A DNA stretch of 64,000 nt from Lacinutrix sp. Its GTDB lineage: Bacteria; Bacteroidota; Bacteroidia; Flavobacteriales; Flavobacteriaceae. Shown here piece after piece: positions 1 to 64,000 of the stretch; positions within the stretch are counted from its first letter, which is position 1, and the number at the start of each line of letters is the position of its first letter. The stretch is from contig NZ_JAQWGS010000025.1 of assembly GCF_029238095.1 (NCBI RefSeq), positions 1 through 64,000 of the forward strand, in the 5' to 3' direction. Below the pieces are notes generated by a model, which did not search any database, was not told the DNA's origin, and saw only the letters and a list, made by a program, of their open reading frames with translations. The position numbers and the translations under genes were made by a program.

Positions 1-165
1 GAAAATTAAGAAAACGAAAAATGACAAAAAATAGCACTTTGAAAGCTAGAAAAAAACAGTATCAAAATTTTTAACTAAATTAGCAGAAACCTCTCTTAAA
101 TTTTGAGCGAAAAAGTTCATTTTTATTTGACTACATACATACTATAATTTTAGTGTGCTTGTAAA
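1..165. other. left-edge intergenic region
   Basis: AT-rich sequence beyond the 3' end of the minus-strand mutase gene. One plus-strand frame is open from the window edge to a TAA at 72-74 and encodes a Lys/Arg-rich tail. It could be the last codons of a gene that starts outside the window, but 23 codons of A-rich DNA are not enough to decide. I see no hairpin followed by a T run that would terminate the mutase transcript. Confidence 0.3.
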
Positions 166-2316
166 TTACTCTATTAAAATCTCTAAAATTTTAATGGCAG
201 CGTCGCTAATTTTGGTTCCAGGACCAAATACAGCAACTGCGCCAGCATCGAACAAATATTGGTAATCTTGTTTTGGTATTACACCACCAACAATAATCAT
301 AATATCTTCGCGACCATAGGCTTTTAGCGCTTCTATAACTTGTGGTACTAAGGTTTTGTGTCCTGCTGCTAAACTAGAGACACCAAGAATGTGCACATCG
401 TTCTCTACAGCTTGTTTGGCTGCTTCTTGTGGTGTTTGAAACAGTGGACCAATATCGACATCAAAACCAACATCTGCATAGCCTGTTGCGACTACTTTTG
501 CACCACGATCATGACCATCTTGTCCCATTTTGGCAATCATAATACGTGGTCTTCTACCATCTTGCTCTGCAAAAGCATCTGCTAATTGTTGTGCTTTTTT
601 AAAGCTCGAATCGTCTTTTATTTCTTTACTATACACACCAGAAAATGATTTTATTTGTGCTTTATATCTGCCATAAACAGCTTCTAAGGCATCACTAATT
701 TCGCCTAAAGTGGCACGTTCTCGTGCTGCTATTACTGCTAAATGTAGTAAATTATTTTCTGCACTCACAGCAGAATCTTTAGTTTCGTGAGATAATCGTG
801 CTGCTGCTGTTAAATTATATAATGCTTGTGTTACTTTTTTAGTATCACGATTGGCTTTTGTTTTTTCTAAACCTTCTATTTGTTGTAAACGTACTGTTTG
901 GTTATCTACTTCTAGCGTTGCAATGGCATCTTCTTGGTCTAGCACATAGTTGTTAACACCTACTATAATATCTTGTCCAGAGTCTATGCGTGCTTGTTTT
1001 CTTGCTGCAGCTTCTTCAATTCTAAGTTTAGGTATTCCTGCTTCTATGGCTTTGGTCATGCCTCCTAATGCTTCAACTTCTTCTATTAAAGTCCAAGCTT
1101 TTTGTGCGATGTCATGGGTTAGTTTTTCAACATAATAACTGCCTGCCCAAGGATCTACTGTTTTAGTGATATGAGTTTCTTCTTGTAGAAAAATTTGTGT
1201 GTTTCTTGCTATTCTTGCAGAAAAATCTGTTGGTAAAGCAATGGCTTCGTCTAAGGCATTGGTATGCAAAGATTGTGTGCCACCAAAGGCAGCAGCAGCA
1301 GCTTCTATAGTGGTTCTGGCAACGTTATTAAAAGGATCTTGCTCTGTTAAACTCCAACCAGAGGTTTGACAATGTGTACGCAGTGCCAGCGATTTTTCAT
1401 TTTTAGGATTAAACTGTTTTACCAATTTTGCCCAAAGCATTCTTGCTGCACGCATTTTAGCAATTTCCATAAAATGGTTCATGCCAATGGCCCAAAAGAA
1501 GGAGAGTCTTGGTGCAAAAGTATCTATATCCATTCCTGCGGCAAGTCCTTTTCTTATGTACTCTAAACCATCGGCAAGTGTGTATGCCAACTCAATATCG
1601 CAAGTGGCTCCAGCTTCTTTCATGTGGTATCCAGAAATACTAATGCTATTAAATTTTGGCATGTTTTTACTGGTGTACTCAAAAATATCTGAGATGATTT
1701 GCATGGATGGTGTAGGAGGATAGATGTACGTGTTACGTACCATAAACTCTTTTAAAATATCGTTTTGTATGGTTCCTGCTAATTGTTCTGGTTGCACGCC
1801 TTGTTCTTCTGCTGCAACAATATAAAAGGCTAAGATTGGTAGTACTGCACCATTCATGGTCATAGACACACTCATTTTATCTAGCGGAATCTGGTCGAAC
1901 AACACTTTCATGTCTTCTACAGTATCTATGGCAACACCAGCTTTACCTACATCGCCAACAACGCGTTCATGGTCTGAATCATAACCACGATGTGTTGCTA
2001 GATCGAAGGCAACAGATAAGCCTTTTTGTCCTGCAGCTAAATTACGTCTGTAAAAAGCGTTGCTTTCTTCGGCAGTAGAAAAACCTGCGTATTGCCTAAT
2101 AGTCCATGGTCTACGAACATACATGGTAGCGTATGGTCCACGAAGGTTTGGTGCAATACCAGCTACAAAGTCTAGATGTTCTAAATCTTGTAAATCGGCT
2201 TTAGAATATTTAGATTTAAAAGCAATGTCTTCTGCAGTTAAAAAGGTGCTATCAGCTTTTTGTTGGCTGTTGGCTTGGGTTACTAAGTAAATATGTTGAA
2301 GGTTTTTTCTGCTCAT
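166..2316 (-). CDS. mutB: methylmalonyl-CoA mutase large (catalytic) subunit
   Basis: This 716-residue protein is the adenosylcobalamin-dependent subunit that interconverts succinyl-CoA and methylmalonyl-CoA, linking propionate and odd-chain or branched acyl-CoA breakdown to the TCA cycle in the cytoplasm. The N-terminal part (about 40-560) is the substrate-binding TIM barrel. The C-terminal part (about 588-716) is the B12-binding fold, with the DGHDRG motif around residues 600-605 supplying the axial histidine (H602), followed by the SSL and IIVGG segments of the cobalamin pocket. The length is normal for the family. Its ATG overlaps the stop of the upstream lipoprotein gene by one base (TAATG), which implies translational coupling. 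The small subunit lies upstream in the same operon. Identity is secure from the B12 motif and the partner gene. Confidence 0.97.
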
Positions 2317-2951
2317 TACATTACTAGTTTATTCAAATAATCGTCTACGCCATTTTCGTAAGGAGATTGTAATTGTATCCAAACTGTTTTTTTGTTTGCA
2401 GATATAACGTATGTAAAAATATAGCTAGATATGGCTGTACTACTATCTTCCATTTTAAATACGGCTTTAAATATTTGCGGACCTCTATCTGCATTGTATT
2501 TTGCAGTTACTTTAGTGTATGTTATGTCTGGATTAACATTATTGTTTTCGTAATTTAACCTAATCTGTCCTAACAAAAACTGTGCGTCTCTTTTGTAAAT
2601 AGGTTGATATGGTAACGTATTTAGTGTAAATGTTGAACGGGTTTCTTCGTCAAAAAATATACTAAAATTACCATCTAACTCCTTAAGCTTTTCTAGTCTT
2701 CTGTCTTCTATTTTAAAGGCATTAGGTGTTATTATGGCTTTAATAATTGCCTTGTATTCTTCTGTTGTTTGTTTTTTAAACGGACTAGGTAAATATACTT
2801 TTATACCATCGTCTGCAAGAATATGGTATGCTCCTTGTACTTGTTCTATGCTTGTGGCTTCAATCCAGCTTTGCATGCCTTTTACACTTTCAATACAGGA
2901 TTGAAACGCTAATACAATAGTTAATAATAGGATGTGTTTAAAGTAATTCAT
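2316..2951 (-). CDS. uncharacterised lipoprotein in the methylmalonyl-CoA mutase operon
   Basis: A 211-residue protein I do not recognise. It begins with a short hydrophobic stretch ending in the lipobox FQSC (lipid-anchored Cys19), so it is probably an envelope lipoprotein. The rest is soluble, mixed alpha/beta in appearance, with no catalytic motif that I can name. It lies between the two mutase subunit genes: 29 bases after the preceding lipoprotein gene, and with a one-base overlap onto mutB. The tight spacing argues for co-transcription, but a role in mutase function would be surprising for an exported lipoprotein. Function unknown. Confidence 0.8.
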
Positions 2952-2980
2952 TACGTGTAATTGGGTCCTAGATAGGTGTA

Positions 2981-3661
2981 TTAACTTTTTGCAGGAACTT
3001 CTACTTTGGGTGTGCTATTTGGGTTAAAACCATTAACAGAAGGTTTTGCTGGCTCAGGTTCTGGTTTTGGGTTAGGATTTTTTAAATCTTTTAATTCTAA
3101 ATCTAATAATTGAGAATAGAAGAACTCGAAAGCCACATAAGATTTTAAACTACCATCTGCTTGAATGTATCTTGCGCTATTGCTTAAAAGAGGTAGAATG
3201 AGTTTAGGGTTTAAACTGTTTGTTGCTAAAAGTGCGTTGTAGGTTGTTTTAATATCTTTATCTTTTATGTTATTGGCAATACAATCTACCAATGGATGCG
3301 CTTTGTTTATAAGCATGAGTCCGTTATCGTTGGTCCATAAACTAGTTTCTTCTTTAAGTGCTTTTGCTATTTTTAAACTGTGTTCGCTGGCAACATCTTT
3401 TACTTTCATACTGCCTCTTAATCTAAAATTAATAAAACTAGAGTAGGCCTTTGATACATTTTTAAATTTGGGATCGTAGGTGTTTATAATATCATTTTCG
3501 AAGGCAAAAACGGCTTCTTTGTATAAATCACCACTAGAAAAATCGCAGGCTAAAGGATTTGGATTTTCTGCGTATTTATAATCTATTTTTTTTGAGTTGT
3601 CACAGCTTGAAAATGTAACTATAATTAATAAAGCTAAAAGGTTGAAAGTTGTTTTTTTCAT
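2981..3661 (-). CDS. uncharacterised lipoprotein with Pro-rich C-terminal tail
   Basis: A 226-residue protein of unknown function. The N-terminus is a lipoprotein signal with lipobox FSSC (Cys20). The middle is helical and contains no recognised domain. The last 30 or so residues are a low-complexity Pro/Glu/Lys tail (NPKPEPEPAKPS and similar) that is likely disordered. It sits 40 bases downstream of the mutase small-subunit gene and 29 bases upstream of a second lipoprotein gene, all on the minus strand. This points to one long transcript with no evidence of an internal promoter. It may be an envelope protein that happens to share the operon. Confidence 0.78.
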   Translation of the reverse strand: MKKTTFNLLALLIIVTFSSCDNSKKIDYKYAENPNPLACDFSSGDLYKEAVFAFENDIINTYDPKFKNVSKAYSSFINFRLRGSMKVKDVASEHSLKIAKALKEETSLWTNDNGLMLINKAHPLVDCIANNIKDKDIKTTYNALLATNSLNPKLILPLLSNSARYIQADGSLKSYVAFEFFYSQLLDLELKDLKNPNPKPEPEPAKPSVNGFNPNSTPKVEVPAKS

Positions 3662-3701
3662 GATTTTTAAATTTTTATTATTTGTATTTACGATTTTTTA
3701 T

Positions 3702-5045
3702 TTATTCTGTTTTTAATCTGTTTTGTTCTAAGGTTTCGGCTAAACGTTGTTCTAAAATAGGTTGTAGCAATGTTTTTCTGCTATTCATTTTTAAAAAAGG
3801 ATAGAGTTCTAAATCGTCTTTCATTCTATCGTTTACATTGGGATGCTTATTGGTGCCAAGTAAAGTAATACTGCCAGAATTGAAGGCTTCTTGCTCTTTA
3901 GTAGCACTTTCCTTTATTTTTTTCTGAATAAGTCCTTCTTTTAGTTGTTTAGCAAAGCCACCATTGTTTTCGATGTCTTTAAATAATACCAGAGCTTTTT
4001 CTGAAAGTTGTTGTGTTAAACTTTCTATGTAATAAGCACCATCTGAAGCATTTTCTACTGCATTAAAATAGCTTTCGTGTTTTAAAACCAAGAGCTGATT
4101 TCTAGAAATGCGTTCGCCAAATTCGTTGTCTTTATGGTAAATAGCATCGTAAGCAAGATTGCATATTGTATTTGCGCCACCAAGAATAGCACTCATACAT
4201 TCTGTTGTAGTGCGTAACATATTAGTGTTGTAATCGTATAGTGTTTTGTTTCTTTTTGTTGGCATTGCAATAATGTGGCAAGTATCTGTAACACCATATT
4301 CTGCAGCTAAGGTTTTCCAGAGTATTCTTAAGGCACGAAGTTTTGCAATTTCGAAAAAATAATTTGTACCAACAGAGACTTTAAAAGTGATTTCTGATGT
4401 TAAATTTTGATTTAAATGATTTAAGTATTCATTAGCATGTGCTAATGCATAAGCTAGTTGCTGTACAATGGTAGCTCCAGCATTTTGATATAAACTTAAA
4501 TCGACACTAAGCGTTTTGTTTTTTGCTGAAACAATACAATCTAATTGCTCATGATCACTTTGTAAAGTATTAAACCAGTTTCCAGAGCGTGCTAGATTGC
4601 CAATAATATCTGTTAAAATGGTAACACCAGAAATAGCAGATAATTGTTTAGTATAATCTGCATCTAAAAACTGTAACTCCACATATAATGGAGTTGAGGT
4701 GGCATCTATATTTTTAATTAATGTTGATATAGAAACCTCGTTGTTAGGTATAATAAAGATAATACTTTCTGCACCTCTTTTTATTGCATTTACTGCTTTT
4801 GAATTCGATTTTTCAACATCAAAAACAAATATAGACTGGCAAATAGACCAAGTGTTAGATGGTACTTCTGTATATTGTTTGCCTTCAAAATCATCTTTAT
4901 GATAAAACGGTTTTACGTTGATACCTTCTGGAGAATTCCAGATTAATGTCTCGTTATAGTCTGCACCTTTTAAATCGACTTGAATTTTTTGTTTCCATGC
5001 TTTTGCAGAAACACTATCAAAATCTGTAAATAGTTTTTTACTCAT
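3702..5045 (-). CDS. mutA: methylmalonyl-CoA mutase small subunit, lacking a B12-binding domain
   Basis: This 447-residue protein is the non-catalytic partner of the heterodimeric mutase. It matches the TIM-barrel region of MutB in order, for example the FFEIAKLRALRILW helix that corresponds to [14 protein letters not shown] in the large subunit, and the region around GGANTI that corresponds to GGTQSL. Classical small subunits are about 620 residues and carry a degenerate cobalamin-binding domain. This protein stops at the end of the barrel, with no trace of that domain before the stop codon. The gene overlaps the upstream ftsB/divIC-like gene by 8 bases. Assignment rests on similarity to MutB within this window and on operon context. 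The short form is probably normal for this bacterial group and not a truncation. Confidence 0.92.
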   Translation of the reverse strand: MSKKLFTDFDSVSAKAWKQKIQVDLKGADYNETLIWNSPEGINVKPFYHKDDFEGKQYTEVPSNTWSICQSIFVFDVEKSNSKAVNAIKRGAESIIFIIPNNEVSISTLIKNIDATSTPLYVELQFLDADYTKQLSAISGVTILTDIIGNLARSGNWFNTLQSDHEQLDCIVSAKNKTLSVDLSLYQNAGATIVQQLAYALAHANEYLNHLNQNLTSEITFKVSVGTNYFFEIAKLRALRILWKTLAAEYGVTDTCHIIAMPTKRNKTLYDYNTNMLRTTTECMSAILGGANTICNLAYDAIYHKDNEFGERISRNQLLVLKHESYFNAVENASDGAYYIESLTQQLSEKALVLFKDIENNGGFAKQLKEGLIQKKIKESATKEQEAFNSGSITLLGTNKHPNVNDRMKDDLELYPFLKMNSRKTLLQPILEQRLAETLEQNRLKTE

Positions 5046-5340
5046 TTTTGTTAACTTTTAAACTGTCTTGATATTCTATAATATAAATGTCTTCGTTATC
5101 ACGTTTCATATAATACTCTTCTCGAGCAAATTTTTCGAGACCTTCTTCTTTTTTTAACTCCTTTATGGCTTTGTTGTCTTTAATAATTTCTTTTCTGTAG
5201 TATTCTTTTTCGTTCTCAAGTTTTTCGATATCGTTATTTAGCTCGTTATGAATTAACAAGGAGTTGCTATCCCAAAAAATCATAAATAAAGCAAATAGGA
5301 TTAAGATAATAACATATATATTTTTAAAATACTTGAGCAT
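5038..5340 (-). CDS. FtsB/DivIC-like septum formation initiator
   Basis: A 100-residue single-pass membrane protein. One transmembrane segment (about 7-27) is followed by a charged coiled coil (about 30-75, rich in Glu, Lys and Asn) and a short extracytoplasmic tail. This is the layout of the FtsB/DivIC family, which joins the FtsL/FtsQ divisome subcomplex. The sequence EEYYMKRDNEDIYIIEY near the end resembles the conserved region that follows the coiled coil in that family. It overlaps the stop of udk by one base and the start of mutA by 8 bases, so translation is likely coupled. Family-level assignment is good. Which FtsB/DivIC orthologue it is cannot be decided here. Confidence 0.85.
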   Translation of the reverse strand: MLKYFKNIYVIILILFALFMIFWDSNSLLIHNELNNDIEKLENEKEYYRKEIIKDNKAIKELKKEEGLEKFAREEYYMKRDNEDIYIIEYQDSLKVNKNE

Positions 5341-5948
5341 TAGGTTAGTTTTTCGTTAATTATTGTGCGTACAATATCAACTGCAACAGTATTGTATTTA
5401 TTGTTAGGTATAATTAAATCGGCATACTCTTTCATAGGCTCAATAAATTGTTGATGCATTGGTTTTAACGTGTTTTGGTAGCGCGTTAAGACTTCGTTTA
5501 TATCTCTACCACGTTCTGCAATATCGCGTTTTACACGTCTTACCAAACGCTCGTCGCTATCTGCATGAACAAATATTTTAATATCGAACATGTCTCTAAT
5601 TTTTGGCTTACTTAAAATAAGAATGCCCTCTACAATCATAACATGTTTAGGGTGTGTTGTTACAGTTTCTTTTGTTCTGTTATGCTCTACAAAAGAGTAC
5701 ACAGGCTGTTCTATGCTTTTTCCAGCTTTTAAAGCGGTTAAATGTTGCCTTAATAATTTGAAATCTATGGATTTTGGATGATCAAAATTAATTTTCACAC
5801 GCTCGTCGTAAGTCATATCTGATGTATCCTTGTAGTAAGAATCTTGAGAAATTACACCAACTTCACCTTCTGGTAATTCATTCATTATTTGTTCTACTAC
5901 AGTTGTTTTACCACAACCAGTACCACCAGCAATTCCTATTATAAGCAT
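5340..5948 (-). CDS. udk: uridine kinase
   Basis: A 202-residue cytosolic P-loop kinase that phosphorylates uridine (and cytidine) to the monophosphate in pyrimidine salvage. The Walker A motif GGTGCGKTT lies at about residues 8-16. QDSYY at about 35-39 and NFDHP at about 54-58 are typical uridine kinase nucleoside-site motifs, and the Arg-rich RRVKRDIAERGRD segment forms the lid. Length fits the family. It is the first gene of the minus-strand operon that continues into ftsB/divIC and the methylmalonyl-CoA mutase genes. A perfect TAnnTTTG element lies about 25 bases upstream of the start. Confidence 0.95.
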   Translation of the reverse strand: MLIIGIAGGTGCGKTTVVEQIMNELPEGEVGVISQDSYYKDTSDMTYDERVKINFDHPKSIDFKLLRQHLTALKAGKSIEQPVYSFVEHNRTKETVTTHPKHVMIVEGILILSKPKIRDMFDIKIFVHADSDERLVRRVKRDIAERGRDINEVLTRYQNTLKPMHQQFIEPMKEYADLIIPNNKYNTVAVDIVRTIINEKLT

Positions 5949-5972
5949 GTTTTAAAATTTAAAATAACTAAA

Positions 5973-5980
5973 CAAATTTA
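5973..5980 (-). promoter_or_regulatory. Bacteroidota-type -7 element of the udk operon
   Basis: On the minus strand this reads TAAATTTG, a perfect match to the TAnnTTTG -7 element of the Bacteroidota primary sigma factor. It lies 25 bases upstream of the udk ATG, between that gene and the cytochrome c stop. A clear -33 TTG is not present at the expected distance. It marks udk as the start of a transcription unit separate from the cytochrome pair. Confidence 0.5.
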
Positions 5981-5998
5981 GGAATTTGAAATAAAATA

Positions 5999-6418
5999 TT
6001 AGCGTTCAACCTTCGAAACTTCTTCTTCAGTTATTAACGATGTGTTTTTGTTTCCCCAACTATTTGTAATGTAGTTCATTACCGCTGCAATTTCCTTGTT
6101 TGTTAAGCCTTGAGATGCCATTGCAGTATTGTATTTTTCGCCATTAACAGTAATTTCTCCAGAGAGGCCATATTTAATAGCTTTAATGCTTTCTATTCTA
6201 TAGTTTTTAAGATAATCAGATTTCGCCAAAGGCGGAAACACTTTTGGTACACCTTTGCCATTTGCCATATGACATTGGATGCAAAAATCATTATAAATAT
6301 CTTTTCCTTCTGAAAAGTCCTGACTTTTGGTATTAAAATTTTGAACTATTTTTCTGTCTGAAGAATTACAGGCAGAGACTAACAATACCAAAGTTAAAAT
6401 GAAGCTTAAGTTTTTCAT
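5999..6418 (-). CDS. lipoprotein cytochrome c (single haem)
   Basis: A 139-residue exported class I cytochrome c. The lipobox VSAC (Cys17) anchors it to a membrane. The haem attachment motif CIQCH is at residues 46-50. A Met in the segment TAMASQGLTN is the probable distal ligand, followed by the C-terminal helix (IAAVMNYITNSWGN) typical of small cytochromes. It starts 2 bases after the PQQ-type sugar dehydrogenase gene, and the two are almost certainly co-transcribed. This makes it the likely electron acceptor of that enzyme. That partnership is inferred from context. Confidence 0.93.
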   Translation of the reverse strand: MKNLSFILTLVLLVSACNSSDRKIVQNFNTKSQDFSEGKDIYNDFCIQCHMANGKGVPKVFPPLAKSDYLKNYRIESIKAIKYGLSGEITVNGEKYNTAMASQGLTNKEIAAVMNYITNSWGNKNTSLITEEEVSKVER

Positions 6419-6420
6419 TT

Positions 6421-7524
6421 CTAAAGTCTTAACAATTTAACAATTCCTATGTTTTCTACACCTACATATATGTAACCGTAAGGTCCTTGCTCTATAGCGC
6501 GCACTCTGCCAATACCATCAAGAAGTCTTTCTTCTTTAACTACTTTTCCGTTTTTTATTTCACATCGATCTAAATAACTAAATTTTAGAGAACCAACAAG
6601 TAAGCTGCCTTTCCAATCTCCATATTTATCGCTAGAAATAAAAGCCATACCACTTGGTGCAATAGAGGGATCCCAATAGTGTAGTGGTTGCTCCATGCCT
6701 TTTTTTTCGGTCTGGTTTGTAATAGTAGTACCAGAATAATTTTTACCATAAGTAATTATTGGCCAACCGTAGTTTTTTCCTTTTCTAATAATATTTATTT
6801 CATCTCCACCTTTTGGACCATGCTCATGTGTCCAGATGTCTTTAGTTTCAGGATGTATTTCCATGCCTTGCGGATTGCGATGTCCATAAGACCAAATGGC
6901 TTTTTTTGCATCTTTAGAATCTACAAAAGGATTATCTTTAGGTATTGTACCATCATCATTTAATCTGTAAATTTTCCCACAATCTCGAGTAATATCTTGA
7001 GGGTTGATATCGCGTTCGCCACGTTCTCCTATACTAAAATAAAGGTAGCCTTCTCTATCAAAGACTATTCTTGATCCAAAGTGTTGTCCTTTAGTAGTAT
7101 TAGGTTCTGCTTTGTATAATAATTCTTTTTCTATAAGTGTGTTGTTTTTTATTTTGGCTCTCATAATAGCCGTATTTCCACCTTTACCTTCTCCTTTTGG
7201 TGAAGCATAAGAAAAATAAATCCAGCCATTATTTTTGTAATTCGGATGGATACTAATATCTAAAAGGCCTCCTTGGCCACGAACATAAATTTCTGGTAAA
7301 CCTTCTATTTCTGTTTTAGTATCATTTTTAAAATGAATTATTTTACCTTCTTTTTCTGTAATTAGTAAAGAGTTATCTGGCAGAAATACAAATCCCCAAG
7401 GATTAGTTAAATCAGACACTACAACTTCATGAGTATTCTTATTGTTTACAGAATTTTTGTCTTGTGCACAAGCAGTTAACGTTATCAAAAAAAGTAAAAA
7501 GTAAGTAAGTTTTTTAAGTCTCAT
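6421..7524 (-). CDS. PQQ-dependent sugar dehydrogenase family lipoprotein
   Basis: A 367-residue exported protein of the glucose/sorbosone (aldose sugar) dehydrogenase family, a six-bladed beta-propeller that oxidises sugars with PQQ. The lipobox is LTAC (Cys19). Family motifs appear in order: NPWGF and LLITEKEGKI near the start, QGGLLDI, SIGERG, the SYGHRNPQG segment, WTHEHGPKGGDE (metal/PQQ region) and NYGWPIITYG. The cytochrome c gene follows after 2 bases. I see no PQQ biosynthesis genes in the window, so the cofactor may be made elsewhere or taken up. Substrate is unknown; family members are often annotated only as aldose dehydrogenases. Confidence 0.93.
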   Translation of the reverse strand: MRLKKLTYFLLFLITLTACAQDKNSVNNKNTHEVVVSDLTNPWGFVFLPDNSLLITEKEGKIIHFKNDTKTEIEGLPEIYVRGQGGLLDISIHPNYKNNGWIYFSYASPKGEGKGGNTAIMRAKIKNNTLIEKELLYKAEPNTTKGQHFGSRIVFDREGYLYFSIGERGERDINPQDITRDCGKIYRLNDDGTIPKDNPFVDSKDAKKAIWSYGHRNPQGMEIHPETKDIWTHEHGPKGGDEINIIRKGKNYGWPIITYGKNYSGTTITNQTEKKGMEQPLHYWDPSIAPSGMAFISSDKYGDWKGSLLVGSLKFSYLDRCEIKNGKVVKEERLLDGIGRVRAIEQGPYGYIYVGVENIGIVKLLRL

Positions 7525-7565
7525 TATAAAATATCTATCTTTTGTACAATTTACAATAAAAATAG

Positions 7566-7595
7566 TTTGTTATTTAAATAAGTAAAGTATATTTG
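7566..7595 (+). promoter_or_regulatory. tRNA-Pro promoter
   Basis: TTTG at 7566-7569 and TATATTTG at 7588-7595 are separated by 18 bases and match the Bacteroidota -33 TTTG / -7 TAnnTTTG promoter. The predicted start site falls about 35 bases upstream of the mature tRNA. This is one of the clearest promoters in the window. Confidence 0.72.
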
Positions 7596-7637
7596 CACTT
7601 CTAAAATTAATAGTTTTGGAATTCAGATAATCATTTT

Positions 7638-7712
7638 CGGGGTGTAGCGTAGCCCGGTTATCGCGCCACGTTTGGGACGTGGAGGCCGCAGGTTCGAATC
7701 CTGCCACCCCGA
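7638..7712 (+). tRNA. tRNA-Pro (anticodon TGG)
   Basis: A complete cloverleaf of 75 bases. The acceptor arm CGGGGTG (7638-7644) pairs with CACCCCG (7705-7711), followed by discriminator A. The D arm lies at about 7647-7664. The anticodon stem CCACG/CGTGG encloses the loop TTTGGGA, which gives anticodon TGG for proline CCN codons. The T arm is GCAGG-TTCGAAT-CCTGC. CCA is not encoded. A strong promoter lies upstream and a rho-independent terminator directly downstream, so it is transcribed alone. Confidence 0.98.
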
Positions 7713-7717
7713 CTTTT

Positions 7718-7746
7718 AAGCTTCAGCATTTGCTGAAGCTTTTTTT
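7718..7746 (+). terminator. rho-independent terminator of tRNA-Pro
   Basis: AAGCTTCAGC (7718-7727) pairs with GCTGAAGCTT (7732-7741) around a 4-base loop and is followed by a T run. It ends the tRNA transcript 6 bases after the tRNA. Confidence 0.9.
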
Positions 7747-7867
7747 ATGAAATAACATGAGATAAAGCTTCATTTTTTGTGCTTAACTCCTTGGTATAGA
7801 ATTTGTTTGTAACATAATGGGTTTTATTTAGACCAATTAGTTAAAGATTAATAAACAAAAGAAAATT

Positions 7868-8200
7868 ATGATTGTAAACAAAGGAACTGTAGCTTTAGGA
7901 TTAATATTAGGATCTGCTGTAGGTGCTGCATTAGGCGTTTTATTTGCGCCAGATAAAGGCAGCAAAACCAGAGAATATATAAAAGATGAAAGTTTAAATA
8001 TTGTAGATGTACTAAAAAAGGATACATCAGTTTTAAAAGAAGATCTTGCAAAATCAGCAAAAGCAGGCAAAGAAAAATTTAATGAAGAATTGAGTTTAGT
8101 GACTAAAAAGGCAAGTCATAAAGCAGATGATTTAATTGAATTGCTTGAAAAAGGACTTCGTGTTTTAAAGGAAAAGAATAAAAACTTTCAGAATTCTTAA
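7868..8200 (+). CDS. YtxH domain-containing protein
   Basis: A 110-residue small envelope or stress-type protein. A glycine-rich hydrophobic segment (about 8-27, with LILGSAVGAALGVLFAP) is followed directly by DKGSKTRE and a long charged helical region. This is the YtxH (gas-vesicle-like) arrangement, in which the APxxGxxTR motif follows the membrane segment. Family members are widespread and poorly understood. It stands alone between the tRNA terminator and a hairpin at 8224-8265. Family assignment is firm; function is not known. Confidence 0.85.
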   Translation: MIVNKGTVALGLILGSAVGAALGVLFAPDKGSKTREYIKDESLNIVDVLKKDTSVLKEDLAKSAKAGKEKFNEELSLVTKKASHKADDLIELLEKGLRVLKEKNKNFQNS

Positions 8201-8223
8201 TTATTTTTTGTTAGTTAGAATTG

Positions 8224-8265
8224 TAAGCTTCAATTGTACTCTTTCTATGGTATAATTGAAGCTTA
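8224..8265. terminator. long hairpin between ytxH-like gene and trxB
   Basis: A 15-base arm at 8224-8238 (TAAGCTTCAATTGTA) pairs with 8251-8265 with one G-T wobble around a 12-base loop. There is no clean T run after it, so it may be a weak terminator or an RNA-stabilising hairpin at the 3' end of the YtxH-like transcript. The core AAGCTTCA also occurs in the tRNA terminator arm at 7718-7725, probably by chance. Confidence 0.5.
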
Positions 8266-8318
8266 TGCATTTATAATATCTGTTGATAACTTAACTGTAA
8301 GTTTTCTGCTAAAAAAAC

Positions 8319-8326
8319 TACTTTTG
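8319..8326 (+). promoter_or_regulatory. trxB: -7 element of trxB
   Basis: TACTTTTG is a perfect TAnnTTTG element ending 18 bases upstream of the trxB ATG. No convincing TTG is seen at the -33 position, so strength is uncertain. Confidence 0.5.
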
Positions 8327-8344
8327 TAGTATAAAATTAATGAA

Positions 8345-9328
8345 ATGTCTGATACAATAGAGAAAGTAAAGTGCCTAATAATAGGATCTGGTCCAGCAGG
8401 ATATACTGCTGCCATTTATGCTGCCAGAGCTAACATGAAACCTGTTTTATATCAAGGAAGTCAACCAGGTGGACAGTTAACAACAACAAACGAAGTTGAA
8501 AACTTCCCAGGTTATCCAGATGGAATTACAGGACCAGCAATGATGATGGAGCTTCAAGCGCAAGCAGAGCGTTTTGAAACAGATGTTAGATTTGGTTGGA
8601 TTACTAAAGTTGATTTTTCTGGAGACGTCCATAAAGTTTGGGTAAACGATGAAAAAGAGATTCACTGTGATACTATTATTATTTCTACAGGAGCAAGTGC
8701 TAAATACTTAGGTTTAGAGTCTGAACAAAAATATTTAAAATTAGGTGGAGGTGTTTCTGCCTGTGCTGTATGTGATGGTTTCTTTTATAAAAATCAAGAA
8801 GTAGTTATTGTTGGAGCAGGAGATAGTGCTTGTGAAGAAGCACATTACTTATCTAAACTGTGTACAAAAGTGACCATGCTAGTAAGACGTGATGAGTTTA
8901 GAGCGTCTAAAATAATGGCTGAAAGAGTTAAAAATACTAAAAATATTGACATACTTTTTAACACAGAGACCGATGCTGTTTTAGGTGATGGACAGGTAGT
9001 TACTGGAGTTAGAGTTGTTAATAACCAAACTAACGAAAAACACGAAATTCCTGCTACTGGATTTTTTGTTGCTATTGGGCATAAACCTAATACAGATATT
9101 TTTAAAGATTATTTAGATTTAGATGAAACAGGTTATATTATTAATGCAAAACCAGGAACTTCTAAAACTAATGTAGATGGTGTTTTTGTTAGTGGTGATG
9201 CTGCAGATCATGTTTACAGACAAGCTATAACAGCTGCTGGAACAGGTTGTATGGCAGCTTTAGATGCAGAACGTTATTTAGCAGCTAAAGACTCTACGTT
9301 CGAAGTGAGTACTTCTACTTACAACTAG
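8345..9328 (+). CDS. trxB: thioredoxin-disulfide reductase
   Basis: A 327-residue cytosolic FAD/NADPH flavoenzyme that reduces thioredoxin. FAD-binding GSGPAGYTAA lies at about 14-23. The redox-active CAVC motif is at residues 140-143, and the NADPH-binding GAGDSACEEA follows at about 157-166. SGDAAD and the ITAAGTGC segment near the C-terminus close the FAD site. Length and motif order are exactly those of low-molecular-weight TrxB. It is monocistronic: a TAnnTTTG element lies upstream and a strong terminator downstream. In this window it belongs functionally with oxyR, dps and sodC. Confidence 0.97.
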   Translation: MSDTIEKVKCLIIGSGPAGYTAAIYAARANMKPVLYQGSQPGGQLTTTNEVENFPGYPDGITGPAMMMELQAQAERFETDVRFGWITKVDFSGDVHKVWVNDEKEIHCDTIIISTGASAKYLGLESEQKYLKLGGGVSACAVCDGFFYKNQEVVIVGAGDSACEEAHYLSKLCTKVTMLVRRDEFRASKIMAERVKNTKNIDILFNTETDAVLGDGQVVTGVRVVNNQTNEKHEIPATGFFVAIGHKPNTDIFKDYLDLDETGYIINAKPGTSKTNVDGVFVSGDAADHVYRQAITAAGTGCMAALDAERYLAAKDSTFEVSTSTYN

Positions 9329-9352
9329 ATCTTGATGTTTTATATTATAAAC

Positions 9353-9383
9353 AAAAAGCCGAAGCAATGCTTCGGCTTTTTTT
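9353..9383. terminator. bidirectional terminator after trxB
   Basis: A 13-base perfect stem (9353-9365 with 9369-9381, core AAGCCGAAGC) with a 3-base loop, with A and T tracts on the two sides. It can end both the plus-strand trxB transcript and the convergent minus-strand GIN-domain gene. Confidence 0.92.
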
Positions 9384-9400
9384 GTTACATTTTTTCTAGT

Positions 9401-10231
9401 CTACTTTTTTCTCAAAATAGCGTCGTCATCAAATTTGTTTATTTCTATTTTTGGGCTTCCATAAATATACGTTTCTGTCGTTCCAGAAGCTTCAATTACT
9501 ATGTCTTTAGAGGCTTCAATATGAACGTCTGCTCGGCCTTCTGTAATTAAATTACATGTTTTGGTTATTAGCTTTTCAGCTTTTAAAATAGCGGAGTTGT
9601 CTACTTTAATTGTTAATTCGTTTGAGTCTCCTTCAAGTATTGCATTGGCACGTTGAAGCATATCTATTGTAATAGTTTCAGAATTAATTAAAGCTTCAAT
9701 TTTAGAGTTATCACTTAAATCTAGAACCACTGTTTTGGCCGTAATATTAAGTTCGGCTTTGGTTTTTCCAGCAGCTATATAGTTAAAATTCTCTGCTTCT
9801 ATAGTTAAATAGATTTTAGAAGATTCTTTTGTTCTAAGGACTAAGTCTTTTACTTTAATGGTACTTGTTGATGTTAACTGCGCATCTTCTTTTAATTCAA
9901 TAATATTTAAAGAGTCTTTATAGACTACTGTAATTTCCATTGCTTTACTTGATGTAATTCGCTTATTGGTTTTAAAGCTTAAACTTCCTTCTTGTACATT
10001 AAATGTAATAACATCGTGTAAATTATCGTCTGTGTTAATTTCTACAGAAGGTAATTCTCCTTGTTTTATATTAATTTTAAAATTGTCGCTAATTACTAAG
10101 CGATTAAAAGCATCGATTTCTGTAATTTGAGTGGTCACGTTTCTGCTGCCTTTAATTTTTTATGTACTTTGGGAAAAGCTTAAAAATGTTACTAGATAGG
10201 TTAAAATAAGGAGATGTAATTTTGTTTTCAT
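9401..10231 (-). pseudogene. GIN-domain (DUF2807) protein gene with in-frame nonsense codon
   Basis: Read from the ATG at 10229-10231, the first 23 codons give a signal peptide (MKTKLHLLILTYLV then TFLSFSQST). A TAA at 10160-10162 then interrupts the frame. The same frame continues without a further stop for about 250 codons into a domain of repeated short beta-strands typical of the 'head GIN' family (DAFNRLVISDNFKI and similar). Between the stop and the long open part are residues of the kind that open the mature domain (KIKGSRNVTTQ). A single AAA to TAA change would explain it. The GTG at 10136-10138 could start a 245-residue protein without an export signal, but it has no good ribosome-binding context and would make an exported-type domain in the cytoplasm. 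I therefore call it a recent nonsense pseudogene or a sequencing error. Confidence 0.75.
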
Positions 10232-10261
10232 TAGTTATATTAATTGTTTAGCAAAGATATA

Positions 10262-10302
10262 ACAAAAACCATCCCAAACTTTTAAAAAAAATGGGATGGT
10301 TT
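10262..10302 (-). terminator. terminator of the PadR-PspC operon
   Basis: AACCATCCCA (10267-10276) pairs with TGGGATGGTT (10292-10301) around a 15-base A/T loop. On the minus strand the stem is followed by a T-rich tract (TTTTTGTT). It lies downstream of the PspC gene and the short leader-like ORF. Confidence 0.75.
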
Positions 10303-10328
10303 AAGGTTGGTTAAAAATGTGTTTGGTT

Positions 10329-10382
10329 TTACATTACTATACTTAGTATTAATGCGATTATAAATTTAGCGATGGTTATCAT
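10329..10382 (-). pseudogene. 17-codon remnant or small ORF after pspC-like gene
   Basis: A 17-codon ORF (MITIAKFIIALILSIVM then TAA), 23 bases after the PspC-domain gene, with an A-rich ribosome-binding context (AAAAAACGAACAGT before ATG). The peptide looks like the start of a lipoprotein or signal peptide, without the Ser-Cys lipobox. Second GIN-domain genes in PadR/PspC operons of related bacteria often begin with this kind of hydrophobic leader, which I recall from general knowledge and cannot check here. It may be the N-terminal stub left after deletion of such a gene, or a genuine small membrane peptide. The operon terminator follows at once. Confidence 0.35.
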
Positions 10383-10405
10383 ACTGTTCGTTTTTTGATT
10401 GATTG

Positions 10406-12244
10406 TTATTCCTTTTTATTGTCTGAAGTTATTTTAATACCATCCTCATCTATTTTTACTTCCACATTATCGGTTTTACTTTGTACACCATCCTCGTTAA
10501 TTTGTATTGAATTAACATTAGTGGCTGCTTCAATACCTTCAGAGTTTATTTTAAGCTTTGCACCATCTTTATTAATGTTTACATCTATTTCAAAATCATT
10601 ATCATCTTCATCAGGACAATCTATACATATTAACTTCCCATTTTCAACTTTTTGATAATATCCTTCTTTTGTTTTTGAGAGTAAATCTCTGCTAGTATGA
10701 TACCTGTGAGTGTTCTCTTCTGGTAACAAAACACTTCCTATAGGTAAATAAAGCGTTATATTAATTTCTTGATCTCTTCTAGAATCATCGTTTGGAATGA
10801 CAAAATGATTATCTAAGTATAAGGTGTTTCCAGATAATTCATAATTGTAAGTTATACGTTGTGCTCGCTCTTTTACATCTTCAAAAGAGCGTCCTCTCGC
10901 ACTTTTAATGACTTTAATTTTAGCTACACTATCTCTAGTAGACTTAACGGTAAGGTTTACGTCTTGAGAATAAATTAGTCTTTCGCCATTTTCATTATGG
11001 CCTACTTTAAAACTATTAGATTTATTAAAATACTCTGCATAGTTATCATTATTTTTCATTGTTAATATTAGTGTGTCTTGCGCTGTAATGTTTGCAAATG
11101 TTTCATTTTGAATAATTGGCGCTTCTTCACTGTAAGATAAGCCTTGTTTTGCTCCAACAATGCAAATGCCAATTAGTGATAATAACCAGAGACCCAATAG
11201 TGTGAACTTTGCTGCACTACCAATAGATTTTAAATTATTAACTAAAATTTTAAGACCTAAATAGAATAACAATAAAAGCGGAATGCCAATTAAAAAATAG
11301 AGCATTAAACCCACTAGCCAAAACTGAGTGTTTGAGGCCTCTGCTAAAAATAATATGTCCGAATTTCCTAAATCTAAACGGTCTATAAAGTTTGCAGAAA
11401 TAAAAGCAACTGTAGTTGCAATAAATCCAGCAGCTCCTGCCAGCATTAACATAATACCTATAATTTTTGCAAAGATTTTTATGAAGAACATAAAAATGTC
11501 TGCAATGGTATCAAAAAAAGTTTGTGAGCTAGATTTTATTCTATTGGTTTGCTTATTAACATCTATGTTTTTTACAGAGTTAGAAATGTTATCGCTAGCA
11601 GATTCAAAACCTTCCTTTAGTTTATCGCCTGCAGTTTGCAAATTTTGACCAACACTTTCTGAAACGGTACCAAAACCATCACGAATTTTTTTTTCGATGT
11701 TAGAAATGGTTACATTCTCTCCAGTCATTAGAATTTTTTCAGAAGTTGTTTTTGCTTCCGGAACCAAGATCCAAAGTAAAATGTAAATTAATATTCCTGT
11801 TCCAAAACCTAAGACTAGAATAATCCATAATATTCTTACCCAAATAGCATCTATTCCAAAATAATGTGCTAATCCAGACGATACGCCTCCTACATAAGAG
11901 GTTTCTGTGTCTCTGTATAGTTTTTTAGATCTTGCATTGGTATATGTTCTTTGTTGAGGTTCGTCTTCAAAAATCTCATCGTCTACAAGGTAATCTTCAG
12001 GTTGTCCCATAATAGAAATAATGGCTTCAACTTGCTTGTTTCCAATGACTTGTTTTTCATTTTGTATGCGTTCTGAAAATAACTCTGCAATACGTGCTTC
12101 TATATCTGAGATAATTTCAGAACGTCCTTGAGAATCTGTAAATGAACGTTTTATAGCCTCAAGATAGCGCTGTAATTTTAAGTATGCATCTTCATCTATA
12201 TGAAAAAATATACCTGCTAAATTTATGTTGACTGTTTTATTCAT
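10406..12244 (-). CDS. PspC domain-containing membrane protein
   Basis: A 612-residue membrane protein. The N-terminal 90 residues are cytoplasmic with a DIEARIAELF helix. A PspC domain follows at about 105-165 (YRDTETSYVGGVSSGLAHYFGID in its cytoplasmic part, then a membrane segment ending WILVPEA). Two to three further membrane segments lie at about 250-375. The C-terminal 200 residues are soluble and strand-rich, ending in repeats that alternate DxxxIKI/ VEVKIDEDG-type sequence. This is the long fused form found in Bacteroidota, often beside PadR and GIN-domain genes. PspC proteins respond to envelope stress in other bacteria, but a role here is inferred. It overlaps the PadR gene by 8 bases, so PadR probably regulates its own operon. 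Confidence 0.9.
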   Translation of the reverse strand: MNKTVNINLAGIFFHIDEDAYLKLQRYLEAIKRSFTDSQGRSEIISDIEARIAELFSERIQNEKQVIGNKQVEAIISIMGQPEDYLVDDEIFEDEPQQRTYTNARSKKLYRDTETSYVGGVSSGLAHYFGIDAIWVRILWIILVLGFGTGILIYILLWILVPEAKTTSEKILMTGENVTISNIEKKIRDGFGTVSESVGQNLQTAGDKLKEGFESASDNISNSVKNIDVNKQTNRIKSSSQTFFDTIADIFMFFIKIFAKIIGIMLMLAGAAGFIATTVAFISANFIDRLDLGNSDILFLAEASNTQFWLVGLMLYFLIGIPLLLLFYLGLKILVNNLKSIGSAAKFTLLGLWLLSLIGICIVGAKQGLSYSEEAPIIQNETFANITAQDTLILTMKNNDNYAEYFNKSNSFKVGHNENGERLIYSQDVNLTVKSTRDSVAKIKVIKSARGRSFEDVKERAQRITYNYELSGNTLYLDNHFVIPNDDSRRDQEINITLYLPIGSVLLPEENTHRYHTSRDLLSKTKEGYYQKVENGKLICIDCPDEDDNDFEIDVNINKDGAKLKINSEGIEAATNVNSIQINEDGVQSKTDNVEVKIDEDGIKITSDNKKE

Positions 12245-12581
12245 TTTCTTTGGTTTTTGAAGGTGTTACAATGTTAACTGCTGTTTGTAATTCGTCCCAA
12301 GTAGTAGTTAGTTCTTTTAGAAAAAGTTGTCCTGTTTCTGTTAATCCATAATATTTTCTTGGTGGTCCAGATGTGCTTTCTTCCCAGCGGTAATTAAGAA
12401 GTCCTGCGTTTTTAAGTCGTGTTAGTAAAGGGTAAATTGTGCCTTCTACAACAAGTAACTTAGCGTCTTTTAGTGTACCTAAAATCTCGGCTACATACGC
12501 ATCCTCGTCTTTTAAAACAGATAAGATGCAATATTCTAAAACACCTTTACGCATTTGTGCTTTTGTGTTTTCTATTTTCAT
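12237..12581 (-). CDS. PadR family transcriptional regulator
   Basis: A 114-residue winged-helix repressor. The start MRKGVLEYCILSVL, the recognition region TIYPLLTRLKNAGLL and the wing segment PPRKYYGLTETG are diagnostic of the PadR family. It lies first in an operon with the PspC-domain gene, overlapping it by 8 bases (ATG inside the 3' end of padR), so the two are co-translated. PadR proteins usually bind an inverted repeat near their own promoter, which predicts autoregulation in the region upstream of 12581. I could not pick out a single convincing operator. Ligand unknown. Confidence 0.93.
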   Translation of the reverse strand: MKIENTKAQMRKGVLEYCILSVLKDEDAYVAEILGTLKDAKLLVVEGTIYPLLTRLKNAGLLNYRWEESTSGPPRKYYGLTETGQLFLKELTTTWDELQTAVNIVTPSKTKENE

Positions 12582-12756
12582 GTGTTCGCTTTTATTTTAT
12601 TAGAGTTCAAATGCAGTTCGCAATTGAAGATTCTAGATTGATTGATATTTTTCTCTAATGCTCGAGTCATAGTGTCCTGCGATTTAATGTTGTGAAACTG
12701 TTCATTTTTTGATTTATTAATTGATTATTGATGAAACTGAAATGTTTTCAGTATGG

Positions 12757-13203
12757 TTATTTTAAAAATTTAATACTAAGTGGATAATTGTATACCTCAC
12801 CATCTCTTGCTCTTAAACTTGCTTTTATTATAAATACAATTTCTAGAATAAAGCCTATAACTGCTAAAAAACCTAAAGAACCACCTATATAGAATAGAGG
12901 CGATGGTTTACTAATATTAAGATGAATGCCATCGAAAAGATTAAAATCCATAAAATCGAATCCATTTAATATACTGAAGGCAAAAAACGGAATCGTGATT
13001 AAACCAATAACTAAAGAATAGATTAAAATGCTTATTTGGAAATTAAGTGCTTGTTTTCCATGCTCATCTATAAACTGAGATTTATCTTTATTAATTATCC
13101 ATAAGACTAAAGGCCCTAAAAAATTTCCAAATGGTATTAGAAATCTGGAGAATATAGATAAATGAATAAAGGTTGCAATGTTGGTGTGGTTTTTCTCGCT
13201 CAT
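12757..13203 (-). CDS. DUF4870 domain-containing membrane protein
   Basis: A 148-residue membrane protein with three predicted membrane segments. The conserved DUF4870 signature is present: HLSIFSRFLIPFGNFLGP, then WIINKDKSQFIDEHGKQALNFQ, which places charged residues between the first two helices. The open frame extends 10 codons further upstream to a TTG at 13233. I chose the ATG at 13201-13203 (MSEKNHTN) because it is an ATG preceded by an A/T-rich spacer, and homologues begin near this point. It is monocistronic. Function unknown. Confidence 0.87.
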   Translation of the reverse strand: MSEKNHTNIATFIHLSIFSRFLIPFGNFLGPLVLWIINKDKSQFIDEHGKQALNFQISILIYSLVIGLITIPFFAFSILNGFDFMDFNLFDGIHLNISKPSPLFYIGGSLGFLAVIGFILEIVFIIKASLRARDGEVYNYPLSIKFLK

Positions 13204-13297
13204 TTTAAAAGTATATAATAGTTGCTTATACAAATATATGTCTAAAAAAAGGTATTATGTTACGCATAGTACTAAAAATTAACATAACTTTAACATA

Positions 13298-13327
13298 TTG
13301 TAGTGTGGAATATTTTCAATAATTTTG
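13298..13327 (+). promoter_or_regulatory. promoter of the DUF4442 gene
   Basis: TTG at 13298-13300 and TAATTTTG at 13320-13327 are spaced by 19 bases, matching the Bacteroidota -33/-7 promoter. The expected start site is about 10 bases before the ATG at 13344, giving a very short leader. Confidence 0.68.
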
Positions 13328-13343
13328 AAGAAACAAATAATAG

Positions 13344-13802
13344 ATGAAGCTCACACCAAGTAAAATAAATACTTTTAACTTATTTAAGCTACCCTCAGTT
13401 TTCTTTGCTGGCGTGCGTGTTAAATCTATAGATAATAACTCCTGTACTGTAACAGTTAAACACCGTTGGATTAATCAGAATCCGTTTAAATCTATGTTTT
13501 GGGCAGTACAAGGTATGGCAGCAGAACTTTCTACAGGAGCTTTAGTTCTCATGAAAATTAAACAAAGTGGTAAAAAAGTATCTATGTTGGTTACTAATAA
13601 TAATGCTAGTTTTACAAAAAAAGCAACGGGTCGCATAACTTTTAGTTGTAGGGATGGCTATTTAATTGACGAGGCATTAAGCAAATCTATTAATACAGGA
13701 GAAGGCCAAGCTTTCTGGATGCAATCTATTGGTACAAATGAAGATGGAGTAGTGGTTTCTACTTTTAATTTTGAATGGTCTGTAAGAGTAAAAAGTAAAT
13801 AG
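13344..13802 (+). CDS. DUF4442 hot-dog fold (thioesterase-like) protein
   Basis: A 152-residue cytosolic protein of the PaaI/YiiD-like hot-dog superfamily labelled DUF4442. The motif HRWINQNPFKSMFWAVQGMAAELSTGALVL contains the Asn-Pro-x-x-S and the central helix typical of this group, where acyl-CoA thioesters are bound. The catalytic residue of classical thioesterases (Asp or Glu in the helix) may be the Glu in AAELSTG. Substrate unknown. It lies 55 bases upstream of the AIM24-family gene and may share its transcript. The upstream promoter is one of the clearest in the window. Confidence 0.83.
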   Translation: MKLTPSKINTFNLFKLPSVFFAGVRVKSIDNNSCTVTVKHRWINQNPFKSMFWAVQGMAAELSTGALVLMKIKQSGKKVSMLVTNNNASFTKKATGRITFSCRDGYLIDEALSKSINTGEGQAFWMQSIGTNEDGVVVSTFNFEWSVRVKSK

Positions 13803-13857
13803 TGTAACATTTTAGAAATCTAATCTACATATAACTGTATAACCAAAAACACAAAAA

Positions 13858-14655
13858 ATGACAGCACACGAAATAGATTACAGAATTTACGGAGAAGAAA
13901 TGCAATATGTAGAGATAGAACTCGATCCTCAAGAAGGAGTAGTTGCAGAATCTGGAAGTTTTATGATGATGGACGATGGTATTAAAATGGAAACCATTTT
14001 TGGTGATGGTTCTAAAAAAGATGATAGTTTTCTGGGTAAAATTTTAGGAGCAGGTAAGCGTATTTTAACAGGAGAAAGTCTATTTATGACAGCTTTTTAT
14101 AACAACTTAAACGGTAAACGAAACGTTTCTTTTGCCTCTCCTTATCCAGGGAAAATTATACCAATAGATTTAACAGCGTTTAATGGCAAGTTTATTTGCC
14201 AGAAAGATGCCTTTTTATGTGCAGCTAAAGGTGTTAGTGTAGGAATTGAGTTTAGTAAAAAATTAGGTAGAGGACTTTTTGGAGGCGAAGGTTTTATTAT
14301 GCAAAAGCTTGAAGGTGATGGTATGGCATTTGTTCATGCAGGAGGTACAACAGCTAAAAAAATTCTTAAATCTGGTGAAACCTTAAGAGTAGATACTGGT
14401 TGTATTATTGGTTTTACTCAAACTATAAATTATGATATTGAGTTTGTAGGTGGTATTAAAAACACCATATTTGGTGGCGAAGGTTTATTTTTTGCAAAGT
14501 TAGAAGGTCCTGGAACAGTTTACATGCAGTCTTTACCATTTAGTAGATTAGCTGGACGTGTTCTAGCAAGTTTACCTAAAGGAGGAAAAAGTAAAGAAGA
14601 AGGTAGTGTTTTAGGGGGCTTAGGCGATTTGCTTGATGGTGACAATAGATTTTAG
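13858..14655 (+). CDS. AIM24 / TIGR00266 family protein
   Basis: A 265-residue protein of the AIM24 (TIGR00266) family, a predicted beta-sandwich fold. Gly-rich blocks recur through the protein: [43 protein letters not shown], then [16 protein letters not shown], so the two halves are internally similar. Such proteins occur widely in bacteria, and AIM24 is mitochondrial in yeast. Their molecular role is unsettled. The gene begins 55 bases after the DUF4442 gene on the same strand. The last 30 residues are Gly/Ser/Lys-rich and probably disordered. Confidence 0.9.
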
Positions 14656-14799
14656 AATTGTTAATTGTGAATTTTTTAACTGTTAATTTATAGATTTAAC
14701 AATTTTTGAATGGTTTTTTTTACTAAATTTAAATGAATTTAAAAACAAAAGCCTATAACTGAAAACTACTTTTTTATTTAACTAAATCTAGTAATTATT

Positions 14800-14997
14800 A
14801 TGGCAAGAGCAATGTTCGAGTACACCAAAACGATACTCAATAAGGTTAGTTTTGATGCTAATTTGTTTTGTAAGGAGGTACAAAAAGCACTTCAAAGATT
14901 ATTACCTTATGAAATTGAAGAGCTCAAGATTTTTATAGAATCTATAGTCAATAAAAATCCAGACTTAAACCAATGTTTAATCTATTTAAATGAATAA
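14800..14997 (+). CDS. small uncharacterised protein
   Basis: A 65-residue acidic/helical cytosolic protein. It has no signal peptide and no membrane segment. The pattern (KTILNKVSFDANLFCKEVQKALQ.. then LLPYEIEELKIFIES) is all helix and contains one Cys. It begins at an ATG after an A/T-rich 144-base gap and ends just before a strong terminator, so it is an independent small gene and not a chance ORF. I recall similar short proteins in flavobacteria but cannot name a family. Confidence 0.7.
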   Translation: MARAMFEYTKTILNKVSFDANLFCKEVQKALQRLLPYEIEELKIFIESIVNKNPDLNQCLIYLNE

Positions 14998-15000
14998 AAA

Positions 15001-15027
15001 AAAGCGACTTACGAGTCGCTTTTTTTT
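15001..15027. terminator. bidirectional terminator between small gene and oxyR
   Basis: AAAGCGACT (15001-15009) pairs with AGTCGCTTT (15014-15022), with a 4-base TACG loop and A/T tracts on both sides. It serves the plus-strand small gene and the convergent minus-strand oxyR. Confidence 0.92.
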
Positions 15028-15042
15028 ATTTTTACAATTTAT

Positions 15043-15981
15043 TTATTTCGGTAACGGACTAACAATTTGTACATTTTGAAACGCTATAGCTCCTCTTGTT
15101 ACACCAGATATAACTTCCTGTAAGGCCTCTATAATTTGCATTTTTAATTCACTTTTATGATAAATAATACTCACTTCTCGTGCAGGAGAAGGCGCGTCAA
15201 ATTTTTTTAAATTTATTTTGGTTTTCTCGTTAATGTCTAACGTGTGTAAATAAGGTAATAAGGTCATGCCTAGACCTTCGTTAGATAGTTTTACTAAGGT
15301 TTCTATACTCCCACTTTCTAACTGAAAATGCTCGTCGTTTTGGTCCTTAAAAGCACGACACAAATTAATTACTCCATCTCTAAAACAATGGCCATCCTCA
15401 AGTAAAAGCATGTCTTCAATATCTAAATCATCTGTAGAGATTGTTTTTTTACTATTTAAACGATGGTTTTGTGGGATGTAAGCCATAAAGGGCTCGAAGT
15501 AAAGCACACGTTCTTTTATAGAATCGTTTTCCAGCGGTGTTGCAGCAATTGCAGCATCTAAATGTCCATCGTTTATTCTGGTTATTATTTCTTCGGTAGT
15601 GAGCTCTTCAATTTTAAGTTTTACTTTTGGATATTTCTTTATAAAATTTTTAAGAAACATAGGTAACAGTGTAGGCATAACCGTTGGAATAATACCTAAT
15701 TTAAATTCACCTCCTATAAAACCTTTTTGTTGGTCTACAATATCTTGTATTCTATGAGATTCGTTAACAATGTTTCTGGCTTGATTTACTATTTTCTTAC
15801 CAACCTCTGTTAACTCTATTGGTTTTTTACTTCTATCGAATATTAAAATATCTAATTGGTCTTCTAACTTTTGTATTTGCATGCTTAAAGTAGGCTGTGT
15901 TACAAAACACTTTTCTGCTGCTTTTGTAAAGTTTTGGTGTTCTGCTACGGCTAGTACGTAAGATAATTGTGTGATTGTCAT
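15043..15981 (-). CDS. oxyR: OxyR-type hydrogen peroxide sensor, LysR family
   Basis: A 312-residue LysR-type regulator. The winged helix-turn-helix lies in residues 1-60 (TKAAEKCFVTQPTLSMQIQKLE), with the effector domain after about 90. Two cysteines, C199 and C208, sit in GHCFRDGVINLC with 8 residues between them, the same positions and spacing as the peroxide-sensing disulfide pair of E. coli OxyR. This makes the OxyR assignment strong rather than generic LysR. It is divergent from dps, a classical OxyR target, and the 15-base palindrome just upstream of the start (15986-16000) is a candidate autoregulatory site. A further N-terminal Cys25 lies in the DNA-binding domain. Confidence 0.95.
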   Translation of the reverse strand: MTITQLSYVLAVAEHQNFTKAAEKCFVTQPTLSMQIQKLEDQLDILIFDRSKKPIELTEVGKKIVNQARNIVNESHRIQDIVDQQKGFIGGEFKLGIIPTVMPTLLPMFLKNFIKKYPKVKLKIEELTTEEIITRINDGHLDAAIAATPLENDSIKERVLYFEPFMAYIPQNHRLNSKKTISTDDLDIEDMLLLEDGHCFRDGVINLCRAFKDQNDEHFQLESGSIETLVKLSNEGLGMTLLPYLHTLDINEKTKINLKKFDAPSPAREVSIIYHKSELKMQIIEALQEVISGVTRGAIAFQNVQIVSPLPK

Positions 15982-15985
15982 TTAT

Positions 15986-16000
15986 ATAGTTTTAAACTAT
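15986..16000. promoter_or_regulatory. candidate OxyR operator
   Basis: ATAG-N7-CTAT within a perfect inverted repeat (ATAGTTT-T-AAACTAT), 5 bases upstream of the oxyR ATG. ATAG-N7-CTAT is the half-element of the OxyR consensus known from E. coli. The second half-element at the proper spacing is not evident. The position fits autorepression of oxyR; binding is inferred. Confidence 0.5.
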
Positions 16001-16054
16001 AAAAATATAAAATCTATCAATAAAACTTATAGTAATTACTGTTTTTTTTAATGT

Positions 16055-16062
16055 TAAATTTG
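16055..16062 (+). promoter_or_regulatory. dps: -7 element of dps
   Basis: TAAATTTG, a perfect TAnnTTTG match, 34 bases upstream of the dps ATG. A -33 TTG is not seen at the right distance, which fits a promoter that depends on an activator such as the adjacent OxyR. Confidence 0.55.
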
Positions 16063-16095
16063 AATATTAATAAATAAGTACAAAAACACAAGATT

Positions 16096-16575
16096 ATGAC
16101 ATTAAATAGTTTAGGATTAAATGCAAAGGAAACAAAAGAAATAGCTGAAGATTTAAACCTTTTATTGGCGAGTTTTCAAACCTATTATCAAAATTTAAGA
16201 GGTATCCATTGGAACATAAAAGGGAACAATTTTTTTGGCTTACATGTTAAGTTCGAGGAACTGTATACAGATGCAAATATAAAAGTAGATGAAATTGCAG
16301 AGCGTATTTTAACGTTAGGTGAAACTCCATTACATACGTTTAGCGATTATGTTAAAACAACAAAAGTACCAGTTGGTAAAAACGTTTCTAAAGATGTTGA
16401 CGCTGTAAAATTGATAGTAAATTCTATAACCCAATTATTAATTTTAGAAAGACAAATACTTGATAAAGCTGGAGAAGCAAACGATGAAGGCACAAATTCT
16501 ATGATGAGTGATTTTATTACTGAACAAGAAAAAACCGTGTGGATGATGAATGCTTGGTTAGGAGAAATCATCTAG
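16096..16575 (+). CDS. dps: Dps family DNA-binding ferritin-like protein
   Basis: A 159-residue Dps protein that forms a 12-mer, oxidises ferrous iron with peroxide and protects DNA. The ferroxidase ligands can be read directly: H38, H50 and E54 from HWNIKG...HVKFEELY, and D65 and E69 from VDEIAER, with the spacing of the Dps family. The N-terminus is short and has no strongly basic tail, so DNA binding may be weak. It is divergent from oxyR, as expected for an OxyR-controlled peroxide defence gene, and ends at a strong terminator. Confidence 0.96.
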   Translation: MTLNSLGLNAKETKEIAEDLNLLLASFQTYYQNLRGIHWNIKGNNFFGLHVKFEELYTDANIKVDEIAERILTLGETPLHTFSDYVKTTKVPVGKNVSKDVDAVKLIVNSITQLLILERQILDKAGEANDEGTNSMMSDFITEQEKTVWMMNAWLGEII

Positions 16576-16597
16576 TAAATTAATTTTATTAAACATT

Positions 16598-16622
16598 AAA
16601 GGCGACCATTTGGTCGCCTTTT
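16598..16622. terminator. terminator between dps and DUF2141 gene
   Basis: GGCGACC (16601-16607) pairs with GGTCGCC (16612-16618), extended by A/T pairs, with a 4-base loop. It ends dps and can also act on the convergent DUF2141 gene. Confidence 0.9.
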
Positions 16623-16642
16623 GTATTGGTATTAACTAGTGA

Positions 16643-17065
16643 CTAAAATCTAATATTTAATTCTAAATCTTCATTTTTTAATTCAAATTTAGCATCGTTA
16701 TATTGTGGTGGACCATAACTTAATGGATTGTTAGACATGCCATAACTTTCAAGAGGCATTCTGTTAGTATCAAAATCCATTGCTTTGTTTTCATTTTCAT
16801 CATGCAGTACTAAAACAGCATAAGTGCCAGGAGCAATGTCTTTAAATATCGCTTTAATTTTTCCGTTTTCAATAGTTGTTTCAATACTATTTAAACCATC
16901 TGGTTTTACAAGAAAAGTGTTTTTGTTGTGTAGCGTTAATATTACTTTTCCAGTGTCGTTTTTTACGTTATCTATTGTAACAGTAATATTGTGGGTGCTT
17001 TCTTCTTGTGCAAAAGATAATAGTGTAGTAAAAATAATAACGAAGGTAAGTGCAATTGTTTTCAT
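16643..17065 (-). CDS. DUF2141 domain-containing exported protein
   Basis: A 140-residue exported protein. A signal peptide (MKTIALTFVIIFTTLLSFAQ) is followed by a single beta-rich DUF2141 domain. Recognisable blocks are VTIDNVKNDTGKVILTLHN, IAPGTYAVLVLHDENENKAMDFD (acidic, calcium-like loop) and the YGMSNNP motif near the end. Family members are periplasmic or outer-membrane-associated, but the function is not established. It stands alone between the dps terminator and the intergenic stretch at 17066-17383. Confidence 0.88.
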   Translation of the reverse strand: MKTIALTFVIIFTTLLSFAQEESTHNITVTIDNVKNDTGKVILTLHNKNTFLVKPDGLNSIETTIENGKIKAIFKDIAPGTYAVLVLHDENENKAMDFDTNRMPLESYGMSNNPLSYGPPQYNDAKFELKNEDLELNIRF

Positions 17066-17383
17066 GATATAAGAGATTTAATGTTAATGATACATCAAAT
17101 GTCTAATATTAATAGACTACTTTCTAAAGGTAATGACTCAACTGTAGATTTTTAGAGACCAGTTGTAATAATTGCTATAAAGTGTTAATGGTTTATAGTA
17201 AAAGTAAGAAGTATTATTATTGTTAAGTTTTTTTGCGATTTGGGAGTTTCGTTTACGTTCAAGATATAGTTCCGTTTCAATGCACTATATCGTTTGTAAA
17301 CGAAGTTAGCGTTTATTTTTTACAAAGTCAAGTACAGCACCTCTTAAACAACTTGTTTTAAGACCAAAAACACCATAAGAAAA
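17066..17383. other. intergenic region with structured inverted repeat
   Basis: No ORF of note. The main feature is the two-part inverted repeat at 17248-17304. A weaker stem (TCTTAAA 17342-17348 with TTTAAGA 17357-17363) lies just beyond the 3' end of the DUF58 gene and could be part of its terminator, but lacks a T run. Confidence 0.6.
17248..17304. repeat. two-stem inverted repeat
   Basis: TTCGTTTAC (17248-17256) pairs with GTAAACGAA (17296-17304), and GATATAGT (17263-17270) pairs with ACTATATC (17284-17291), with a 13-base apical loop. The stems are separated by internal loops of 6 and 4 bases. Its GC is higher than the flanks, and no second copy is seen in the window. It could be a dispersed palindromic element (REP or small MITE-like), or a structured RNA. 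Confidence 0.6.
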
Positions 17384-18715
17384 CTACAATAATCCGCGAG
17401 CTTTAATTTCTAAGTATTTATTAATGGTGTTTATGGTAAGTTTCTCTGGAGCTGTTAAAATACTTTGGATGCCATATTTTTGAAGTTCTTTAACCATTAA
17501 GCGTTTCTCGAAAGCAAATTTTTCGGCAATGGTTTTATGGTAAATAGCTTGTAAATCTTCGGCATCTTCTGCTATTAAAGCATCTAACTCTGTGTTTTCA
17601 AAAATTACAACAACTAGTAAATGCTTTTTTGAGATGGCTTGTAAGTATGGTAATTGTCTTTTTAAAGCACTTATATGCTCGAAATTTGTGTAGAGTAGTA
17701 GTAAACTTCTGTGCGTTACTTTTCGTTTTAATTGTGCATACAAAATACCATAATCGCTATCTGTAAATTGAGTGTCTATATTATACAAACGTTCTAGAAT
17801 TGTATTTAAATACGTAAGTTTTTGTATGGCTGGTAAAAAAGAATCTACCGTTTTAGAAAACGTAAGCATACCAACCTTATCATGCTTTTTTAAGGCAACA
17901 TTACTAAAGGCTAATGTAGAATTTATAGCATAGTCTAATAGTTTTAAGCCATTAAAAGGCATTTTCATTACACGACCAGTGTCTATAATAGAGTAGATGG
18001 GTTGCGATTTTTCGTCTTGAAACTGGTTTACCATTAAGTGTCCTGTTTTAGCAGTTGCTTTCCAGTTTACAGTTCTAAAATCGTCGCCTTGAACATAATT
18101 TTTTATTTGTTCGAATTCTGAAGTATTACCAATTTTTCTAATTTTCTTTAAACCAAATTCGGTTAAATTATTACTCATGGCCAGAAAATCGTATTTCTGC
18201 ATTTGAATAAATGATGGATACACAGCCACCATTTGTTCATTTTGAAACTTAAATTTTCGTTTTACAATGTTTAAAGCCGAAGAGCAAAAAACATTTAAAA
18301 ACCCAAACCTGTATTCTCCACGTTCTACTGGTCTTACCTTATAACTAAACTCATGAATTTCGTTGGGCTGAAGTTTAGCAATATAATTAAAATCTCTTTT
18401 TTGAAACTGTACAGGCAGCTCGTCTATAACAGATATTTCTGTTTTAAAAGGATAGTGGTTTGTAATGCTTATTGGTACAGGATTGTCATCACTATTCGAA
18501 AATTTATCAGGCAATAAACGTCTTGCTTTTATAGGGTTTTTTATGCGATAGAGCAGTAGTACATCCATAAAAAATAGCACCAAGATTACAACAGTTATAA
18601 TGCATGCTATTGGAAACAGTAAAGGTATCCAATACGATAATAAAAAGCATACTGAAGCACTTGCCAAATAGACATAGAAACCTTTGTGTAAGTATAGCGA
18701 TTTTATAAATTTCAT
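17384..18715 (-). CDS. DUF58 domain-containing protein
   Basis: A 443-residue protein with two N-terminal membrane segments (about 10-50) and a soluble region. The DUF58 signature lies at about 205-245: EFEQIKNYVQGDDFRTVNWKATAKTGHLMVNQFQDE. DUF58 proteins are von Willebrand-like partners of MoxR ATPases. The gene follows moxR after 39 bases, the usual order. The MoxR/DUF58 pair is thought to act in assembly or chaperoning of other complexes; targets here are unknown. The rest of the cluster consists of membrane proteins. Confidence 0.92.
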   Translation of the reverse strand: MKFIKSLYLHKGFYVYLASASVCFLLSYWIPLLFPIACIITVVILVLFFMDVLLLYRIKNPIKARRLLPDKFSNSDDNPVPISITNHYPFKTEISVIDELPVQFQKRDFNYIAKLQPNEIHEFSYKVRPVERGEYRFGFLNVFCSSALNIVKRKFKFQNEQMVAVYPSFIQMQKYDFLAMSNNLTEFGLKKIRKIGNTSEFEQIKNYVQGDDFRTVNWKATAKTGHLMVNQFQDEKSQPIYSIIDTGRVMKMPFNGLKLLDYAINSTLAFSNVALKKHDKVGMLTFSKTVDSFLPAIQKLTYLNTILERLYNIDTQFTDSDYGILYAQLKRKVTHRSLLLLYTNFEHISALKRQLPYLQAISKKHLLVVVIFENTELDALIAEDAEDLQAIYHKTIAEKFAFEKRLMVKELQKYGIQSILTAPEKLTINTINKYLEIKARGLL

Positions 18716-18754
18716 TTTTAAAGTTAAGGGTTAAATGCTAAAAGTGAATAGGTA

Positions 18755-19738
18755 TTAGCGTGGTACTTCTACACTTTGTACAATCATATCTATAACATTC
18801 TCTGTTGTCATGCCTTCCATCTCGCGTTCTGGTGTTAAAATAATTCTATGATTTAGAATAGGTTTAAGCGCTTTTTTAATATCTTCTGGTGTTACAAAAT
18901 CTCTTCCGTTTATGGCAGCAAATGCTTTTGAGGTGTTTAAAATTGAAATGGATGCTCTTGGAGAACCTCCTAAATATAAATGTGGGTGATTTCTTGTTTT
19001 AGAAACCAACTCTGCTATGTATTTTATTATTTTTTCTTCAACTAAAACCGATTGTATTTTTGTTTTATAATCTGCTAAATCTTTAGCGTCTAGAATAGGC
19101 TCAATTAAGGTCTGTGGTTTCTCGCCTCTACGTTCGTGATGCGTTTGTATAATTTTAACCTCGTCTTCTACGCTTGGATAATCTACTTTTATTTTAAAGA
19201 TAAAACGGTCTAATTGTGCCTCTGGTAAGGCGTAAGTTCCTTCTTGCTCAATTGGGTTTTGTGTTGCTAAAACCATAAATGGAGATTCAAAAGGGTAGGT
19301 TTTGCCATCTATTGTAGCTTGGCGCTCTTCCATTGTTTCAAATAAAGCAGCTTGGGTTTTTGCAGGTGCACGATTTATTTCATCTATTAAAACAATATTA
19401 GAAAAAATAGGTCCTTTTTTAAATTCAAATTCGGAGGTTTTCATATTTAAAACCGAAGTTCCCAAAACATCACTTGGCATTAAATCTGGTGTAAATTGAA
19501 TACGACTAAAATCGGTTTTTAAAACCTTTGCAAACAACTTAGCTGTAACGGTTTTAGCAATACCAGGCACACCTTCTATAAGTACGTGACCATCTGCTAA
19601 AAGTGCAACAATTAAGAGCTCTATAAATTCTTGTTGACCAACAATAACTTTGCCTAATTCTGCTTTTATTTGTGTAACAGCATGTTTTAAATCTTCTAAA
19701 GGGATTCTGTTATTAAATTCTAAATCTTGGTTTTCCAT
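18755..19738 (-). CDS. MoxR family AAA+ ATPase
   Basis: A 327-residue cytosolic AAA+ ATPase of the MoxR subclass. Walker A GVPGIAKT is at 56-63 and Walker B LIDEINRAP at about 117-124. Sensor-type ATQNP and LDRF segments follow, and the lid domain ends with the LTPEREMEG element. The start overlaps the 3' end of the DUF4350 gene by 19 bases. This MoxR clade is typically encoded beside DUF58 and DUF4129/DUF4350 membrane proteins, as here. Chaperone-type ATPase; client unknown. Confidence 0.95.
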   Translation of the reverse strand: MENQDLEFNNRIPLEDLKHAVTQIKAELGKVIVGQQEFIELLIVALLADGHVLIEGVPGIAKTVTAKLFAKVLKTDFSRIQFTPDLMPSDVLGTSVLNMKTSEFEFKKGPIFSNIVLIDEINRAPAKTQAALFETMEERQATIDGKTYPFESPFMVLATQNPIEQEGTYALPEAQLDRFIFKIKVDYPSVEDEVKIIQTHHERRGEKPQTLIEPILDAKDLADYKTKIQSVLVEEKIIKYIAELVSKTRNHPHLYLGGSPRASISILNTSKAFAAINGRDFVTPEDIKKALKPILNHRIILTPEREMEGMTTENVIDMIVQSVEVPR

Positions 19739-20952
19739 GTGTTGTTGGATTTATATGTTTCTATGTCAGCATTTAGTTTTTCTAAAGCTTCTTTGGTTAT
19801 TTGAGTACTGTTAGAAAGCATTTCTATGGCTTTAAACAGCGCTTTGGTTGCTTCTATTGTGTTATTACTTCTCAATGCTAAATTTGTAATAAAGGTATCG
19901 TCTATGGTGTTTGTATTTAAATGCAAATGGGTTCTAATGTACTCTAAAAAATGTTGAATTTTATGATGGGTAATGTCTGTATGGTTACCACTTTCATAAT
20001 ACATATTAGCAATAGTACGCGTAAATTCTAAAGTTTGATTTTTTAAAGGTTTTACAATAGGAATAGCACGTTGCTTACGTTTACCATCGAAAATAACATA
20101 AAATAAAGCACCAATTAGCATAAGGTAATAAGCCCAACGTAACTCTTTAGCTTTTAAAAAGACATAGAGTGGCGACGTTGCCGATTTTTTACCAGACTTG
20201 TAATAATTATCGAAATAAATGGGTTGTTTTGTATTTAAATACGAAAGTAATCCTGCGGTGTAATCTTTATTATCATCTTTTAAAATGAAATAATTGGTAT
20301 AAGCCTTTGGAAACAAATTTAAAATAATTTCACCTTCGCCAAAAGCTTGTTTTATAACGTTTGCATGATGCTTTTCTCTAATAGAATCGCTTTTTGAAGC
20401 ATTTGCTATTGTTGCTATTATTTTAGTGCTTGTTGTGTCTATACTTTTAAAATAACTCACAAAATTAGATTTTTTAAAAGCGTATTTTTTAATATGATCT
20501 AAATCTTTATTTTGAAGTTTTAAATTGAAAATATTATCAAAATTATTAAAGTTACTTACAACTGAAGTTTCAAGATTTAATGTATCTAAAAGTGTTTTCG
20601 AAATTTCTTCTGATGCTATAACAAGCGTATTTCCTTTAGCAGTCCACTCTAACAATTTGTCGAGTTCAGCATCATCAAATAGTACTTTTCCATTTAAAAA
20701 AAAGTAAGTGCCATTTATTTCTGTATTATTACTTAAGGTTTCAAAAGGAGGACGTTTTAAGTCTTTTATGTTTTTTGTTGTAAATATGCGTTCTAACTGC
20801 TCGTAAAACACGTAAGAACCATAAGGTATTTTATGGTGTTTGGCATAACTAGGAAACCAGTTTATGTCTTGTGGCTTATTATATTCTAAAACAATAATAA
20901 ACACAACAACTAAAGCTGTTAATGCAATGTATATTTTTCCTTTTTTATCCAA
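19720..20952 (-). CDS. DUF4350 domain-containing membrane protein
   Basis: A 410-residue protein with one membrane segment near the start (about 7-23) and one at about 275-292, between an extracytoplasmic and a cytoplasmic domain. The N-terminal extracytoplasmic part (about 25-270) matches the DUF4350 type by its SYVFYEQLERIF and LNGKVLFDD...LLEWTAKGNTLVIASE blocks, which resemble a GATase-like fold. The C-terminal part is helical. It is 1 base from the DUF4129 gene and overlaps moxR by 19 bases. Function unknown; likely part of the same membrane complex as its neighbours. Confidence 0.8.
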   Translation of the reverse strand: MDKKGKIYIALTALVVVFIIVLEYNKPQDINWFPSYAKHHKIPYGSYVFYEQLERIFTTKNIKDLKRPPFETLSNNTEINGTYFFLNGKVLFDDAELDKLLEWTAKGNTLVIASEEISKTLLDTLNLETSVVSNFNNFDNIFNLKLQNKDLDHIKKYAFKKSNFVSYFKSIDTTSTKIIATIANASKSDSIREKHHANVIKQAFGEGEIILNLFPKAYTNYFILKDDNKDYTAGLLSYLNTKQPIYFDNYYKSGKKSATSPLYVFLKAKELRWAYYLMLIGALFYVIFDGKRKQRAIPIVKPLKNQTLEFTRTIANMYYESGNHTDITHHKIQHFLEYIRTHLHLNTNTIDDTFITNLALRSNNTIEATKALFKAIEMLSNSTQITKEALEKLNADIETYKSNNTWKTKI

Positions 20953-20953
20953 A

Positions 20954-21688
20954 TTAGTTTTTTACTTGTTTGTTTAGATTTATAAAATCTAGTTTTAAGT
21001 TTTCAAATTTTATAGCATCTACTTCAAATTCACCATACCAAACATAATCATAAATTCTAGTGATTTTTTCAAACTGTGTCTGTAAAGTATTAGTTTGTAT
21101 TTCTTTAATATAGTCTTCGTTTGTTTTTTGTTGTTGCCACTCAATAATATTATGTTGCGAGAGTTCCTTAATGGCAAGTAAATAATAATATCTTATGGCT
21201 AGTCTGTAATCTTGTTGTTTTACAGCTTCTGTAATTAATGCGTTAATGTCTTCGTTTTTAATGATTTGCTCTTCGTCTGTAAATAAAATTTCAGACTTTT
21301 TTTGTTTGCCATATAGTAGGTTTCTACTATTCATTTTTAAAAACACACGTAGTAACAGAAAAATTAATACCGCAAGAATTATGTATGGTACCACTCTAAT
21401 AATAAACCAAAGAATACCGCTTGCAGCATCCATTCCAAAGAAAAAAGAAAGCAAGCGCATGAGTAAACTTATTACCCAACGTTTAAATTTTACCCAAAGC
21501 GAGTCTTCGTCTGCTACTGTCTCTTCGTAATTAAAATCGTCATTATTAGTATATTGTTTAAGGTCTTCTTTAGTAATGTCTTGTTTCTGGTAATATGGTG
21601 CAGTATTTTCATCAGAGATTGTGTTATCCTGAGCAAAGCCTATATTACAAACAAAGCAAAAAAGAAAAAGAAGCCTTAATATATGCAT
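20954..21688 (-). CDS. DUF4129 domain-containing protein
   Basis: A 244-residue protein with a signal-like N-terminus (ending GFAQ at about 17-20), one strong membrane segment at about 92-118 and a cytoplasmic C-terminal domain. The C-terminal block AIRYYYLLAIKELSQHNIIEWQQQKTNEDYIKEI, then FEKITRIYDYVWYGE, matches DUF4129, a family found beside MoxR/DUF58 and transglutaminase genes. It is 1 base from the downstream DUF4350 gene and 1 base from the upstream membrane protein gene, so all are co-transcribed. Function unknown. Confidence 0.85.
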   Translation of the reverse strand: MHILRLLFLFCFVCNIGFAQDNTISDENTAPYYQKQDITKEDLKQYTNNDDFNYEETVADEDSLWVKFKRWVISLLMRLLSFFFGMDAASGILWFIIRVVPYIILAVLIFLLLRVFLKMNSRNLLYGKQKKSEILFTDEEQIIKNEDINALITEAVKQQDYRLAIRYYYLLAIKELSQHNIIEWQQQKTNEDYIKEIQTNTLQTQFEKITRIYDYVWYGEFEVDAIKFENLKLDFINLNKQVKN

Positions 21689-21689
21689 G

Positions 21690-22580
21690 TTACGACTCTG
21701 TGTTACCTAAAGCATCAATTTTCTCAAAAGTTCCTGTAAAGTTTTTCTTTTCGTTAATATTAAAATAAATGAAGATGGTAACTATAATGGTTACAAAGTT
21801 TAAAAAGAATTTAAAGGCATAGCTTATAAGGTTTAAAACAATATAAATGGGATCTTTAAAATAGCTTAACGGATTTTCTCCTGGATCTATTTCGCCAGAG
21901 AAAACTCCCATTTTAATATAGGTATATATGGTTGTTGGCAGACTTAAAACACCACCAATAACGCTAATAATTAGCCCAACAACAAAGAGTACTAAAAAGG
22001 TTATCCACCATTCTCCTTTTACAAAATTAAAACTGTCGCTAAAGGCATCCATAACGCTTTTCTTTTCAAAAATCATGATACAGAAAACAACAGACATTGG
22101 CACAATAAGATAAATTCCAGGAATAATACATAGCATAAGCCCAATCCCAATTGCAATACCTTTTAGTATACTAAGTCCTATAAAACTCCAAAACGTATCT
22201 TTAACTTCAGTTTTAACTTGTACTTCGTTTACTTCACCATTATTTTCTGTATAAGATTTAATATAATGTAAGGTCGCAGAGTAAGCTAAAGCGTAAACCA
22301 TTATTCCTGTAAAAGACAATACCAAAATAGAAACAACAAGTAGTAAAATACTTAATTCTTCGCTATCAAAAGCAGAAGGTCCACTAGTTGCTAAAGCAGT
22401 AATGTCGCCAAAAGTGTAGAGTACAAAACCAAAAGAAACAAAGAAAAATATTAAGTATGGTAAAGTAATTTGTAATATTAGTGTAAAAAACGGTTTAAAC
22501 TCATGGCGTAAAAATGTAAATACATCTGATAGCATTTCACCTAACTCACGTTGTTTTTTAAATTGTATAAATTGTTTCAT
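21690..22580 (-). CDS. polytopic membrane protein in the SpoIIM/MoxR cluster
   Basis: A 296-residue protein with about six membrane segments and long hydrophobic stretches around 33-60, 75-105, 135-170, 190-225 and 250-275. The start KKQRELGEMLSDVFTFLRHEFKPFFT is cytoplasmic. The organisation resembles the DUF4013 / glycerophosphodiester phosphodiesterase membrane-domain proteins of related clusters, but I do not see the catalytic domain of that enzyme. It is 1 base from both neighbours. Function unknown. Confidence 0.78.
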   Translation of the reverse strand: MKQFIQFKKQRELGEMLSDVFTFLRHEFKPFFTLILQITLPYLIFFFVSFGFVLYTFGDITALATSGPSAFDSEELSILLLVVSILVLSFTGIMVYALAYSATLHYIKSYTENNGEVNEVQVKTEVKDTFWSFIGLSILKGIAIGIGLMLCIIPGIYLIVPMSVVFCIMIFEKKSVMDAFSDSFNFVKGEWWITFLVLFVVGLIISVIGGVLSLPTTIYTYIKMGVFSGEIDPGENPLSYFKDPIYIVLNLISYAFKFFLNFVTIIVTIFIYFNINEKKNFTGTFEKIDALGNTES

Positions 22581-22581
22581 T

Positions 22582-23571
22582 TTAATATTTATTAGTTAAT
22601 TCTTGAGTTTTTTTAAGTTGTTCTTTCTTATTTAGTAGTATTGGGTAATAAACGTAGTAAAACAAAATTAATGCTAAAGAGCCAGAAATTATTAATATGG
22701 CCAACCAATCTGGCATTTCTGTATGTCTTGTTACAAAACCTTCTAAAAATCCAGCGATTATAAAAAATGGAATAGTACTAATTAATATTTTAAGTCCATT
22801 TTTTACACTTCTAATAAAGGATTCTAATCTTGTATATGTTCCAGGAAAAAGCATCCCATTTCCAACAACCAAACCAGAACAACCTGCAATAATAATAACA
22901 GATATTTCTATGGTTCCATGAATCCATATCGTTCTAACAGATTCCCATAGTAAGCCTTGTTCGTAAAAGAAATATTGGAAACTGCCAAGCATAATTCCGT
23001 TTTGCATCATAATAAAAAGAGCACCAATGCCAAGCATAAAGCCATAACCAAAAGCCATAAGTGCTACTTTAATGTTATTAAGTGTGATTCCTAAAAACAT
23101 ATTAAATTCACCTTGTTCCTTATAAACTCCCATTGGATCGCCTTTTTCTATGTTCTCTATAGTCATGTTTACATAGCCATCACCTAAAAAGCTGCGAACA
23201 AAATCACCTTCGTTAGCTGCAGAAAAAGCGCCAATAACTACAAATAATGTAAAGGAGAGAAAGGCAACTAATAATTCGCGATGGTGTTGGCGAAATAGTA
23301 AAGGAAACTCGTGTGTAAAAAAAGTAAGGAGTCTATTTTTTGATTCTTTTTTAGTTTTATAAATTTTTTGGTGAGCGCTAGAAGCTAATCCATTTAAATA
23401 GGCTTCTGTATTACTATTTGGATAAAAAGTTTTTGCGTAACTTAAATGATCTGTAATTTCAATATAGAGACTAGACAATTCGTCTGGTGTAATTGCCATA
23501 TTATTTGACAGAACACTTTCAAATGTTAACCATTTATCTTTATTTTGCTTCACGAAAGCAGCTTCACGCAT
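22582..23571 (-). CDS. SpoIIM-like (stage II sporulation protein M) membrane protein
   Basis: A 329-residue membrane protein of the SpoIIM family. The N-terminal 100 residues are soluble, beginning REAAFVKQNKDKWLTFES. About six membrane segments follow. The family signature is the pair of blocks LGITLNNIKVALMAFGYGFMLGIG and WIHGTIEISVIIIAGCSGLVVG. In this bacterial phylum SpoIIM has no link to sporulation; it is fixed beside an RDD protein, MoxR and DUF58. It is the first gene of the minus-strand operon and only 35 bases from the divergent RDD gene. Confidence 0.9.
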   Translation of the reverse strand: MREAAFVKQNKDKWLTFESVLSNNMAITPDELSSLYIEITDHLSYAKTFYPNSNTEAYLNGLASSAHQKIYKTKKESKNRLLTFFTHEFPLLFRQHHRELLVAFLSFTLFVVIGAFSAANEGDFVRSFLGDGYVNMTIENIEKGDPMGVYKEQGEFNMFLGITLNNIKVALMAFGYGFMLGIGALFIMMQNGIMLGSFQYFFYEQGLLWESVRTIWIHGTIEISVIIIAGCSGLVVGNGMLFPGTYTRLESFIRSVKNGLKILISTIPFFIIAGFLEGFVTRHTEMPDWLAILIISGSLALILFYYVYYPILLNKKEQLKKTQELTNKY

Positions 23572-23606
23572 CTAGAATTGTATTAGGCTTTCAAAGAAAA
23601 GAAAAT

Positions 23607-24323
23607 ATGAAAGAATTTCAAATAGAAACCGCTCAAAATGTTGGCATTGTTCAGAATGCAGCAACTATTATGGACAGAATGTGGGCTTATGTTATAGATA
23701 CCATAGTTATATACCTCTATTTGTTTGCAGTAATTATGCTTTTAGTATTTTTAGATTTAAATATGAGAGACACTTGGGCAATATATTTATTAGTGTCTTT
23801 ACCTGCTTTTTTATATTATGTTTTGTTAGAAACATTTTGGAACGGACAAACCATTGGGAAGTACATTCTTAAAACCAGAGTAGTACGTTTAGATGGTTCA
23901 AAGCCAAGTTTTGCTAACTATTTTGTAAGATGGATTTTACGTATTATAGATGTTGTTATAACCTCTGGTGGTTTAGCAGCACTTGTTATTTTAATAAGAG
24001 GAAATGGTCAGCGAATAGGTGATATTGCTGCTCAAACCACAGTAATATCAGAAAAACGTAAAATTTCAATTCAAGATACTATTATCAGAGATATAGCTTC
24101 AGATTATATACCAACTTATAGCCAAGTCACCTTATTTAGCGATCCAGAAATGCAAACTATTAAGAATTTGTATGATGATGCTAAGCGTAAAGGAAACCAC
24201 AATGTTATACTAAAATTATTTTATAAGGTTAAAGATGTTATGGCTGTTGAGCCTAAAGAGCAGCCTATTGTGTTTTTAGACACTGTAATTAAAGATTACA
24301 ATTACTATACTCAGAATATGTAA
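23607..24323 (+). CDS. RDD family membrane protein
   Basis: A 238-residue protein with an RDD domain of four membrane segments (about 18-155). The family name motif appears as the Arg in TIMDRMWAYVID and the Asp pair near its end (GQRIGDIAAQTTVIS). The C-terminal 90 residues are cytoplasmic and helical. The open frame extends 38 codons upstream to 23493, into the divergent spoIIM-like gene. I chose the ATG at 23607 because it follows an AAAGAAAAGAAAAT stretch and gives the usual RDD start. It belongs to the SpoIIM cluster by its divergent position. RDD proteins are often ion or solute transporters; the role here is inferred. Confidence 0.88.
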   Translation: MKEFQIETAQNVGIVQNAATIMDRMWAYVIDTIVIYLYLFAVIMLLVFLDLNMRDTWAIYLLVSLPAFLYYVLLETFWNGQTIGKYILKTRVVRLDGSKPSFANYFVRWILRIIDVVITSGGLAALVILIRGNGQRIGDIAAQTTVISEKRKISIQDTIIRDIASDYIPTYSQVTLFSDPEMQTIKNLYDDAKRKGNHNVILKLFYKVKDVMAVEPKEQPIVFLDTVIKDYNYYTQNM

Positions 24324-24361
24324 GTAGCTTGTATTAAATTTATTTATAATCTTTTAAACCA

Positions 24362-24820
24362 ATGTTTATGAAAAACCTTTTCAAAAATGAAATCACTAAT
24401 GAGCTAATTAGTAGAATAGATAATTTAACAGCTACAACACAACCTAATTGGGGAAAAATGTCTGTTTCACAAATGTTAGCACATTGTTGCGTTGCTTATG
24501 AGATGGTTTATACAGATAAGCATCCTAGACCAAATGCATTGGTAAGAACCTTGTTAAAATGGTTTGTAAAAAAACCAGTTGTAAATGAAAAGCCTTATCC
24601 AAAAAATGGAAAGACAGCTCCTCAGTTTATTATTTCAGATGCTCGAGAGTTTGAAACTGAAAAAGAACGTTTAATAGGTTTTATATTAAAAACACAAGAA
24701 TTAGGAGCGGATTATTTTAATGGAAAAGAATCTCACTCTTTTGGTATACTAACGGTTACGGAGTGGAATAACTCATTTTATAAGCATTTAGATCATCATT
24801 TAAATCAATTTGGAGTTTAG
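24362..24820 (+). CDS. DUF1569 (DinB-like) protein
   Basis: A 152-residue cytosolic four-helix protein of the DUF1569 / DinB-like group. The family pattern is WGKMSVSQMLAHCCVAYEM at the start, which carries the first conserved His, and NSFYKHLDHHLNQFG at the end, with the second and third His, a likely metal-binding triad. No enzymatic activity is established. It follows the RDD gene after 38 bases on the same strand. The start could be the ATG at 24362 or the one two codons later. Confidence 0.82.
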   Translation: MFMKNLFKNEITNELISRIDNLTATTQPNWGKMSVSQMLAHCCVAYEMVYTDKHPRPNALVRTLLKWFVKKPVVNEKPYPKNGKTAPQFIISDAREFETEKERLIGFILKTQELGADYFNGKESHSFGILTVTEWNNSFYKHLDHHLNQFGV

Positions 24821-24859
24821 ATATTGAAGTAATAACAATCCAATTAATTTAACAATTCA

Positions 24860-25459
24860 ATGTTTTATATTATAGATATTTTAGGAACCATAGCCTTTTC
24901 TATTTCAGGAGTTTTGGTAGCATTAAATAAAAAAATGGATCCTTTCGGCATTTTAATTATTGCTTTTGTAACTGCAGTTGGTGGTGGAACATTACGCGAT
25001 GTTTTAATTGGTGAAACACCTGTAAGTTGGATGACTAATATAACCTTTGTCTATGTGGTTTTAGCCTCGACAATTCTAGCTGTTATTTTTAAATCGAAAA
25101 TAGATTATTTGCGTAAGTCCCTTTTTTTATTCGATACAATTGGAATAGGATTATACACTGTGGTAGGTGTAGAAAAAGGTATTAACGCAGGATTACATCC
25201 AATTATTTGTATTGCTTTAGGGACAATGTCTGCTTGTTTTGGAGGAGTAATTAGAGATATACTATGTAACGAAATTCCGGTAATTTTTAGAAAAGAAATT
25301 TATGCTACAGCATGCATTTTGGGTGGTATAACTTACTTTATTATAAAACGTTTACCAATAGAAGGCGATTTTGTTTTTATTATTGCTGGTTTGGTAGTTA
25401 TTGTAACACGTATTCTAGCTGTAAAGTTTAAGTTAAGGCTACCAACGTTTTATACGTAG
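24860..25459 (+). CDS. trimeric intracellular cation (TRIC) channel family protein, UPF0126
   Basis: A 199-residue membrane protein with seven predicted helices in two repeats. The repeat signature is the GTIAFSISGVLVALNKKMDPFG block and the matching FDTIGIGLYTVVGVEKGIN block, each followed by a glycine triad with an Arg: GGGTLRDVLIGE and GGVIRDILCNEIP. This is the duplicated UPF0126 fold now known as prokaryotic TRIC cation channels. Length is normal. It lies alone on the plus strand. Confidence 0.92.
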   Translation: MFYIIDILGTIAFSISGVLVALNKKMDPFGILIIAFVTAVGGGTLRDVLIGETPVSWMTNITFVYVVLASTILAVIFKSKIDYLRKSLFLFDTIGIGLYTVVGVEKGINAGLHPIICIALGTMSACFGGVIRDILCNEIPVIFRKEIYATACILGGITYFIIKRLPIEGDFVFIIAGLVVIVTRILAVKFKLRLPTFYT

Positions 25460-25525
25460 TTTTTAATACTATACTTATAATGAGTACGTTATTAAGTTAC
25501 ATTACATAACCTAGCTTAACATAAA

Positions 25526-26617
25526 ATGAGATTTTCAAAAATTATATTAATTGTATTATGTTTTAGTGGATTACGTGCTACAGCTCAAAATATTAAAAAT
25601 CCTACGGTACATTTACCTCACTTACAATTTGATACGCTCTACAATCAACAAAAAATTGAGAATCCTATATATCTAAATGGTAATGTAGCTTCAGTAAATA
25701 AAACATGTATTCAGCATATTTCTCTAAACAGCGATTTTGCTTATAATGAAAATTACAACTACAAATTAGACAAAAACAAACAAGTAATTTCTTACTCAAG
25801 CGACGTCGATTATTTTGAAGACGAAAGTATAACCTTTAACGAGAAACCAGATTTTAAAACCACTAAGGATACAATTATTCAAAAAGGTAATGAGAAATAT
25901 GTATTTAAAAGCGGATTATTAACTTTAAAAGAAGTTAAAGATTACCAAATAGGAAATTTAGACAGTATTGTGTTTTCTTATAGTAAAGGAAAGCTGAAGA
26001 GTGAAACACACTATGTGTCTCAAGGTATGTATGAAATGGACGAAAATGGCGATATAGATGAAAATGTAATGCTTTACGAAGCTTATAATGTCAGGTATTA
26101 TTCGGTTTTAAATTATAACAAAAATGGTCTAATTGTTAACTGTAAAAATTATGAAGTCATTCAAGATTTTATAACAACAAATGAAATAATCTATAACTAC
26201 AATAATAACGGAAACTTAATAAAGTATAGCATTTTAAATGCTGTTTACGATGTTAATAGTGTTGACATTTATACGCATCCTAAAGAATGGGTTTTTAAAA
26301 AAGAATTTGAATTTGAGAGCGATTTAAAAAAAGTTAATGGAACATATACATATGATAATTTGGGTCGTATTGTTTCTCATCACTATAAAACGTCTAAACA
26401 AGAAAGCGATGTTTACAAAGTAGAATACTCTAAAAACGGTTATATAATTAAAGTTTCTAGCGATTACCTTAATAGGTCTAAGATATTACATCAAGATTTA
26501 GAATACGAGTTTACTTTAGATCATTTAAAAAATCCAATTCAAATAGATTCTTATATAATTAAAGATAAAAAAAGAGTAATAGATAAGTCAACAGTTTTAG
26601 AAATTACTTATTATTAA
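25526..26617 (+). CDS. exported protein of unknown function with YD-like repeats
   Basis: A 363-residue exported protein. A signal peptide (MRFSKIILIVLCFSGLRATAQ) is followed by a beta-rich region with repeated tyrosine-glycine units: SYSKGKLKSETHY, NYNKNGLIVNC, NYNNNGNLIKYS, TYDNLGRIVSHH and EYSKNGYIIKVS. This spacing, about 30 to 60 residues, resembles the short YD/RHS or antitoxin-type repeats seen in Bacteroidota surface proteins. No lipobox and no catalytic motif. It ends 10 bases before the convergent cyclophilin gene. Function unknown. Confidence 0.75.
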   Translation: MRFSKIILIVLCFSGLRATAQNIKNPTVHLPHLQFDTLYNQQKIENPIYLNGNVASVNKTCIQHISLNSDFAYNENYNYKLDKNKQVISYSSDVDYFEDESITFNEKPDFKTTKDTIIQKGNEKYVFKSGLLTLKEVKDYQIGNLDSIVFSYSKGKLKSETHYVSQGMYEMDENGDIDENVMLYEAYNVRYYSVLNYNKNGLIVNCKNYEVIQDFITTNEIIYNYNNNGNLIKYSILNAVYDVNSVDIYTHPKEWVFKKEFEFESDLKKVNGTYTYDNLGRIVSHHYKTSKQESDVYKVEYSKNGYIIKVSSDYLNRSKILHQDLEYEFTLDHLKNPIQIDSYIIKDKKRVIDKSTVLEITYY

Positions 26618-26627
26618 GTTTATTTTT

Positions 26628-27344
26628 TTAGTCTAAAACCTCTATTTTATTAATGTAGACATTATGTATAGGCCAATGTCCACCATCAACTTCCTGTTCA
26701 GCAATTTTATCTATTACCTCAAGGCCATTGGTAACACGACCAAAAGCAGTGTATTCTCCATCTAAATGAAACTGATTGCTTTGCGTGATAAAAAACTCGA
26801 AAGGCGAAGCTAGTTTGTAAGCGTTTCTAATCTCTCCGCTTGGTATAGAAATAGTGCCTCTTATGTGTTTGTAACCATATCTAACATCTGGAGGTAAAAG
26901 GTATCGACCAATATTTCGACGTTTCCTTAAAACCTCAATATTATCGCTATTTCCACCCTGAATAACAAAGTTTTTAACCACACGATGAAACTGTGTACCA
27001 TCAAAAACTTTATTTTTTGTTAAAAAAATAAAGTTAGCGCGATGGTATTTTGTTTTATTAAAGAGTTCAAGATCTATGTTTCCAAATCTTGTGTAAATAC
27101 GTACTTTGTTTTCTTTATGTATTTCGGCATATTCGCCAAAAAAATCCATAGCGTTGTCATCGTTTAATGGCAAATAGCGCTCCTCTAAAGTTAATTTAGA
27201 ACTGTCTATAACTACTACTTTTTCTTCAGACTTTGGTGTAATCGTATCAATTTTAGTCACGACTTCTTCAGTCTTTTTAGCTTTAGATTGTTTATCTTCA
27301 CAATTAAATAGTAGTAATACACACAATAAAAGTAGTCCTCTCAT
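26628..27344 (-). CDS. peptidyl-prolyl isomerase, cyclophilin-type lipoprotein
   Basis: A 238-residue cyclophilin with a lipoprotein signal (lipobox FNC, Cys15) and a 50-residue Lys/Glu-rich linker. The isomerase domain covers about 75-237. Cyclophilin blocks are FDGTQFHRVVKNFVIQGG (catalytic Arg in FHRV), the FFITQSNQFHLDGEYTAFGRVTNG region and HNVYINKIE at the end. It probably folds envelope proteins in the periplasm. The divergent NUDIX gene starts only 2 bases away from its ATG, so promoters must overlap the neighbouring coding sequence. Confidence 0.93.
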   Translation of the reverse strand: MRGLLLLCVLLLFNCEDKQSKAKKTEEVVTKIDTITPKSEEKVVVIDSSKLTLEERYLPLNDDNAMDFFGEYAEIHKENKVRIYTRFGNIDLELFNKTKYHRANFIFLTKNKVFDGTQFHRVVKNFVIQGGNSDNIEVLRKRRNIGRYLLPPDVRYGYKHIRGTISIPSGEIRNAYKLASPFEFFITQSNQFHLDGEYTAFGRVTNGLEVIDKIAEQEVDGGHWPIHNVYINKIEVLD

Positions 27345-27346
27345 AA

Positions 27347-27988
27347 ATGAAATTTGAATCGTTTTTAAAATCTATCGTAAAAATAGAAAATTTACCATTA
27401 CCAGCCGAAACGTCTCAGTTTAAAATGTCTCCTCCTTACAGAGCAGATTTAATAAAGTTACAAGCAGAACGTATTAAAAAAGCGAGAAAAAGTGCTGTAA
27501 TGGCATTGTTTTATCCTAATCAGGAAGGAGAAACTTACCTAATTCTTATTTTAAGAAAAACCTATAAAGGTGTACATTCTGCTCAAGTAGGATTTCCTGG
27601 AGGCAAGCTAGAGGCAAACGAAACGAACCAGCAAGCTGCTTTGCGTGAAACCGAAGAAGAAATAGGAGTAAAGCAACAGACAGTTACTGTTTTAAAAGCG
27701 TTAACAGAAATGTATATTCCATCAAGTAACTTTTACGTGAAACCTTTTATTGGGATTGTGAAAACAACACCAGAGTTTATTAAGCAAGACACAGAAGTTG
27801 ATTCGCTTTTAGAAATAAATCTTGACCATTTTTTAAGCGATACTGTAATTACAACAAAAATAGTTACTCTGGCTAATGGTCTAGAAGTGAGTGTTCCAGC
27901 TTATAATTTAAACAGCCATTTGGTTTGGGGAGCAACAGCGATGATGCTTAGTGAAGTGAAAGACTTGTTAAAGGCTAGCTTTAAATAG
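27347..27988 (+). CDS. nudL: CoA pyrophosphatase (NUDIX), NudL-like
   Basis: A 213-residue NUDIX hydrolase that splits CoA and acyl-CoA to 4'-phosphopantetheine and 3',5'-ADP. The NUDIX box GKLEANETNQQAALRETEEE-IG fits Gx5Ex7REUxEExGU. It is preceded by the CoA-specific UPF0035 block ILRKTYKGVHSAQVGFPGG. Length is right for NudL. Divergent from the cyclophilin gene with a 2-base gap between start codons. Its start (MKFESFLKSI) is the usual one for the family, so the overlap is not an artefact of a mis-called start. Confidence 0.93.
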   Translation: MKFESFLKSIVKIENLPLPAETSQFKMSPPYRADLIKLQAERIKKARKSAVMALFYPNQEGETYLILILRKTYKGVHSAQVGFPGGKLEANETNQQAALRETEEEIGVKQQTVTVLKALTEMYIPSSNFYVKPFIGIVKTTPEFIKQDTEVDSLLEINLDHFLSDTVITTKIVTLANGLEVSVPAYNLNSHLVWGATAMMLSEVKDLLKASFK

Positions 27989-27999
27989 TTGTATTTTGC

Positions 28000-28007
28000 T
28001 ACATTTG
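28000..28007 (+). promoter_or_regulatory. -7 element of the acyltransferase gene
   Basis: TACATTTG, a perfect TAnnTTTG match, 27 bases upstream of the plsC-like ATG. The -33 position has no clear TTG. Confidence 0.5.
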
Positions 28008-28033
28008 TTATAGAAAAAGAATACTAAAAATTT

Positions 28034-28840
28034 ATGGGTTTATTTAAACGAAATCCTTTCGGACATATATTATTTGTTAAAAAGTGGCTAATCAGAATTT
28101 TAGGTGTGCTTTCGCACAGACGTTTTCGTGGTTTTAACGAATTACAAATTGAAGGATCAGAAATTATTAAAAACTTACCAGAGACCAATGTTTTATTTAT
28201 TTCTAATCATCAAACCTATTTTGCAGATGTTATCTCTATGTTTCATGTATTTAATGCAAGTTTAAGCAATAGAGAAGATTCTATAAAGAATGTTGGTTAT
28301 TTATGGAATCCAAAGTTAAACATGTATTACGTTGCAGCTAAAGAAACGATGAAATCTGGATTACTACCTAAAATATTTGCATATACAGGTTCTATAAGTA
28401 TAGAACGTACCTGGAGAAGTGAAGGTAAAGATGTAAACAGACAGGTTAAAATGAGTGATATCTCTATGATTAGTACTGCCTTAGATGATGGTTGGGTAGT
28501 AACATTTCCTCAAGGTACAACAACACCATTTAAGCCTATTCGTAAAGGAACAGCACACATTATTAAAAAGTATAAGCCTGTAGTTGTACCTATTGTAATA
28601 GATGGTTTTAGACGCTCTTTCGATAAAAAAGGATTGCGTATCAAAAAGAAAAACGTGTATCAGTCTTTCGAAATAAAAAAACCATTAGAGATAGATTACG
28701 AAAACGAATCGATAGCAAGTATTGTAGAAAAAATAGAATATGCTATAGAGCAACATCCTTCCTTTTTAAAAGTTATCCCACAAGATGAATTAGAAGCTAA
28801 AGAAGCGCTTAATAAGCAAAGAGAATGGTTAGATAGTTAA
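28034..28840 (+). CDS. 1-acyl-glycerol-3-phosphate acyltransferase, PlsC family with variant motifs
   Basis: A 268-residue membrane-associated acyltransferase that would attach an acyl group to lysophosphatidic acid in phospholipid synthesis. The first motif reads NHQTYFAD, which is HX5D rather than the canonical HX4D. The second is SIERTWRS (normally GxxFIxR), and the third FPQGTTTPFK, where FPEGT is usual. Motif IV is VPIVIDG. The overall fold and order are those of PlsC, but the alterations at two catalytic motifs are unusual. It ends 7 bases before the convergent gene at 28848. Confidence 0.85.
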   Translation: MGLFKRNPFGHILFVKKWLIRILGVLSHRRFRGFNELQIEGSEIIKNLPETNVLFISNHQTYFADVISMFHVFNASLSNREDSIKNVGYLWNPKLNMYYVAAKETMKSGLLPKIFAYTGSISIERTWRSEGKDVNRQVKMSDISMISTALDDGWVVTFPQGTTTPFKPIRKGTAHIIKKYKPVVVPIVIDGFRRSFDKKGLRIKKKNVYQSFEIKKPLEIDYENESIASIVEKIEYAIEQHPSFLKVIPQDELEAKEALNKQREWLDS

Positions 28841-28847
28841 AAGCAAA

Positions 28848-29321
28848 TTATGCTTTTGTACTGCTTAAAACCTTATCTTGTTTTTTTGCCTCATTATCTT
28901 TTAAAGTACCCAAGCCTATACCTATTGCCATACCTATAACCATGCCAATATTCATTCCAAAAACTATACCTTTTTCCTTGTTAAAAGCAATGCCAATACT
29001 CATACCTAATACTATTCCAATAGAAAGCCCAAAAGACATGCCTAGTGTCATGTAATGACCTTCAGAAATTAAATTCAATTGCTTTTTAGCAAAACAAATA
29101 AATGCATTAAGTTTCTTTTTTAAAGATTTAAAATCTTCAGTATTAGCTTCAATGTTTAATGCAGCTAATTCATTTTTAAGAGCTTTTATATCTTTATCTG
29201 TTAAATCTCTACGTTTGATATCGTATAATAAAGAAATAAAGTGCTTGTATGTTTTAATCTCTTTTTTATTATTGTTTTTAGTAATAGAGTTTTCTAAAAA
29301 TGATATGGTTTTGTCTATCAT
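28848..29321 (-). CDS. uncharacterised protein with glycine-zipper membrane segments
   Basis: A 157-residue protein. The first 90 residues are charged and helical. The rest is a glycine-rich hydrophobic region with repeated GMSxGxxIG units (MTLGMSFGLSIGIVLG, MSIGIAFNKEKGIVFG, MNIGMVIGMAIGIGLG), about 17 residues apart. This is a glycine-zipper pattern of tandem membrane-spanning repeats. It is the last gene of a minus-strand operon that starts with an ECF sigma factor and includes the membrane protein at 29326. Function unknown. Confidence 0.7.
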   Translation of the reverse strand: MIDKTISFLENSITKNNNKKEIKTYKHFISLLYDIKRRDLTDKDIKALKNELAALNIEANTEDFKSLKKKLNAFICFAKKQLNLISEGHYMTLGMSFGLSIGIVLGMSIGIAFNKEKGIVFGMNIGMVIGMAIGIGLGTLKDNEAKKQDKVLSSTKA

Positions 29322-29325
29322 GATT

Positions 29326-29958
29326 TTAAACGTCTAGTTTTTTTAATTCTTTATAGTTACGGTTTAAACGTTTCATTAAAATGCCATATAAAAGTTTATA
29401 AAATAACCATATAATACCAACAAAAACTAAGGTTAATACCAAAACAGCAACAGCAACACCTATTTTTCCGCCAGTATCTAGCTTGGTCATTAATTCTCCA
29501 AATTTAGGATCGGTTTTAGTTGCATAATAAGAACCAAGTAACATAGAAATAAAAGCCATAATTAAGTTGTATCCAACATAATATTTTATAACTTTTCTAG
29601 TATTTATAATGCTTTCCATGAGTTTTTTAGCATTATCTGTTACAGAAATGCTTTTATAAGCTTTGTATAATAAGTAAATAAATAATATAATTACAGCAAA
29701 ACTTAAAACCGTTAAGCTGGTTAAAAGTATAGGATTTATAGTGCTATTTTCTACCTGAGCATTGTAAGCAGAGGATAGTTTTGGAAGAAAAGTAATAGCA
29801 ATCCAAAATACTAATTCTGCAATACTTATATAAAAGAGCGTCTTAACAATAGAAGACGATTTTTTTAAAAGCATAGGATAAAGATCTTGAGACTTTAGCT
29901 GCTTTTCTTCTGGCATTTTTGCTTGCCAGTGTTTTTTTAATAATTCTAATTCATCCAT
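29326..29958 (-). CDS. membrane protein paired with an ECF sigma factor
   Basis: A 210-residue protein with four predicted membrane segments (about 38-60, 78-103, 125-145 and 165-192) and a soluble N-terminus that begins MDELELLKKHWQ. Such proteins directly follow ECF sigma factors in flavobacteria, and the HWQ-type N-terminus resembles the sigma-binding tail of an anti-sigma factor. The gene starts 2 bases after the sigma factor stop. I infer it is the anti-sigma or sensor partner. This group is sometimes mis-annotated as a carotene monooxygenase, which the sequence does not support. Confidence 0.75.
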   Translation of the reverse strand: MDELELLKKHWQAKMPEEKQLKSQDLYPMLLKKSSSIVKTLFYISIAELVFWIAITFLPKLSSAYNAQVENSTINPILLTSLTVLSFAVIILFIYLLYKAYKSISVTDNAKKLMESIINTRKVIKYYVGYNLIMAFISMLLGSYYATKTDPKFGELMTKLDTGGKIGVAVAVLVLTLVFVGIIWLFYKLLYGILMKRLNRNYKELKKLDV

Positions 29959-29960
29959 AA

Positions 29961-30455
29961 TTACGGATTTAAAATGGTTCTTAACTTAGTTTTCACTCTA
30001 TTCATTTTCACTCTAGCATTAACCTCGCTAATACCCATTGTTTCACTAATCTCTTTATAGTTTTTGTCTTCTAAATACAAGAAAACAAGTGCTTTTTCAA
30101 TATCATTTAATTCATGTACTGCACTATATAATAACTTTAATTGCTGTTCTTCAGTATCGTCATACTCATCTGCTTTAATTTTAAACTGTACAGTATCAAA
30201 TTCTGTAGTGTTTATGGTACGTTTAGATTTTCGGTATAGTGTAATAGCAGTATTTAACCCAACACGATACATCCATGTACTAAATTTTGCGTCGCCACGA
30301 AATTTAGGATAGGCTTTCCATAATTGTATGGTAATTTCCTGGAACAAATCGTTATGTGCGTCGTAGTTATTGGTGTATAATCTACAGACTTTATGCACGA
30401 TATTCTGGTGTGTTTCCAGCAATTCTACAAAGCTATGTTCTAGTTGTTTGTTCAA
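29961..30455 (-). CDS. ECF-type RNA polymerase sigma factor (TTG start)
   Basis: A 164-residue ECF sigma factor. Region 2 (about 10-75) contains NNYDAHNDLFQEITIQLWKAYPKFRG and FSTWMYRVGLNTAI. Region 4 is at about 105-160 with DKNYKEISETMGISEVNARVKMNRVKTKLR. Only a TTG at 30453-30455 can start the frame, because a TAA lies one codon further upstream, so initiation is at a rare codon or within region 2. The two genes that follow are membrane proteins, in the order sigma-anti-sigma-effector. Trigger and regulon unknown. Confidence 0.92.
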   Translation of the reverse strand: MNKQLEHSFVELLETHQNIVHKVCRLYTNNYDAHNDLFQEITIQLWKAYPKFRGDAKFSTWMYRVGLNTAITLYRKSKRTINTTEFDTVQFKIKADEYDDTEEQQLKLLYSAVHELNDIEKALVFLYLEDKNYKEISETMGISEVNARVKMNRVKTKLRTILNP

Positions 30456-30548
30456 TGTTTATGGTTAGGTTACTATGTAAGTAGTATAAATGTAAGATAT
30501 GTTACACGATAATTAATAATATTTTTTTGGCGTTACCTTTTACTCATA

Positions 30549-30574
30549 CCTACAAGGATAAAAAACCTTGTAGG
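30549..30574. repeat. inverted repeat upstream of the ECF sigma gene
   Basis: CCTACAAGG (30549-30557) and CCTTGTAGG (30566-30574) form a perfect 9-base stem with an 8-base A/T loop. The flank holds a direct repeat of AGGCTC (30588-30593 and 30597-30602). No T run makes it a proper terminator. It may be a dispersed palindromic element of this lineage. Confidence 0.55.
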
Positions 30575-30593
30575 ATCGTAAAACGTCAGGCTC

Positions 30594-30779
30594 TCAAGGC
30601 TCGCTTTTTTTTAAGAAAATAAAAAAAGAGCTTAAACAAACCTTTCCATCCTTAACGCATAAACTATTTACATAGTTAAATGCTGTATTCATTTTCATAG
30701 AATTAATTTTAAGCTGTAAAAACAGTCCATCTTCATAAAACCACACTTCAGTACTATTCAATTTTAAAAGCGAATCTAC
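30594..30779 (-). pseudogene. possible gene remnant, minus-strand open frame
   Basis: A 61-codon frame on the minus strand, ending at TGA 30594-30596. Its middle reads like real protein (TEVWFYEDGLFLQLKINSM) but it has no start codon at its head, only Met codons after residue 27. A remnant of a deleted gene is possible. It could equally be chance in AT-rich DNA. Confidence 0.2.
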
Positions 30780-30818
30780 TTACACACTTTTGTACTATCA
30801 ATTCAATATACGAACCGT

Positions 30819-32969
30819 ATGAAATTATTTTTCGCAATCTTTATCACATTAATAAGCTTACAACTTTCTGCACAAACTATAAGTGGTATTGTAACAGATT
30901 CTAACAACAATCCAATAGAATGCGTCAATGTTTATTTAGAAGGAACCTACGATGGTGCATCAACTATAGCAGATGGAACATTCTCTTTTAAAACTAATGC
31001 AATAAGAACGCAACTTCTAGTAGCATCTTTTATCTCTTTCGAAACATTTACACTATCAGCAGACGTTTCTACTTTAAACAATTTAAAAATAGTGCTTCGA
31101 GACGATGTAAACGCGTTAGATACTGTTGTACTATCCGCAGGTACATTCTCTGCAGGAGATAATAGTAAAATTTCAGCATTAACATCTTTAGATGTAGTTA
31201 CTACTGCTAGTGCTATAGGCGATTTTGTTAGTGCTTTACAAACACTTCCTGGAACCACAACAGTATCAGAAGATGGTAGGTTATTTGTGCGTGGAGGAGA
31301 AGCTGAAGAAACTCAAATATTTATAGATGGTATTCGTGTATTTACACCTTACACACCAACAACAAATAATGCACCTACTCGTGGGCGTTATTCTCCTTTT
31401 TTATTCGATGGGATTACCTTTTCTACAGGTGGTTATAGTGCAGAATATGGTCAAGCCTTGTCTAGCGTATTGTTATTAAATACTATAAACGATCCAGACC
31501 AAGAAAAAACCGACATTAGTATCATGAGTGTTGGTGTTGCGATTGGTAATACTCAAAAGTGGGAGCGAAGCGCATTTAGTGTTAATACTTCTTATATTAA
31601 TTTGGCGCCTTATTTAGCAATTTATAAAGATAGAAACGATTGGAAAAAACCTTTTGAAACTTTCTCTGGTGAAGCTGTTTACAGGTATAAAACCAAAAAA
31701 GGAAGATTAAAACTTTACTCTGCTTTCGATAATAGTAACTTTCAGCTTACTCAGGAAGATATAAACATTCCAGAAGGTGTAGGTTTTAAACTAAACAATT
31801 CTAATCTTTATTTTAATGGCTCTTACACTACAAAATTAGAGAACAGATGGAAATTGGCCTCAGGTTTTAGTTACACCTATGCTAAAAACAAAATAAACAT
31901 AGACGCTAATGCTATAGATGATACCGAAAACTCAATCCATACTAAAATAAAGTTGCACAAAAGCTTTAGCAACCGTTTTAAATTAAACTTTGGAGCAGAA
32001 TATTTTTCAACACATTTTAATGAAGCCTTCAATAACGAAAACATATCATCTTTAGACTACGGTTTTAAAAACAACATTACTGCTGCATTTACAGAAGCAG
32101 ATGTTATTTTCTCAAGAAAACTAGCTTTAAAAGCAGGTTTTAGAGCAGAATACAGCGCTCTGTTTAAGGAAACCAATGTATCGCCAAGACTGTCTTTGGC
32201 TTATAAAACAGGCGATAAAAGCCAGATGTCTTTAGCTTATGGCGATTTTTACCAAAACCCAAACAGTAGTATTTTAAAATTTGAGCAAAACTTAAGAGCG
32301 CAACAGACACAACATTATATTTTAAATTACCAATACAACAACGATGGTAAAATTTTTAGAGCAGAAACATATTTAAAAAACTATTCTAATTTAATAAAAT
32401 ACGATACTGAGTTTACTAGTTTCGATACTAATTATAATAACACAGGAAGCGGTTATGCTAAAGGTCTAGACTTGTTTTATCGCGATAATAGTAGCATAAA
32501 AAATGTAGATTATTGGGTAAGCTATTCTTTTTTAGATACTGCACGAGATTATAGAAATTTTACCAATAAAGCACAACCTAGTTTTGCTAATAAACACAAC
32601 CTATCGGTTGTAGGTAAATATTTTATAACAGACTGGAAAAGCCAAGTAGGTTTTAGTTACGCTCATGCTTCTGGTAGAACTTATACTAACCCAAACCAAA
32701 GTGGATTTTTAAATAGTAAAACCAAGAGTTTTAATAATTTAAGTTTGAATTGGGCTTATTTATTAAGTCCACAAAAAATTCTATATTTTTCTGTAAATAA
32801 TGTCTTAGGCTTTAAAAATATTAATGGTTCCCAATATGCAAACACACCAGGTGCAAATAATAATTTTGCAAGACGTGCTTTAAAGCCAGCTGCAGACCAG
32901 TTTTTCTTTGTTGGTTTCTTTTGGACTATTAGCGAAAATGGAACAGATAACCAATTGGATAATTTGTAG
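30819..32969 (+). CDS. TonB-dependent receptor
   Basis: A 716-residue outer-membrane receptor. Signal peptide (MKLFFAIFITLISLQLSAQ), then a carboxypeptidase-regulatory-like beta domain (about 20-100), the plug (about 125-235, with VRGGEAEETQIFIDGI and YSAEYGQALSSVLLL), and a 22-stranded-type barrel to the end. The last residues are short of a typical aromatic C-terminus. The next gene, on the same strand after 119 bases, is an exported TPR-like protein, followed by a LytS-type kinase, a 2TM protein and a LytTR regulator. Substrate is not predictable; the regulatory genes nearby may sense import. Confidence 0.93.
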   Translation: MKLFFAIFITLISLQLSAQTISGIVTDSNNNPIECVNVYLEGTYDGASTIADGTFSFKTNAIRTQLLVASFISFETFTLSADVSTLNNLKIVLRDDVNALDTVVLSAGTFSAGDNSKISALTSLDVVTTASAIGDFVSALQTLPGTTTVSEDGRLFVRGGEAEETQIFIDGIRVFTPYTPTTNNAPTRGRYSPFLFDGITFSTGGYSAEYGQALSSVLLLNTINDPDQEKTDISIMSVGVAIGNTQKWERSAFSVNTSYINLAPYLAIYKDRNDWKKPFETFSGEAVYRYKTKKGRLKLYSAFDNSNFQLTQEDINIPEGVGFKLNNSNLYFNGSYTTKLENRWKLASGFSYTYAKNKINIDANAIDDTENSIHTKIKLHKSFSNRFKLNFGAEYFSTHFNEAFNNENISSLDYGFKNNITAAFTEADVIFSRKLALKAGFRAEYSALFKETNVSPRLSLAYKTGDKSQMSLAYGDFYQNPNSSILKFEQNLRAQQTQHYILNYQYNNDGKIFRAETYLKNYSNLIKYDTEFTSFDTNYNNTGSGYAKGLDLFYRDNSSIKNVDYWVSYSFLDTARDYRNFTNKAQPSFANKHNLSVVGKYFITDWKSQVGFSYAHASGRTYTNPNQSGFLNSKTKSFNNLSLNWAYLLSPQKILYFSVNNVLGFKNINGSQYANTPGANNNFARRALKPAADQFFFVGFFWTISENGTDNQLDNL

Positions 32970-33088
32970 GAATACAATAAAAAATAGATTTAATACAATT
33001 CAGCATAAAAAATGAACAGTTCAGTCATTCGCTTTTTATAAACCGTTGCTTCTGTTAGATATTTGCTTCAACTTTAAAACACACCATT

Positions 33089-33721
33089 ATGTACAAATTA
33101 GCACTTATTATTATCATGTTTTTAACCTCTCAAGTAGAAGCGCAAACAGAAACACAATATGAAACTGGCATGCAAAAAGCATTTGCTTTATGGCAAGACA
33201 ATAAGCCAGAAGAAGCTGCAAATCTTTTCGAGCGAATTGCCAATGCAGATAACCAAAACTGGTTACCATCGTATTACGCGGCACAAGTATTAATTTACGA
33301 TGCATTTTCTAAGCTTCAAGAACCAAAAGCTATGGAGTTACAACTAAAACGCGCTCAAAATTTTATTAACGATGCCACAACTAATTCTAAAGATAATGCA
33401 GAGGTTTTAGTGCTTCAAGCCTTATTACATACTGCTTATGTAGCAAGTGATGGTGCAAAATATGGCATGACTTTAGCGCCAAAAGTGGCACGAATTTATG
33501 CGCAAGCTTATAAGCTAGATCCTAAAAATCCGCGTGTAGTTTTAAAACAAGCAGGATGGAATAAAGGTAGTGCCGAATATTTTGGACAGGACATTGCACC
33601 ATTTTGTAAGGAATTTGATAAAGCCTTAGAACTTTTTGCTAACTTTAAACCAGAATCTAAGTTTCATCCTAATTGGGGAAAAGAAGAAGCAGAAGCAATG
33701 GTGAAATCTTGTAAACAATAA
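33089..33721 (+). CDS. exported TPR-like protein
   Basis: A 210-residue exported protein with a signal peptide (MYKLALIIIMFLTSQVEAQ) and helical pairs in the TPR style: MQKAFALWQDNKPEEAANLFERIA, then AEVLVLQALLHTAYV and ARIYAQAYKLDPKNPRVVLK. It ends 2 bases before the LytS-type kinase gene, so the two are co-transcribed. It likely acts as a periplasmic adaptor, a guess from position and repeats alone. Confidence 0.78.
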   Translation: MYKLALIIIMFLTSQVEAQTETQYETGMQKAFALWQDNKPEEAANLFERIANADNQNWLPSYYAAQVLIYDAFSKLQEPKAMELQLKRAQNFINDATTNSKDNAEVLVLQALLHTAYVASDGAKYGMTLAPKVARIYAQAYKLDPKNPRVVLKQAGWNKGSAEYFGQDIAPFCKEFDKALELFANFKPESKFHPNWGKEEAEAMVKSCKQ

Positions 33722-33723
33722 AT

Positions 33724-35073
33724 ATGGTTAAGTTTTTAAAAGCATTCGGTAAAGCGTTTAGCATTGGTATTGCAGTATTTTTAGTAATTGGTCTTATTAA
33801 ATTTATTAATGGAGACACTATAAAATTCGATAAATACTTACTTGAATATTTTATATATAATCAAGTGTATTCTGTAATATTATATCTAGCTAATGCTTTT
33901 ACTATTGATTACATGACTGATAAAATGGGCTATAAGCTCTTCGAAATTAAAAACTTAATTATGGCAGCTATACTGTCTGTTGGTATTTCGATAGTCTCTA
34001 TATTTTGTATTCGTTACATTATTAGAGTTGTTATTTACGATAGTACATTCGATGCATTTTTAAAAACCGAAACTTTAAATAATTACCAGTTTGCTTTAGG
34101 AATTTCTGTACTCATTACAACTATTTTTTATGCTATTTCATATTATAAAAGCAAACAAGAACGCAAGGTTAAAGAACAAAAAGTAATAGCAGGAACTGCA
34201 AGCGCAAAATTCGATGCTTTAAAAAACCAATTAGACCCACATTTTCTATTTAATAGTTTAAATGTATTAACCAGTTTAATCGAAGAGAATCCAGAAAATG
34301 CTCAAAAGTTTACAACCAGCTTATCTAAAGTCTACCGTTACGTTTTAGAACAAAAAAATAAAGATTTAATAACACTTGACGAAGAGCTAAAGTTTGCAAA
34401 AACATACATGTTACTTTTAAAAATGCGGTTTGAGGATAGTATTATTTTCGATATTCCAGAGCAAGCAACAGACCCAGAAAGTAAGGTGGTGCCATTATCG
34501 TTACAACTGCTTTTAGAAAATGCTGTAAAACATAATATAGTAACAGCTAATAAGCCATTACATATTAAAATATACGAAAGCAATGGAAACCTTATTGTAG
34601 AAAACAATTTGCAAACAAAACAAGTAGTAAAAAAGAGTAGTGGAGTAGGTTTAAACAATATAAGACAGCGCTACCAATTATTAACAAACAAACAAGTAAG
34701 TATTACTGAGAATAAAACCAGTTTTAAAGTGTCTATTCCAATGCTTACCAAACAAATAACAATTATGCAACAATTACCACAAAAACAATTTGACGACAGC
34801 TATGTAAGAGCTCGTAAACATGTAGAAGAATTAAAAGGCTTTTACTATAACTTAATGGCTTACTGCCTGGTTATACCATTTTTAATATTTATCAATTATA
34901 AAACCTATTGGGAATTTCAATGGTTTTGGTTCTCTGCTGCTGGTTGGGGAATAGGCTTATCTATTCATGCTTATAAAGTTTTTGTAAGCGAAGGTGTTTT
35001 AGGACGCGATTGGGAACAACAAAAAATTGAAAAATTTATGGAACAAGAACGTAAAAGAAGAGATTCACTTTAA
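33724..35073 (+). CDS. LytS/YehU-type histidine kinase with C-terminal 2TM domain
   Basis: A 449-residue membrane kinase. Four membrane helices (about 10-28, 42-60, 76-104 and 122-140) precede the His_kinase domain with H173 in LDPHFLFNSLNVL. The ATPase part has an N-box-like ENAVKHNI at about 260-270 and GVGLNNIRQRY. After it comes a second pair of helices at about 375-410 (a 2TM domain), ending in a charged tail. The next gene encodes the same 2TM domain on its own, followed by the LytTR response regulator. Confidence 0.92.
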   Translation: MVKFLKAFGKAFSIGIAVFLVIGLIKFINGDTIKFDKYLLEYFIYNQVYSVILYLANAFTIDYMTDKMGYKLFEIKNLIMAAILSVGISIVSIFCIRYIIRVVIYDSTFDAFLKTETLNNYQFALGISVLITTIFYAISYYKSKQERKVKEQKVIAGTASAKFDALKNQLDPHFLFNSLNVLTSLIEENPENAQKFTTSLSKVYRYVLEQKNKDLITLDEELKFAKTYMLLLKMRFEDSIIFDIPEQATDPESKVVPLSLQLLLENAVKHNIVTANKPLHIKIYESNGNLIVENNLQTKQVVKKSSGVGLNNIRQRYQLLTNKQVSITENKTSFKVSIPMLTKQITIMQQLPQKQFDDSYVRARKHVEELKGFYYNLMAYCLVIPFLIFINYKTYWEFQWFWFSAAGWGIGLSIHAYKVFVSEGVLGRDWEQQKIEKFMEQERKRRDSL

Positions 35074-35084
35074 AATATATTGAA

Positions 35085-35429
35085 ATGAAAGATTATAATA
35101 TAGAACCATATATCGACAATAATTCGCAACGTAGTTTCGAAGAAGAAGAAGCATATATAAGAGCCAAGAAAAAGCTAGATAAGATTATTGGTTTTTATTG
35201 GCACTTAGCATCATATTTAGTTGTTAATATAGTATTGCTTTACATAATATATGTGAACACAGAATCTGGCTTTTGGTCTTTTGGTAGTTTCTCTACTGCA
35301 ATTTTTTGGGGAATCGGCTTATTTTTTCACTTTTTAGGCGTTTTTGGACGTAACTACCTTTTTAGTAAAGCTTGGGAAGATAGAAAAATAGCAGAATACA
35401 TGGAGGACGAAAAAAGGCGCTGGGAATAA
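35085..35429 (+). CDS. 2TM domain-containing protein
   Basis: A 114-residue protein made of a single 2TM domain: two membrane segments (about 43-60 and 72-92) flanked by charged arms. The sequence RAKKKLDKIIGFYWHLASYLVVN and the end AWEDRKIAEYMEDEKRRW parallel the C-terminal domain of the kinase next door (RARKHVEELKGFYYNLMAYCLV ... DWEQQKIEKFMEQERKRR). The gene probably arose by duplication of that domain and may form a complex with the kinase. It starts 11 bases after the kinase gene. Confidence 0.87.
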   Translation: MKDYNIEPYIDNNSQRSFEEEEAYIRAKKKLDKIIGFYWHLASYLVVNIVLLYIIYVNTESGFWSFGSFSTAIFWGIGLFFHFLGVFGRNYLFSKAWEDRKIAEYMEDEKRRWE

Positions 35430-35476
35430 TAGATTTTAGTTAAAAGAGATAGAGTAAGTAATCGAAAAACCTAAAC

Positions 35477-36232
35477 ATGAACGTAATTATAATAGAAGAC
35501 GAAAAACCATCTGCAAGACGTTTGCAGCGCATGTTAAAAACGCTAGATATAGAAGCCGAAACCATGTTACATTCTGTAGAAGAGTCTATAATTTGGTTTC
35601 AAAATAACGAGCATCCAGATCTTATTTTTTTAGACATACAACTAAGCGATGGATTATCTTTCGAGATTTTTGATGCTATAGAAATTACTTCTGCTATTAT
35701 ATTTACTACTGCTTACGATGAGTATGCACTACAAGCTTTTAAACTTAATAGTATAGATTACTTATTAAAACCTATAGATGACGAAGAGCTGGAAAAAGCT
35801 GTTTCTAAATTTAAAACTCGACTTCCAGAAAAGCAAAGCGTTACTTTAGATTTTAATGAGATTAAAAAACTACTAGTAAACCCTATAGAACGTGAGTACA
35901 AAAAACGGTTTTCGGTAAAAGTTGGACAGCATTTAAAGCTTGTTAATATAGATGAGATAGAATGTTTCTATAGCGAGAATAAAGGCACTTATTTACACAC
36001 AACACTTGGTAGAAATTATTTGTTGGACACCACATTAGATGCTTTGGAGCAGGAATTGGCTCCGGAGCAATTCTTTAGAATAAACAGAAAATTCTTTGTT
36101 AATATTCATGCCATAAAAGATATGGTGAGCTATACTAATTCGCGATTACAAATAAAATTAAATAGCTATACAGAACAAGAAGTTATTGTAGCACGAGAAC
36201 GTGTAAAAGACTTTAAAAAATGGTTAGAGTAG
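35477..36232 (+). CDS. LytTR family response regulator
   Basis: A 251-residue response regulator. The receiver domain (1-120) has the phospho-acceptor D53 in LIFLDIQLSDG, the acidic pair in IIIEDEKPS and the conserved Lys in YLLKPIDDEE. The LytTR DNA-binding domain lies at about 140-250 (RFSVKVGQHLKLVNIDEIECFYSENKGTYLHT...RINRKFFVNI). It follows the 2TM gene after 47 bases on the same strand and is the partner of the LytS-type kinase. It ends 9 bases before a convergent gene. Confidence 0.94.
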   Translation: MNVIIIEDEKPSARRLQRMLKTLDIEAETMLHSVEESIIWFQNNEHPDLIFLDIQLSDGLSFEIFDAIEITSAIIFTTAYDEYALQAFKLNSIDYLLKPIDDEELEKAVSKFKTRLPEKQSVTLDFNEIKKLLVNPIEREYKKRFSVKVGQHLKLVNIDEIECFYSENKGTYLHTTLGRNYLLDTTLDALEQELAPEQFFRINRKFFVNIHAIKDMVSYTNSRLQIKLNSYTEQEVIVARERVKDFKKWLE

Positions 36233-36241
36233 GTATGTCTT

Positions 36242-37414
36242 TTAGTCTTCAATTCTATTATCATCAAAAGCAGAAGGTAAAAGCTTGGGTATAAACTTTA
36301 TTACTAAAGGTAATAATAAAGCACCACCTGGTAATAGAAAAATAGCAAGACTTGGTATCGCTTTAAAAATATCTAATAACTGATCTTGCACCTTCTTTTG
36401 TTCTTCTTTAGAAAGATCTCTTACTGTTGATTTTGATAGTAAAAGCATAAGTTCTTTACTTTGTGATAATTCTTTTTGTAACCTTTTACTATTTCTAGAT
36501 ATTAATTTCATAACCATAGTACTAGAATTATTATAAAAAGATTTTACAATATTTTTAGAGCCTAATAAAACAATATCTTGCTTGTGTAATATGTAGAAGT
36601 TAGAAATAGATTCCATGGCCTTTTTAACAGCTTCAGTTTCTAAATTTAAATCTTTTCCTAATTGAAATAAAAAGTAGCGCTCCTTATCGTCTATTTTTTT
36701 ATCAGACCAAGTTGCCATACAAGCAAGATCTAAAATATATTGTTTCTCTAAAGGCGTTTTTAAAATTTTTATGGCATTATTATAATCAAGTTTATTTGTT
36801 TGTTGGTAGCGTAAAGATTGCTCGAACAAATTTATAAGACTATTATCGTACTTGGTTTTTTTTAACTTAGAGTTTAAAGTTGTTAAAACTATAGTTTCGA
36901 TAGCGCTTTCTTCTTTAATAATTGAATCTTCTGTTATACTATCTGTGGTTAAATATTCCTTGTAAGCTAAAACATCAATAAATAACAAAGCATTAGTTAT
37001 AAAGTAGTTGAAGCTTTTGTAGATGAGGTTATCATCTATTTGTATTCTTCTATGTATAATTTTTTCTAGAGTATCATGGTTATCATTTTTACTAATAATA
37101 TCTAATAAAAAATTAGTCTTATGTGCATTGATTTTTTTGTAAAATGCAACTGTATTTTCTATAAAATCATCAGGATTTTTATAGCTATTGTGCGTTACAA
37201 ATAATGCTATAAGATGATTTATTTTACAGATTTCTTCAAAAGATAAATCGTTTTTATCAATTAAATTTTTAACAATTTCTGTATTACTTCCATAAATATA
37301 ACCACAAGGAATAAGAGCTTTATATAACTCGGCAAGCGATTCGAATTCTTTCGAGAACTCTTTGTTGTGCAGTGTTGTTAGCTTTTTAATCCAGCCAGAA
37401 GAAGATGGGTTCAC
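36242..37414 (-). CDS. LETM1-related biofilm-associated-type protein
   Basis: A 390-residue cytosolic protein in two parts. A helical region at about 220-300 resembles a TerB-like domain (LACMATWSDKKIDDKERYFLFQLGKDLNLE). The C-terminal 80 residues carry the LETM1-type pattern: VRDLSKEEQKKVQDQLLDIFKAIPSLAIFLLPGGALLLPLVIKFIPKLLPSAF. Bacteroidota proteins of this layout are called LETM1-related biofilm-associated proteins in databases. It is not a predicted integral ion exchanger, since only one hydrophobic stretch is present. Monocistronic. Confidence 0.82.
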   Translation of the reverse strand: MNPSSSGWIKKLTTLHNKEFSKEFESLAELYKALIPCGYIYGSNTEIVKNLIDKNDLSFEEICKINHLIALFVTHNSYKNPDDFIENTVAFYKKINAHKTNFLLDIISKNDNHDTLEKIIHRRIQIDDNLIYKSFNYFITNALLFIDVLAYKEYLTTDSITEDSIIKEESAIETIVLTTLNSKLKKTKYDNSLINLFEQSLRYQQTNKLDYNNAIKILKTPLEKQYILDLACMATWSDKKIDDKERYFLFQLGKDLNLETEAVKKAMESISNFYILHKQDIVLLGSKNIVKSFYNNSSTMVMKLISRNSKRLQKELSQSKELMLLLSKSTVRDLSKEEQKKVQDQLLDIFKAIPSLAIFLLPGGALLLPLVIKFIPKLLPSAFDDNRIED

Positions 37415-37507
37415 TTGTTTATTTCTTTAGATTACAAAGTTAGTTTTTTCAAGCCAATTCATATGCGATTTAGTGGTAACATAATGCATTGTTAGAAAAA
37501 GTAATAA

Positions 37508-37541
37508 AAAAAGCCTCAGACTAATTTAAATCTAAGGCTTA
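37508..37541 (-). terminator. terminator downstream of sodC
   Basis: On the minus strand AAGCCTTAGA pairs with TCTGAGGCTT (one G-U pair) around a 10-base loop and is followed by TTTTTATTAC. It lies about 20 bases after the sodC stop. Confidence 0.8.
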
Positions 37542-37561
37542 AAATTTACACTAAATAATTA

Positions 37562-38119
37562 TTACTTAATTATACCTCCACAACTTACTCTTGTACCTGC
37601 AGCTCCACTTGGTTGAGAAGTAAAATCGTCTACGCCTTCGTGAACAATAATGGCTTTTCCTAAAATATCTTTTGTCTCATCTCCACAACCAATACACCAT
37701 TGGTCTGTAGTTATATTTACGATAGCAAATCCTTTTTCATCTGCTGTAAAGTTTCCTATATCACCTTTATGAAAACCTTCTGAGTTTCCCCATTTTCCAT
37801 GTGGTTGTCCAGTAGGATTCCAGTGTCCACCAGAAGATTTCCCATCGTCTAATGAGCAATCTGCAGTTTCATGAATATGTATGGCATGCTCACCAGGTGT
37901 TAAACCTTCTAAGATGGCAGTCATTTCAACTTTGCCATCTTCTTGAGTAAACACGACATTTCCTTTTACAGTACTACCACTTTTTGGCGACAGTGCAAAT
38001 TTTACTTTTACAGCTTTTTCTGCTTTTGTTACAGGTTCAACTTTATCTTTTGCGTCTTTTTTACAACTTGTTGTAAATGCTAAAACGGTTAATAATGATA
38101 ATAATACTATTTTTTTCAT
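37562..38119 (-). CDS. sodC: superoxide dismutase [Cu-Zn], lipoprotein
   Basis: A 185-residue periplasmic/outer-membrane superoxide dismutase. Lipobox TTSC (Cys19) anchors it. Metal ligands can be read from HAIHIHETADCS, GGHWNP, HGKWGN and IIVHEG; the disulfide partner is the Cys in RVSCGG, matching the one in ETADCS. An extra CIGC pair lies in TTDQWCIGCGDETKD and is not part of the E. coli enzyme, but I believe it recurs in Bacteroidota. Monocistronic, with its own terminator. Confidence 0.95.
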   Translation of the reverse strand: MKKIVLLSLLTVLAFTTSCKKDAKDKVEPVTKAEKAVKVKFALSPKSGSTVKGNVVFTQEDGKVEMTAILEGLTPGEHAIHIHETADCSLDDGKSSGGHWNPTGQPHGKWGNSEGFHKGDIGNFTADEKGFAIVNITTDQWCIGCGDETKDILGKAIIVHEGVDDFTSQPSGAAGTRVSCGGIIK

Positions 38120-38198
38120 GAGTTATTTTGTTTTGTTCTACCTAAGGCAGAAAGTTAAGTTTATAAATGGTTTTTTGCAAGAAACTTTAGTACTATTA

Positions 38199-41100
38199 CT
38201 AAAAGGTCTTGGTTTCTTTAAATTCTGAAATATTTAGAGTTTCAATCTCAGCTCTGTAAGATTTCCAGTCTTTTTCGAAAAATGTATTTGTTTTTGTAAG
38301 TGCATCGTTTAAATAGGTTTTGGCATGGTTTAATAATGTAGTTTCAGTACTTGTAACTCCATGTTGTCTTGAACCAATATAACTACTTGCTTTACCAATT
38401 CTAGAATTAACAGTTGGTAAATTGCTACGAGTAATACCTTGTCTTTTGTCTACTTTTCCAAAATAAAGAACAAATAAATCGTCTATTTTTTTAATGAGGT
38501 CTTTAGACGCTTTTATTTCTTTTTTGTATTTCTTTTTATCTAAAGCGCTAAGGTCTTTTTTATATTTTTCAGCTATTTTTTTACTTTCAGCAAGTTGTTG
38601 TGTAGCATCTGCCATGGTTTGTCTTAGAGCTTCTACTTCCTTTAGTGCTGAATAAACCGCGTCTGTATTTGACTTAGATACTTCTATTCTTGGATCTTCA
38701 TTTACATTTATAAATTCTTCCGAAGCTAAATTACCATAATGCATTACAGCTCTGTATGTTCCTGGTTTAACTGACACACCACTAGGTTCACTCTTTCTTT
38801 TTCGAAAAGATTTTGAAGGATAATCGACACCTTTTTCTCTCATATACCAAGTCCAATTATAAATACCAGTAGAGTCTGGTGTTTTACGTTTAACTGTTCT
38901 AATGAGTTTATCTTTATTGTAAATTTTCATGGTAATAGAATCCCACTTTATTTCATTTTTATTTTCTTCAGCTGTTTCTTGTTCTTTTTCATCTTCCTCG
39001 TTTTTCTCTTCCTCTTTTTTCTGTAGTTTTTCAACTTTCACATAATACTTAAATTGTGCACCAGAACCTCTATTGTCTCCAGAATACATAGCATCACCAC
39101 CAAAACGACTTCCAGAGGCTTGCTGGTAAGCTGCTTGGTAAGCTGTTGGAGGTGTAAATAATTCTAATTTCTTATTTGCTATTTCATTTTTTGCAATCGC
39201 TCGCAACGGTCTTAAATCGTCTAAAACCCAAGCGGCACGTCCGAAAGTACCAATCACTAAATCGTGCTCTCTAGGATGAATGACTAAATCTTTTACAGGA
39301 ACGGTAGGGAAGCCTTGTGTCCATTTTGTCCATTGCTCGCCAGCATTTGTAGAAATGTATAAACCATCGTCTGTTCCTAAAAACATGAGGTTTGGTTCTT
39401 CTAAATCTTCAATTATTGAGAGTGTATAACTTTTTACATAGTTAGCATCTACAATACGTTCCCAAGATTTCCCGTAATTTTTGGTTCTATAGGCATAAGG
39501 TTCATAATTAAAGCGTCTGTAGTCGTTAGCAACTAAAAGTGCTTCTCCTTCATTTTTATTACTTGCTTTTATTTGTACAATCCAACTACCAGTTGGTAAA
39601 CCTTTTAAGTTTTTACTCACATCATTCCATGAATTACCACCATTTTGAGTTACATGCACACGACCATCATCTGTTCCAACCCATAGCATATCTTGTTCTA
39701 AAGGAGACGGTTCTATTACTAAAATTGTACAGTGGTTTTCTGCTCCTGTAGCATCAATTGTTATACCACCACTGTCGCGTTGTTTCTGTTTTTCAGGATC
39801 GTTGGTTGTTAAATCTGGCGAAATAATGCTCCAAGTATCACCTTTATCATTAGACTTATGTACAAACTGACTTCCAAAATAAACAGTGTTGTTATTAAAA
39901 GGATCGATGTTTATTGCCGAATTCCAATTAAAACGCAATAATACTTCTGCATCGGGATGTGTAGGTTGAACACCATAATTGTTTCCAGTTTGCCAATCGT
40001 ATCTACTTACATAACCTTGTTGACTCATAGTCCAACCGTAACGGGAATCATCGCGATCTGGAATGACATCAAAACCATCACCAAAGCTTATTTCTTGCCA
40101 ATAACTATTTCTTATCCCTTGTGCTTTCCAGACATAAGCTGGACCTCGCCAAGATCCATTGTCTTGCATACCTCCATAAACATTATATGGAAACTCGTTA
40201 TCTACATTAATATGGTAGAATTGTGCTACAGGCATATTACCAATAAAACGCCAAGACTTACCACCATCTTTAGTAATGTTCATGCCACCATCGTTTCCAT
40301 CTATCATGAAATTTCCATTTTCTGGATGAATCCACCAGGCATGATGATCTGGATGTACACCATTACTCACACCGTAAGCAGGCATTAGTTGTTTGAAGTT
40401 TTTTCCGCCATCTTCACTTACATTGATGTATGTAAAAACAGAATACACTCTGTTTTCATTTTGTGGGTCAACATAGATTTCAGAGTAATAGAAAGGTCTA
40501 TTGCCAATATCGCTTTTGTCGTTTATTTTCTTCCAATTAAAACCACCATCTTCACTTTTATATAGTGCGTTTTTTTTTGCCTCCACTAAAGCATACACAA
40601 TGTTTGGTTTGTTTCTAGCAATGGCAACTCCTATTCTTCCTAGATTTCCTTTTGGAAACCCTTCTTTCTCAGTCATTTTCTTCCACGTTTTTCCACCATC
40701 ATGAGTGATGTGTAATCCAGAGCCTTCTCCACCAGAATTAAAAAACCATGGTTCGCGTTTATGTTCCCAAAGCGTTGCTATTAGTTTATTAGGATTTGTA
40801 GGATCCATAACTAAATCTGCAGCTCCAGTTTTATTATTTGCAAATAAGATTTTCTCCCAAGTTTCGCCTCCATTTGTAGTTTTATAAACACCACGTTCAC
40901 TGTGTTCTCCCCAAGGACTACCAATGGCAGCTACGTAGACAATATTTGGATTTGTAGTATCTATAACAACTCGATGAATGTGGCGCGTTTTTTCTAAACC
41001 CATAGAAGTCCAACTTCTGCCAGCATCTAAAGATTTATAGATACCAAAACCTCCATTTAAACTGTTTCTTGGATTACCTTCACCTGTTCCAACCCAAATA

Positions 41101-41396
41101 ACACTTGGATTAGATTGTTGTATAGCGACAGAACCAATAGAAGACGTTAGTTCTTTATCAAATATTGGTGTCCATTTAATACCACCAGAAGTCGATTTCC
41201 ATAAACCACCAGAAGCAGTACCAACATACATAATATCTGGATTACTATGTACAGCATCTATGGCTGTTACTCGACCAGACATTCCACCTGGACCAATATT
41301 TCTAAGTTTCATATTTTTTACTAAATCCATGGAGATTTCTTGCGAAAACCCTGAAATTGAAATCATTAAAAAGAGTAATAGTTGTAGTTTTTTCAT
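38199..41396 (-). CDS. exported BNR / VPS10-like beta-propeller repeat protein
   Basis: A 1065-residue exported protein. Signal peptide (MKKLQLLLFLMISISGFSQ), then about eleven BNR (Asp-box) units of the type SxDxGxxW, for example STSGGIKWTP, TTNGGETWEK, THDGGKTWKK, SEDGGFNWKK, TKDGGKSWRF, TQNGGNSWND and STNAGEQWTK. These form beta-propellers similar to sortilin/VPS10 and sialidase folds. A Glu/Lys-rich low-complexity segment near 800 splits the propeller from a coiled-coil C-terminal region. Family members are common in Bacteroidota as cell-surface glycosidase-like or peptidase-associated proteins with no proven activity. Confidence 0.88.
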   Translation of the reverse strand: MKKLQLLLFLMISISGFSQEISMDLVKNMKLRNIGPGGMSGRVTAIDAVHSNPDIMYVGTASGGLWKSTSGGIKWTPIFDKELTSSIGSVAIQQSNPSVIWVGTGEGNPRNSLNGGFGIYKSLDAGRSWTSMGLEKTRHIHRVVIDTTNPNIVYVAAIGSPWGEHSERGVYKTTNGGETWEKILFANNKTGAADLVMDPTNPNKLIATLWEHKREPWFFNSGGEGSGLHITHDGGKTWKKMTEKEGFPKGNLGRIGVAIARNKPNIVYALVEAKKNALYKSEDGGFNWKKINDKSDIGNRPFYYSEIYVDPQNENRVYSVFTYINVSEDGGKNFKQLMPAYGVSNGVHPDHHAWWIHPENGNFMIDGNDGGMNITKDGGKSWRFIGNMPVAQFYHINVDNEFPYNVYGGMQDNGSWRGPAYVWKAQGIRNSYWQEISFGDGFDVIPDRDDSRYGWTMSQQGYVSRYDWQTGNNYGVQPTHPDAEVLLRFNWNSAINIDPFNNNTVYFGSQFVHKSNDKGDTWSIISPDLTTNDPEKQKQRDSGGITIDATGAENHCTILVIEPSPLEQDMLWVGTDDGRVHVTQNGGNSWNDVSKNLKGLPTGSWIVQIKASNKNEGEALLVANDYRRFNYEPYAYRTKNYGKSWERIVDANYVKSYTLSIIEDLEEPNLMFLGTDDGLYISTNAGEQWTKWTQGFPTVPVKDLVIHPREHDLVIGTFGRAAWVLDDLRPLRAIAKNEIANKKLELFTPPTAYQAAYQQASGSRFGGDAMYSGDNRGSGAQFKYYVKVEKLQKKEEEKNEEDEKEQETAEENKNEIKWDSITMKIYNKDKLIRTVKRKTPDSTGIYNWTWYMREKGVDYPSKSFRKRKSEPSGVSVKPGTYRAVMHYGNLASEEFINVNEDPRIEVSKSNTDAVYSALKEVEALRQTMADATQQLAESKKIAEKYKKDLSALDKKKYKKEIKASKDLIKKIDDLFVLYFGKVDKRQGITRSNLPTVNSRIGKASSYIGSRQHGVTSTETTLLNHAKTYLNDALTKTNTFFEKDWKSYRAEIETLNISEFKETKTF

Positions 41397-41493
41397 CTTA
41401 GGTCAATTAGTTTGCATAAAGTTAAGGAACAAAATCTTAAAAAGCTGTTAAGGCGTTTATTTAGAGTTGAAATTATTGTATTTTTATGCTGCA

Positions 41494-42621
41494 ATGAAAA
41501 AAGAAAAACTATTTAAAAAGGGTTTCGTGTTTAAACAATACGAAGCTGCTTCTCAAACGCCATTCGAGATACTTTTCGATATTTTTAAAGAATTAATAAC
41601 TCACACTTCTGGAGATTTTGATGAAGCTATTGATTGGCTTCGAGAACTTGATAAAGAATACAAACTCTCAACACCAGAATACACGATTGAAGATTTTATT
41701 GAAGATCTAAAAGCCAAAGGCTACATAAGAGAAGAAATAAAACCAGATGGAAAAAAGGGAACAGGAATTACTGCCAAAACAGAACGTGCTATTCGAAAAT
41801 CTGCTCTAGACCAAATATTTGGTAATATAAAACGCAGTGGATCTGGAAACCACAAAAGTAAAGGTGTTGGAATAGGCGATGAGCATACAGGAGACTTTAG
41901 AAATTATCAATTTGGAGATAGTTTAGATAAAGTCTCTATGACCGAAAGCTTACGTAATGCGCAAATAAATAATGGGTTTGGTGATTTTAAGCTAACAGAA
42001 GACGATTTAGTCATTGAAGAGACCACCCATAAAGCGCAAATGAGTACTGTCTTAATGATTGATATAAGCCACAGTATGATTCTCTATGGTGAAGACCGAA
42101 TAACACCAGCCAAAAAAGTAGCCATGGCTTTAGCAGAGTTAATTACCACACGCTACCCAAAAGATACTTTAGATATTTTGGTTTTTGGAAACGATGCATG
42201 GCCAATAAAAATAAAAGATTTACCATACTTAAATGTAGGGCCTTACCATACCAATACTGTTGCAGGTTTACAATTAGCTATGGATTTACTCCGAAGGAAA
42301 CGTAATACCAATAAGCAGATTTTTATGATAACCGATGGTAAGCCAAGTTGTTTAAAACTGCCAGATGGCACATACTATAAAGACAGTAATGGTCTAAATC
42401 CATACATTACAAATAAGTGTTATGCTCAAGCACAGCAGGCCAGAAGACTACATATTTCTATCACTACATTTATGATTGCACAAGACAATTATCTTATGCA
42501 ATTTGTAGAAGCGTTTACCAAAGCAAATCAAGGCAAAGCTTTTTATACAGGATTAAAAGGGTTAGGTGAAATGATTTTTGAAGATTACGAAACCAACAGA
42601 AAAAAAAGAATTAAAGGATAA
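41494..42621 (+). CDS. VWA domain-containing protein paired with AAA+ ATPase
   Basis: A 375-residue cytosolic protein. The N-terminal 180 residues are helical and charged. A von Willebrand A domain follows with the MIDAS motif DISHS (D190, S192, S194) in VLMIDISHSM, a Thr-containing loop at about 260 and the ITDGKPS motif. The open frame extends 9 codons further upstream to 41467; I chose the ATG at 41494 (MKKEKLFKKG) because it gives a typical N-terminus. The AAA+ ATPase gene follows on the same strand after 73 bases. Such pairs resemble Mg-chelatase D/I subunits and RavA/ViaA. Confidence 0.9.
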   Translation: MKKEKLFKKGFVFKQYEAASQTPFEILFDIFKELITHTSGDFDEAIDWLRELDKEYKLSTPEYTIEDFIEDLKAKGYIREEIKPDGKKGTGITAKTERAIRKSALDQIFGNIKRSGSGNHKSKGVGIGDEHTGDFRNYQFGDSLDKVSMTESLRNAQINNGFGDFKLTEDDLVIEETTHKAQMSTVLMIDISHSMILYGEDRITPAKKVAMALAELITTRYPKDTLDILVFGNDAWPIKIKDLPYLNVGPYHTNTVAGLQLAMDLLRRKRNTNKQIFMITDGKPSCLKLPDGTYYKDSNGLNPYITNKCYAQAQQARRLHISITTFMIAQDNYLMQFVEAFTKANQGKAFYTGLKGLGEMIFEDYETNRKKRIKG

Positions 42622-42694
42622 TCATTTAGTGAAAAAGTTTAGAGTGAAAAGTGAATAGTTTTCTTACTCAAATGAAAAAGATAAAAAACAAACT

Positions 42695-44161
42695 ATGGAA
42701 ATTAAAAATATAAAAACTTTAGGCGATTTAAAAAAAGCAGGTTACCAAAGTAAATCGATTAAAGATGAATTAAGAGATAATTTAATTGAAAAAATAAAAA
42801 ACAAAACAACAGTTTTTGAAGGTATTCATGGATACGAAAACACAGTAATTCCAGAATTAGAACGCGCAATACTATCTAGACATAATATTAATTTATTAGG
42901 GCTTAGAGGTCAAGCAAAAACACGTTTAGCACGTTTAATGCTTAATTTGCTAGACGAATATATACCTTTAGTAGAAGGTAGCGAGATCAACGATGATCCA
43001 TTTCAACCTATATCGCGTTATGCAATAGAATTGATAAAAGACAAAGGCGATAGTACACCAATTTCTTGGTTGCATAGAAGTGAGCGTTTTGCCGAGAAAT
43101 TGGCAACTCCAGATGTTACTGTAGCAGATATTATTGGTGATGTAGACCCAATAAAAGCAGCGAATTTAAAATTGAGTTATGCAGATGATCGTGTGTTGCA
43201 TTATGGCATGATACCAAGAGCAAACCGTTGCATTTTCGTAATTAATGAATTACCAGATTTACAAGCAAGAATACAAGTGGCTTTGTTTAATATTCTTCAA
43301 GAAGGCGATATCCAGATTCGTGGTTTTAAATTGAGATTGAATTTAGATATGCAGTTTGTTTTTACAGCAAATCCTGAAGATTATACCAATAGAGGAAGTA
43401 TTGTAACGCCTTTAAAAGATAGAATTGGCTCGCAAATTTTAACGCATTACCCAACAGATATTGAAACGGCTAAAATAATTACAGCGCAAGAAGCAAAATC
43501 TGATCCACGTCAAAAAGAAAGTATTCATGTGCCAGAATTAGCAAAAGATCTTTTAGAACAAATTGTGTTTGAAGCACGAGAAAGTGATTTTATAGACGAA
43601 AAAAGTGGAGTAAGTGCACGTTTAAGTATTACAGCTTTCGAAAACCTATTAAGTACTGCCGAACTTAGAGCACTTAAAGCAGGCGAAGAGCATACAACTG
43701 TTAGATTGTCAGATTTTTTAGGCATTATTCCAGCTATCACTGGAAAGGTAGAATTGGTTTATGAAGGTGAGCAAGAAGGTGCAGCACAAGTAGCATATAA
43801 CATAATTGGTGAAGCTGTAAAAAGTTTATTTCCAGAGTTTTTTCCAAAGATTGAAAAACTAAAAAAGGAATCTGAAGAAAGTCCATACGATGATATTGTA
43901 TCTTGGTTTTTTAATAATCGTGATGGATTTGAGATGTTAGACGATTTAAGAGATAAAGAATACAAAGTTTTACTTGATGCTGTTTCTCCACTAGATGATT
44001 TGCTTGGAGCGCATCAGCCAAAACTATCGAAACAAGAAAGTTATTTTGTAAAAGAGTTCGTGCTTTGGGCTTTAGTAGAATACAAATTATTAAGTAAATA
44101 TAGATTTACAGAAGGTATTCAATTTAAAGATCCTTATGGCAGTTTTATAAGTGGACTTTAA
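42695..44161 (+). CDS. AAA+ ATPase of the magnesium chelatase-like / MoxR type
   Basis: A 488-residue cytosolic ATPase. Walker A GLRGQAKT is at 69-76. The Walker B segment reads FVINELPDLQ (181-190), so Asn replaces the usual first Asp in the DE pair. The FTANPEDYTNRG block and the NILQEGDIQIRG segment are chelatase-like. The C-terminal 150 residues are helical. It is the partner of the VWA protein upstream. Tentatively a chaperone-like ATPase; it is not known to insert a metal, and no tetrapyrrole genes are near. Confidence 0.9.
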   Translation: MEIKNIKTLGDLKKAGYQSKSIKDELRDNLIEKIKNKTTVFEGIHGYENTVIPELERAILSRHNINLLGLRGQAKTRLARLMLNLLDEYIPLVEGSEINDDPFQPISRYAIELIKDKGDSTPISWLHRSERFAEKLATPDVTVADIIGDVDPIKAANLKLSYADDRVLHYGMIPRANRCIFVINELPDLQARIQVALFNILQEGDIQIRGFKLRLNLDMQFVFTANPEDYTNRGSIVTPLKDRIGSQILTHYPTDIETAKIITAQEAKSDPRQKESIHVPELAKDLLEQIVFEARESDFIDEKSGVSARLSITAFENLLSTAELRALKAGEEHTTVRLSDFLGIIPAITGKVELVYEGEQEGAAQVAYNIIGEAVKSLFPEFFPKIEKLKKESEESPYDDIVSWFFNNRDGFEMLDDLRDKEYKVLLDAVSPLDDLLGAHQPKLSKQESYFVKEFVLWALVEYKLLSKYRFTEGIQFKDPYGSFISGL

Positions 44162-44214
44162 TAGATCTAGTAAATTTTTGTAACTAAATTAAAATTTTCA
44201 TCAATGCTTAGGTG

Positions 44215-45861
44215 TTATAGACTTTTGCTTTCTATATAGAAATCCCGTTTTATTGTTACTGGCATTTTACTAGATTTTGTTTCGTAAATTTGCCATTCTG
44301 TTTTTGGTGTTATCCAATGTAATTCATCTCCAATAAATACTTGAATTGGCATATCAAAATCATCAACAACATTAATCCATCTGTATTTTAATTCACGATT
44401 CTTATGAGTAAACTCTATAAGAGGAATTTTTGTAGTACGTAAATACTGATTAAAAAAACCTTCCAATTCTAAATCAGAAGCTTTAGCAATATAGTCTTCA
44501 ATCTGTTTTGTAGTAACGGTTTGATGATAAAATTCTTTATTTAAACCTCTTAAAATTTCTCTCCATTTTTCATCATCTTCAATAAGCTGACGCAAAGTAT
44601 GTAACATATTAGCACCTTTATAGTACATGTCTCCAGAACCTTCACTATTTACATTATAGTCTCCTATTAAAGGTTTATCGTTTTGAATGTTTGCACGCGT
44701 ACCTATAACATAATCTGCAGAAGCTTCTTTTCCATAGTAATAATCTATAAAAATATTTTCAGAATAGGCTGTAAAGCCTTCATGAATCCACATATCTGCA
44801 ATATCTACATTTGTGATATTGTTTGCAAACCATTCGTGTCCAGCTTCATGAATAATGATAAAATCGAATTTAAGTCCCCAACCAGTTCTAGATAAATCGT
44901 TACCTAAATAGCCTTTCATGTATTTGTTTCCGTAGGTCACCGAACTTTGGTGCTCCATTCCTAAATAGGGTACTTCTACTAACTTAAAACTATCTTCGTA
45001 AAAAGGATATGGTCCAAACCAGTGCTCGAAAGCTTTCATCATTTTTGGAGCATCTTTAAAATGTTCTTTAGCTTTGTCTAGATTATCTTTTAGTACATAA
45101 TAATTCATATCTAAATCACCATTTTCACCTTTAAAAACTTCTGAAAAATTAACATAATCACCAATATTAATATTCACGCCATAATTATTTATTGGGTTAT
45201 TTACAAACCAATTAAAGGTTGTAGAGTTTTCTTTTTCTTCAACGCTTCTTAATCTACCGTTAGAGACATTAGTTAATCCTTTTGGAACGTTAACACTAAT
45301 GAGCATACTATCTACTTCGTCGTACATGTGGTCTTTGTTTGGCCACCAAACACTAGCTCCAAGACCTTGGCACGAAGACGCTACAAAATGATTTCCATTA
45401 TTATCTTTTTTCCATGAGATTCCACCATCCCATGGCGCACGAACGGCTTCCCTTGGTTTGCCTTCATAAAACGCAATAACGCTATTGGTATCTCCAATGG
45501 TTTGATTATCAAGAAGTGTTACAAAATGTGCATTACCATCGTGTTTAATTGCTAATGTTTTACCGTTTTGAGTTACTTTAGTTAACATTAAAGGTTGTTG
45601 TAAATCAATTTGCATGACTTGATATGGCTTTAACACTTTATATTGAATGGTGTTTTTTCCAGAGATTGTTTTTTGTTCTGGATTAACTTTTATGTCTAAA
45701 TGGTAATAGCTTAAATCCCACCATTCGCGTTCTGGAGTTATAGAACCACGAAGTGTATCTTGTCTTGTGAAGTTGCTTTTATCTTCTAACAGTCCTTGTG
45801 AAAACGATAAAGATGTAAAAAGTAAGGCGAAAATTAAAAACGCTATTTTGTTTGTAAACAT
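44215..45861 (-). CDS. M1 family metallopeptidase
   Basis: A 548-residue exported aminopeptidase. Signal peptide (MFTNKIAFLIFALLFTSLSFSQ). The zinc site is HEAGH followed 18 residues later by E in WIHEGFTAYSE, the exact M1 pattern HEXXHX18E. The substrate-binding GMEH motif is at about 297-300 (YLGMEHQSSVTYG). The shorter length than classical M1 enzymes is common in this phylum. A TATTTTTG element lies 26 bases upstream of the start and overlaps the terminator of the beta-oxidation operon. Confidence 0.94.
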   Translation of the reverse strand: MFTNKIAFLIFALLFTSLSFSQGLLEDKSNFTRQDTLRGSITPEREWWDLSYYHLDIKVNPEQKTISGKNTIQYKVLKPYQVMQIDLQQPLMLTKVTQNGKTLAIKHDGNAHFVTLLDNQTIGDTNSVIAFYEGKPREAVRAPWDGGISWKKDNNGNHFVASSCQGLGASVWWPNKDHMYDEVDSMLISVNVPKGLTNVSNGRLRSVEEKENSTTFNWFVNNPINNYGVNINIGDYVNFSEVFKGENGDLDMNYYVLKDNLDKAKEHFKDAPKMMKAFEHWFGPYPFYEDSFKLVEVPYLGMEHQSSVTYGNKYMKGYLGNDLSRTGWGLKFDFIIIHEAGHEWFANNITNVDIADMWIHEGFTAYSENIFIDYYYGKEASADYVIGTRANIQNDKPLIGDYNVNSEGSGDMYYKGANMLHTLRQLIEDDEKWREILRGLNKEFYHQTVTTKQIEDYIAKASDLELEGFFNQYLRTTKIPLIEFTHKNRELKYRWINVVDDFDMPIQVFIGDELHWITPKTEWQIYETKSSKMPVTIKRDFYIESKSL

Positions 45862-45886
45862 GAATTATGATTTTGATTTAAAAGTA

Positions 45887-45894
45887 CAAAAATA
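45887..45894 (-). promoter_or_regulatory. -7 element of the M1 peptidase gene
   Basis: On the minus strand TATTTTTG, a perfect TAnnTTTG, 25 bases before the M1 start. It abuts the stem of the terminator at 45895-45929, so the promoter starts directly after termination of the upstream operon. Confidence 0.5.
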
Positions 45895-45929
45895 AAAAAG
45901 ACTGCTTCATTTCTGATAACAGTCTTTTT
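45895..45929 (-). terminator. terminator of the beta-oxidation operon
   Basis: AAAAAGACTG (45895-45904) pairs with CAGTCTTTTT (45920-45929) around a 15-base loop, followed on the minus strand by TTTATTTTTG. It lies 21 bases after the acyl-CoA dehydrogenase stop. Confidence 0.8.
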
Positions 45930-45950
45930 AACTTCTTAACTAAAACGTAT

Positions 45951-47759
45951 TTAAAAACAGTATTTGTTTTCTGTTTTAACTTTTTCAGCTATCTCGATAC
46001 GTAAATCTACAATATCTGGATAGTTTGCGTATTTAGTAAAACGCTTAAGTCCCATTAACATCATACGTTGTTCGTCTCCTTCAGCAAAAGAAATAATACT
46101 TTCTTTTCCTTTTTCTTCAACAATATCCACAGCATGATATAGATATAATTTTGCCATAGCGATTTGTGCAGACTGTGCTTCTTCTCCAAAACGTTTTGCG
46201 TTTTTCTCTGTTCTTAAAATTGCAGATTCTGCCATATAGATTTCAATTAAAATATCTGCAGCTGCAATTAATAATTGTTGGTGATCTTCTAATTGCGGAC
46301 CATATTTTTGAACTGCTCCACCTGCGACCATTAAGAAAGTCTTTTTTAGCTTCTTAATCATTTCTTTTTCTTCTGAAAACAACTCAGAATAATCAGGCGT
46401 TTCAAATGAAGGAATACCCATTAATTCTTCTTGAACTGCCTGTGCAGGTCCTAATAAATCTACATGACCTTTCATGGCTTTTTTAACTAGCATACCTACT
46501 GCTAACATACGGTTAATTTCGTTTGTGCCTTCGTAAATACGTGCAATACGTGCATCTCTCCAAGCCGCTTCCATAGGTGTTTCTTCTGAGAATCCCATGC
46601 CTCCAAAAATTTGGATACCTTCATCTGCACAATTTTGTACATCTTCTGATACTGCAACTTTTAGTATAGAACATTCAATTGCGTATTCTTCGACACCTTT
46701 AAGTTCAGCTTCCTGATGTGTGTTTCCAGCTTCAACTCTTAAAGAAATTCTATCTTCAATGTTTTTCGCAGCTCTGTAGGTTGCAGACTCACCTGCATAG
46801 GCACTAGCTGCCATTTCTGCTAATTTGGTTTTAATCGCTCCAAAATCTGCAATTGGTGTTTTAAATTGTTTACGCTCGTTAGCATAATTTACAGCAGTTG
46901 TTAAGATGCGTCTTTGCGAATCTAAGCAAGCAGCAGCTAATTTAATACGACCAACATTTAGCGCGTTCATGGCGATTTTAAATCCTTCACCACGACCAGC
47001 TAGCATATTTTCAACAGGAACAAGGGTGTCATTAAAGAATACTTGACGCGTAGAACTTGCACGAATACCTAATTTATGCTCTTCTTCACCTAAGGTTATT
47101 CCATTTGGATTTTTACCGTCATATTCTACTATGAAACCTGTAATATTTTTGTCATTTTCAATACGTGCAAAAACAATCATCAAACTACAGAATCCAGCAT
47201 TTGAGATCCACATTTTTTGCCCATTAATTTTATAAGATTTACCATCTTCAGAGAGAACTGCAGTAGTTTTTCCAGAATTAGCATCAGATCCTGCTCCAGG
47301 TTCTGTTAAACAATAAGCGCCAAACCAATCACCAGTAGCTAATTTTGGCACATATTTTTGTTTTTGTTCTTCAGTACCATATAAAGTAATTGGCATGGTG
47401 CCAATTCCTGTATGTGCACCAAAAGCAGTACTAAAAGAGCCTGTTCCAGATGAAATATAATCGCATGTTAAACACGTAGAAACGAATCCCATTCCTAATC
47501 CATCATAAGCCTCAGGAACTGCTACACCTAAAAAGCCCATTTCTCCAGCTTTACGCATCACTTCTTCAGTTAAGGCATAATCTTTGGCTTCAAACCTAGG
47601 TTTGTGTGCAATAATTTCACGTTCATTAAATTCCATAACAGATTCCTTCATCATTGTTTGTTCTTCTGAAAAATCTTCAGGAGTAAAAACATCTTCGCAA
47701 TTTGTTTCCTTTACTAAGAATTGACCTCCACGCAGGATGTCTTTTTCTGTATTTGCCAT
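45951..47759 (-). CDS. acyl-CoA dehydrogenase
   Basis: A 602-residue FAD enzyme that makes the first double bond of beta-oxidation. Core blocks are AYCLTEPGAGSDANSGKTTA (FAD/substrate), the KMWISNAGF block, and the QIFGGMGFSEETPMEAAWRDARIARIYEGTNEINR region, where the Glu of YEGT is the expected catalytic base. It carries a C-terminal extension of about 170 residues beyond the classical 380-residue form, as in long-chain bacterial enzymes. It is the last gene of the minus-strand operon MarR-FadN-thiolase-dehydrogenase. Confidence 0.94.
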   Translation of the reverse strand: MANTEKDILRGGQFLVKETNCEDVFTPEDFSEEQTMMKESVMEFNEREIIAHKPRFEAKDYALTEEVMRKAGEMGFLGVAVPEAYDGLGMGFVSTCLTCDYISSGTGSFSTAFGAHTGIGTMPITLYGTEEQKQKYVPKLATGDWFGAYCLTEPGAGSDANSGKTTAVLSEDGKSYKINGQKMWISNAGFCSLMIVFARIENDKNITGFIVEYDGKNPNGITLGEEEHKLGIRASSTRQVFFNDTLVPVENMLAGRGEGFKIAMNALNVGRIKLAAACLDSQRRILTTAVNYANERKQFKTPIADFGAIKTKLAEMAASAYAGESATYRAAKNIEDRISLRVEAGNTHQEAELKGVEEYAIECSILKVAVSEDVQNCADEGIQIFGGMGFSEETPMEAAWRDARIARIYEGTNEINRMLAVGMLVKKAMKGHVDLLGPAQAVQEELMGIPSFETPDYSELFSEEKEMIKKLKKTFLMVAGGAVQKYGPQLEDHQQLLIAAADILIEIYMAESAILRTEKNAKRFGEEAQSAQIAMAKLYLYHAVDIVEEKGKESIISFAEGDEQRMMLMGLKRFTKYANYPDIVDLRIEIAEKVKTENKYCF

Positions 47760-47786
47760 TTTATAGTATTGTATTAAGTTCTTTTA

Positions 47787-48980
47787 TTAGTTTAAAAATT
47801 CAAAAATTCCGCAAGCACCTTGACCTGTTCCAACACACATGGTAACAGCTCCGTATTTACCTTTCATGTTGCGCTTACGCATTTCGTCAAAAAGTTGAAC
47901 AGATAATTTTGCTCCTGTGCATCCTAATGGATGTCCTAATGCAATAGCACCACCATTAACGTTTATTAGCTTTGGATTTAAATCCAATTCTCTGATTACA
48001 GCTAAAGATTGAGAAGCAAAGGCTTCGTTTAATTCTATTAGCTCTAAATCGGCTTGTTTTAAACCTGCTTGTTTTAATGCTTTTGGAATAGCCTTTACTG
48101 GACCAATACCCATAATTCTTGGTTCAACACCAGCTGCAGCATAGTTTACCATGCGTGCTACTGGTTCAAGATTTAATTCTTTAACCATATCTTCACTCAT
48201 AACCATTACAAAAGCTGCACCATCACTCATTTGTGATGAATTACCAGCAGTAACACTTCCGCCAGCTGCAAATACAGCTCTCAATTTTGCTAAAGCTTCT
48301 TTACTTGTTCCAGCACGAGGTCCTTCATCTTTAGTTACTGTGTATTTTTTTGTCGCTTTTTTTCCATTGGAATCTATATATGTTTGCTCAACTTCTATAG
48401 GAACGATTTGATCTTGAAAACGATTTTCAGCTTGGGCTTTTAACGCTTTCATGTGTGAGTTGTATGCAAATTCATCTTGATCTTCACGAGACACTTTAAA
48501 TTGGTTCGCTACTGCTTCAGCAGTATTTCCCATTCCCCAATAATAGTCTTCATGTCCTGCTTTTACAATAGCATCATAATTTAACTCTGGCTTAAAACCT
48601 GTCATTGGGACACTACTCATGCTTTCTGCTCCACCTGCTATGATGCAATCTGCCATACCTGCTTGAATCTTGGCTGTAGCCATACCAATAGTTTCAACTC
48701 CTGAAGAACAAAAACGGTTTACTGTTACTCCAGGTACGTCTACAACATCTAATCCCATTAAAGAGATTAAACGCGCCATATTTAATCCTTGGGAACCTTC
48801 AGGCATTGCGTTTCCAACAATAACGTCGTCAATTCGTTTTGGGTCTAAACCTGGCAATTCTTTCATCATGTATTTGATGGTTTCTGCTGCCAATTCATCG
48901 GTTCTTTTAAAACGGAACACACCTTTTGGTGCTTTACCTACTGCTGTTCTGTATGCTTTTACTATATATGCTGTTTTCAT
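47787..48980 (-). CDS. acetyl-CoA C-acyltransferase (3-ketoacyl-CoA thiolase)
   Basis: A 397-residue thiolase that cleaves 3-ketoacyl-CoA in the last step of beta-oxidation. The acyl-binding Cys is in VNRFCSSGVE (about 90), the active-site His in NGGAIALGHPLGCTG, and the second Cys in TMCVGTGQG. The order is that of the FadA family. It is 3 bases downstream of the FadN-like gene and 27 bases upstream of the acyl-CoA dehydrogenase gene, so one transcript is expected. Confidence 0.95.
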   Translation of the reverse strand: MKTAYIVKAYRTAVGKAPKGVFRFKRTDELAAETIKYMMKELPGLDPKRIDDVIVGNAMPEGSQGLNMARLISLMGLDVVDVPGVTVNRFCSSGVETIGMATAKIQAGMADCIIAGGAESMSSVPMTGFKPELNYDAIVKAGHEDYYWGMGNTAEAVANQFKVSREDQDEFAYNSHMKALKAQAENRFQDQIVPIEVEQTYIDSNGKKATKKYTVTKDEGPRAGTSKEALAKLRAVFAAGGSVTAGNSSQMSDGAAFVMVMSEDMVKELNLEPVARMVNYAAAGVEPRIMGIGPVKAIPKALKQAGLKQADLELIELNEAFASQSLAVIRELDLNPKLINVNGGAIALGHPLGCTGAKLSVQLFDEMRKRNMKGKYGAVTMCVGTGQGACGIFEFLN

Positions 48981-48983
48981 TTT

Positions 48984-51392
48984 TTAGTTTCTTAAAGGTT
49001 TACCTTTGGTTAACATATGCTGAATTCTTTCTAAAGTTTTACGCTCTGTACATAAACTTAGAAATGCTTCACGTTCAAGGTCTAGTAAGTATTGTTCGCT
49101 TACTAAAGTAGGTTCAGATAAATCTCCACCAGCCATAACATAAGCTAACTTATTTGCAATTTTCTTGTCATGTTCACTAATGTAATGACTTGCTTCCATA
49201 GAGTCTGTACCTACTAAAAACATGCTTAATGCTTGTTTACCTAGGACTAGAACATCGTTGCGTTTTACAGGTTGCGTATATCCAGCATCTGCCATTAATT
49301 TGGCGTGTGCTTTTGCAGTAGCAATTTGTCTGTCTTTATTAACTACTACAATGTCTTTTCCTTTTTGAAGAATACCTAAATCGAATGCTTCGTAAGCAGA
49401 TGTTGCAACTTTAGCCATACCAATAGTTAAAAAATACTCTTGAAGTGTATTTAATTGTACATCACCTTTCTTGAAAGTATCTGATGCTCTTAAAGCCATT
49501 TCTTTAGAACCACCACCACCAGGTATTACGCCAACACCAAACTCAACAAGTCCAATATAAGTTTCTGCTGCTGCAACTACTTTATCTGCGTGCATAGATA
49601 ATTCGCATCCACCACCAAGCGACATTCCGTGAGGTGCTGCAACTGTAGGTATAGAAGAATAGCGCATACGCATCATAGTATCTTGGAAATATTTGATAGC
49701 CATATTAAGCTCATCGTACTCTTGTTCGGCAGCCATCATAAAAATCATGCCTATGTTTGCACCAACTGAGAAGTTTGCAGCTTGATTACCAACAACCAAT
49801 CCTGCAAAATTTTTTTCTGCTAAATCTATTGCTTTATTTAATCCGGCAAGAACGTCACCTCCAATGGTGTTCATTTTAGATTGGAATTCTACATTAAGTA
49901 TTCCATCACCTAAATCTTCAACAACAACTCCAGAGTTTTTAAAGACTTCAGATGTTTTTCTAATGTTATCTAGTATGATGAAACTGTCTTGACCAGGAAT
50001 TTTTTCTTGAGATTTTTTAGGAATATCATACGCATAGGTTGCACCATCTTTAATAGTGTAGAAGCTATCGCTTCCTGTAGCAAGCATCTCGTTCACCCAA
50101 ACATTAGGTTCTAAACCTTCTGCTTTCATCATTTCGATTCCTTTTTCTACACCAATAGCATCCCAAATTTGGAAAGGACCGTGTTCCCAACCGAAACCTG
50201 CTTTCATGGCATCATCAATCTTGTATAAATCATCAGTGATTTCTGGAATTCTGTTTGAAACGTAAGCGAATAATGCAGCGAAACTTTTTCTGTAGAATTC
50301 ACCTGCTTTATCTTTTCCTTTAACTAATATTTTGAAACGATCTACAACTTTATCAACTGTTTTGGTTAATTCTAAGGTTGCAAATTTTGCACGTTTGTTT
50401 GGTCTATATTCTAATGTGTTTAAATCTAAAGATAAAATGTCCTTAGATCCATCTGCTTTTCTTTCTAATTTATAAAACCCTTGTCCAGTTTTGCTTCCTA
50501 GCCATTTGTTCTCCATCATGGTATTGATGAAATCTGGAAGTACAAACAATTCATTACGCTCGTCTTTTGGACAGTTTTCTTTAATTCCGTTGGCTACGTG
50601 AACTAAAGTATCTAATCCTACAACATCAACTGTTCTGAAGGTTGCCGATTTTGGACGACCTATTACAGGTCCTGATAATTTATCGACTTCTTCAATAGTT
50701 AGGTCTAAATCTTTTACAGCGTGGAATAAACTTTGAATACTAAAAATTCCAATACGATTACCAATAAATGCAGGAGTGTCTTTTGCAATTACAGAAGTTT
50801 TTCCTAAGAATTGTTCTCCATAGCCATTTAAAAACTCTAAAACAGAAGCGTCAGTTTTTGGTCCTGGAATAATTTCGAATAGTTTTAAGTAGCGAGCAGG
50901 ATTAAAAAAGTGTGTTCCACAGAAATGCTTCTGGAAATCTTCACTTCGACCTTCGCTCATAAATTTAATAGGAATACCAGAGGTATTAGAAGTAATTAAT
51001 GTTCCAGGTGTTCTATATTTTTCAAGTTTCTCGAAAACTTGTTGTTTGATGTCTAGTCTTTCAACTACAACCTCCATAATCCAGTCTACGTCTTTTACTT
51101 TTGCAATATCATCTTCTAGATTTCCAGTTGTGATACGGTTTGCAAATGAATGGTGATAGAGTGGTACAGGTTTAGATTTTATTGATGCTGTAAGTGCATC
51201 ATTAACTAATCTGTTTCTAACAACTTTGTCTTCTATAGTTAAGCCTTTGGCTTTTTCTTTATCATTGAGTTCTCTTGGTACAATGTCTAATAACAAAACA
51301 TCAACACCAATATTGGCGAAGTGGCAAGCGATACCACTTCCCATGATTCCAGAACCAATAATTGCTATTTTTTTAATTCTACGTTTGCTCAT
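48984..51392 (-). CDS. fadN: FadN-type 3-hydroxyacyl-CoA dehydrogenase / enoyl-CoA hydratase
   Basis: An 802-residue bifunctional beta-oxidation enzyme. The order is the FadN one, opposite to E. coli FadB: the NAD-binding dehydrogenase domain first (IGSGIMGSGIACHFA at about 12-26), then the dehydrogenase C-terminal halves, and the crotonase hydratase domain last (about 505-700, with GMSLGGGCELSMHAD and GVGVIPGGGG, where the oxyanion Gly residues lie). It follows marR by 1 base and precedes the thiolase gene by 3 bases. Identity is strong. Confidence 0.94.
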   Translation of the reverse strand: MSKRRIKKIAIIGSGIMGSGIACHFANIGVDVLLLDIVPRELNDKEKAKGLTIEDKVVRNRLVNDALTASIKSKPVPLYHHSFANRITTGNLEDDIAKVKDVDWIMEVVVERLDIKQQVFEKLEKYRTPGTLITSNTSGIPIKFMSEGRSEDFQKHFCGTHFFNPARYLKLFEIIPGPKTDASVLEFLNGYGEQFLGKTSVIAKDTPAFIGNRIGIFSIQSLFHAVKDLDLTIEEVDKLSGPVIGRPKSATFRTVDVVGLDTLVHVANGIKENCPKDERNELFVLPDFINTMMENKWLGSKTGQGFYKLERKADGSKDILSLDLNTLEYRPNKRAKFATLELTKTVDKVVDRFKILVKGKDKAGEFYRKSFAALFAYVSNRIPEITDDLYKIDDAMKAGFGWEHGPFQIWDAIGVEKGIEMMKAEGLEPNVWVNEMLATGSDSFYTIKDGATYAYDIPKKSQEKIPGQDSFIILDNIRKTSEVFKNSGVVVEDLGDGILNVEFQSKMNTIGGDVLAGLNKAIDLAEKNFAGLVVGNQAANFSVGANIGMIFMMAAEQEYDELNMAIKYFQDTMMRMRYSSIPTVAAPHGMSLGGGCELSMHADKVVAAAETYIGLVEFGVGVIPGGGGSKEMALRASDTFKKGDVQLNTLQEYFLTIGMAKVATSAYEAFDLGILQKGKDIVVVNKDRQIATAKAHAKLMADAGYTQPVKRNDVLVLGKQALSMFLVGTDSMEASHYISEHDKKIANKLAYVMAGGDLSEPTLVSEQYLLDLEREAFLSLCTERKTLERIQHMLTKGKPLRN

Positions 51393-51393
51393 A

Positions 51394-51849
51394 TTATTTT
51401 AAAATGTGTTCTTTTTGATTGTATATTTTTTTATTCGAAATCAACTCGTTTATTATATCTGTAACTTCTTGAAAATGTTTTAGTTTATCTTCAGAAACAT
51501 GATTTTTTATGGTATTGTTAAACGTTAAAACGCGTTCTCTTGAATATTCTCTTTTTTCCTTTCCAAAATCAGTTAAATAAATAAGGACACCACGACCATC
51601 TTCTGGGTTAGGTTTTCGCTCTATTAGACCAAGTGCTTCCATTTTTTTTAATATTCTAGAAAGACTAGTCGCTTCCATTCCCATAATTGGACCAAGTGAT
51701 GTGGAAGGAGTTCCATTTTCTGGATCTATACTTAATAATGTAAAGCCTGTAGCCATTGTAGTATCGAACTTTGCAGCTTCTTCATTATACATTTTATTTA
51801 CTGCTAACCATGTGGTACGTAATAAATAGTCTATGGTTTTGTCTTTCAT
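51394..51849 (-). CDS. MarR family regulator of the beta-oxidation operon
   Basis: A 151-residue MarR-type winged-helix protein. The DNA-binding part is SLSRILKKMEALGLIERKPNPEDGRGVLIYLTDFGKE, with the DGR wing motif. It heads the operon FadN-thiolase-acyl-CoA dehydrogenase with a 1-base gap to fadN, which suggests it represses the operon and is relieved by acyl-CoA, as FadR-like MarR proteins do; this is inference. A 12-base palindrome at the -33 position of its promoter is a likely operator. Confidence 0.92.
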   Translation of the reverse strand: MKDKTIDYLLRTTWLAVNKMYNEEAAKFDTTMATGFTLLSIDPENGTPSTSLGPIMGMEATSLSRILKKMEALGLIERKPNPEDGRGVLIYLTDFGKEKREYSRERVLTFNNTIKNHVSEDKLKHFQEVTDIINELISNKKIYNQKEHILK

Positions 51850-51876
51850 TAAATTGTTATTCGGTTAGTGCGAATT

Positions 51877-51884
51877 CAAAGATA
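51877..51884 (-). promoter_or_regulatory. -7 element of the marR-fadN operon
   Basis: On the minus strand TATCTTTG, a perfect TAnnTTTG, 27 bases upstream of the marR start. Confidence 0.6.
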
Positions 51885-51896
51885 ATAAAAATTTGT

Positions 51897-51908
51897 TATG
51901 CATGCATA
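51897..51908. promoter_or_regulatory. candidate MarR operator
   Basis: TATGCATGCATA, a perfect 12-base palindrome, 12 bases beyond the -7 element and covering the expected -33 zone of the marR promoter. MarR-family proteins bind short palindromes of this size, so autoregulation is plausible; no binding evidence. Confidence 0.5.
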
Positions 51909-52054
51909 GTAAATTGAAAAATATATTTGAAGTTATTGTTTATTTTTAGTTATGTTTTGAATTACTTGAGCAATAAAATAAGAAACTAAGGCTGTAATCT
52001 ATGTGTTTTCTTAAGATTTAGTAGTCAGGTAGTTGTATAAATATTGTCTAAAAA

Positions 52055-52745
52055 TTACTTTATTTGAAATAATTGATAAAGATATTCGATTTCTTTAAAA
52101 ACTATTTCATCGAAAAATGAATCTTCTTCATTTGAAATAATTTCATAGGCAAAAGTTTGGCCATTTTGAAACATTTCTTTGTTGAACGGATTGTTACTTT
52201 CTTGAAAAACTCATGTGGATTTACAATCTACTTTCCAAATAATATTTGAAATTGATTAGCTTATTCGATTTCTCTTTCTTTTCTATATACTTGTCTTTTG
52301 AAATGTTTATAAATGTAGTATATAGAGTATATGTAGATGGTTTTTGAGTTAAATAGTAAAATTCACCAGTTTTAAGTCATCACAAACAATGTTATTTTGC
52401 CTATCCTTTTATTTTTCTAATGCACCACTTTGAAAATTATCTATTGACAATTATTAAGTGTTCTAGTAGCAATTTTATTACAAAATTCATCAATTTGAGA
52501 TTGAGAAAGACTTTTAGTATTGTAATAATTTCTTATTTCTTTTTTATAATTATTGAGTATTTTAGTATATCAAGACTTTAATTAATATGCACTCTTTAAT
52601 TTTTTTACTCTCAATACATTTACACATTTTAAGTGACAAATCATTTAACAAATCTCATGCTTCTTTACTATTTATAAATGTATTTATAATTAAAACACTA
52701 ATCAGTTTGTTATAACTTTTACCTTTTTTATGGAGCACATAGCAT
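52055..52745 (-). pseudogene. heavily degraded gene of unknown function
   Basis: Read on the minus strand, protein-like sequence runs through several frames. The 5' piece contains KKGKSYNKLISVLIINTFI, an in-frame TGA, then DLLNDLSLKMCKCIESKK. The next frame gives NNYKKEIRNYYNTKSLSQSQ and IDEFCNKIATRTLNNCQ before a TAG at 52441-52443. The next gives GEFYYLTQKPSTYTLYTTF and the piece INISKDKYIEKKEKSNK, ending at 52221-52223. The last frame gives ESNNPFNKEMFQNGQTFAYE through VFKEIEYLYQLFQIK, ending at 52055-52057, after TGA at 52211-52213 and TAA at 52256-52258. At least three frame changes and several stops mean an old loss. The family is not recognised. Confidence 0.75.
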
Positions 52746-52766
52746 TATAATGGTCTGTTTTTTTTG

Positions 52767-54539
52767 TTATTGACGATAAATATTATCATAAAGCTCTTGA
52801 TAAATCTCTTTAATAACTTTACGTTTCATTTTCATGGTAGGTGTAAGGTGTCCACCATCAATAGTCCAAACTTCTGGAGTGAGTTCGAAACGTTTTATTT
52901 GTTCCCACTTTCCAAATTTCTTGTTACAGGTATCTACTTCACGTTGAATGCGATCTATAACTTCCTGAGCGTTTGCGATTTCTTGACCAGATTTACCAAT
53001 ATTTTTTTTCTTTCTATCTATCCATTCTTGAATAAACTCGAAGTTGGGTTGAATAATTGCGGCTGGCATTTTTTCGCCTTCACCAACGACCATAACTTGT
53101 TCTATAAATCTGGATTGTTTTAATTCGTTTTCTAGAAGCGTTGGAATAACATATTTTCCGCCAGAGGTTTTAAACATTTCTTTTTTTCTTCCTGTAATTT
53201 TAAGAAATCCATCTTTATCTACTTCTCCTTTGTCTCCCGTGTGAAAATACTCTCCAGTCATAACAATTGCCGTTTTTTCTGGATCTTTATAATAACCCAT
53301 CATAACGTTTCGTCCTTTTATTAGGATTTCGCCATCTTCTGCAATTTTTACTTCTACACCATTAATTGGTTTACCAACTGTTCCAATTTTAAAATGGTGG
53401 TCTTTGTACATTTCTACAGAGACTACTGGTGATGTTTCTGTTAAACCATAACCTTGCATGACTTGCATTCCAGCAGCACAAAAAATTCTTGATAATCTAG
53501 GTTGTAAAGGTGCAGATCCAGAAACCATCGTGGTAAGTTCTCCTCCTAATGCATCTCTCCATTTACTAAAAATTAATTTATTGGCTATTTTTAGTTTAAA
53601 TTCATACCAAGCACCATTTTTACCATAAGGTTCCCAAGTTTCACCAAGAGCAATTGCCCAATGAAATAATTGACTTTTTATTCCTGATAATTCTGATCCT
53701 TTTGCATAAATTTTATCGTAAACTTTTTCTAAGAGTCTTGGCACAACACTCATTAAATTTGGTTTTATTTCTTTAGCATTTTCACCGATTTTGTCTATGC
53801 CTTCTGCATAATAAATAGAAACTCCAGCATGTTGGTATATATAAATGAGTACACGTTCGAAAATATGGCAAATAGGAAGAAAACTTAAAACTTTTGGATC
53901 TTTATTTCCCAGTGGTAAACGTGGAATACTATTTAAAACATTGCTAGTAATATTGTCATGAGATAACATAACACCTTTAGGTTTTCCTGTTGTTCCTGAT
54001 GTATATATAATGGTTGCTAACTCCTCTGGTTTTACATTATCTTTTCTTGCTTCAACCTCTGTTTGTGTACTGGTATCTTTTCCGAGTTCAAATAATTCCG
54101 AATAGTTTTTACAGCCTGCAATAGAATCAAAACTGTATACTTCTTTAAGTTGCGTATTTGCTTTTATCTTATTGACTTTTTTTAGTACTTCTTCATCACT
54201 TACAAAACAATACGTAGAACCACTATGGTTTAAAACATACTCGTAATCTTCTGAACAAATTGTAGGATAAATAGGAACATTTTGAGCACCTACTTGAAGT
54301 ATTCCTATATCTACTATATTCCATTCTGTTCTATTGGTCGAAGAAATAATAGCAATTTTATCGTTTTTTTGAACACCCATTTTTAACAATGCACGACTTA
54401 CAGCATTGGCTTTATCTACATACTCTTGCGAAGACATTGGTGTCCATTCACCATTATATTTGGTAACTAGAGCAGCTTTTAAATTGTATTTTTCTAACTG
54501 ATATTGAGGAAAATCGAAAAGGCGTGTAATTTCTGTCAT
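52767..54539 (-). CDS. long-chain fatty acid-CoA ligase (AMP-forming)
   Basis: A 590-residue ANL-superfamily enzyme that activates fatty acids to acyl-CoA with ATP. The P-loop-like motif is IYTSGTTGKPKGVMLSH at about 176-192, the adenine motif GYGLTETSPV is at about 355-364, and GEYFHTGDKGEVDKDGFLKITGRKKEMFKTSGGKY covers the hinge and catalytic Lys region. Length and motifs fit the long-chain ligases. It is monocistronic with its own promoter and sits 0.9 kb from the beta-oxidation operon it feeds. Confidence 0.94.
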   Translation of the reverse strand: MTEITRLFDFPQYQLEKYNLKAALVTKYNGEWTPMSSQEYVDKANAVSRALLKMGVQKNDKIAIISSTNRTEWNIVDIGILQVGAQNVPIYPTICSEDYEYVLNHSGSTYCFVSDEEVLKKVNKIKANTQLKEVYSFDSIAGCKNYSELFELGKDTSTQTEVEARKDNVKPEELATIIYTSGTTGKPKGVMLSHDNITSNVLNSIPRLPLGNKDPKVLSFLPICHIFERVLIYIYQHAGVSIYYAEGIDKIGENAKEIKPNLMSVVPRLLEKVYDKIYAKGSELSGIKSQLFHWAIALGETWEPYGKNGAWYEFKLKIANKLIFSKWRDALGGELTTMVSGSAPLQPRLSRIFCAAGMQVMQGYGLTETSPVVSVEMYKDHHFKIGTVGKPINGVEVKIAEDGEILIKGRNVMMGYYKDPEKTAIVMTGEYFHTGDKGEVDKDGFLKITGRKKEMFKTSGGKYVIPTLLENELKQSRFIEQVMVVGEGEKMPAAIIQPNFEFIQEWIDRKKKNIGKSGQEIANAQEVIDRIQREVDTCNKKFGKWEQIKRFELTPEVWTIDGGHLTPTMKMKRKVIKEIYQELYDNIYRQ

Positions 54540-54566
54540 GCTTTTATATAGTAGTTATAAGTATTG

Positions 54567-54596
54567 CAAAGTAAGGATTTTTAATTCTATTTCAAA
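54567..54596 (-). promoter_or_regulatory. candidate promoter of the fatty acid-CoA ligase gene
   Basis: On the minus strand TTTG is followed after 18 bases by TTACTTTG, a 7-of-8 match to TAnnTTTG. It lies just after the terminator of purL, 28 bases before the ligase start. Confidence 0.5.
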
Positions 54597-54604
54597 CACC
54601 AACA

Positions 54605-54638
54605 AAAAAAAGGAGCTGATAAGTTTAGCTCCTTTTTT
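54605..54638. terminator. terminator of purL
   Basis: AGGAGCT (54611-54617) pairs with AGCTCCT (54627-54633), extended by A/T pairs, with a 9-base loop and T run on the minus strand. It separates purL from the ligase gene. Confidence 0.88.
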
Positions 54639-54706
54639 AATTTCAAGTAGTAAGATTTTATATTTGCTATGTATACTTAATAATATTTAGCTATTTACTT
54701 TCTGTA

Positions 54707-57700
54707 TTAAAAGTTTTCTATCCACAATCTTGCATTCACAAAAGCTTCTAACCAAGGTGACACCTCATCTTTTCTTCCATTTGGATAGTTTGCCCAATTC
54801 CATTGAAAGGTAGAACGTTCTATATGCGGCATAGTTACTAGATGTCTTCCAGTTTTATCGCACAACATAGCTGTATTAAAAACTGATCCATTTGGGTTAT
54901 TTGGATACCCTTTATAACCATATTTTGCAACAATGTTATAATGGTCTTCTGTTTTTGGTAGGTTAAATTTACCTTCACCATGAGAAATCCAAACGCCTAA
55001 GGTCGTACCTTCTAAAGTTGATAACATTACTGAGTTATTTTTTTGAACAGCTACTGATGTAAATGAACTTTCGTGTTTTTTAGAGTCGTTATGAATCATT
55101 TTTCCATGCACATCATGTTCTGGGTTTATAAGGTCTAGTTCCATAAATAATTGACAACCATTACAAATACCAACAGATAAAGTGTCTTCACGATTAAAGA
55201 AGTCGTTAATAACCTTGTTAGCCTTTTCATTGTATTTTATTGCTCCTGCCCAACCTTTTGCAGATCCTAAAACATCAGAGTTTGAAAAACCACCTACAGC
55301 TCCTAAAAACTGAATATCTTTTAAATCTTCACGACCAGAAATTAAATCGGTCATGTGTACATCTTTAACATCAAAACCTGCTAAATACATAGCATTTGCC
55401 ATTTCTCGTTCAGAATTAGATCCTTTTTCTCTTAAAATGGCAGCTTTTGGTCTAGGTTTACTAGCATCTAATACTGGCAGTTTTCCAGTAAAGTGCTTAG
55501 GGAATGTATATTTTAATGGTTGATTTTTATAATTATTGTAACGTGCTTCGGCTAGGTTATTCGCTGTTTGTTTTTGATCTAATAAAAAAGACGTTTTATA
55601 CCACACATCACGTAAACGCGATATTGTCATGGTAAATACTTCAGTATAATTTATAATACTTAACGTATCACTCTCAGAAACTTTTCCTAAGTTAAAGAAT
55701 TCAATGTTTGCTTCAGAGAGTATTGTTTCAATAGAAGCATCTTTAGCTTGAAAAACAATTCCTGTATTTTCAGAAAATAATACTTTAAATGAATCCTTTT
55801 CAGCTAAAGCAGTAATATCTAGCTCAGCACCAAGATTAGTATCTGCAAAGCAAAGTTCTAGTAAAGTAGTAATTAATCCACCAGAAGCTACATCATGTCC
55901 TGCAACTATTTGCTCCTCTTTTATTAATTGCTGAATAGTATTAAACACGTTTTTTACAAAAGCTGGATTTTTAACATTTGGCGCATCGTTTCCAATTGTA
56001 TTTAATATTTGTGAGAATGAACTACCTCCTAATTTAAAATGGTCTTGAGAGATGTTTATATAATAAATATCGCCTCCATTTTTCTGTAAAACAGGTTCAA
56101 TAACTTTAGAAATAGCATTACAATTTGCAGCTGCAGAAATAACAACAGTTCCTGGAGAAATAACCTCTTCGTTAGGATATTTTTGTTTCATAGACAACGA
56201 ATCTTTTCCTGTTGGAACATTGATTCCTAAATCTATTGCATATTCTGAAATAGCTTGTACAGCCTCATATAATCTAGTATCTTCACCTTCATTTTTACAA
56301 GGCCACATCCAGTTTGCAGATAATGATACAGAATACAACCCATCTTTTAAAGGCGCCCAAATAATATTTGTTAATGCTTCGGTAATACTATTGCGACTTC
56401 CTGCAACAGGATTAATTAATCCAGAAATAGGAGAGTGGCCAATAGACGTTGCAATACCTTCTTTTCCTTTATAATCTAATGCCATTACACCAACATTATT
56501 AAGTGGTATCTGTAGTGGTCCAACGCATTGTTGCTTTGCTACTTTTCCACCTACACAACGGTCTACTTTATTAGTTAACCAATCTTTACAAGCAACAGCT
56601 TCTAGTTGTAATACTTGATCTAAATAGTTGTAAAATTTCTCTGGATTGTAGTCTATATTACCATAATTTCTAGCTACAGTAACATCATTCATAATTGTTT
56701 TTGGCGAACTCCCAAACATATCTTCTAAAGCTAAATCCATAGGTTTATCTCCTTTGGTTTTAGACTCGAAAGTAAAACGGTTGTTTCCTGTTACATCACC
56801 AACTGTATACATTGGCGAACGCTCGCGTTCTGCAATTTTACTTAAAGTATCTAAATGTTTTTCGGCAATAACTAATCCCATACGTTCTTGAGATTCGTTA
56901 CCAATAATTTCTTTTGCAGAAAGCGTAGGATCTCCAACTGGAAGTTTATCTAAATCTATTATTCCACCAGTATCTTCTACCAACTCAGACAAGCAATTTA
57001 AATGTCCACCAGCACCATGATCGTGAATAGACACAATAAAATTCTCTTTGCTTTCCACCATGCCTCGAACAGCATTTGCAGCACGCTTTTGCATTTCTGG
57101 ATTAGAACGCTGTACTGCATTAAGTTCTATTCCAGAGGCAAATTCACCTGTATCTGCACTTGAAACTGCTGCTCCACCCATTCCAATACGATAATTTTCT
57201 CCTCCAAGAATAACAATTTTATCGCCAACCTGAGGTGTGTCTTTTAGTGCTTGATCTGCTTTGCCATAACCAATACCTCCAGCTTGCATAATAACTTTGT
57301 CGAAACCTAGTTTTCTGGCATCGTGTTCGTGTTCAAACGTTAAAACCGAACCACAAATTAATGGCTGACCAAACTTGTTCCCAAAGTCTGATGCTCCATT
57401 ACTGGCTTTAATTAATATATCTACAGGTGTTTGGTACAACCAGTCGCGCGCTTCCATTTTTTGTTCCCAAGGTCTATTCTCTTCTAAACGAGAATAAGAG
57501 GTCATGTAAACTGCTGTTCCTGCTAAAGGTAAAGAGCCTTTTCCTCCAGCTAATCTGTCTCTAATTTCTCCACCAGAACCAGTTGCTGCGCCATTAAATG
57601 GTTCTACTGTTGTTGGGAAATTGTGTGTTTCTGCTTTTAATGAGATAACAGATTGGTAATCTTCAGTTTGGTAAAAATCTGGTTTATCTGCTGTTTTAGG

Positions 57701-58369
57701 AGCAAACTGCTCTACTTTTGGGCCTTTTATAAAAGCTACATTATCTTTATATGCCGAAACAATATCGTTAGGATATTGTTTTGATGTTTCTTTAATTAAT
57801 TTAAAAAGCGATGTTGGTTTTTCTACGCCATCGATTATAAAAGTTCCGTTAAAGATTTTATGACGACAATGTTCTGAATTAACTTGAGAGAAACCAAAGA
57901 CTTCAGAGTCTGTTAATGGTCTTTTAATTTTTTTTGCTACACTTTCTAAGTATTTAACTTCTTCCTCACTTAATGCTAAACCTTCTTGCGTGTTAAAAGC
58001 TGCAATATCTTTTATATTTAAAATAGGTTCTGGTTTAATAGCTATGGTAAACGCTTGTTGGTTTAAGCTATTATATTTTTCATAAATCATAGGATCGAAA
58101 TCTTTAAAATCTATGGTACAAGCTTCAAATTCTTCAATTCTAATAATGCCTTCTATTCCCATGTTTTGGGTAATTTCAACCGCATTTGTACTCCAAGGCG
58201 TAATCATTGCAGCACGAGGACCAATAAAAAAAGCGTCTAGTGACGCTACATTTATTTTTGGTTGGTCTCCAAAGAGCCATGTCAGTTTTGAAATGGTTTC
58301 AGTTGATAATTCTTTTGTTGCTTGAACAGCAAAAAGTTTACTGTTTTGGTTTCCGAAGAAATGAATCAT
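54707..58369 (-). CDS. purL: phosphoribosylformylglycinamidine synthase
   Basis: A 1220-residue large-form PurL that makes FGAM from FGAR, glutamine and ATP in purine synthesis. N-terminal domain, then the linker, then AIRS-like ATP-binding halves with SLKAETHNFPTTVEPFNGAATGSGGEIRD, DHGAGGHLNCLSELVED, NVPTGKDSLSMKQK, and C-terminal glutaminase with the nucleophile Cys in GICNGCQ (about residue 1069) and its His in WISHGEGKF. The longest open frame starts 12 codons further upstream; I use the ATG at 58367-58369 (MIHFFGNQ) because that is the usual start of the family. Terminators on both sides, so monocistronic. Confidence 0.97.
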   Translation of the reverse strand: MIHFFGNQNSKLFAVQATKELSTETISKLTWLFGDQPKINVASLDAFFIGPRAAMITPWSTNAVEITQNMGIEGIIRIEEFEACTIDFKDFDPMIYEKYNSLNQQAFTIAIKPEPILNIKDIAAFNTQEGLALSEEEVKYLESVAKKIKRPLTDSEVFGFSQVNSEHCRHKIFNGTFIIDGVEKPTSLFKLIKETSKQYPNDIVSAYKDNVAFIKGPKVEQFAPKTADKPDFYQTEDYQSVISLKAETHNFPTTVEPFNGAATGSGGEIRDRLAGGKGSLPLAGTAVYMTSYSRLEENRPWEQKMEARDWLYQTPVDILIKASNGASDFGNKFGQPLICGSVLTFEHEHDARKLGFDKVIMQAGGIGYGKADQALKDTPQVGDKIVILGGENYRIGMGGAAVSSADTGEFASGIELNAVQRSNPEMQKRAANAVRGMVESKENFIVSIHDHGAGGHLNCLSELVEDTGGIIDLDKLPVGDPTLSAKEIIGNESQERMGLVIAEKHLDTLSKIAERERSPMYTVGDVTGNNRFTFESKTKGDKPMDLALEDMFGSSPKTIMNDVTVARNYGNIDYNPEKFYNYLDQVLQLEAVACKDWLTNKVDRCVGGKVAKQQCVGPLQIPLNNVGVMALDYKGKEGIATSIGHSPISGLINPVAGSRNSITEALTNIIWAPLKDGLYSVSLSANWMWPCKNEGEDTRLYEAVQAISEYAIDLGINVPTGKDSLSMKQKYPNEEVISPGTVVISAAANCNAISKVIEPVLQKNGGDIYYINISQDHFKLGGSSFSQILNTIGNDAPNVKNPAFVKNVFNTIQQLIKEEQIVAGHDVASGGLITTLLELCFADTNLGAELDITALAEKDSFKVLFSENTGIVFQAKDASIETILSEANIEFFNLGKVSESDTLSIINYTEVFTMTISRLRDVWYKTSFLLDQKQTANNLAEARYNNYKNQPLKYTFPKHFTGKLPVLDASKPRPKAAILREKGSNSEREMANAMYLAGFDVKDVHMTDLISGREDLKDIQFLGAVGGFSNSDVLGSAKGWAGAIKYNEKANKVINDFFNREDTLSVGICNGCQLFMELDLINPEHDVHGKMIHNDSKKHESSFTSVAVQKNNSVMLSTLEGTTLGVWISHGEGKFNLPKTEDHYNIVAKYGYKGYPNNPNGSVFNTAMLCDKTGRHLVTMPHIERSTFQWNWANYPNGRKDEVSPWLEAFVNARLWIENF

Positions 58370-58475
58370 TTTATAGAAGTTTGAAGTTAATTTTAATACG
58401 CACAAATTTAAGTTTTTTACTTAGATTACTTTATAAAAAACGCACATTAATTTTTGAGTTATCCACTAACTTTTA

Positions 58476-58517
58476 AACATAAAAAAGCGACTCTATTTAG
58501 AGTCGCTTTTTTATGTT
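58476..58517. terminator. strong bidirectional terminator between endonuclease gene and purL
   Basis: A perfect 19-base stem (58476-58494 with 58499-58517) with a 4-base loop; core AAAAAAGCGACTCT. It lies downstream of the minus-strand secreted-endonuclease gene. Confidence 0.93.
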
Positions 58518-58537
58518 AATACAAATTTTTTAAAAAA

Positions 58538-60400
58538 TTATTGCTTAATTATTTTCTTTGAAGTAATTCCAGCTTCATTTTGAAGTCTTAAAATGTAAAC
58601 ACCTTTGTATAAAGACGAAACATTTAATTTGTTATGGTTAGTTGTAATTTTTCCTTCTAATATTTTTTTACCCAAAACATTATAGATTTCAAAACTTGTA
58701 TTTTGTTTAACCTCAACTGTTAATTGATTTCCTTTAACTGGGTTAGGATAAATTTTAAAGCTATTGATTTCTAGTTCTGGGACACTTAATGTTTGGCTAT
58801 GAGTTCCTAGACCAGAGCACGTGTCTTGAGCTAAAACATTCCACTGACTACTATCAAAAGTAGTAGTTGGACTGGTTATAGTTGGTTGTCTTACTAAAGT
58901 AACATTTTGCGCAAAATTAGTAGAGTTTCCTTCTTCTCCAATAATATCTATTAATACATCATTTTTAAAAAGTCCTATTGCATCATTACCATTAAATCCA
59001 GTTATTGTATTATTTACAAAGTCTTGTTGAGCTTGACAAGCAGAAGAAAGTCCGCTGTTAGCTATTACGTAAACATCGCCATCTGCTATTGTAGCATTAA
59101 CCGGAAAACTTACAGGACTACCAAACGCATTACCGTTTGATGCTAATTTTAAAGTGTAATTTGTTAATGAAATAGCGTTTCCAGTAAAGTTAGCAATTTC
59201 AAGTGCTTTGTTTGTGCTTCCACCTTCAACATATTCTGATAAAAATAATTCGTTTGAACCTCCACCAGAACCAGTATTTGTTGTCGTTTCACAATCTTGA
59301 TTACTTTGATTTGATGTGTTGCCTGCAGCATCTTTTGCTAAAACAGTAAAGCAATAGTTGGTGTTAGCCGTTAAACCTGTTACTAAATAATTATTTGTAG
59401 TAGAGTTGTAAGATAATGTTCCATTTTGAAAAATGTCATAACTAGTTACACCAACATTATCTGTTGCTGCTAACCAAGTTAAGTTTATTGAGGTGTCTGT
59501 TGGGTTATTAGCAACTAAATTTGATGGATCTGTGGGATTTGTGTTATCAGGAGAAGGATTCCAAATTAAATTAGCATAGGTTGGATTATCAACAAACGGA
59601 TTACGGTTTCCTTGTACTATATAAGAAGCATTATTACGGTCAATTTCAAATTGAGAAGGAGGATTTGCATTGTGCCAATCTAGCATGGTGTTTATAAACC
59701 AAGTTTCATAAAACTGGTTGCTTGTTCCGTTCAACGGATTGTATTGTGTAGTGTGTGAGCTCCATCCAGAATCATTCCAATTATCTTCATATCTAACTGC
59801 AAAATATAACATCGCACGTGCAACATAACCTTTAAATTCATCAATAGGTTCAAAGCATCGTCCTGTGTAACCATAGTTGTTTCCAGTTCCCCATTTAGAA
59901 CCATTACTATATGATGTATTAGTACTTGAAACAACACCAAAAGGATAATTGCTACGACCATTATTAACAAAACCATCTGTTGGAATTACATGATGAATGT
60001 CTGATACCATCGGTAAGTTATCTGCATTATTAAAAAAACCTTGTGGAAACAAATGCTCTCTATTATAACATTGTCCTTCTGCATTGTAACTACCACCACA
60101 TTGGTCTGCTCCAGAGTGGTTGTAATTAAAACTATCTGTTGTGCTTGGTTTTTCTGTATAAATGTCTAAAACAGTTCCATCGTTTTCATAATAAATATCG
60201 GTATCTGTGTTTGCATATTCATTATATAAATTATCGTAACTATTACTATTCCAGTTATGACCATTAGTTATAATGGTTTTTAGCTGTGTTTTAAGCGTGT
60301 AACCACTCCCAGTAGCAGTATTATAATAACCAGCAGGAATTTGGGCAAATACCGAAATACTGATTAACAGAACAGATAAAGTAAAGTAAAATTGTTTCAT
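58538..60400 (-). CDS. T9SS-secreted endonuclease I family protein
   Basis: A 620-residue secreted protein. Signal peptide (MKQFYFTLSVLLISISVFAQ). An endonuclease I (EndA/NucM, His-Me finger) domain covers about 80-275, with YNREHLFPQGFF and the IHHVIPTDGFVNNGRSNYPFG block. It is followed by a fibronectin type III domain (about 290-372, PTDPSNLVANNPTDTSINLTW), a lamin-tail-like domain (about 384-540) and a T9SS type A C-terminal tail (from about 548, SFKIYPNPVKGNQLTV...GVYILRLQ). It is likely exported through the type 9 system to degrade extracellular DNA or RNA. Confidence 0.93.
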   Translation of the reverse strand: MKQFYFTLSVLLISISVFAQIPAGYYNTATGSGYTLKTQLKTIITNGHNWNSNSYDNLYNEYANTDTDIYYENDGTVLDIYTEKPSTTDSFNYNHSGADQCGGSYNAEGQCYNREHLFPQGFFNNADNLPMVSDIHHVIPTDGFVNNGRSNYPFGVVSSTNTSYSNGSKWGTGNNYGYTGRCFEPIDEFKGYVARAMLYFAVRYEDNWNDSGWSSHTTQYNPLNGTSNQFYETWFINTMLDWHNANPPSQFEIDRNNASYIVQGNRNPFVDNPTYANLIWNPSPDNTNPTDPSNLVANNPTDTSINLTWLAATDNVGVTSYDIFQNGTLSYNSTTNNYLVTGLTANTNYCFTVLAKDAAGNTSNQSNQDCETTTNTGSGGGSNELFLSEYVEGGSTNKALEIANFTGNAISLTNYTLKLASNGNAFGSPVSFPVNATIADGDVYVIANSGLSSACQAQQDFVNNTITGFNGNDAIGLFKNDVLIDIIGEEGNSTNFAQNVTLVRQPTITSPTTTFDSSQWNVLAQDTCSGLGTHSQTLSVPELEINSFKIYPNPVKGNQLTVEVKQNTSFEIYNVLGKKILEGKITTNHNKLNVSSLYKGVYILRLQNEAGITSKKIIKQ

Positions 60401-60408
60401 TGTAGGAG

Positions 60409-61632
60409 TTAATTTGTTTTTTGAGATTTTTCTAAAAGCGCCATATAGAATCCATCAAAACCAGATTGATGAGATAATATTTTTTTGTCTTTTACAAAGG
60501 TAAATTCTTTTCCGTTTTCTGATGCTAAAAATTTTTCAACTTGCTGGTTGTTTTCAGAAGGAAGAATTGAGCAAGTAGCATAAACTAATTTGCCTCCAGG
60601 CGCTACCATTTTAGAATAGGAGTTTAATATTTCAATTTGTGTTTTTTTGATTTTCTCAATAAATTCTGGTTGCATTTTCCATTTTGCATCAGGATTTCGT
60701 CTTAAAACGCCTAGTCCAGAGCATGGTGCGTCTATTAAAACGCGGTCTGCTTTGTTGTATAATTTTTTAATAGGTTTGGTAGAATCTATTACTCGCATTT
60801 CTATGTTATGCGCACCAGCACGTTTTGCACGACGTTTTAATTCCTTTAATTTATTTTCATAAATATCCATAGCAATTACTTGGCCTTTGTTTTCCATTAA
60901 GGCAGCAATATGAAGCGTTTTTCCACCTGCACCTGCACAAGTATCAACAACTTTCATTCCGCTTTTTATATCAAGAAATTCTGCAACTAATTGAGAAGAG
61001 GCGTCTTGTACTTCAAACCAACCATTTTTAAAAGCATCTGTAGTAAATACGTTACCACGTTCTACTAACTTTAAAGCGTCTGGATAGCCTTTTATTTCCT
61101 CAGTTTCAATATCTAAATCAAATAATTCTGCTTTTAATTTTTCTTTTGTTGTTTTAAGCGTATTTACTCTTAAAATAACTTCTGCTTGTTCGTTAAGTGC
61201 TGTTGCTTCTTTATTCCAAACTTTTTCACCAAGCTCTTTTAAAATAAGCTCATCCATCCAATCTGGAAAAGACTCTTTTATTTTTCTAATTTTAGACAAT
61301 TCATCAAAACGTCCTTTTATTTTTCTTGTTGGTGTGCCTTCAAAGTATTTCCAATCTGGTAGTGTTATCCCTTTTAAGGTTGCCCAAACTGCAAATAAGC
61401 GCCAAATATCGTCACGAGAAAAAGGTTCTTTTACATTTGCTATTTCTGCATATAAGCGTTTCCAACGTACAATATCATAAGTCGTTTCGGCTACAAAACC
61501 ACGATCTCTACTTCCCCAACGTTTATCTCGCTTTAGGAGTTGTTGTACTACTTTATCTGCATAGTTGCCTTCGTTAAAAATTAGTAATAATCCATCAACA
61601 GTGGCAAAGCATAAATTTCTATGTAATCTCAT
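60409..61632 (-). CDS. RsmB/NOP family rRNA methyltransferase
   Basis: A 407-residue SAM-dependent RNA m5C methyltransferase. The N-terminal RNA-binding part precedes the Rossmann fold with VVDTCAGAGGKTLHIAAL. The catalytic Cys motifs are DAPCSGLGVLRRNPD and ATCSILPSENNQQ. The frame continues two codons upstream to a TTG; the ATG at 61630-61632 is a better start. It is 8 bases upstream of the secreted endonuclease gene in the minus-strand order, so co-transcription is possible but the jobs are unrelated. Target rRNA position unknown. Confidence 0.92.
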   Translation of the reverse strand: MRLHRNLCFATVDGLLLIFNEGNYADKVVQQLLKRDKRWGSRDRGFVAETTYDIVRWKRLYAEIANVKEPFSRDDIWRLFAVWATLKGITLPDWKYFEGTPTRKIKGRFDELSKIRKIKESFPDWMDELILKELGEKVWNKEATALNEQAEVILRVNTLKTTKEKLKAELFDLDIETEEIKGYPDALKLVERGNVFTTDAFKNGWFEVQDASSQLVAEFLDIKSGMKVVDTCAGAGGKTLHIAALMENKGQVIAMDIYENKLKELKRRAKRAGAHNIEMRVIDSTKPIKKLYNKADRVLIDAPCSGLGVLRRNPDAKWKMQPEFIEKIKKTQIEILNSYSKMVAPGGKLVYATCSILPSENNQQVEKFLASENGKEFTFVKDKKILSHQSGFDGFYMALLEKSQKTN

Positions 61633-61772
61633 TTTCAATATTTAGTTGAATTAGAAATCAAGTTGTTATGATTGATAATTCAGCGTGCAAATGTACGTTA
61701 AATTGTTTGTTTTTTTAATAGATTATCTGTTTATTCATATAGCTTTTTTACTTTTATAGAAATTTGAAAATT

Positions 61773-62834
61773 ATGAAACAACTTCTAATAATATTTTGTG
61801 TAGCATTAACAATAGTTTCTTGTAAGAAAGAGGAAGATGAAAAAGAAGCTATTTTTATTCCTCGTGATTTTACTGAAGTTGAAATTGGTTTGCTTCTTAG
61901 AGATTCGACTTTAAATGTCAGAGCATTAGAATTAGTGAAAGATTATGATGGACTCTTTTTCTTAACATCTAGTGGAAAAGCTGGAATGATTGATAAGGAT
62001 GAAGTTGTGTTTCCTATTGAAATTGACGACGACAATGAAAAGTTAAATTTTAGAGCTTTCGCTAGCACCAAGGACGCAGGCTTTGCATTATCTGTGGCAA
62101 GTCCAGCTTATTTATATAAATTGGGAGATGAGGAAACAAAATTAGTCTACCTAGAAAACCACGAAAAAGCATTTTACGATGCTTTGGATTTCTGGAACGA
62201 CCAAGAAGGCATAGCTATTGGAGATCCAACAGACGATTGTATGAGTATTATAATTACACGAGATGGCGGAAACACTTGGAACAAACTATCATGCGATGTA
62301 TTGCCAAAAGCAAAAGAAGGTGAGGCCGCTTTTGCAGCAAGCGATACAAATATTGCCATAGTTGGTGATAAAACTTGGGTAGCAACAGGAGGAAAGGCAA
62401 GTAGAGTATTGTTTTCACCAGATAAAGGTAAAACTTGGGAAGTTTTCGAAACTCCTATAGTACAAGGTTTAGAAACTACAGGAATGTACTCTTTAGATTT
62501 TTACGATGAAAATAATGGATTTGCTATTGGTGGAGATTACACTAAAGCTGGAGATAGCACTGCTAATAAAATAAGAACTCAAGATGGCGGGAAAACGTGG
62601 CAATTGGTTGCGCAAAACCAAAGTCCAGGTTATAGAAGTTGTGTACAATACATTCCAGGTAGAAATGCTAAAGAACTGGTTACTATTGGTTTTAAAGGTA
62701 TTGACTATTCTAAAGATGCTGGAGAAAACTGGAAGCATTTAAGCGATGAAGGTTTTTATACGCTTCGTTTTGTAAATGATAGTGTTGCTTATGCTGCTGG
62801 AAGTATGAGAATAGCCAAGTTAACGTTTAGGTAA
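61773..62834 (+). CDS. YCF48-like / BNR-repeat lipoprotein
   Basis: A 353-residue lipoprotein (lipobox IVSC, Cys17). It carries BNR-type repeats TRDGGNTWNKL, SPDKGKTWEV, TQDGGKTWQL and SKDAGENWKH, a beta-propeller like YCF48/HCF136 and the larger BNR protein at 38199. The first ATG of the longer open frame is a TTG at 61764, so I use the ATG at 61773 (MKQLLIIF). Role unknown. It ends at a strong terminator. Confidence 0.86.
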   Translation: MKQLLIIFCVALTIVSCKKEEDEKEAIFIPRDFTEVEIGLLLRDSTLNVRALELVKDYDGLFFLTSSGKAGMIDKDEVVFPIEIDDDNEKLNFRAFASTKDAGFALSVASPAYLYKLGDEETKLVYLENHEKAFYDALDFWNDQEGIAIGDPTDDCMSIIITRDGGNTWNKLSCDVLPKAKEGEAAFAASDTNIAIVGDKTWVATGGKASRVLFSPDKGKTWEVFETPIVQGLETTGMYSLDFYDENNGFAIGGDYTKAGDSTANKIRTQDGGKTWQLVAQNQSPGYRSCVQYIPGRNAKELVTIGFKGIDYSKDAGENWKHLSDEGFYTLRFVNDSVAYAAGSMRIAKLTFR

Positions 62835-62855
62835 ATAAATTGTACTTTTATACAA

Positions 62856-62887
62856 AAAGAGCAGCCATTGGCTGCTCTTTTTTTTTT
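62856..62887. terminator. terminator between YCF48-like gene and ECF operon
   Basis: AAAGAGCAGCC (62856-62866) pairs with GGCTGCTCTTT (62870-62880) around a 3-base loop, with T runs following. It ends the plus-strand gene and can end the convergent minus-strand operon. Confidence 0.92.
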
Positions 62888-62890
62888 AAA

Positions 62891-63340
62891 CTATTTTTTG
62901 GATTTTTCTCCACGATGACGTTCTTTAAACTCTTGGATCATTTTATGTCTAAATGTTTTTTCAGCATACATGAGTTTTAAAATCTTTTTTGAAGATAATA
63001 TGTCACTCAATTTAGTAAAATATTCTTTTTGAAGTTGTTGTCTAGACAATTCCATAGTTACAATTTTATCTAAATAGGCTTTAGCTTCAGCTTCAGTAAC
63101 ATTATCAAAATTTTCTAAACGCTTTAAACCAGAATTATCTCTAAGCTTATCGTTGGCTTCTTCGTTTGTATTGTAAACAGGCCAAAATGCTTGTGCTTCT
63201 TTTGCTGTTAAATCTAATTGCTCTGTTATGTGTGCAACTTTTAGGGCTTTTACCTTTTCTTTATTTGGTTTTTGCGCATATAGATTTACAGATAATAGTA
63301 AAGCAAAAACTGGAATAAGTATTTTTTTAGTTGTTTTCAT
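62891..63340 (-). CDS. exported sensor-like protein of an ECF sigma operon
   Basis: A 149-residue exported protein with a signal peptide (MKTTKKILIPVFALLLSVNLYAQ) and a helical, strongly charged mature part. QLDLTAKEAQAFWPVYN resembles the start of the Spy/CpxP-like periplasmic helical proteins, and LSRQQLQKEYFTKLSDILSSKKILKLMYAE matches their second helix. In flavobacteria such genes are annotated as sensors of ECF-type sigma factors. It ends the operon whose anti-sigma-like gene lies 2 bases upstream. Confidence 0.8.
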   Translation of the reverse strand: MKTTKKILIPVFALLLSVNLYAQKPNKEKVKALKVAHITEQLDLTAKEAQAFWPVYNTNEEANDKLRDNSGLKRLENFDNVTEAEAKAYLDKIVTMELSRQQLQKEYFTKLSDILSSKKILKLMYAEKTFRHKMIQEFKERHRGEKSKK

Positions 63341-63342
63341 TT

Positions 63343-63819
63343 TTATTCTGAATATAAGTCGTTAACATCTATGTCTTCTAGATAACTATCTAAAGTTTCG
63401 TCACTTATTGTGTAATCTATAAACTGAGTTTCACTTAGCTCGTTGTTTTGAAATAGTGATGTTAAATCACCTATTTCAGTTTCGTCTAAAATATAATTTT
63501 CTACAGTTGTACTGTCTAAATCTGTAAGCGTTAATGGTGAATTATTAAATATATTTAAACTAAAAAACAATACAATGGCAGCTGCTACGCTAGAAACAAA
63601 TAATATGTTCTTTCTAGAAAATATAGAAATAACTTTAGTTTCTTTTTTAATAACAACCTCAAAATTATCTAAATAGCCTTCAGGTGCTTTAAAACCAGAG
63701 TTGCTAACTAAGCTTTTAAGCTTCGCTTGAGTTAAAATAGAATCTTCTAGTCCTTCAAAATAATCTTTAGGCACTTTAAATCCTGAGTTTTTAATGTTAT
63801 GTAAATTTTCGTTTTTCAT
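63343..63819 (-). CDS. anti-sigma-like membrane protein
   Basis: A 158-residue single-pass membrane protein. The cytoplasmic N-terminus has two copies of a short unit: NSGFKVPKDYFEGLEDSIL and NSGFKAPEGYLDNFEVVI. One membrane segment follows (about 84-108) and an acidic extracytoplasmic tail. The gene directly follows an ECF sigma factor (65 bases) and precedes a periplasmic sensor-like gene, the anti-sigma layout. Assignment as anti-sigma factor is inferred from context. Confidence 0.75.
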   Translation of the reverse strand: MKNENLHNIKNSGFKVPKDYFEGLEDSILTQAKLKSLVSNSGFKAPEGYLDNFEVVIKKETKVISIFSRKNILFVSSVAAAIVLFFSLNIFNNSPLTLTDLDSTTVENYILDETEIGDLTSLFQNNELSETQFIDYTISDETLDSYLEDIDVNDLYSE

Positions 63820-63884
63820 GTTTATATTCCAAGGCTTTCAAAATCTCTATGTTTAGTATTAAGACTCTTAATTTGTTAAATAGT

Positions 63885-64000
63885 TTAATTGTTAGTTAAA
63901 TAAGCTTCAATTTTTTTTGCTGCAATATGGTAAGATGCTTTTAAAGCACCTTCACTAGTCTCTAAAATAGTAGACATGTCTTTATATTTTAAATCCTGAA
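63885..64000 (-). CDS. ECF-type RNA polymerase sigma factor (3' end only)
   Basis: The last 37 residues of an ECF sigma factor that runs off the window on its 5' side. The fragment is a complete region 4.2-like helix-turn-helix: QDLKYKDMSTILETSEGALK then ASYHIAAKKIE. The two genes after it, an anti-sigma-like membrane protein and a periplasmic sensor, complete the operon. No start is visible. Confidence 0.88.
   Translation of the reverse strand, partial: QDLKYKDMSTILETSEGALKASYHIAAKKIEAYLTNN

Follow-up and report, generated by a model that had tools for sequence, protein, structure and literature searches.

A single in-frame stop codon between signal peptide and GIN domain in a Lacinutrix gene: a possible young nonsense allele

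When an otherwise well-preserved gene in a draft genome is split by one stop codon, has the gene been lost, has a base been misread, or is the stop passed by the ribosome? The question is raised by a gene for a signal peptide and a DUF2807/GIN domain, 276 codons plus a terminal TAG, at positions 9401..10231 (minus strand) of a 64,000-nucleotide stretch of a Lacinutrix contig, referred to here as the window. An ATG (10231-10229), a TAA (10162-10160), a GTG (10138-10136) and the terminal TAG (9403-9401) share one minus-strand frame; the TAA (10160..10162, minus) is codon 24 and is followed by 252 open codons up to the terminal TAG (10231..9401, minus). Read through, the frame 10231..9401 contains no other stop before its end. 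The coordinates and the reading of a TAA-split frame given by the initial annotation are thereby reproduced, as is its statement that no further lesion is seen in the gene. Upstream of the TAA lies a signal-peptide-like segment, judged by eye, of 21 residues ending in FSQ (10169..10231, minus). The remaining open frame, which the mechanical list of open reading frames starts at the GTG (9401..10138, minus), encodes 245 amino acids and, as the initial annotation had also held, lacks an export signal. This 245-residue product matches Pfam DUF2807 (PF10988) with an E value of 7.6e-34 (117.5 bits against a cut-off of 24.2), in a first stretch at 9692..10111 (minus) and a second at 9452-9754. In this copy the export signal and the GIN domain are not in one frame, the TAA lying between them; the gene as assembled is broken. 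The severed export signal weakens the case for a functional copy but leaves its DUF2807 origin untouched.

The comparison with relatives bears on the integrity of the frame. A search of 60 genomes, counting the source genome, gave matches in 38, including each of the 12 others of the genus (G001-G012). In every one of these 12 the frame runs unbroken from Met through a signal-peptide-like segment into the domain, and glutamate stands at the position equivalent to the TAA; the ten other-genus loci read at this position all have a sense codon, which is not always glutamate. The suggestion that the ancestral codon was AAA (lysine) is not supported, glutamate being found in 12/12. Read through, the frame aligns over 276/276 residues, at 74-80% identity, with the open 276-residue orthologues of all six congeners compared in this way, a full-length match which shows it to be more than chance. 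In a wider scan of named genomes by alignment, the best 80 of 167 relatives were kept (some being the same genomes as G001-G012), and all 80 have a full-length body preceded, without a break in the frame, by a Met that lies 22-60 residues upstream. The stop at codon 24 is directly observed in the assembly and is present in no orthologue examined; since an upstream Met and the domain are joined in one frame in every orthologue compared (12/12 within the genus and the best 80 of 167 relatives), the gene is rightly described as interrupted. This genome has three DUF2807 loci, the two others both open, whereas 11 congeners each have four or five; the lower count may reflect loss or loci within the unassembled 11%.

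The surroundings of the gene are in order. Upstream on the minus strand lie an intact DUF4870 gene (12757..13233), an intact gene for a PadR-like regulator of 114 residues (12237..12581) and a PspC/LiaI-LiaF-TM/Toastrack gene (10406..12244), so that the order is PadR gene, PspC/LiaI-LiaF-TM/Toastrack gene, GIN gene. An intact gene for a pyridine-nucleotide-disulphide oxidoreductase, presumably thioredoxin-reductase-like, converges from the other side (8345..9328, plus). The PspC, PadR and DUF4870 neighbours are open in 6/6 congeners, and the oxidoreductase gene in all four whose stretch reaches it. A promoter-like motif, TATCTTTG (10252..10259, minus), stands 20 bases before the ATG, with similar motifs in eight aligned relatives; we take it to resemble the Bacteroidota -7 element TAnnTTTG. 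A hairpin between the PspC gene and the GIN gene (10266..10302, minus; z -3.94 for the folded stretch) is probably a terminator, and a terminator-like hairpin follows the GIN gene (9353..9381, minus; z -6.02 for the folded stretch). Judged from sequence, no damage is apparent in the promoter-like motif, the terminators, the domain or the neighbours. A 95-residue reading-frame match at 14752-14988, which comes from one congener, also holds one stop.

The family provides a putative function. A profile of 12 sequences finds a solved relative in PDB 3pet, a 'putative adhesin' of the PF10988 family (E 5e-5), from which this copy differs in that a stop separates it from its signal peptide. The available part of one report describes a DUF2807 member in Porphyromonas gingivalis as an adhesin (PMC10949514); that role belongs to the Porphyromonas member, and for the present orthologue group it is putative. 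DUF2807 has been united with DUF4097 and DUF2154 as Toastrack and linked with PspC and PadR, as far as the consulted portion of that study goes (PMC11237479), an arrangement resembled here by the GIN gene with its PspC/LiaI-LiaF-TM/Toastrack and PadR neighbours. The same portion proposes a membrane-proximal intracellular platform (PMC11237479), whereas the relatives examined here carry a signal-peptide-like segment, which makes export more likely.

Selection along the lineage bears on the age of the stop. Our own codon model was fitted to 12 sequences over 276 codons, leaving out the orthologue of G008 (L010), in which a frameshift close to the C-terminus breaks the reading frame; G008 is a single contig of 84% completeness, and indel errors are possible there. 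Omega is 0.056 overall, and 0.037 on the branch leading to the window against 0.058 elsewhere (p 0.22), crude figures on a long branch of about one substitution per codon. An omega of 1 on the window branch is rejected (LRT 41.3); in twice the log likelihood, a branch value fixed at 0.06 loses 1.9 and one fixed at 0.08 loses 5.0, which puts the 95% limit near 0.07. Crude as these values are, constraint is directly seen: the gene was under it for nearly the whole of the branch. Relaxed selection was looked for on this branch, and an omega of 0.037, which is not raised, fits a very young loss or none. The low value implies a stop that arose very recently, does not really exist or does no harm.

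The reading favoured here, with a probability of roughly 0.55, is that the stop is a real and very young nonsense allele. On this reading one substitution created the TAA from a conserved glutamate codon that stood three residues beyond the signal peptide, and left intact the rest of the gene, which encodes an exported DUF2807/GIN (Toastrack-type) protein and neighbours a PadR-PspC set. Translation would then end in a 23-residue stub, and a restart at the GTG, 21 bases past the stop, may yield a GIN domain that lacks the export signal and is left in the cytoplasm. We infer that living cells carry the stop and have lost the exported product. Such an allele is to be expected now and then, since congeners, isolate and draft, also carry some nonsense-hit genes (G004:73609, G002:98979 and G004:70884).

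The strongest competitor, less probable but far from negligible, is that a base is wrong in the assembly, or that a rare variant entered the consensus, and that the gene is intact in the organism. The source assembly is an incomplete draft of 2.32 Mb in 27 contigs, 89% complete, and the absence of decay in the GIN gene fits error equally well. The most telling case is proS (C5:24261-25769, minus; L206:4261-5769), the single match in the genome, which carries an in-frame TAG at C5:25568. The TAG falls after 56 residues from Met, at a lysine in 6/6 congeners (89-92% identical, one match each). A cell without prolyl-tRNA synthetase should not live, and a second copy in the missing 11% of the genome is possible but unlikely. 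A stop in the only match to an essential gene leaves two options, one or more false bases in the assembly or a stop that is passed, so that the assembly probably holds at least one stop of this kind that is not a true null. Some of the stops in this assembly are then probably false, which counts against a nonsense allele in the GIN gene.

Base error is also favoured by several other genes that carry one clean stop here and are open in congeners. Of the 45 gene clusters in the window that have congener counterparts to compare, the GIN gene alone shows a stop where each of several orthologues (6/6) has none. Over the whole contig, 92 clusters contain two internal nonsense codons, in the GIN gene and in a serine-hydrolase gene, and no frameshift, a pattern that substitution errors fit at least as well as decay. 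Stops near 23574, 28025, 33056 and 41405 were rejected as lesions, each preceding the Met at which the aligned relative starts, and were taken as 5' extensions; early stops in contig clusters 37565, 44218, 83663 and 108352 were set aside on the same ground, without individual study. By reciprocal alignment the congeners showed a single isolated internal stop among 408 clusters, in the receptor-like gene at G004:73609, compared with two among 89 here. These counts leave out, for this genome, one 5' extension and, for G012, five adjoining or gap-placed stops.

A reference-free screen extended the comparison to 1,255,363 bases, or 54% of the genome. It was tuned on this genome: its first version ranked the GIN stop low, and known positives then set looser rules. 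The strict form gave five hits in these 1,255,363 bases and none in 667,565 bases of five congeners, a difference in the direction expected of base error but not significant (about 0.12, by hand arithmetic on these lengths). The loose list holds 18 hits here, the GIN gene appearing only there and not among the strict hits, and eight in the five congeners. An excess of stops in this genome over its congeners is not proved by the strict screen.

The strict hits differ in kind; the proS stop is one of the five. The PF00144/DUF3471 serine-hydrolase gene (C25:98589-100142; L132:14589-16142) has an in-frame TAA at C25:98835, which presumably falls at the serine of the SxxK motif. The gene is open in five of six congeners at 84-86% identity, the sixth having no full orthologue; it lies below every named beta-lactamase cut-off shown, and its branch omega of 0.063 against 0.038 elsewhere is not significant. 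A lipoprotein-like gene (C4:33647-34516, minus; L192:13647-14516) has an in-frame TAA at C4:34174, where the aligned congener copies have sense codons. By contrast, two further strict hits probably represent real decay with further damage, which counts against error as a general explanation: an fn3/MAM repeat gene (L159:612-2309), with a stop at C5:1914 and probably a frameshift as well, and an AHSA1-domain gene at C12:5466 (L166:5319-5726), which has no clear start, is open in G002 and is absent from five others. On the loose list, C27:71395 also looks interrupted and finds no support among congeners. Congeners, too, show nonsense-hit genes by other routes, and their loose list includes the real, further decayed genes G002:98979 and G004:70884.

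It is improbable that the stop is real but passed or bypassed, whether by readthrough to the full exported protein or by reinitiation at the GTG to give a working cytoplasmic GIN domain. The low omega on the window branch, the in-frame GTG shortly after the stop and the proS stop, which ought to be lethal if obeyed, would all suit such a bypass; on the other hand, the relatives, by their sequences, all export the protein. Still less credible is the broader idea that natural suppression or readthrough lets this Lacinutrix keep genes with an in-frame TAA or TAG at work (those for the exported GIN protein, the serine hydrolase and prolyl-tRNA synthetase), none of them being broken. In the part of the genome scanned, no suppressor tRNA, altered release factor or reduced stop use was seen: a scan of the window and 45 stretches gave no tRNA with a suppressor anticodon, and stop usage is ordinary, TAG ending 141 of 802 long reading frames here and 86 of 440 in congeners. 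A broken RF1 was considered and discarded; the one TAG in the prfA match sits, on translation, just before the ATG, so the gene is open. The prfA match of congener G007 also reports one TAG. Within the part of the genome scanned, stop suppression has no support.

Least probable of all, and contradicted by the relatives, is a natural start at the GTG with nothing broken: the mechanical reading frame does begin there, but relatives have an upstream in-frame Met (12/12 within the genus and all of the best 80 of 167), and GTG 10138 aligns with a valine codon that is GTT in seven, GTC in two, GTA in two and GTG in one of the 12 same-genus relatives.

The favoured nonsense allele resembles the single-nonsense pseudogenes of other bacteria, which likewise have one in-frame stop, no other lesion and open orthologues; it differs in being known from an assembly alone, in which the proS stop raises the chance of a false base. 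Literature searches on Lacinutrix pseudogenes returned nothing on this gene, judged by title, and one combined query on nonsense mutations and pseudogenes in metagenome-assembled genomes gave no match. Bacterial genomes and draft assemblies alike can be expected to contain single nonsense codons, and either explanation is ordinary, with nothing out of the common for a wild bacterium sequenced to draft level. Where proS of the same draft is also interrupted, one clean stop does not yet amount to gene loss. If real, the allele would be a natural knock-out of an exported partner of a PspC/PadR-linked gene set.
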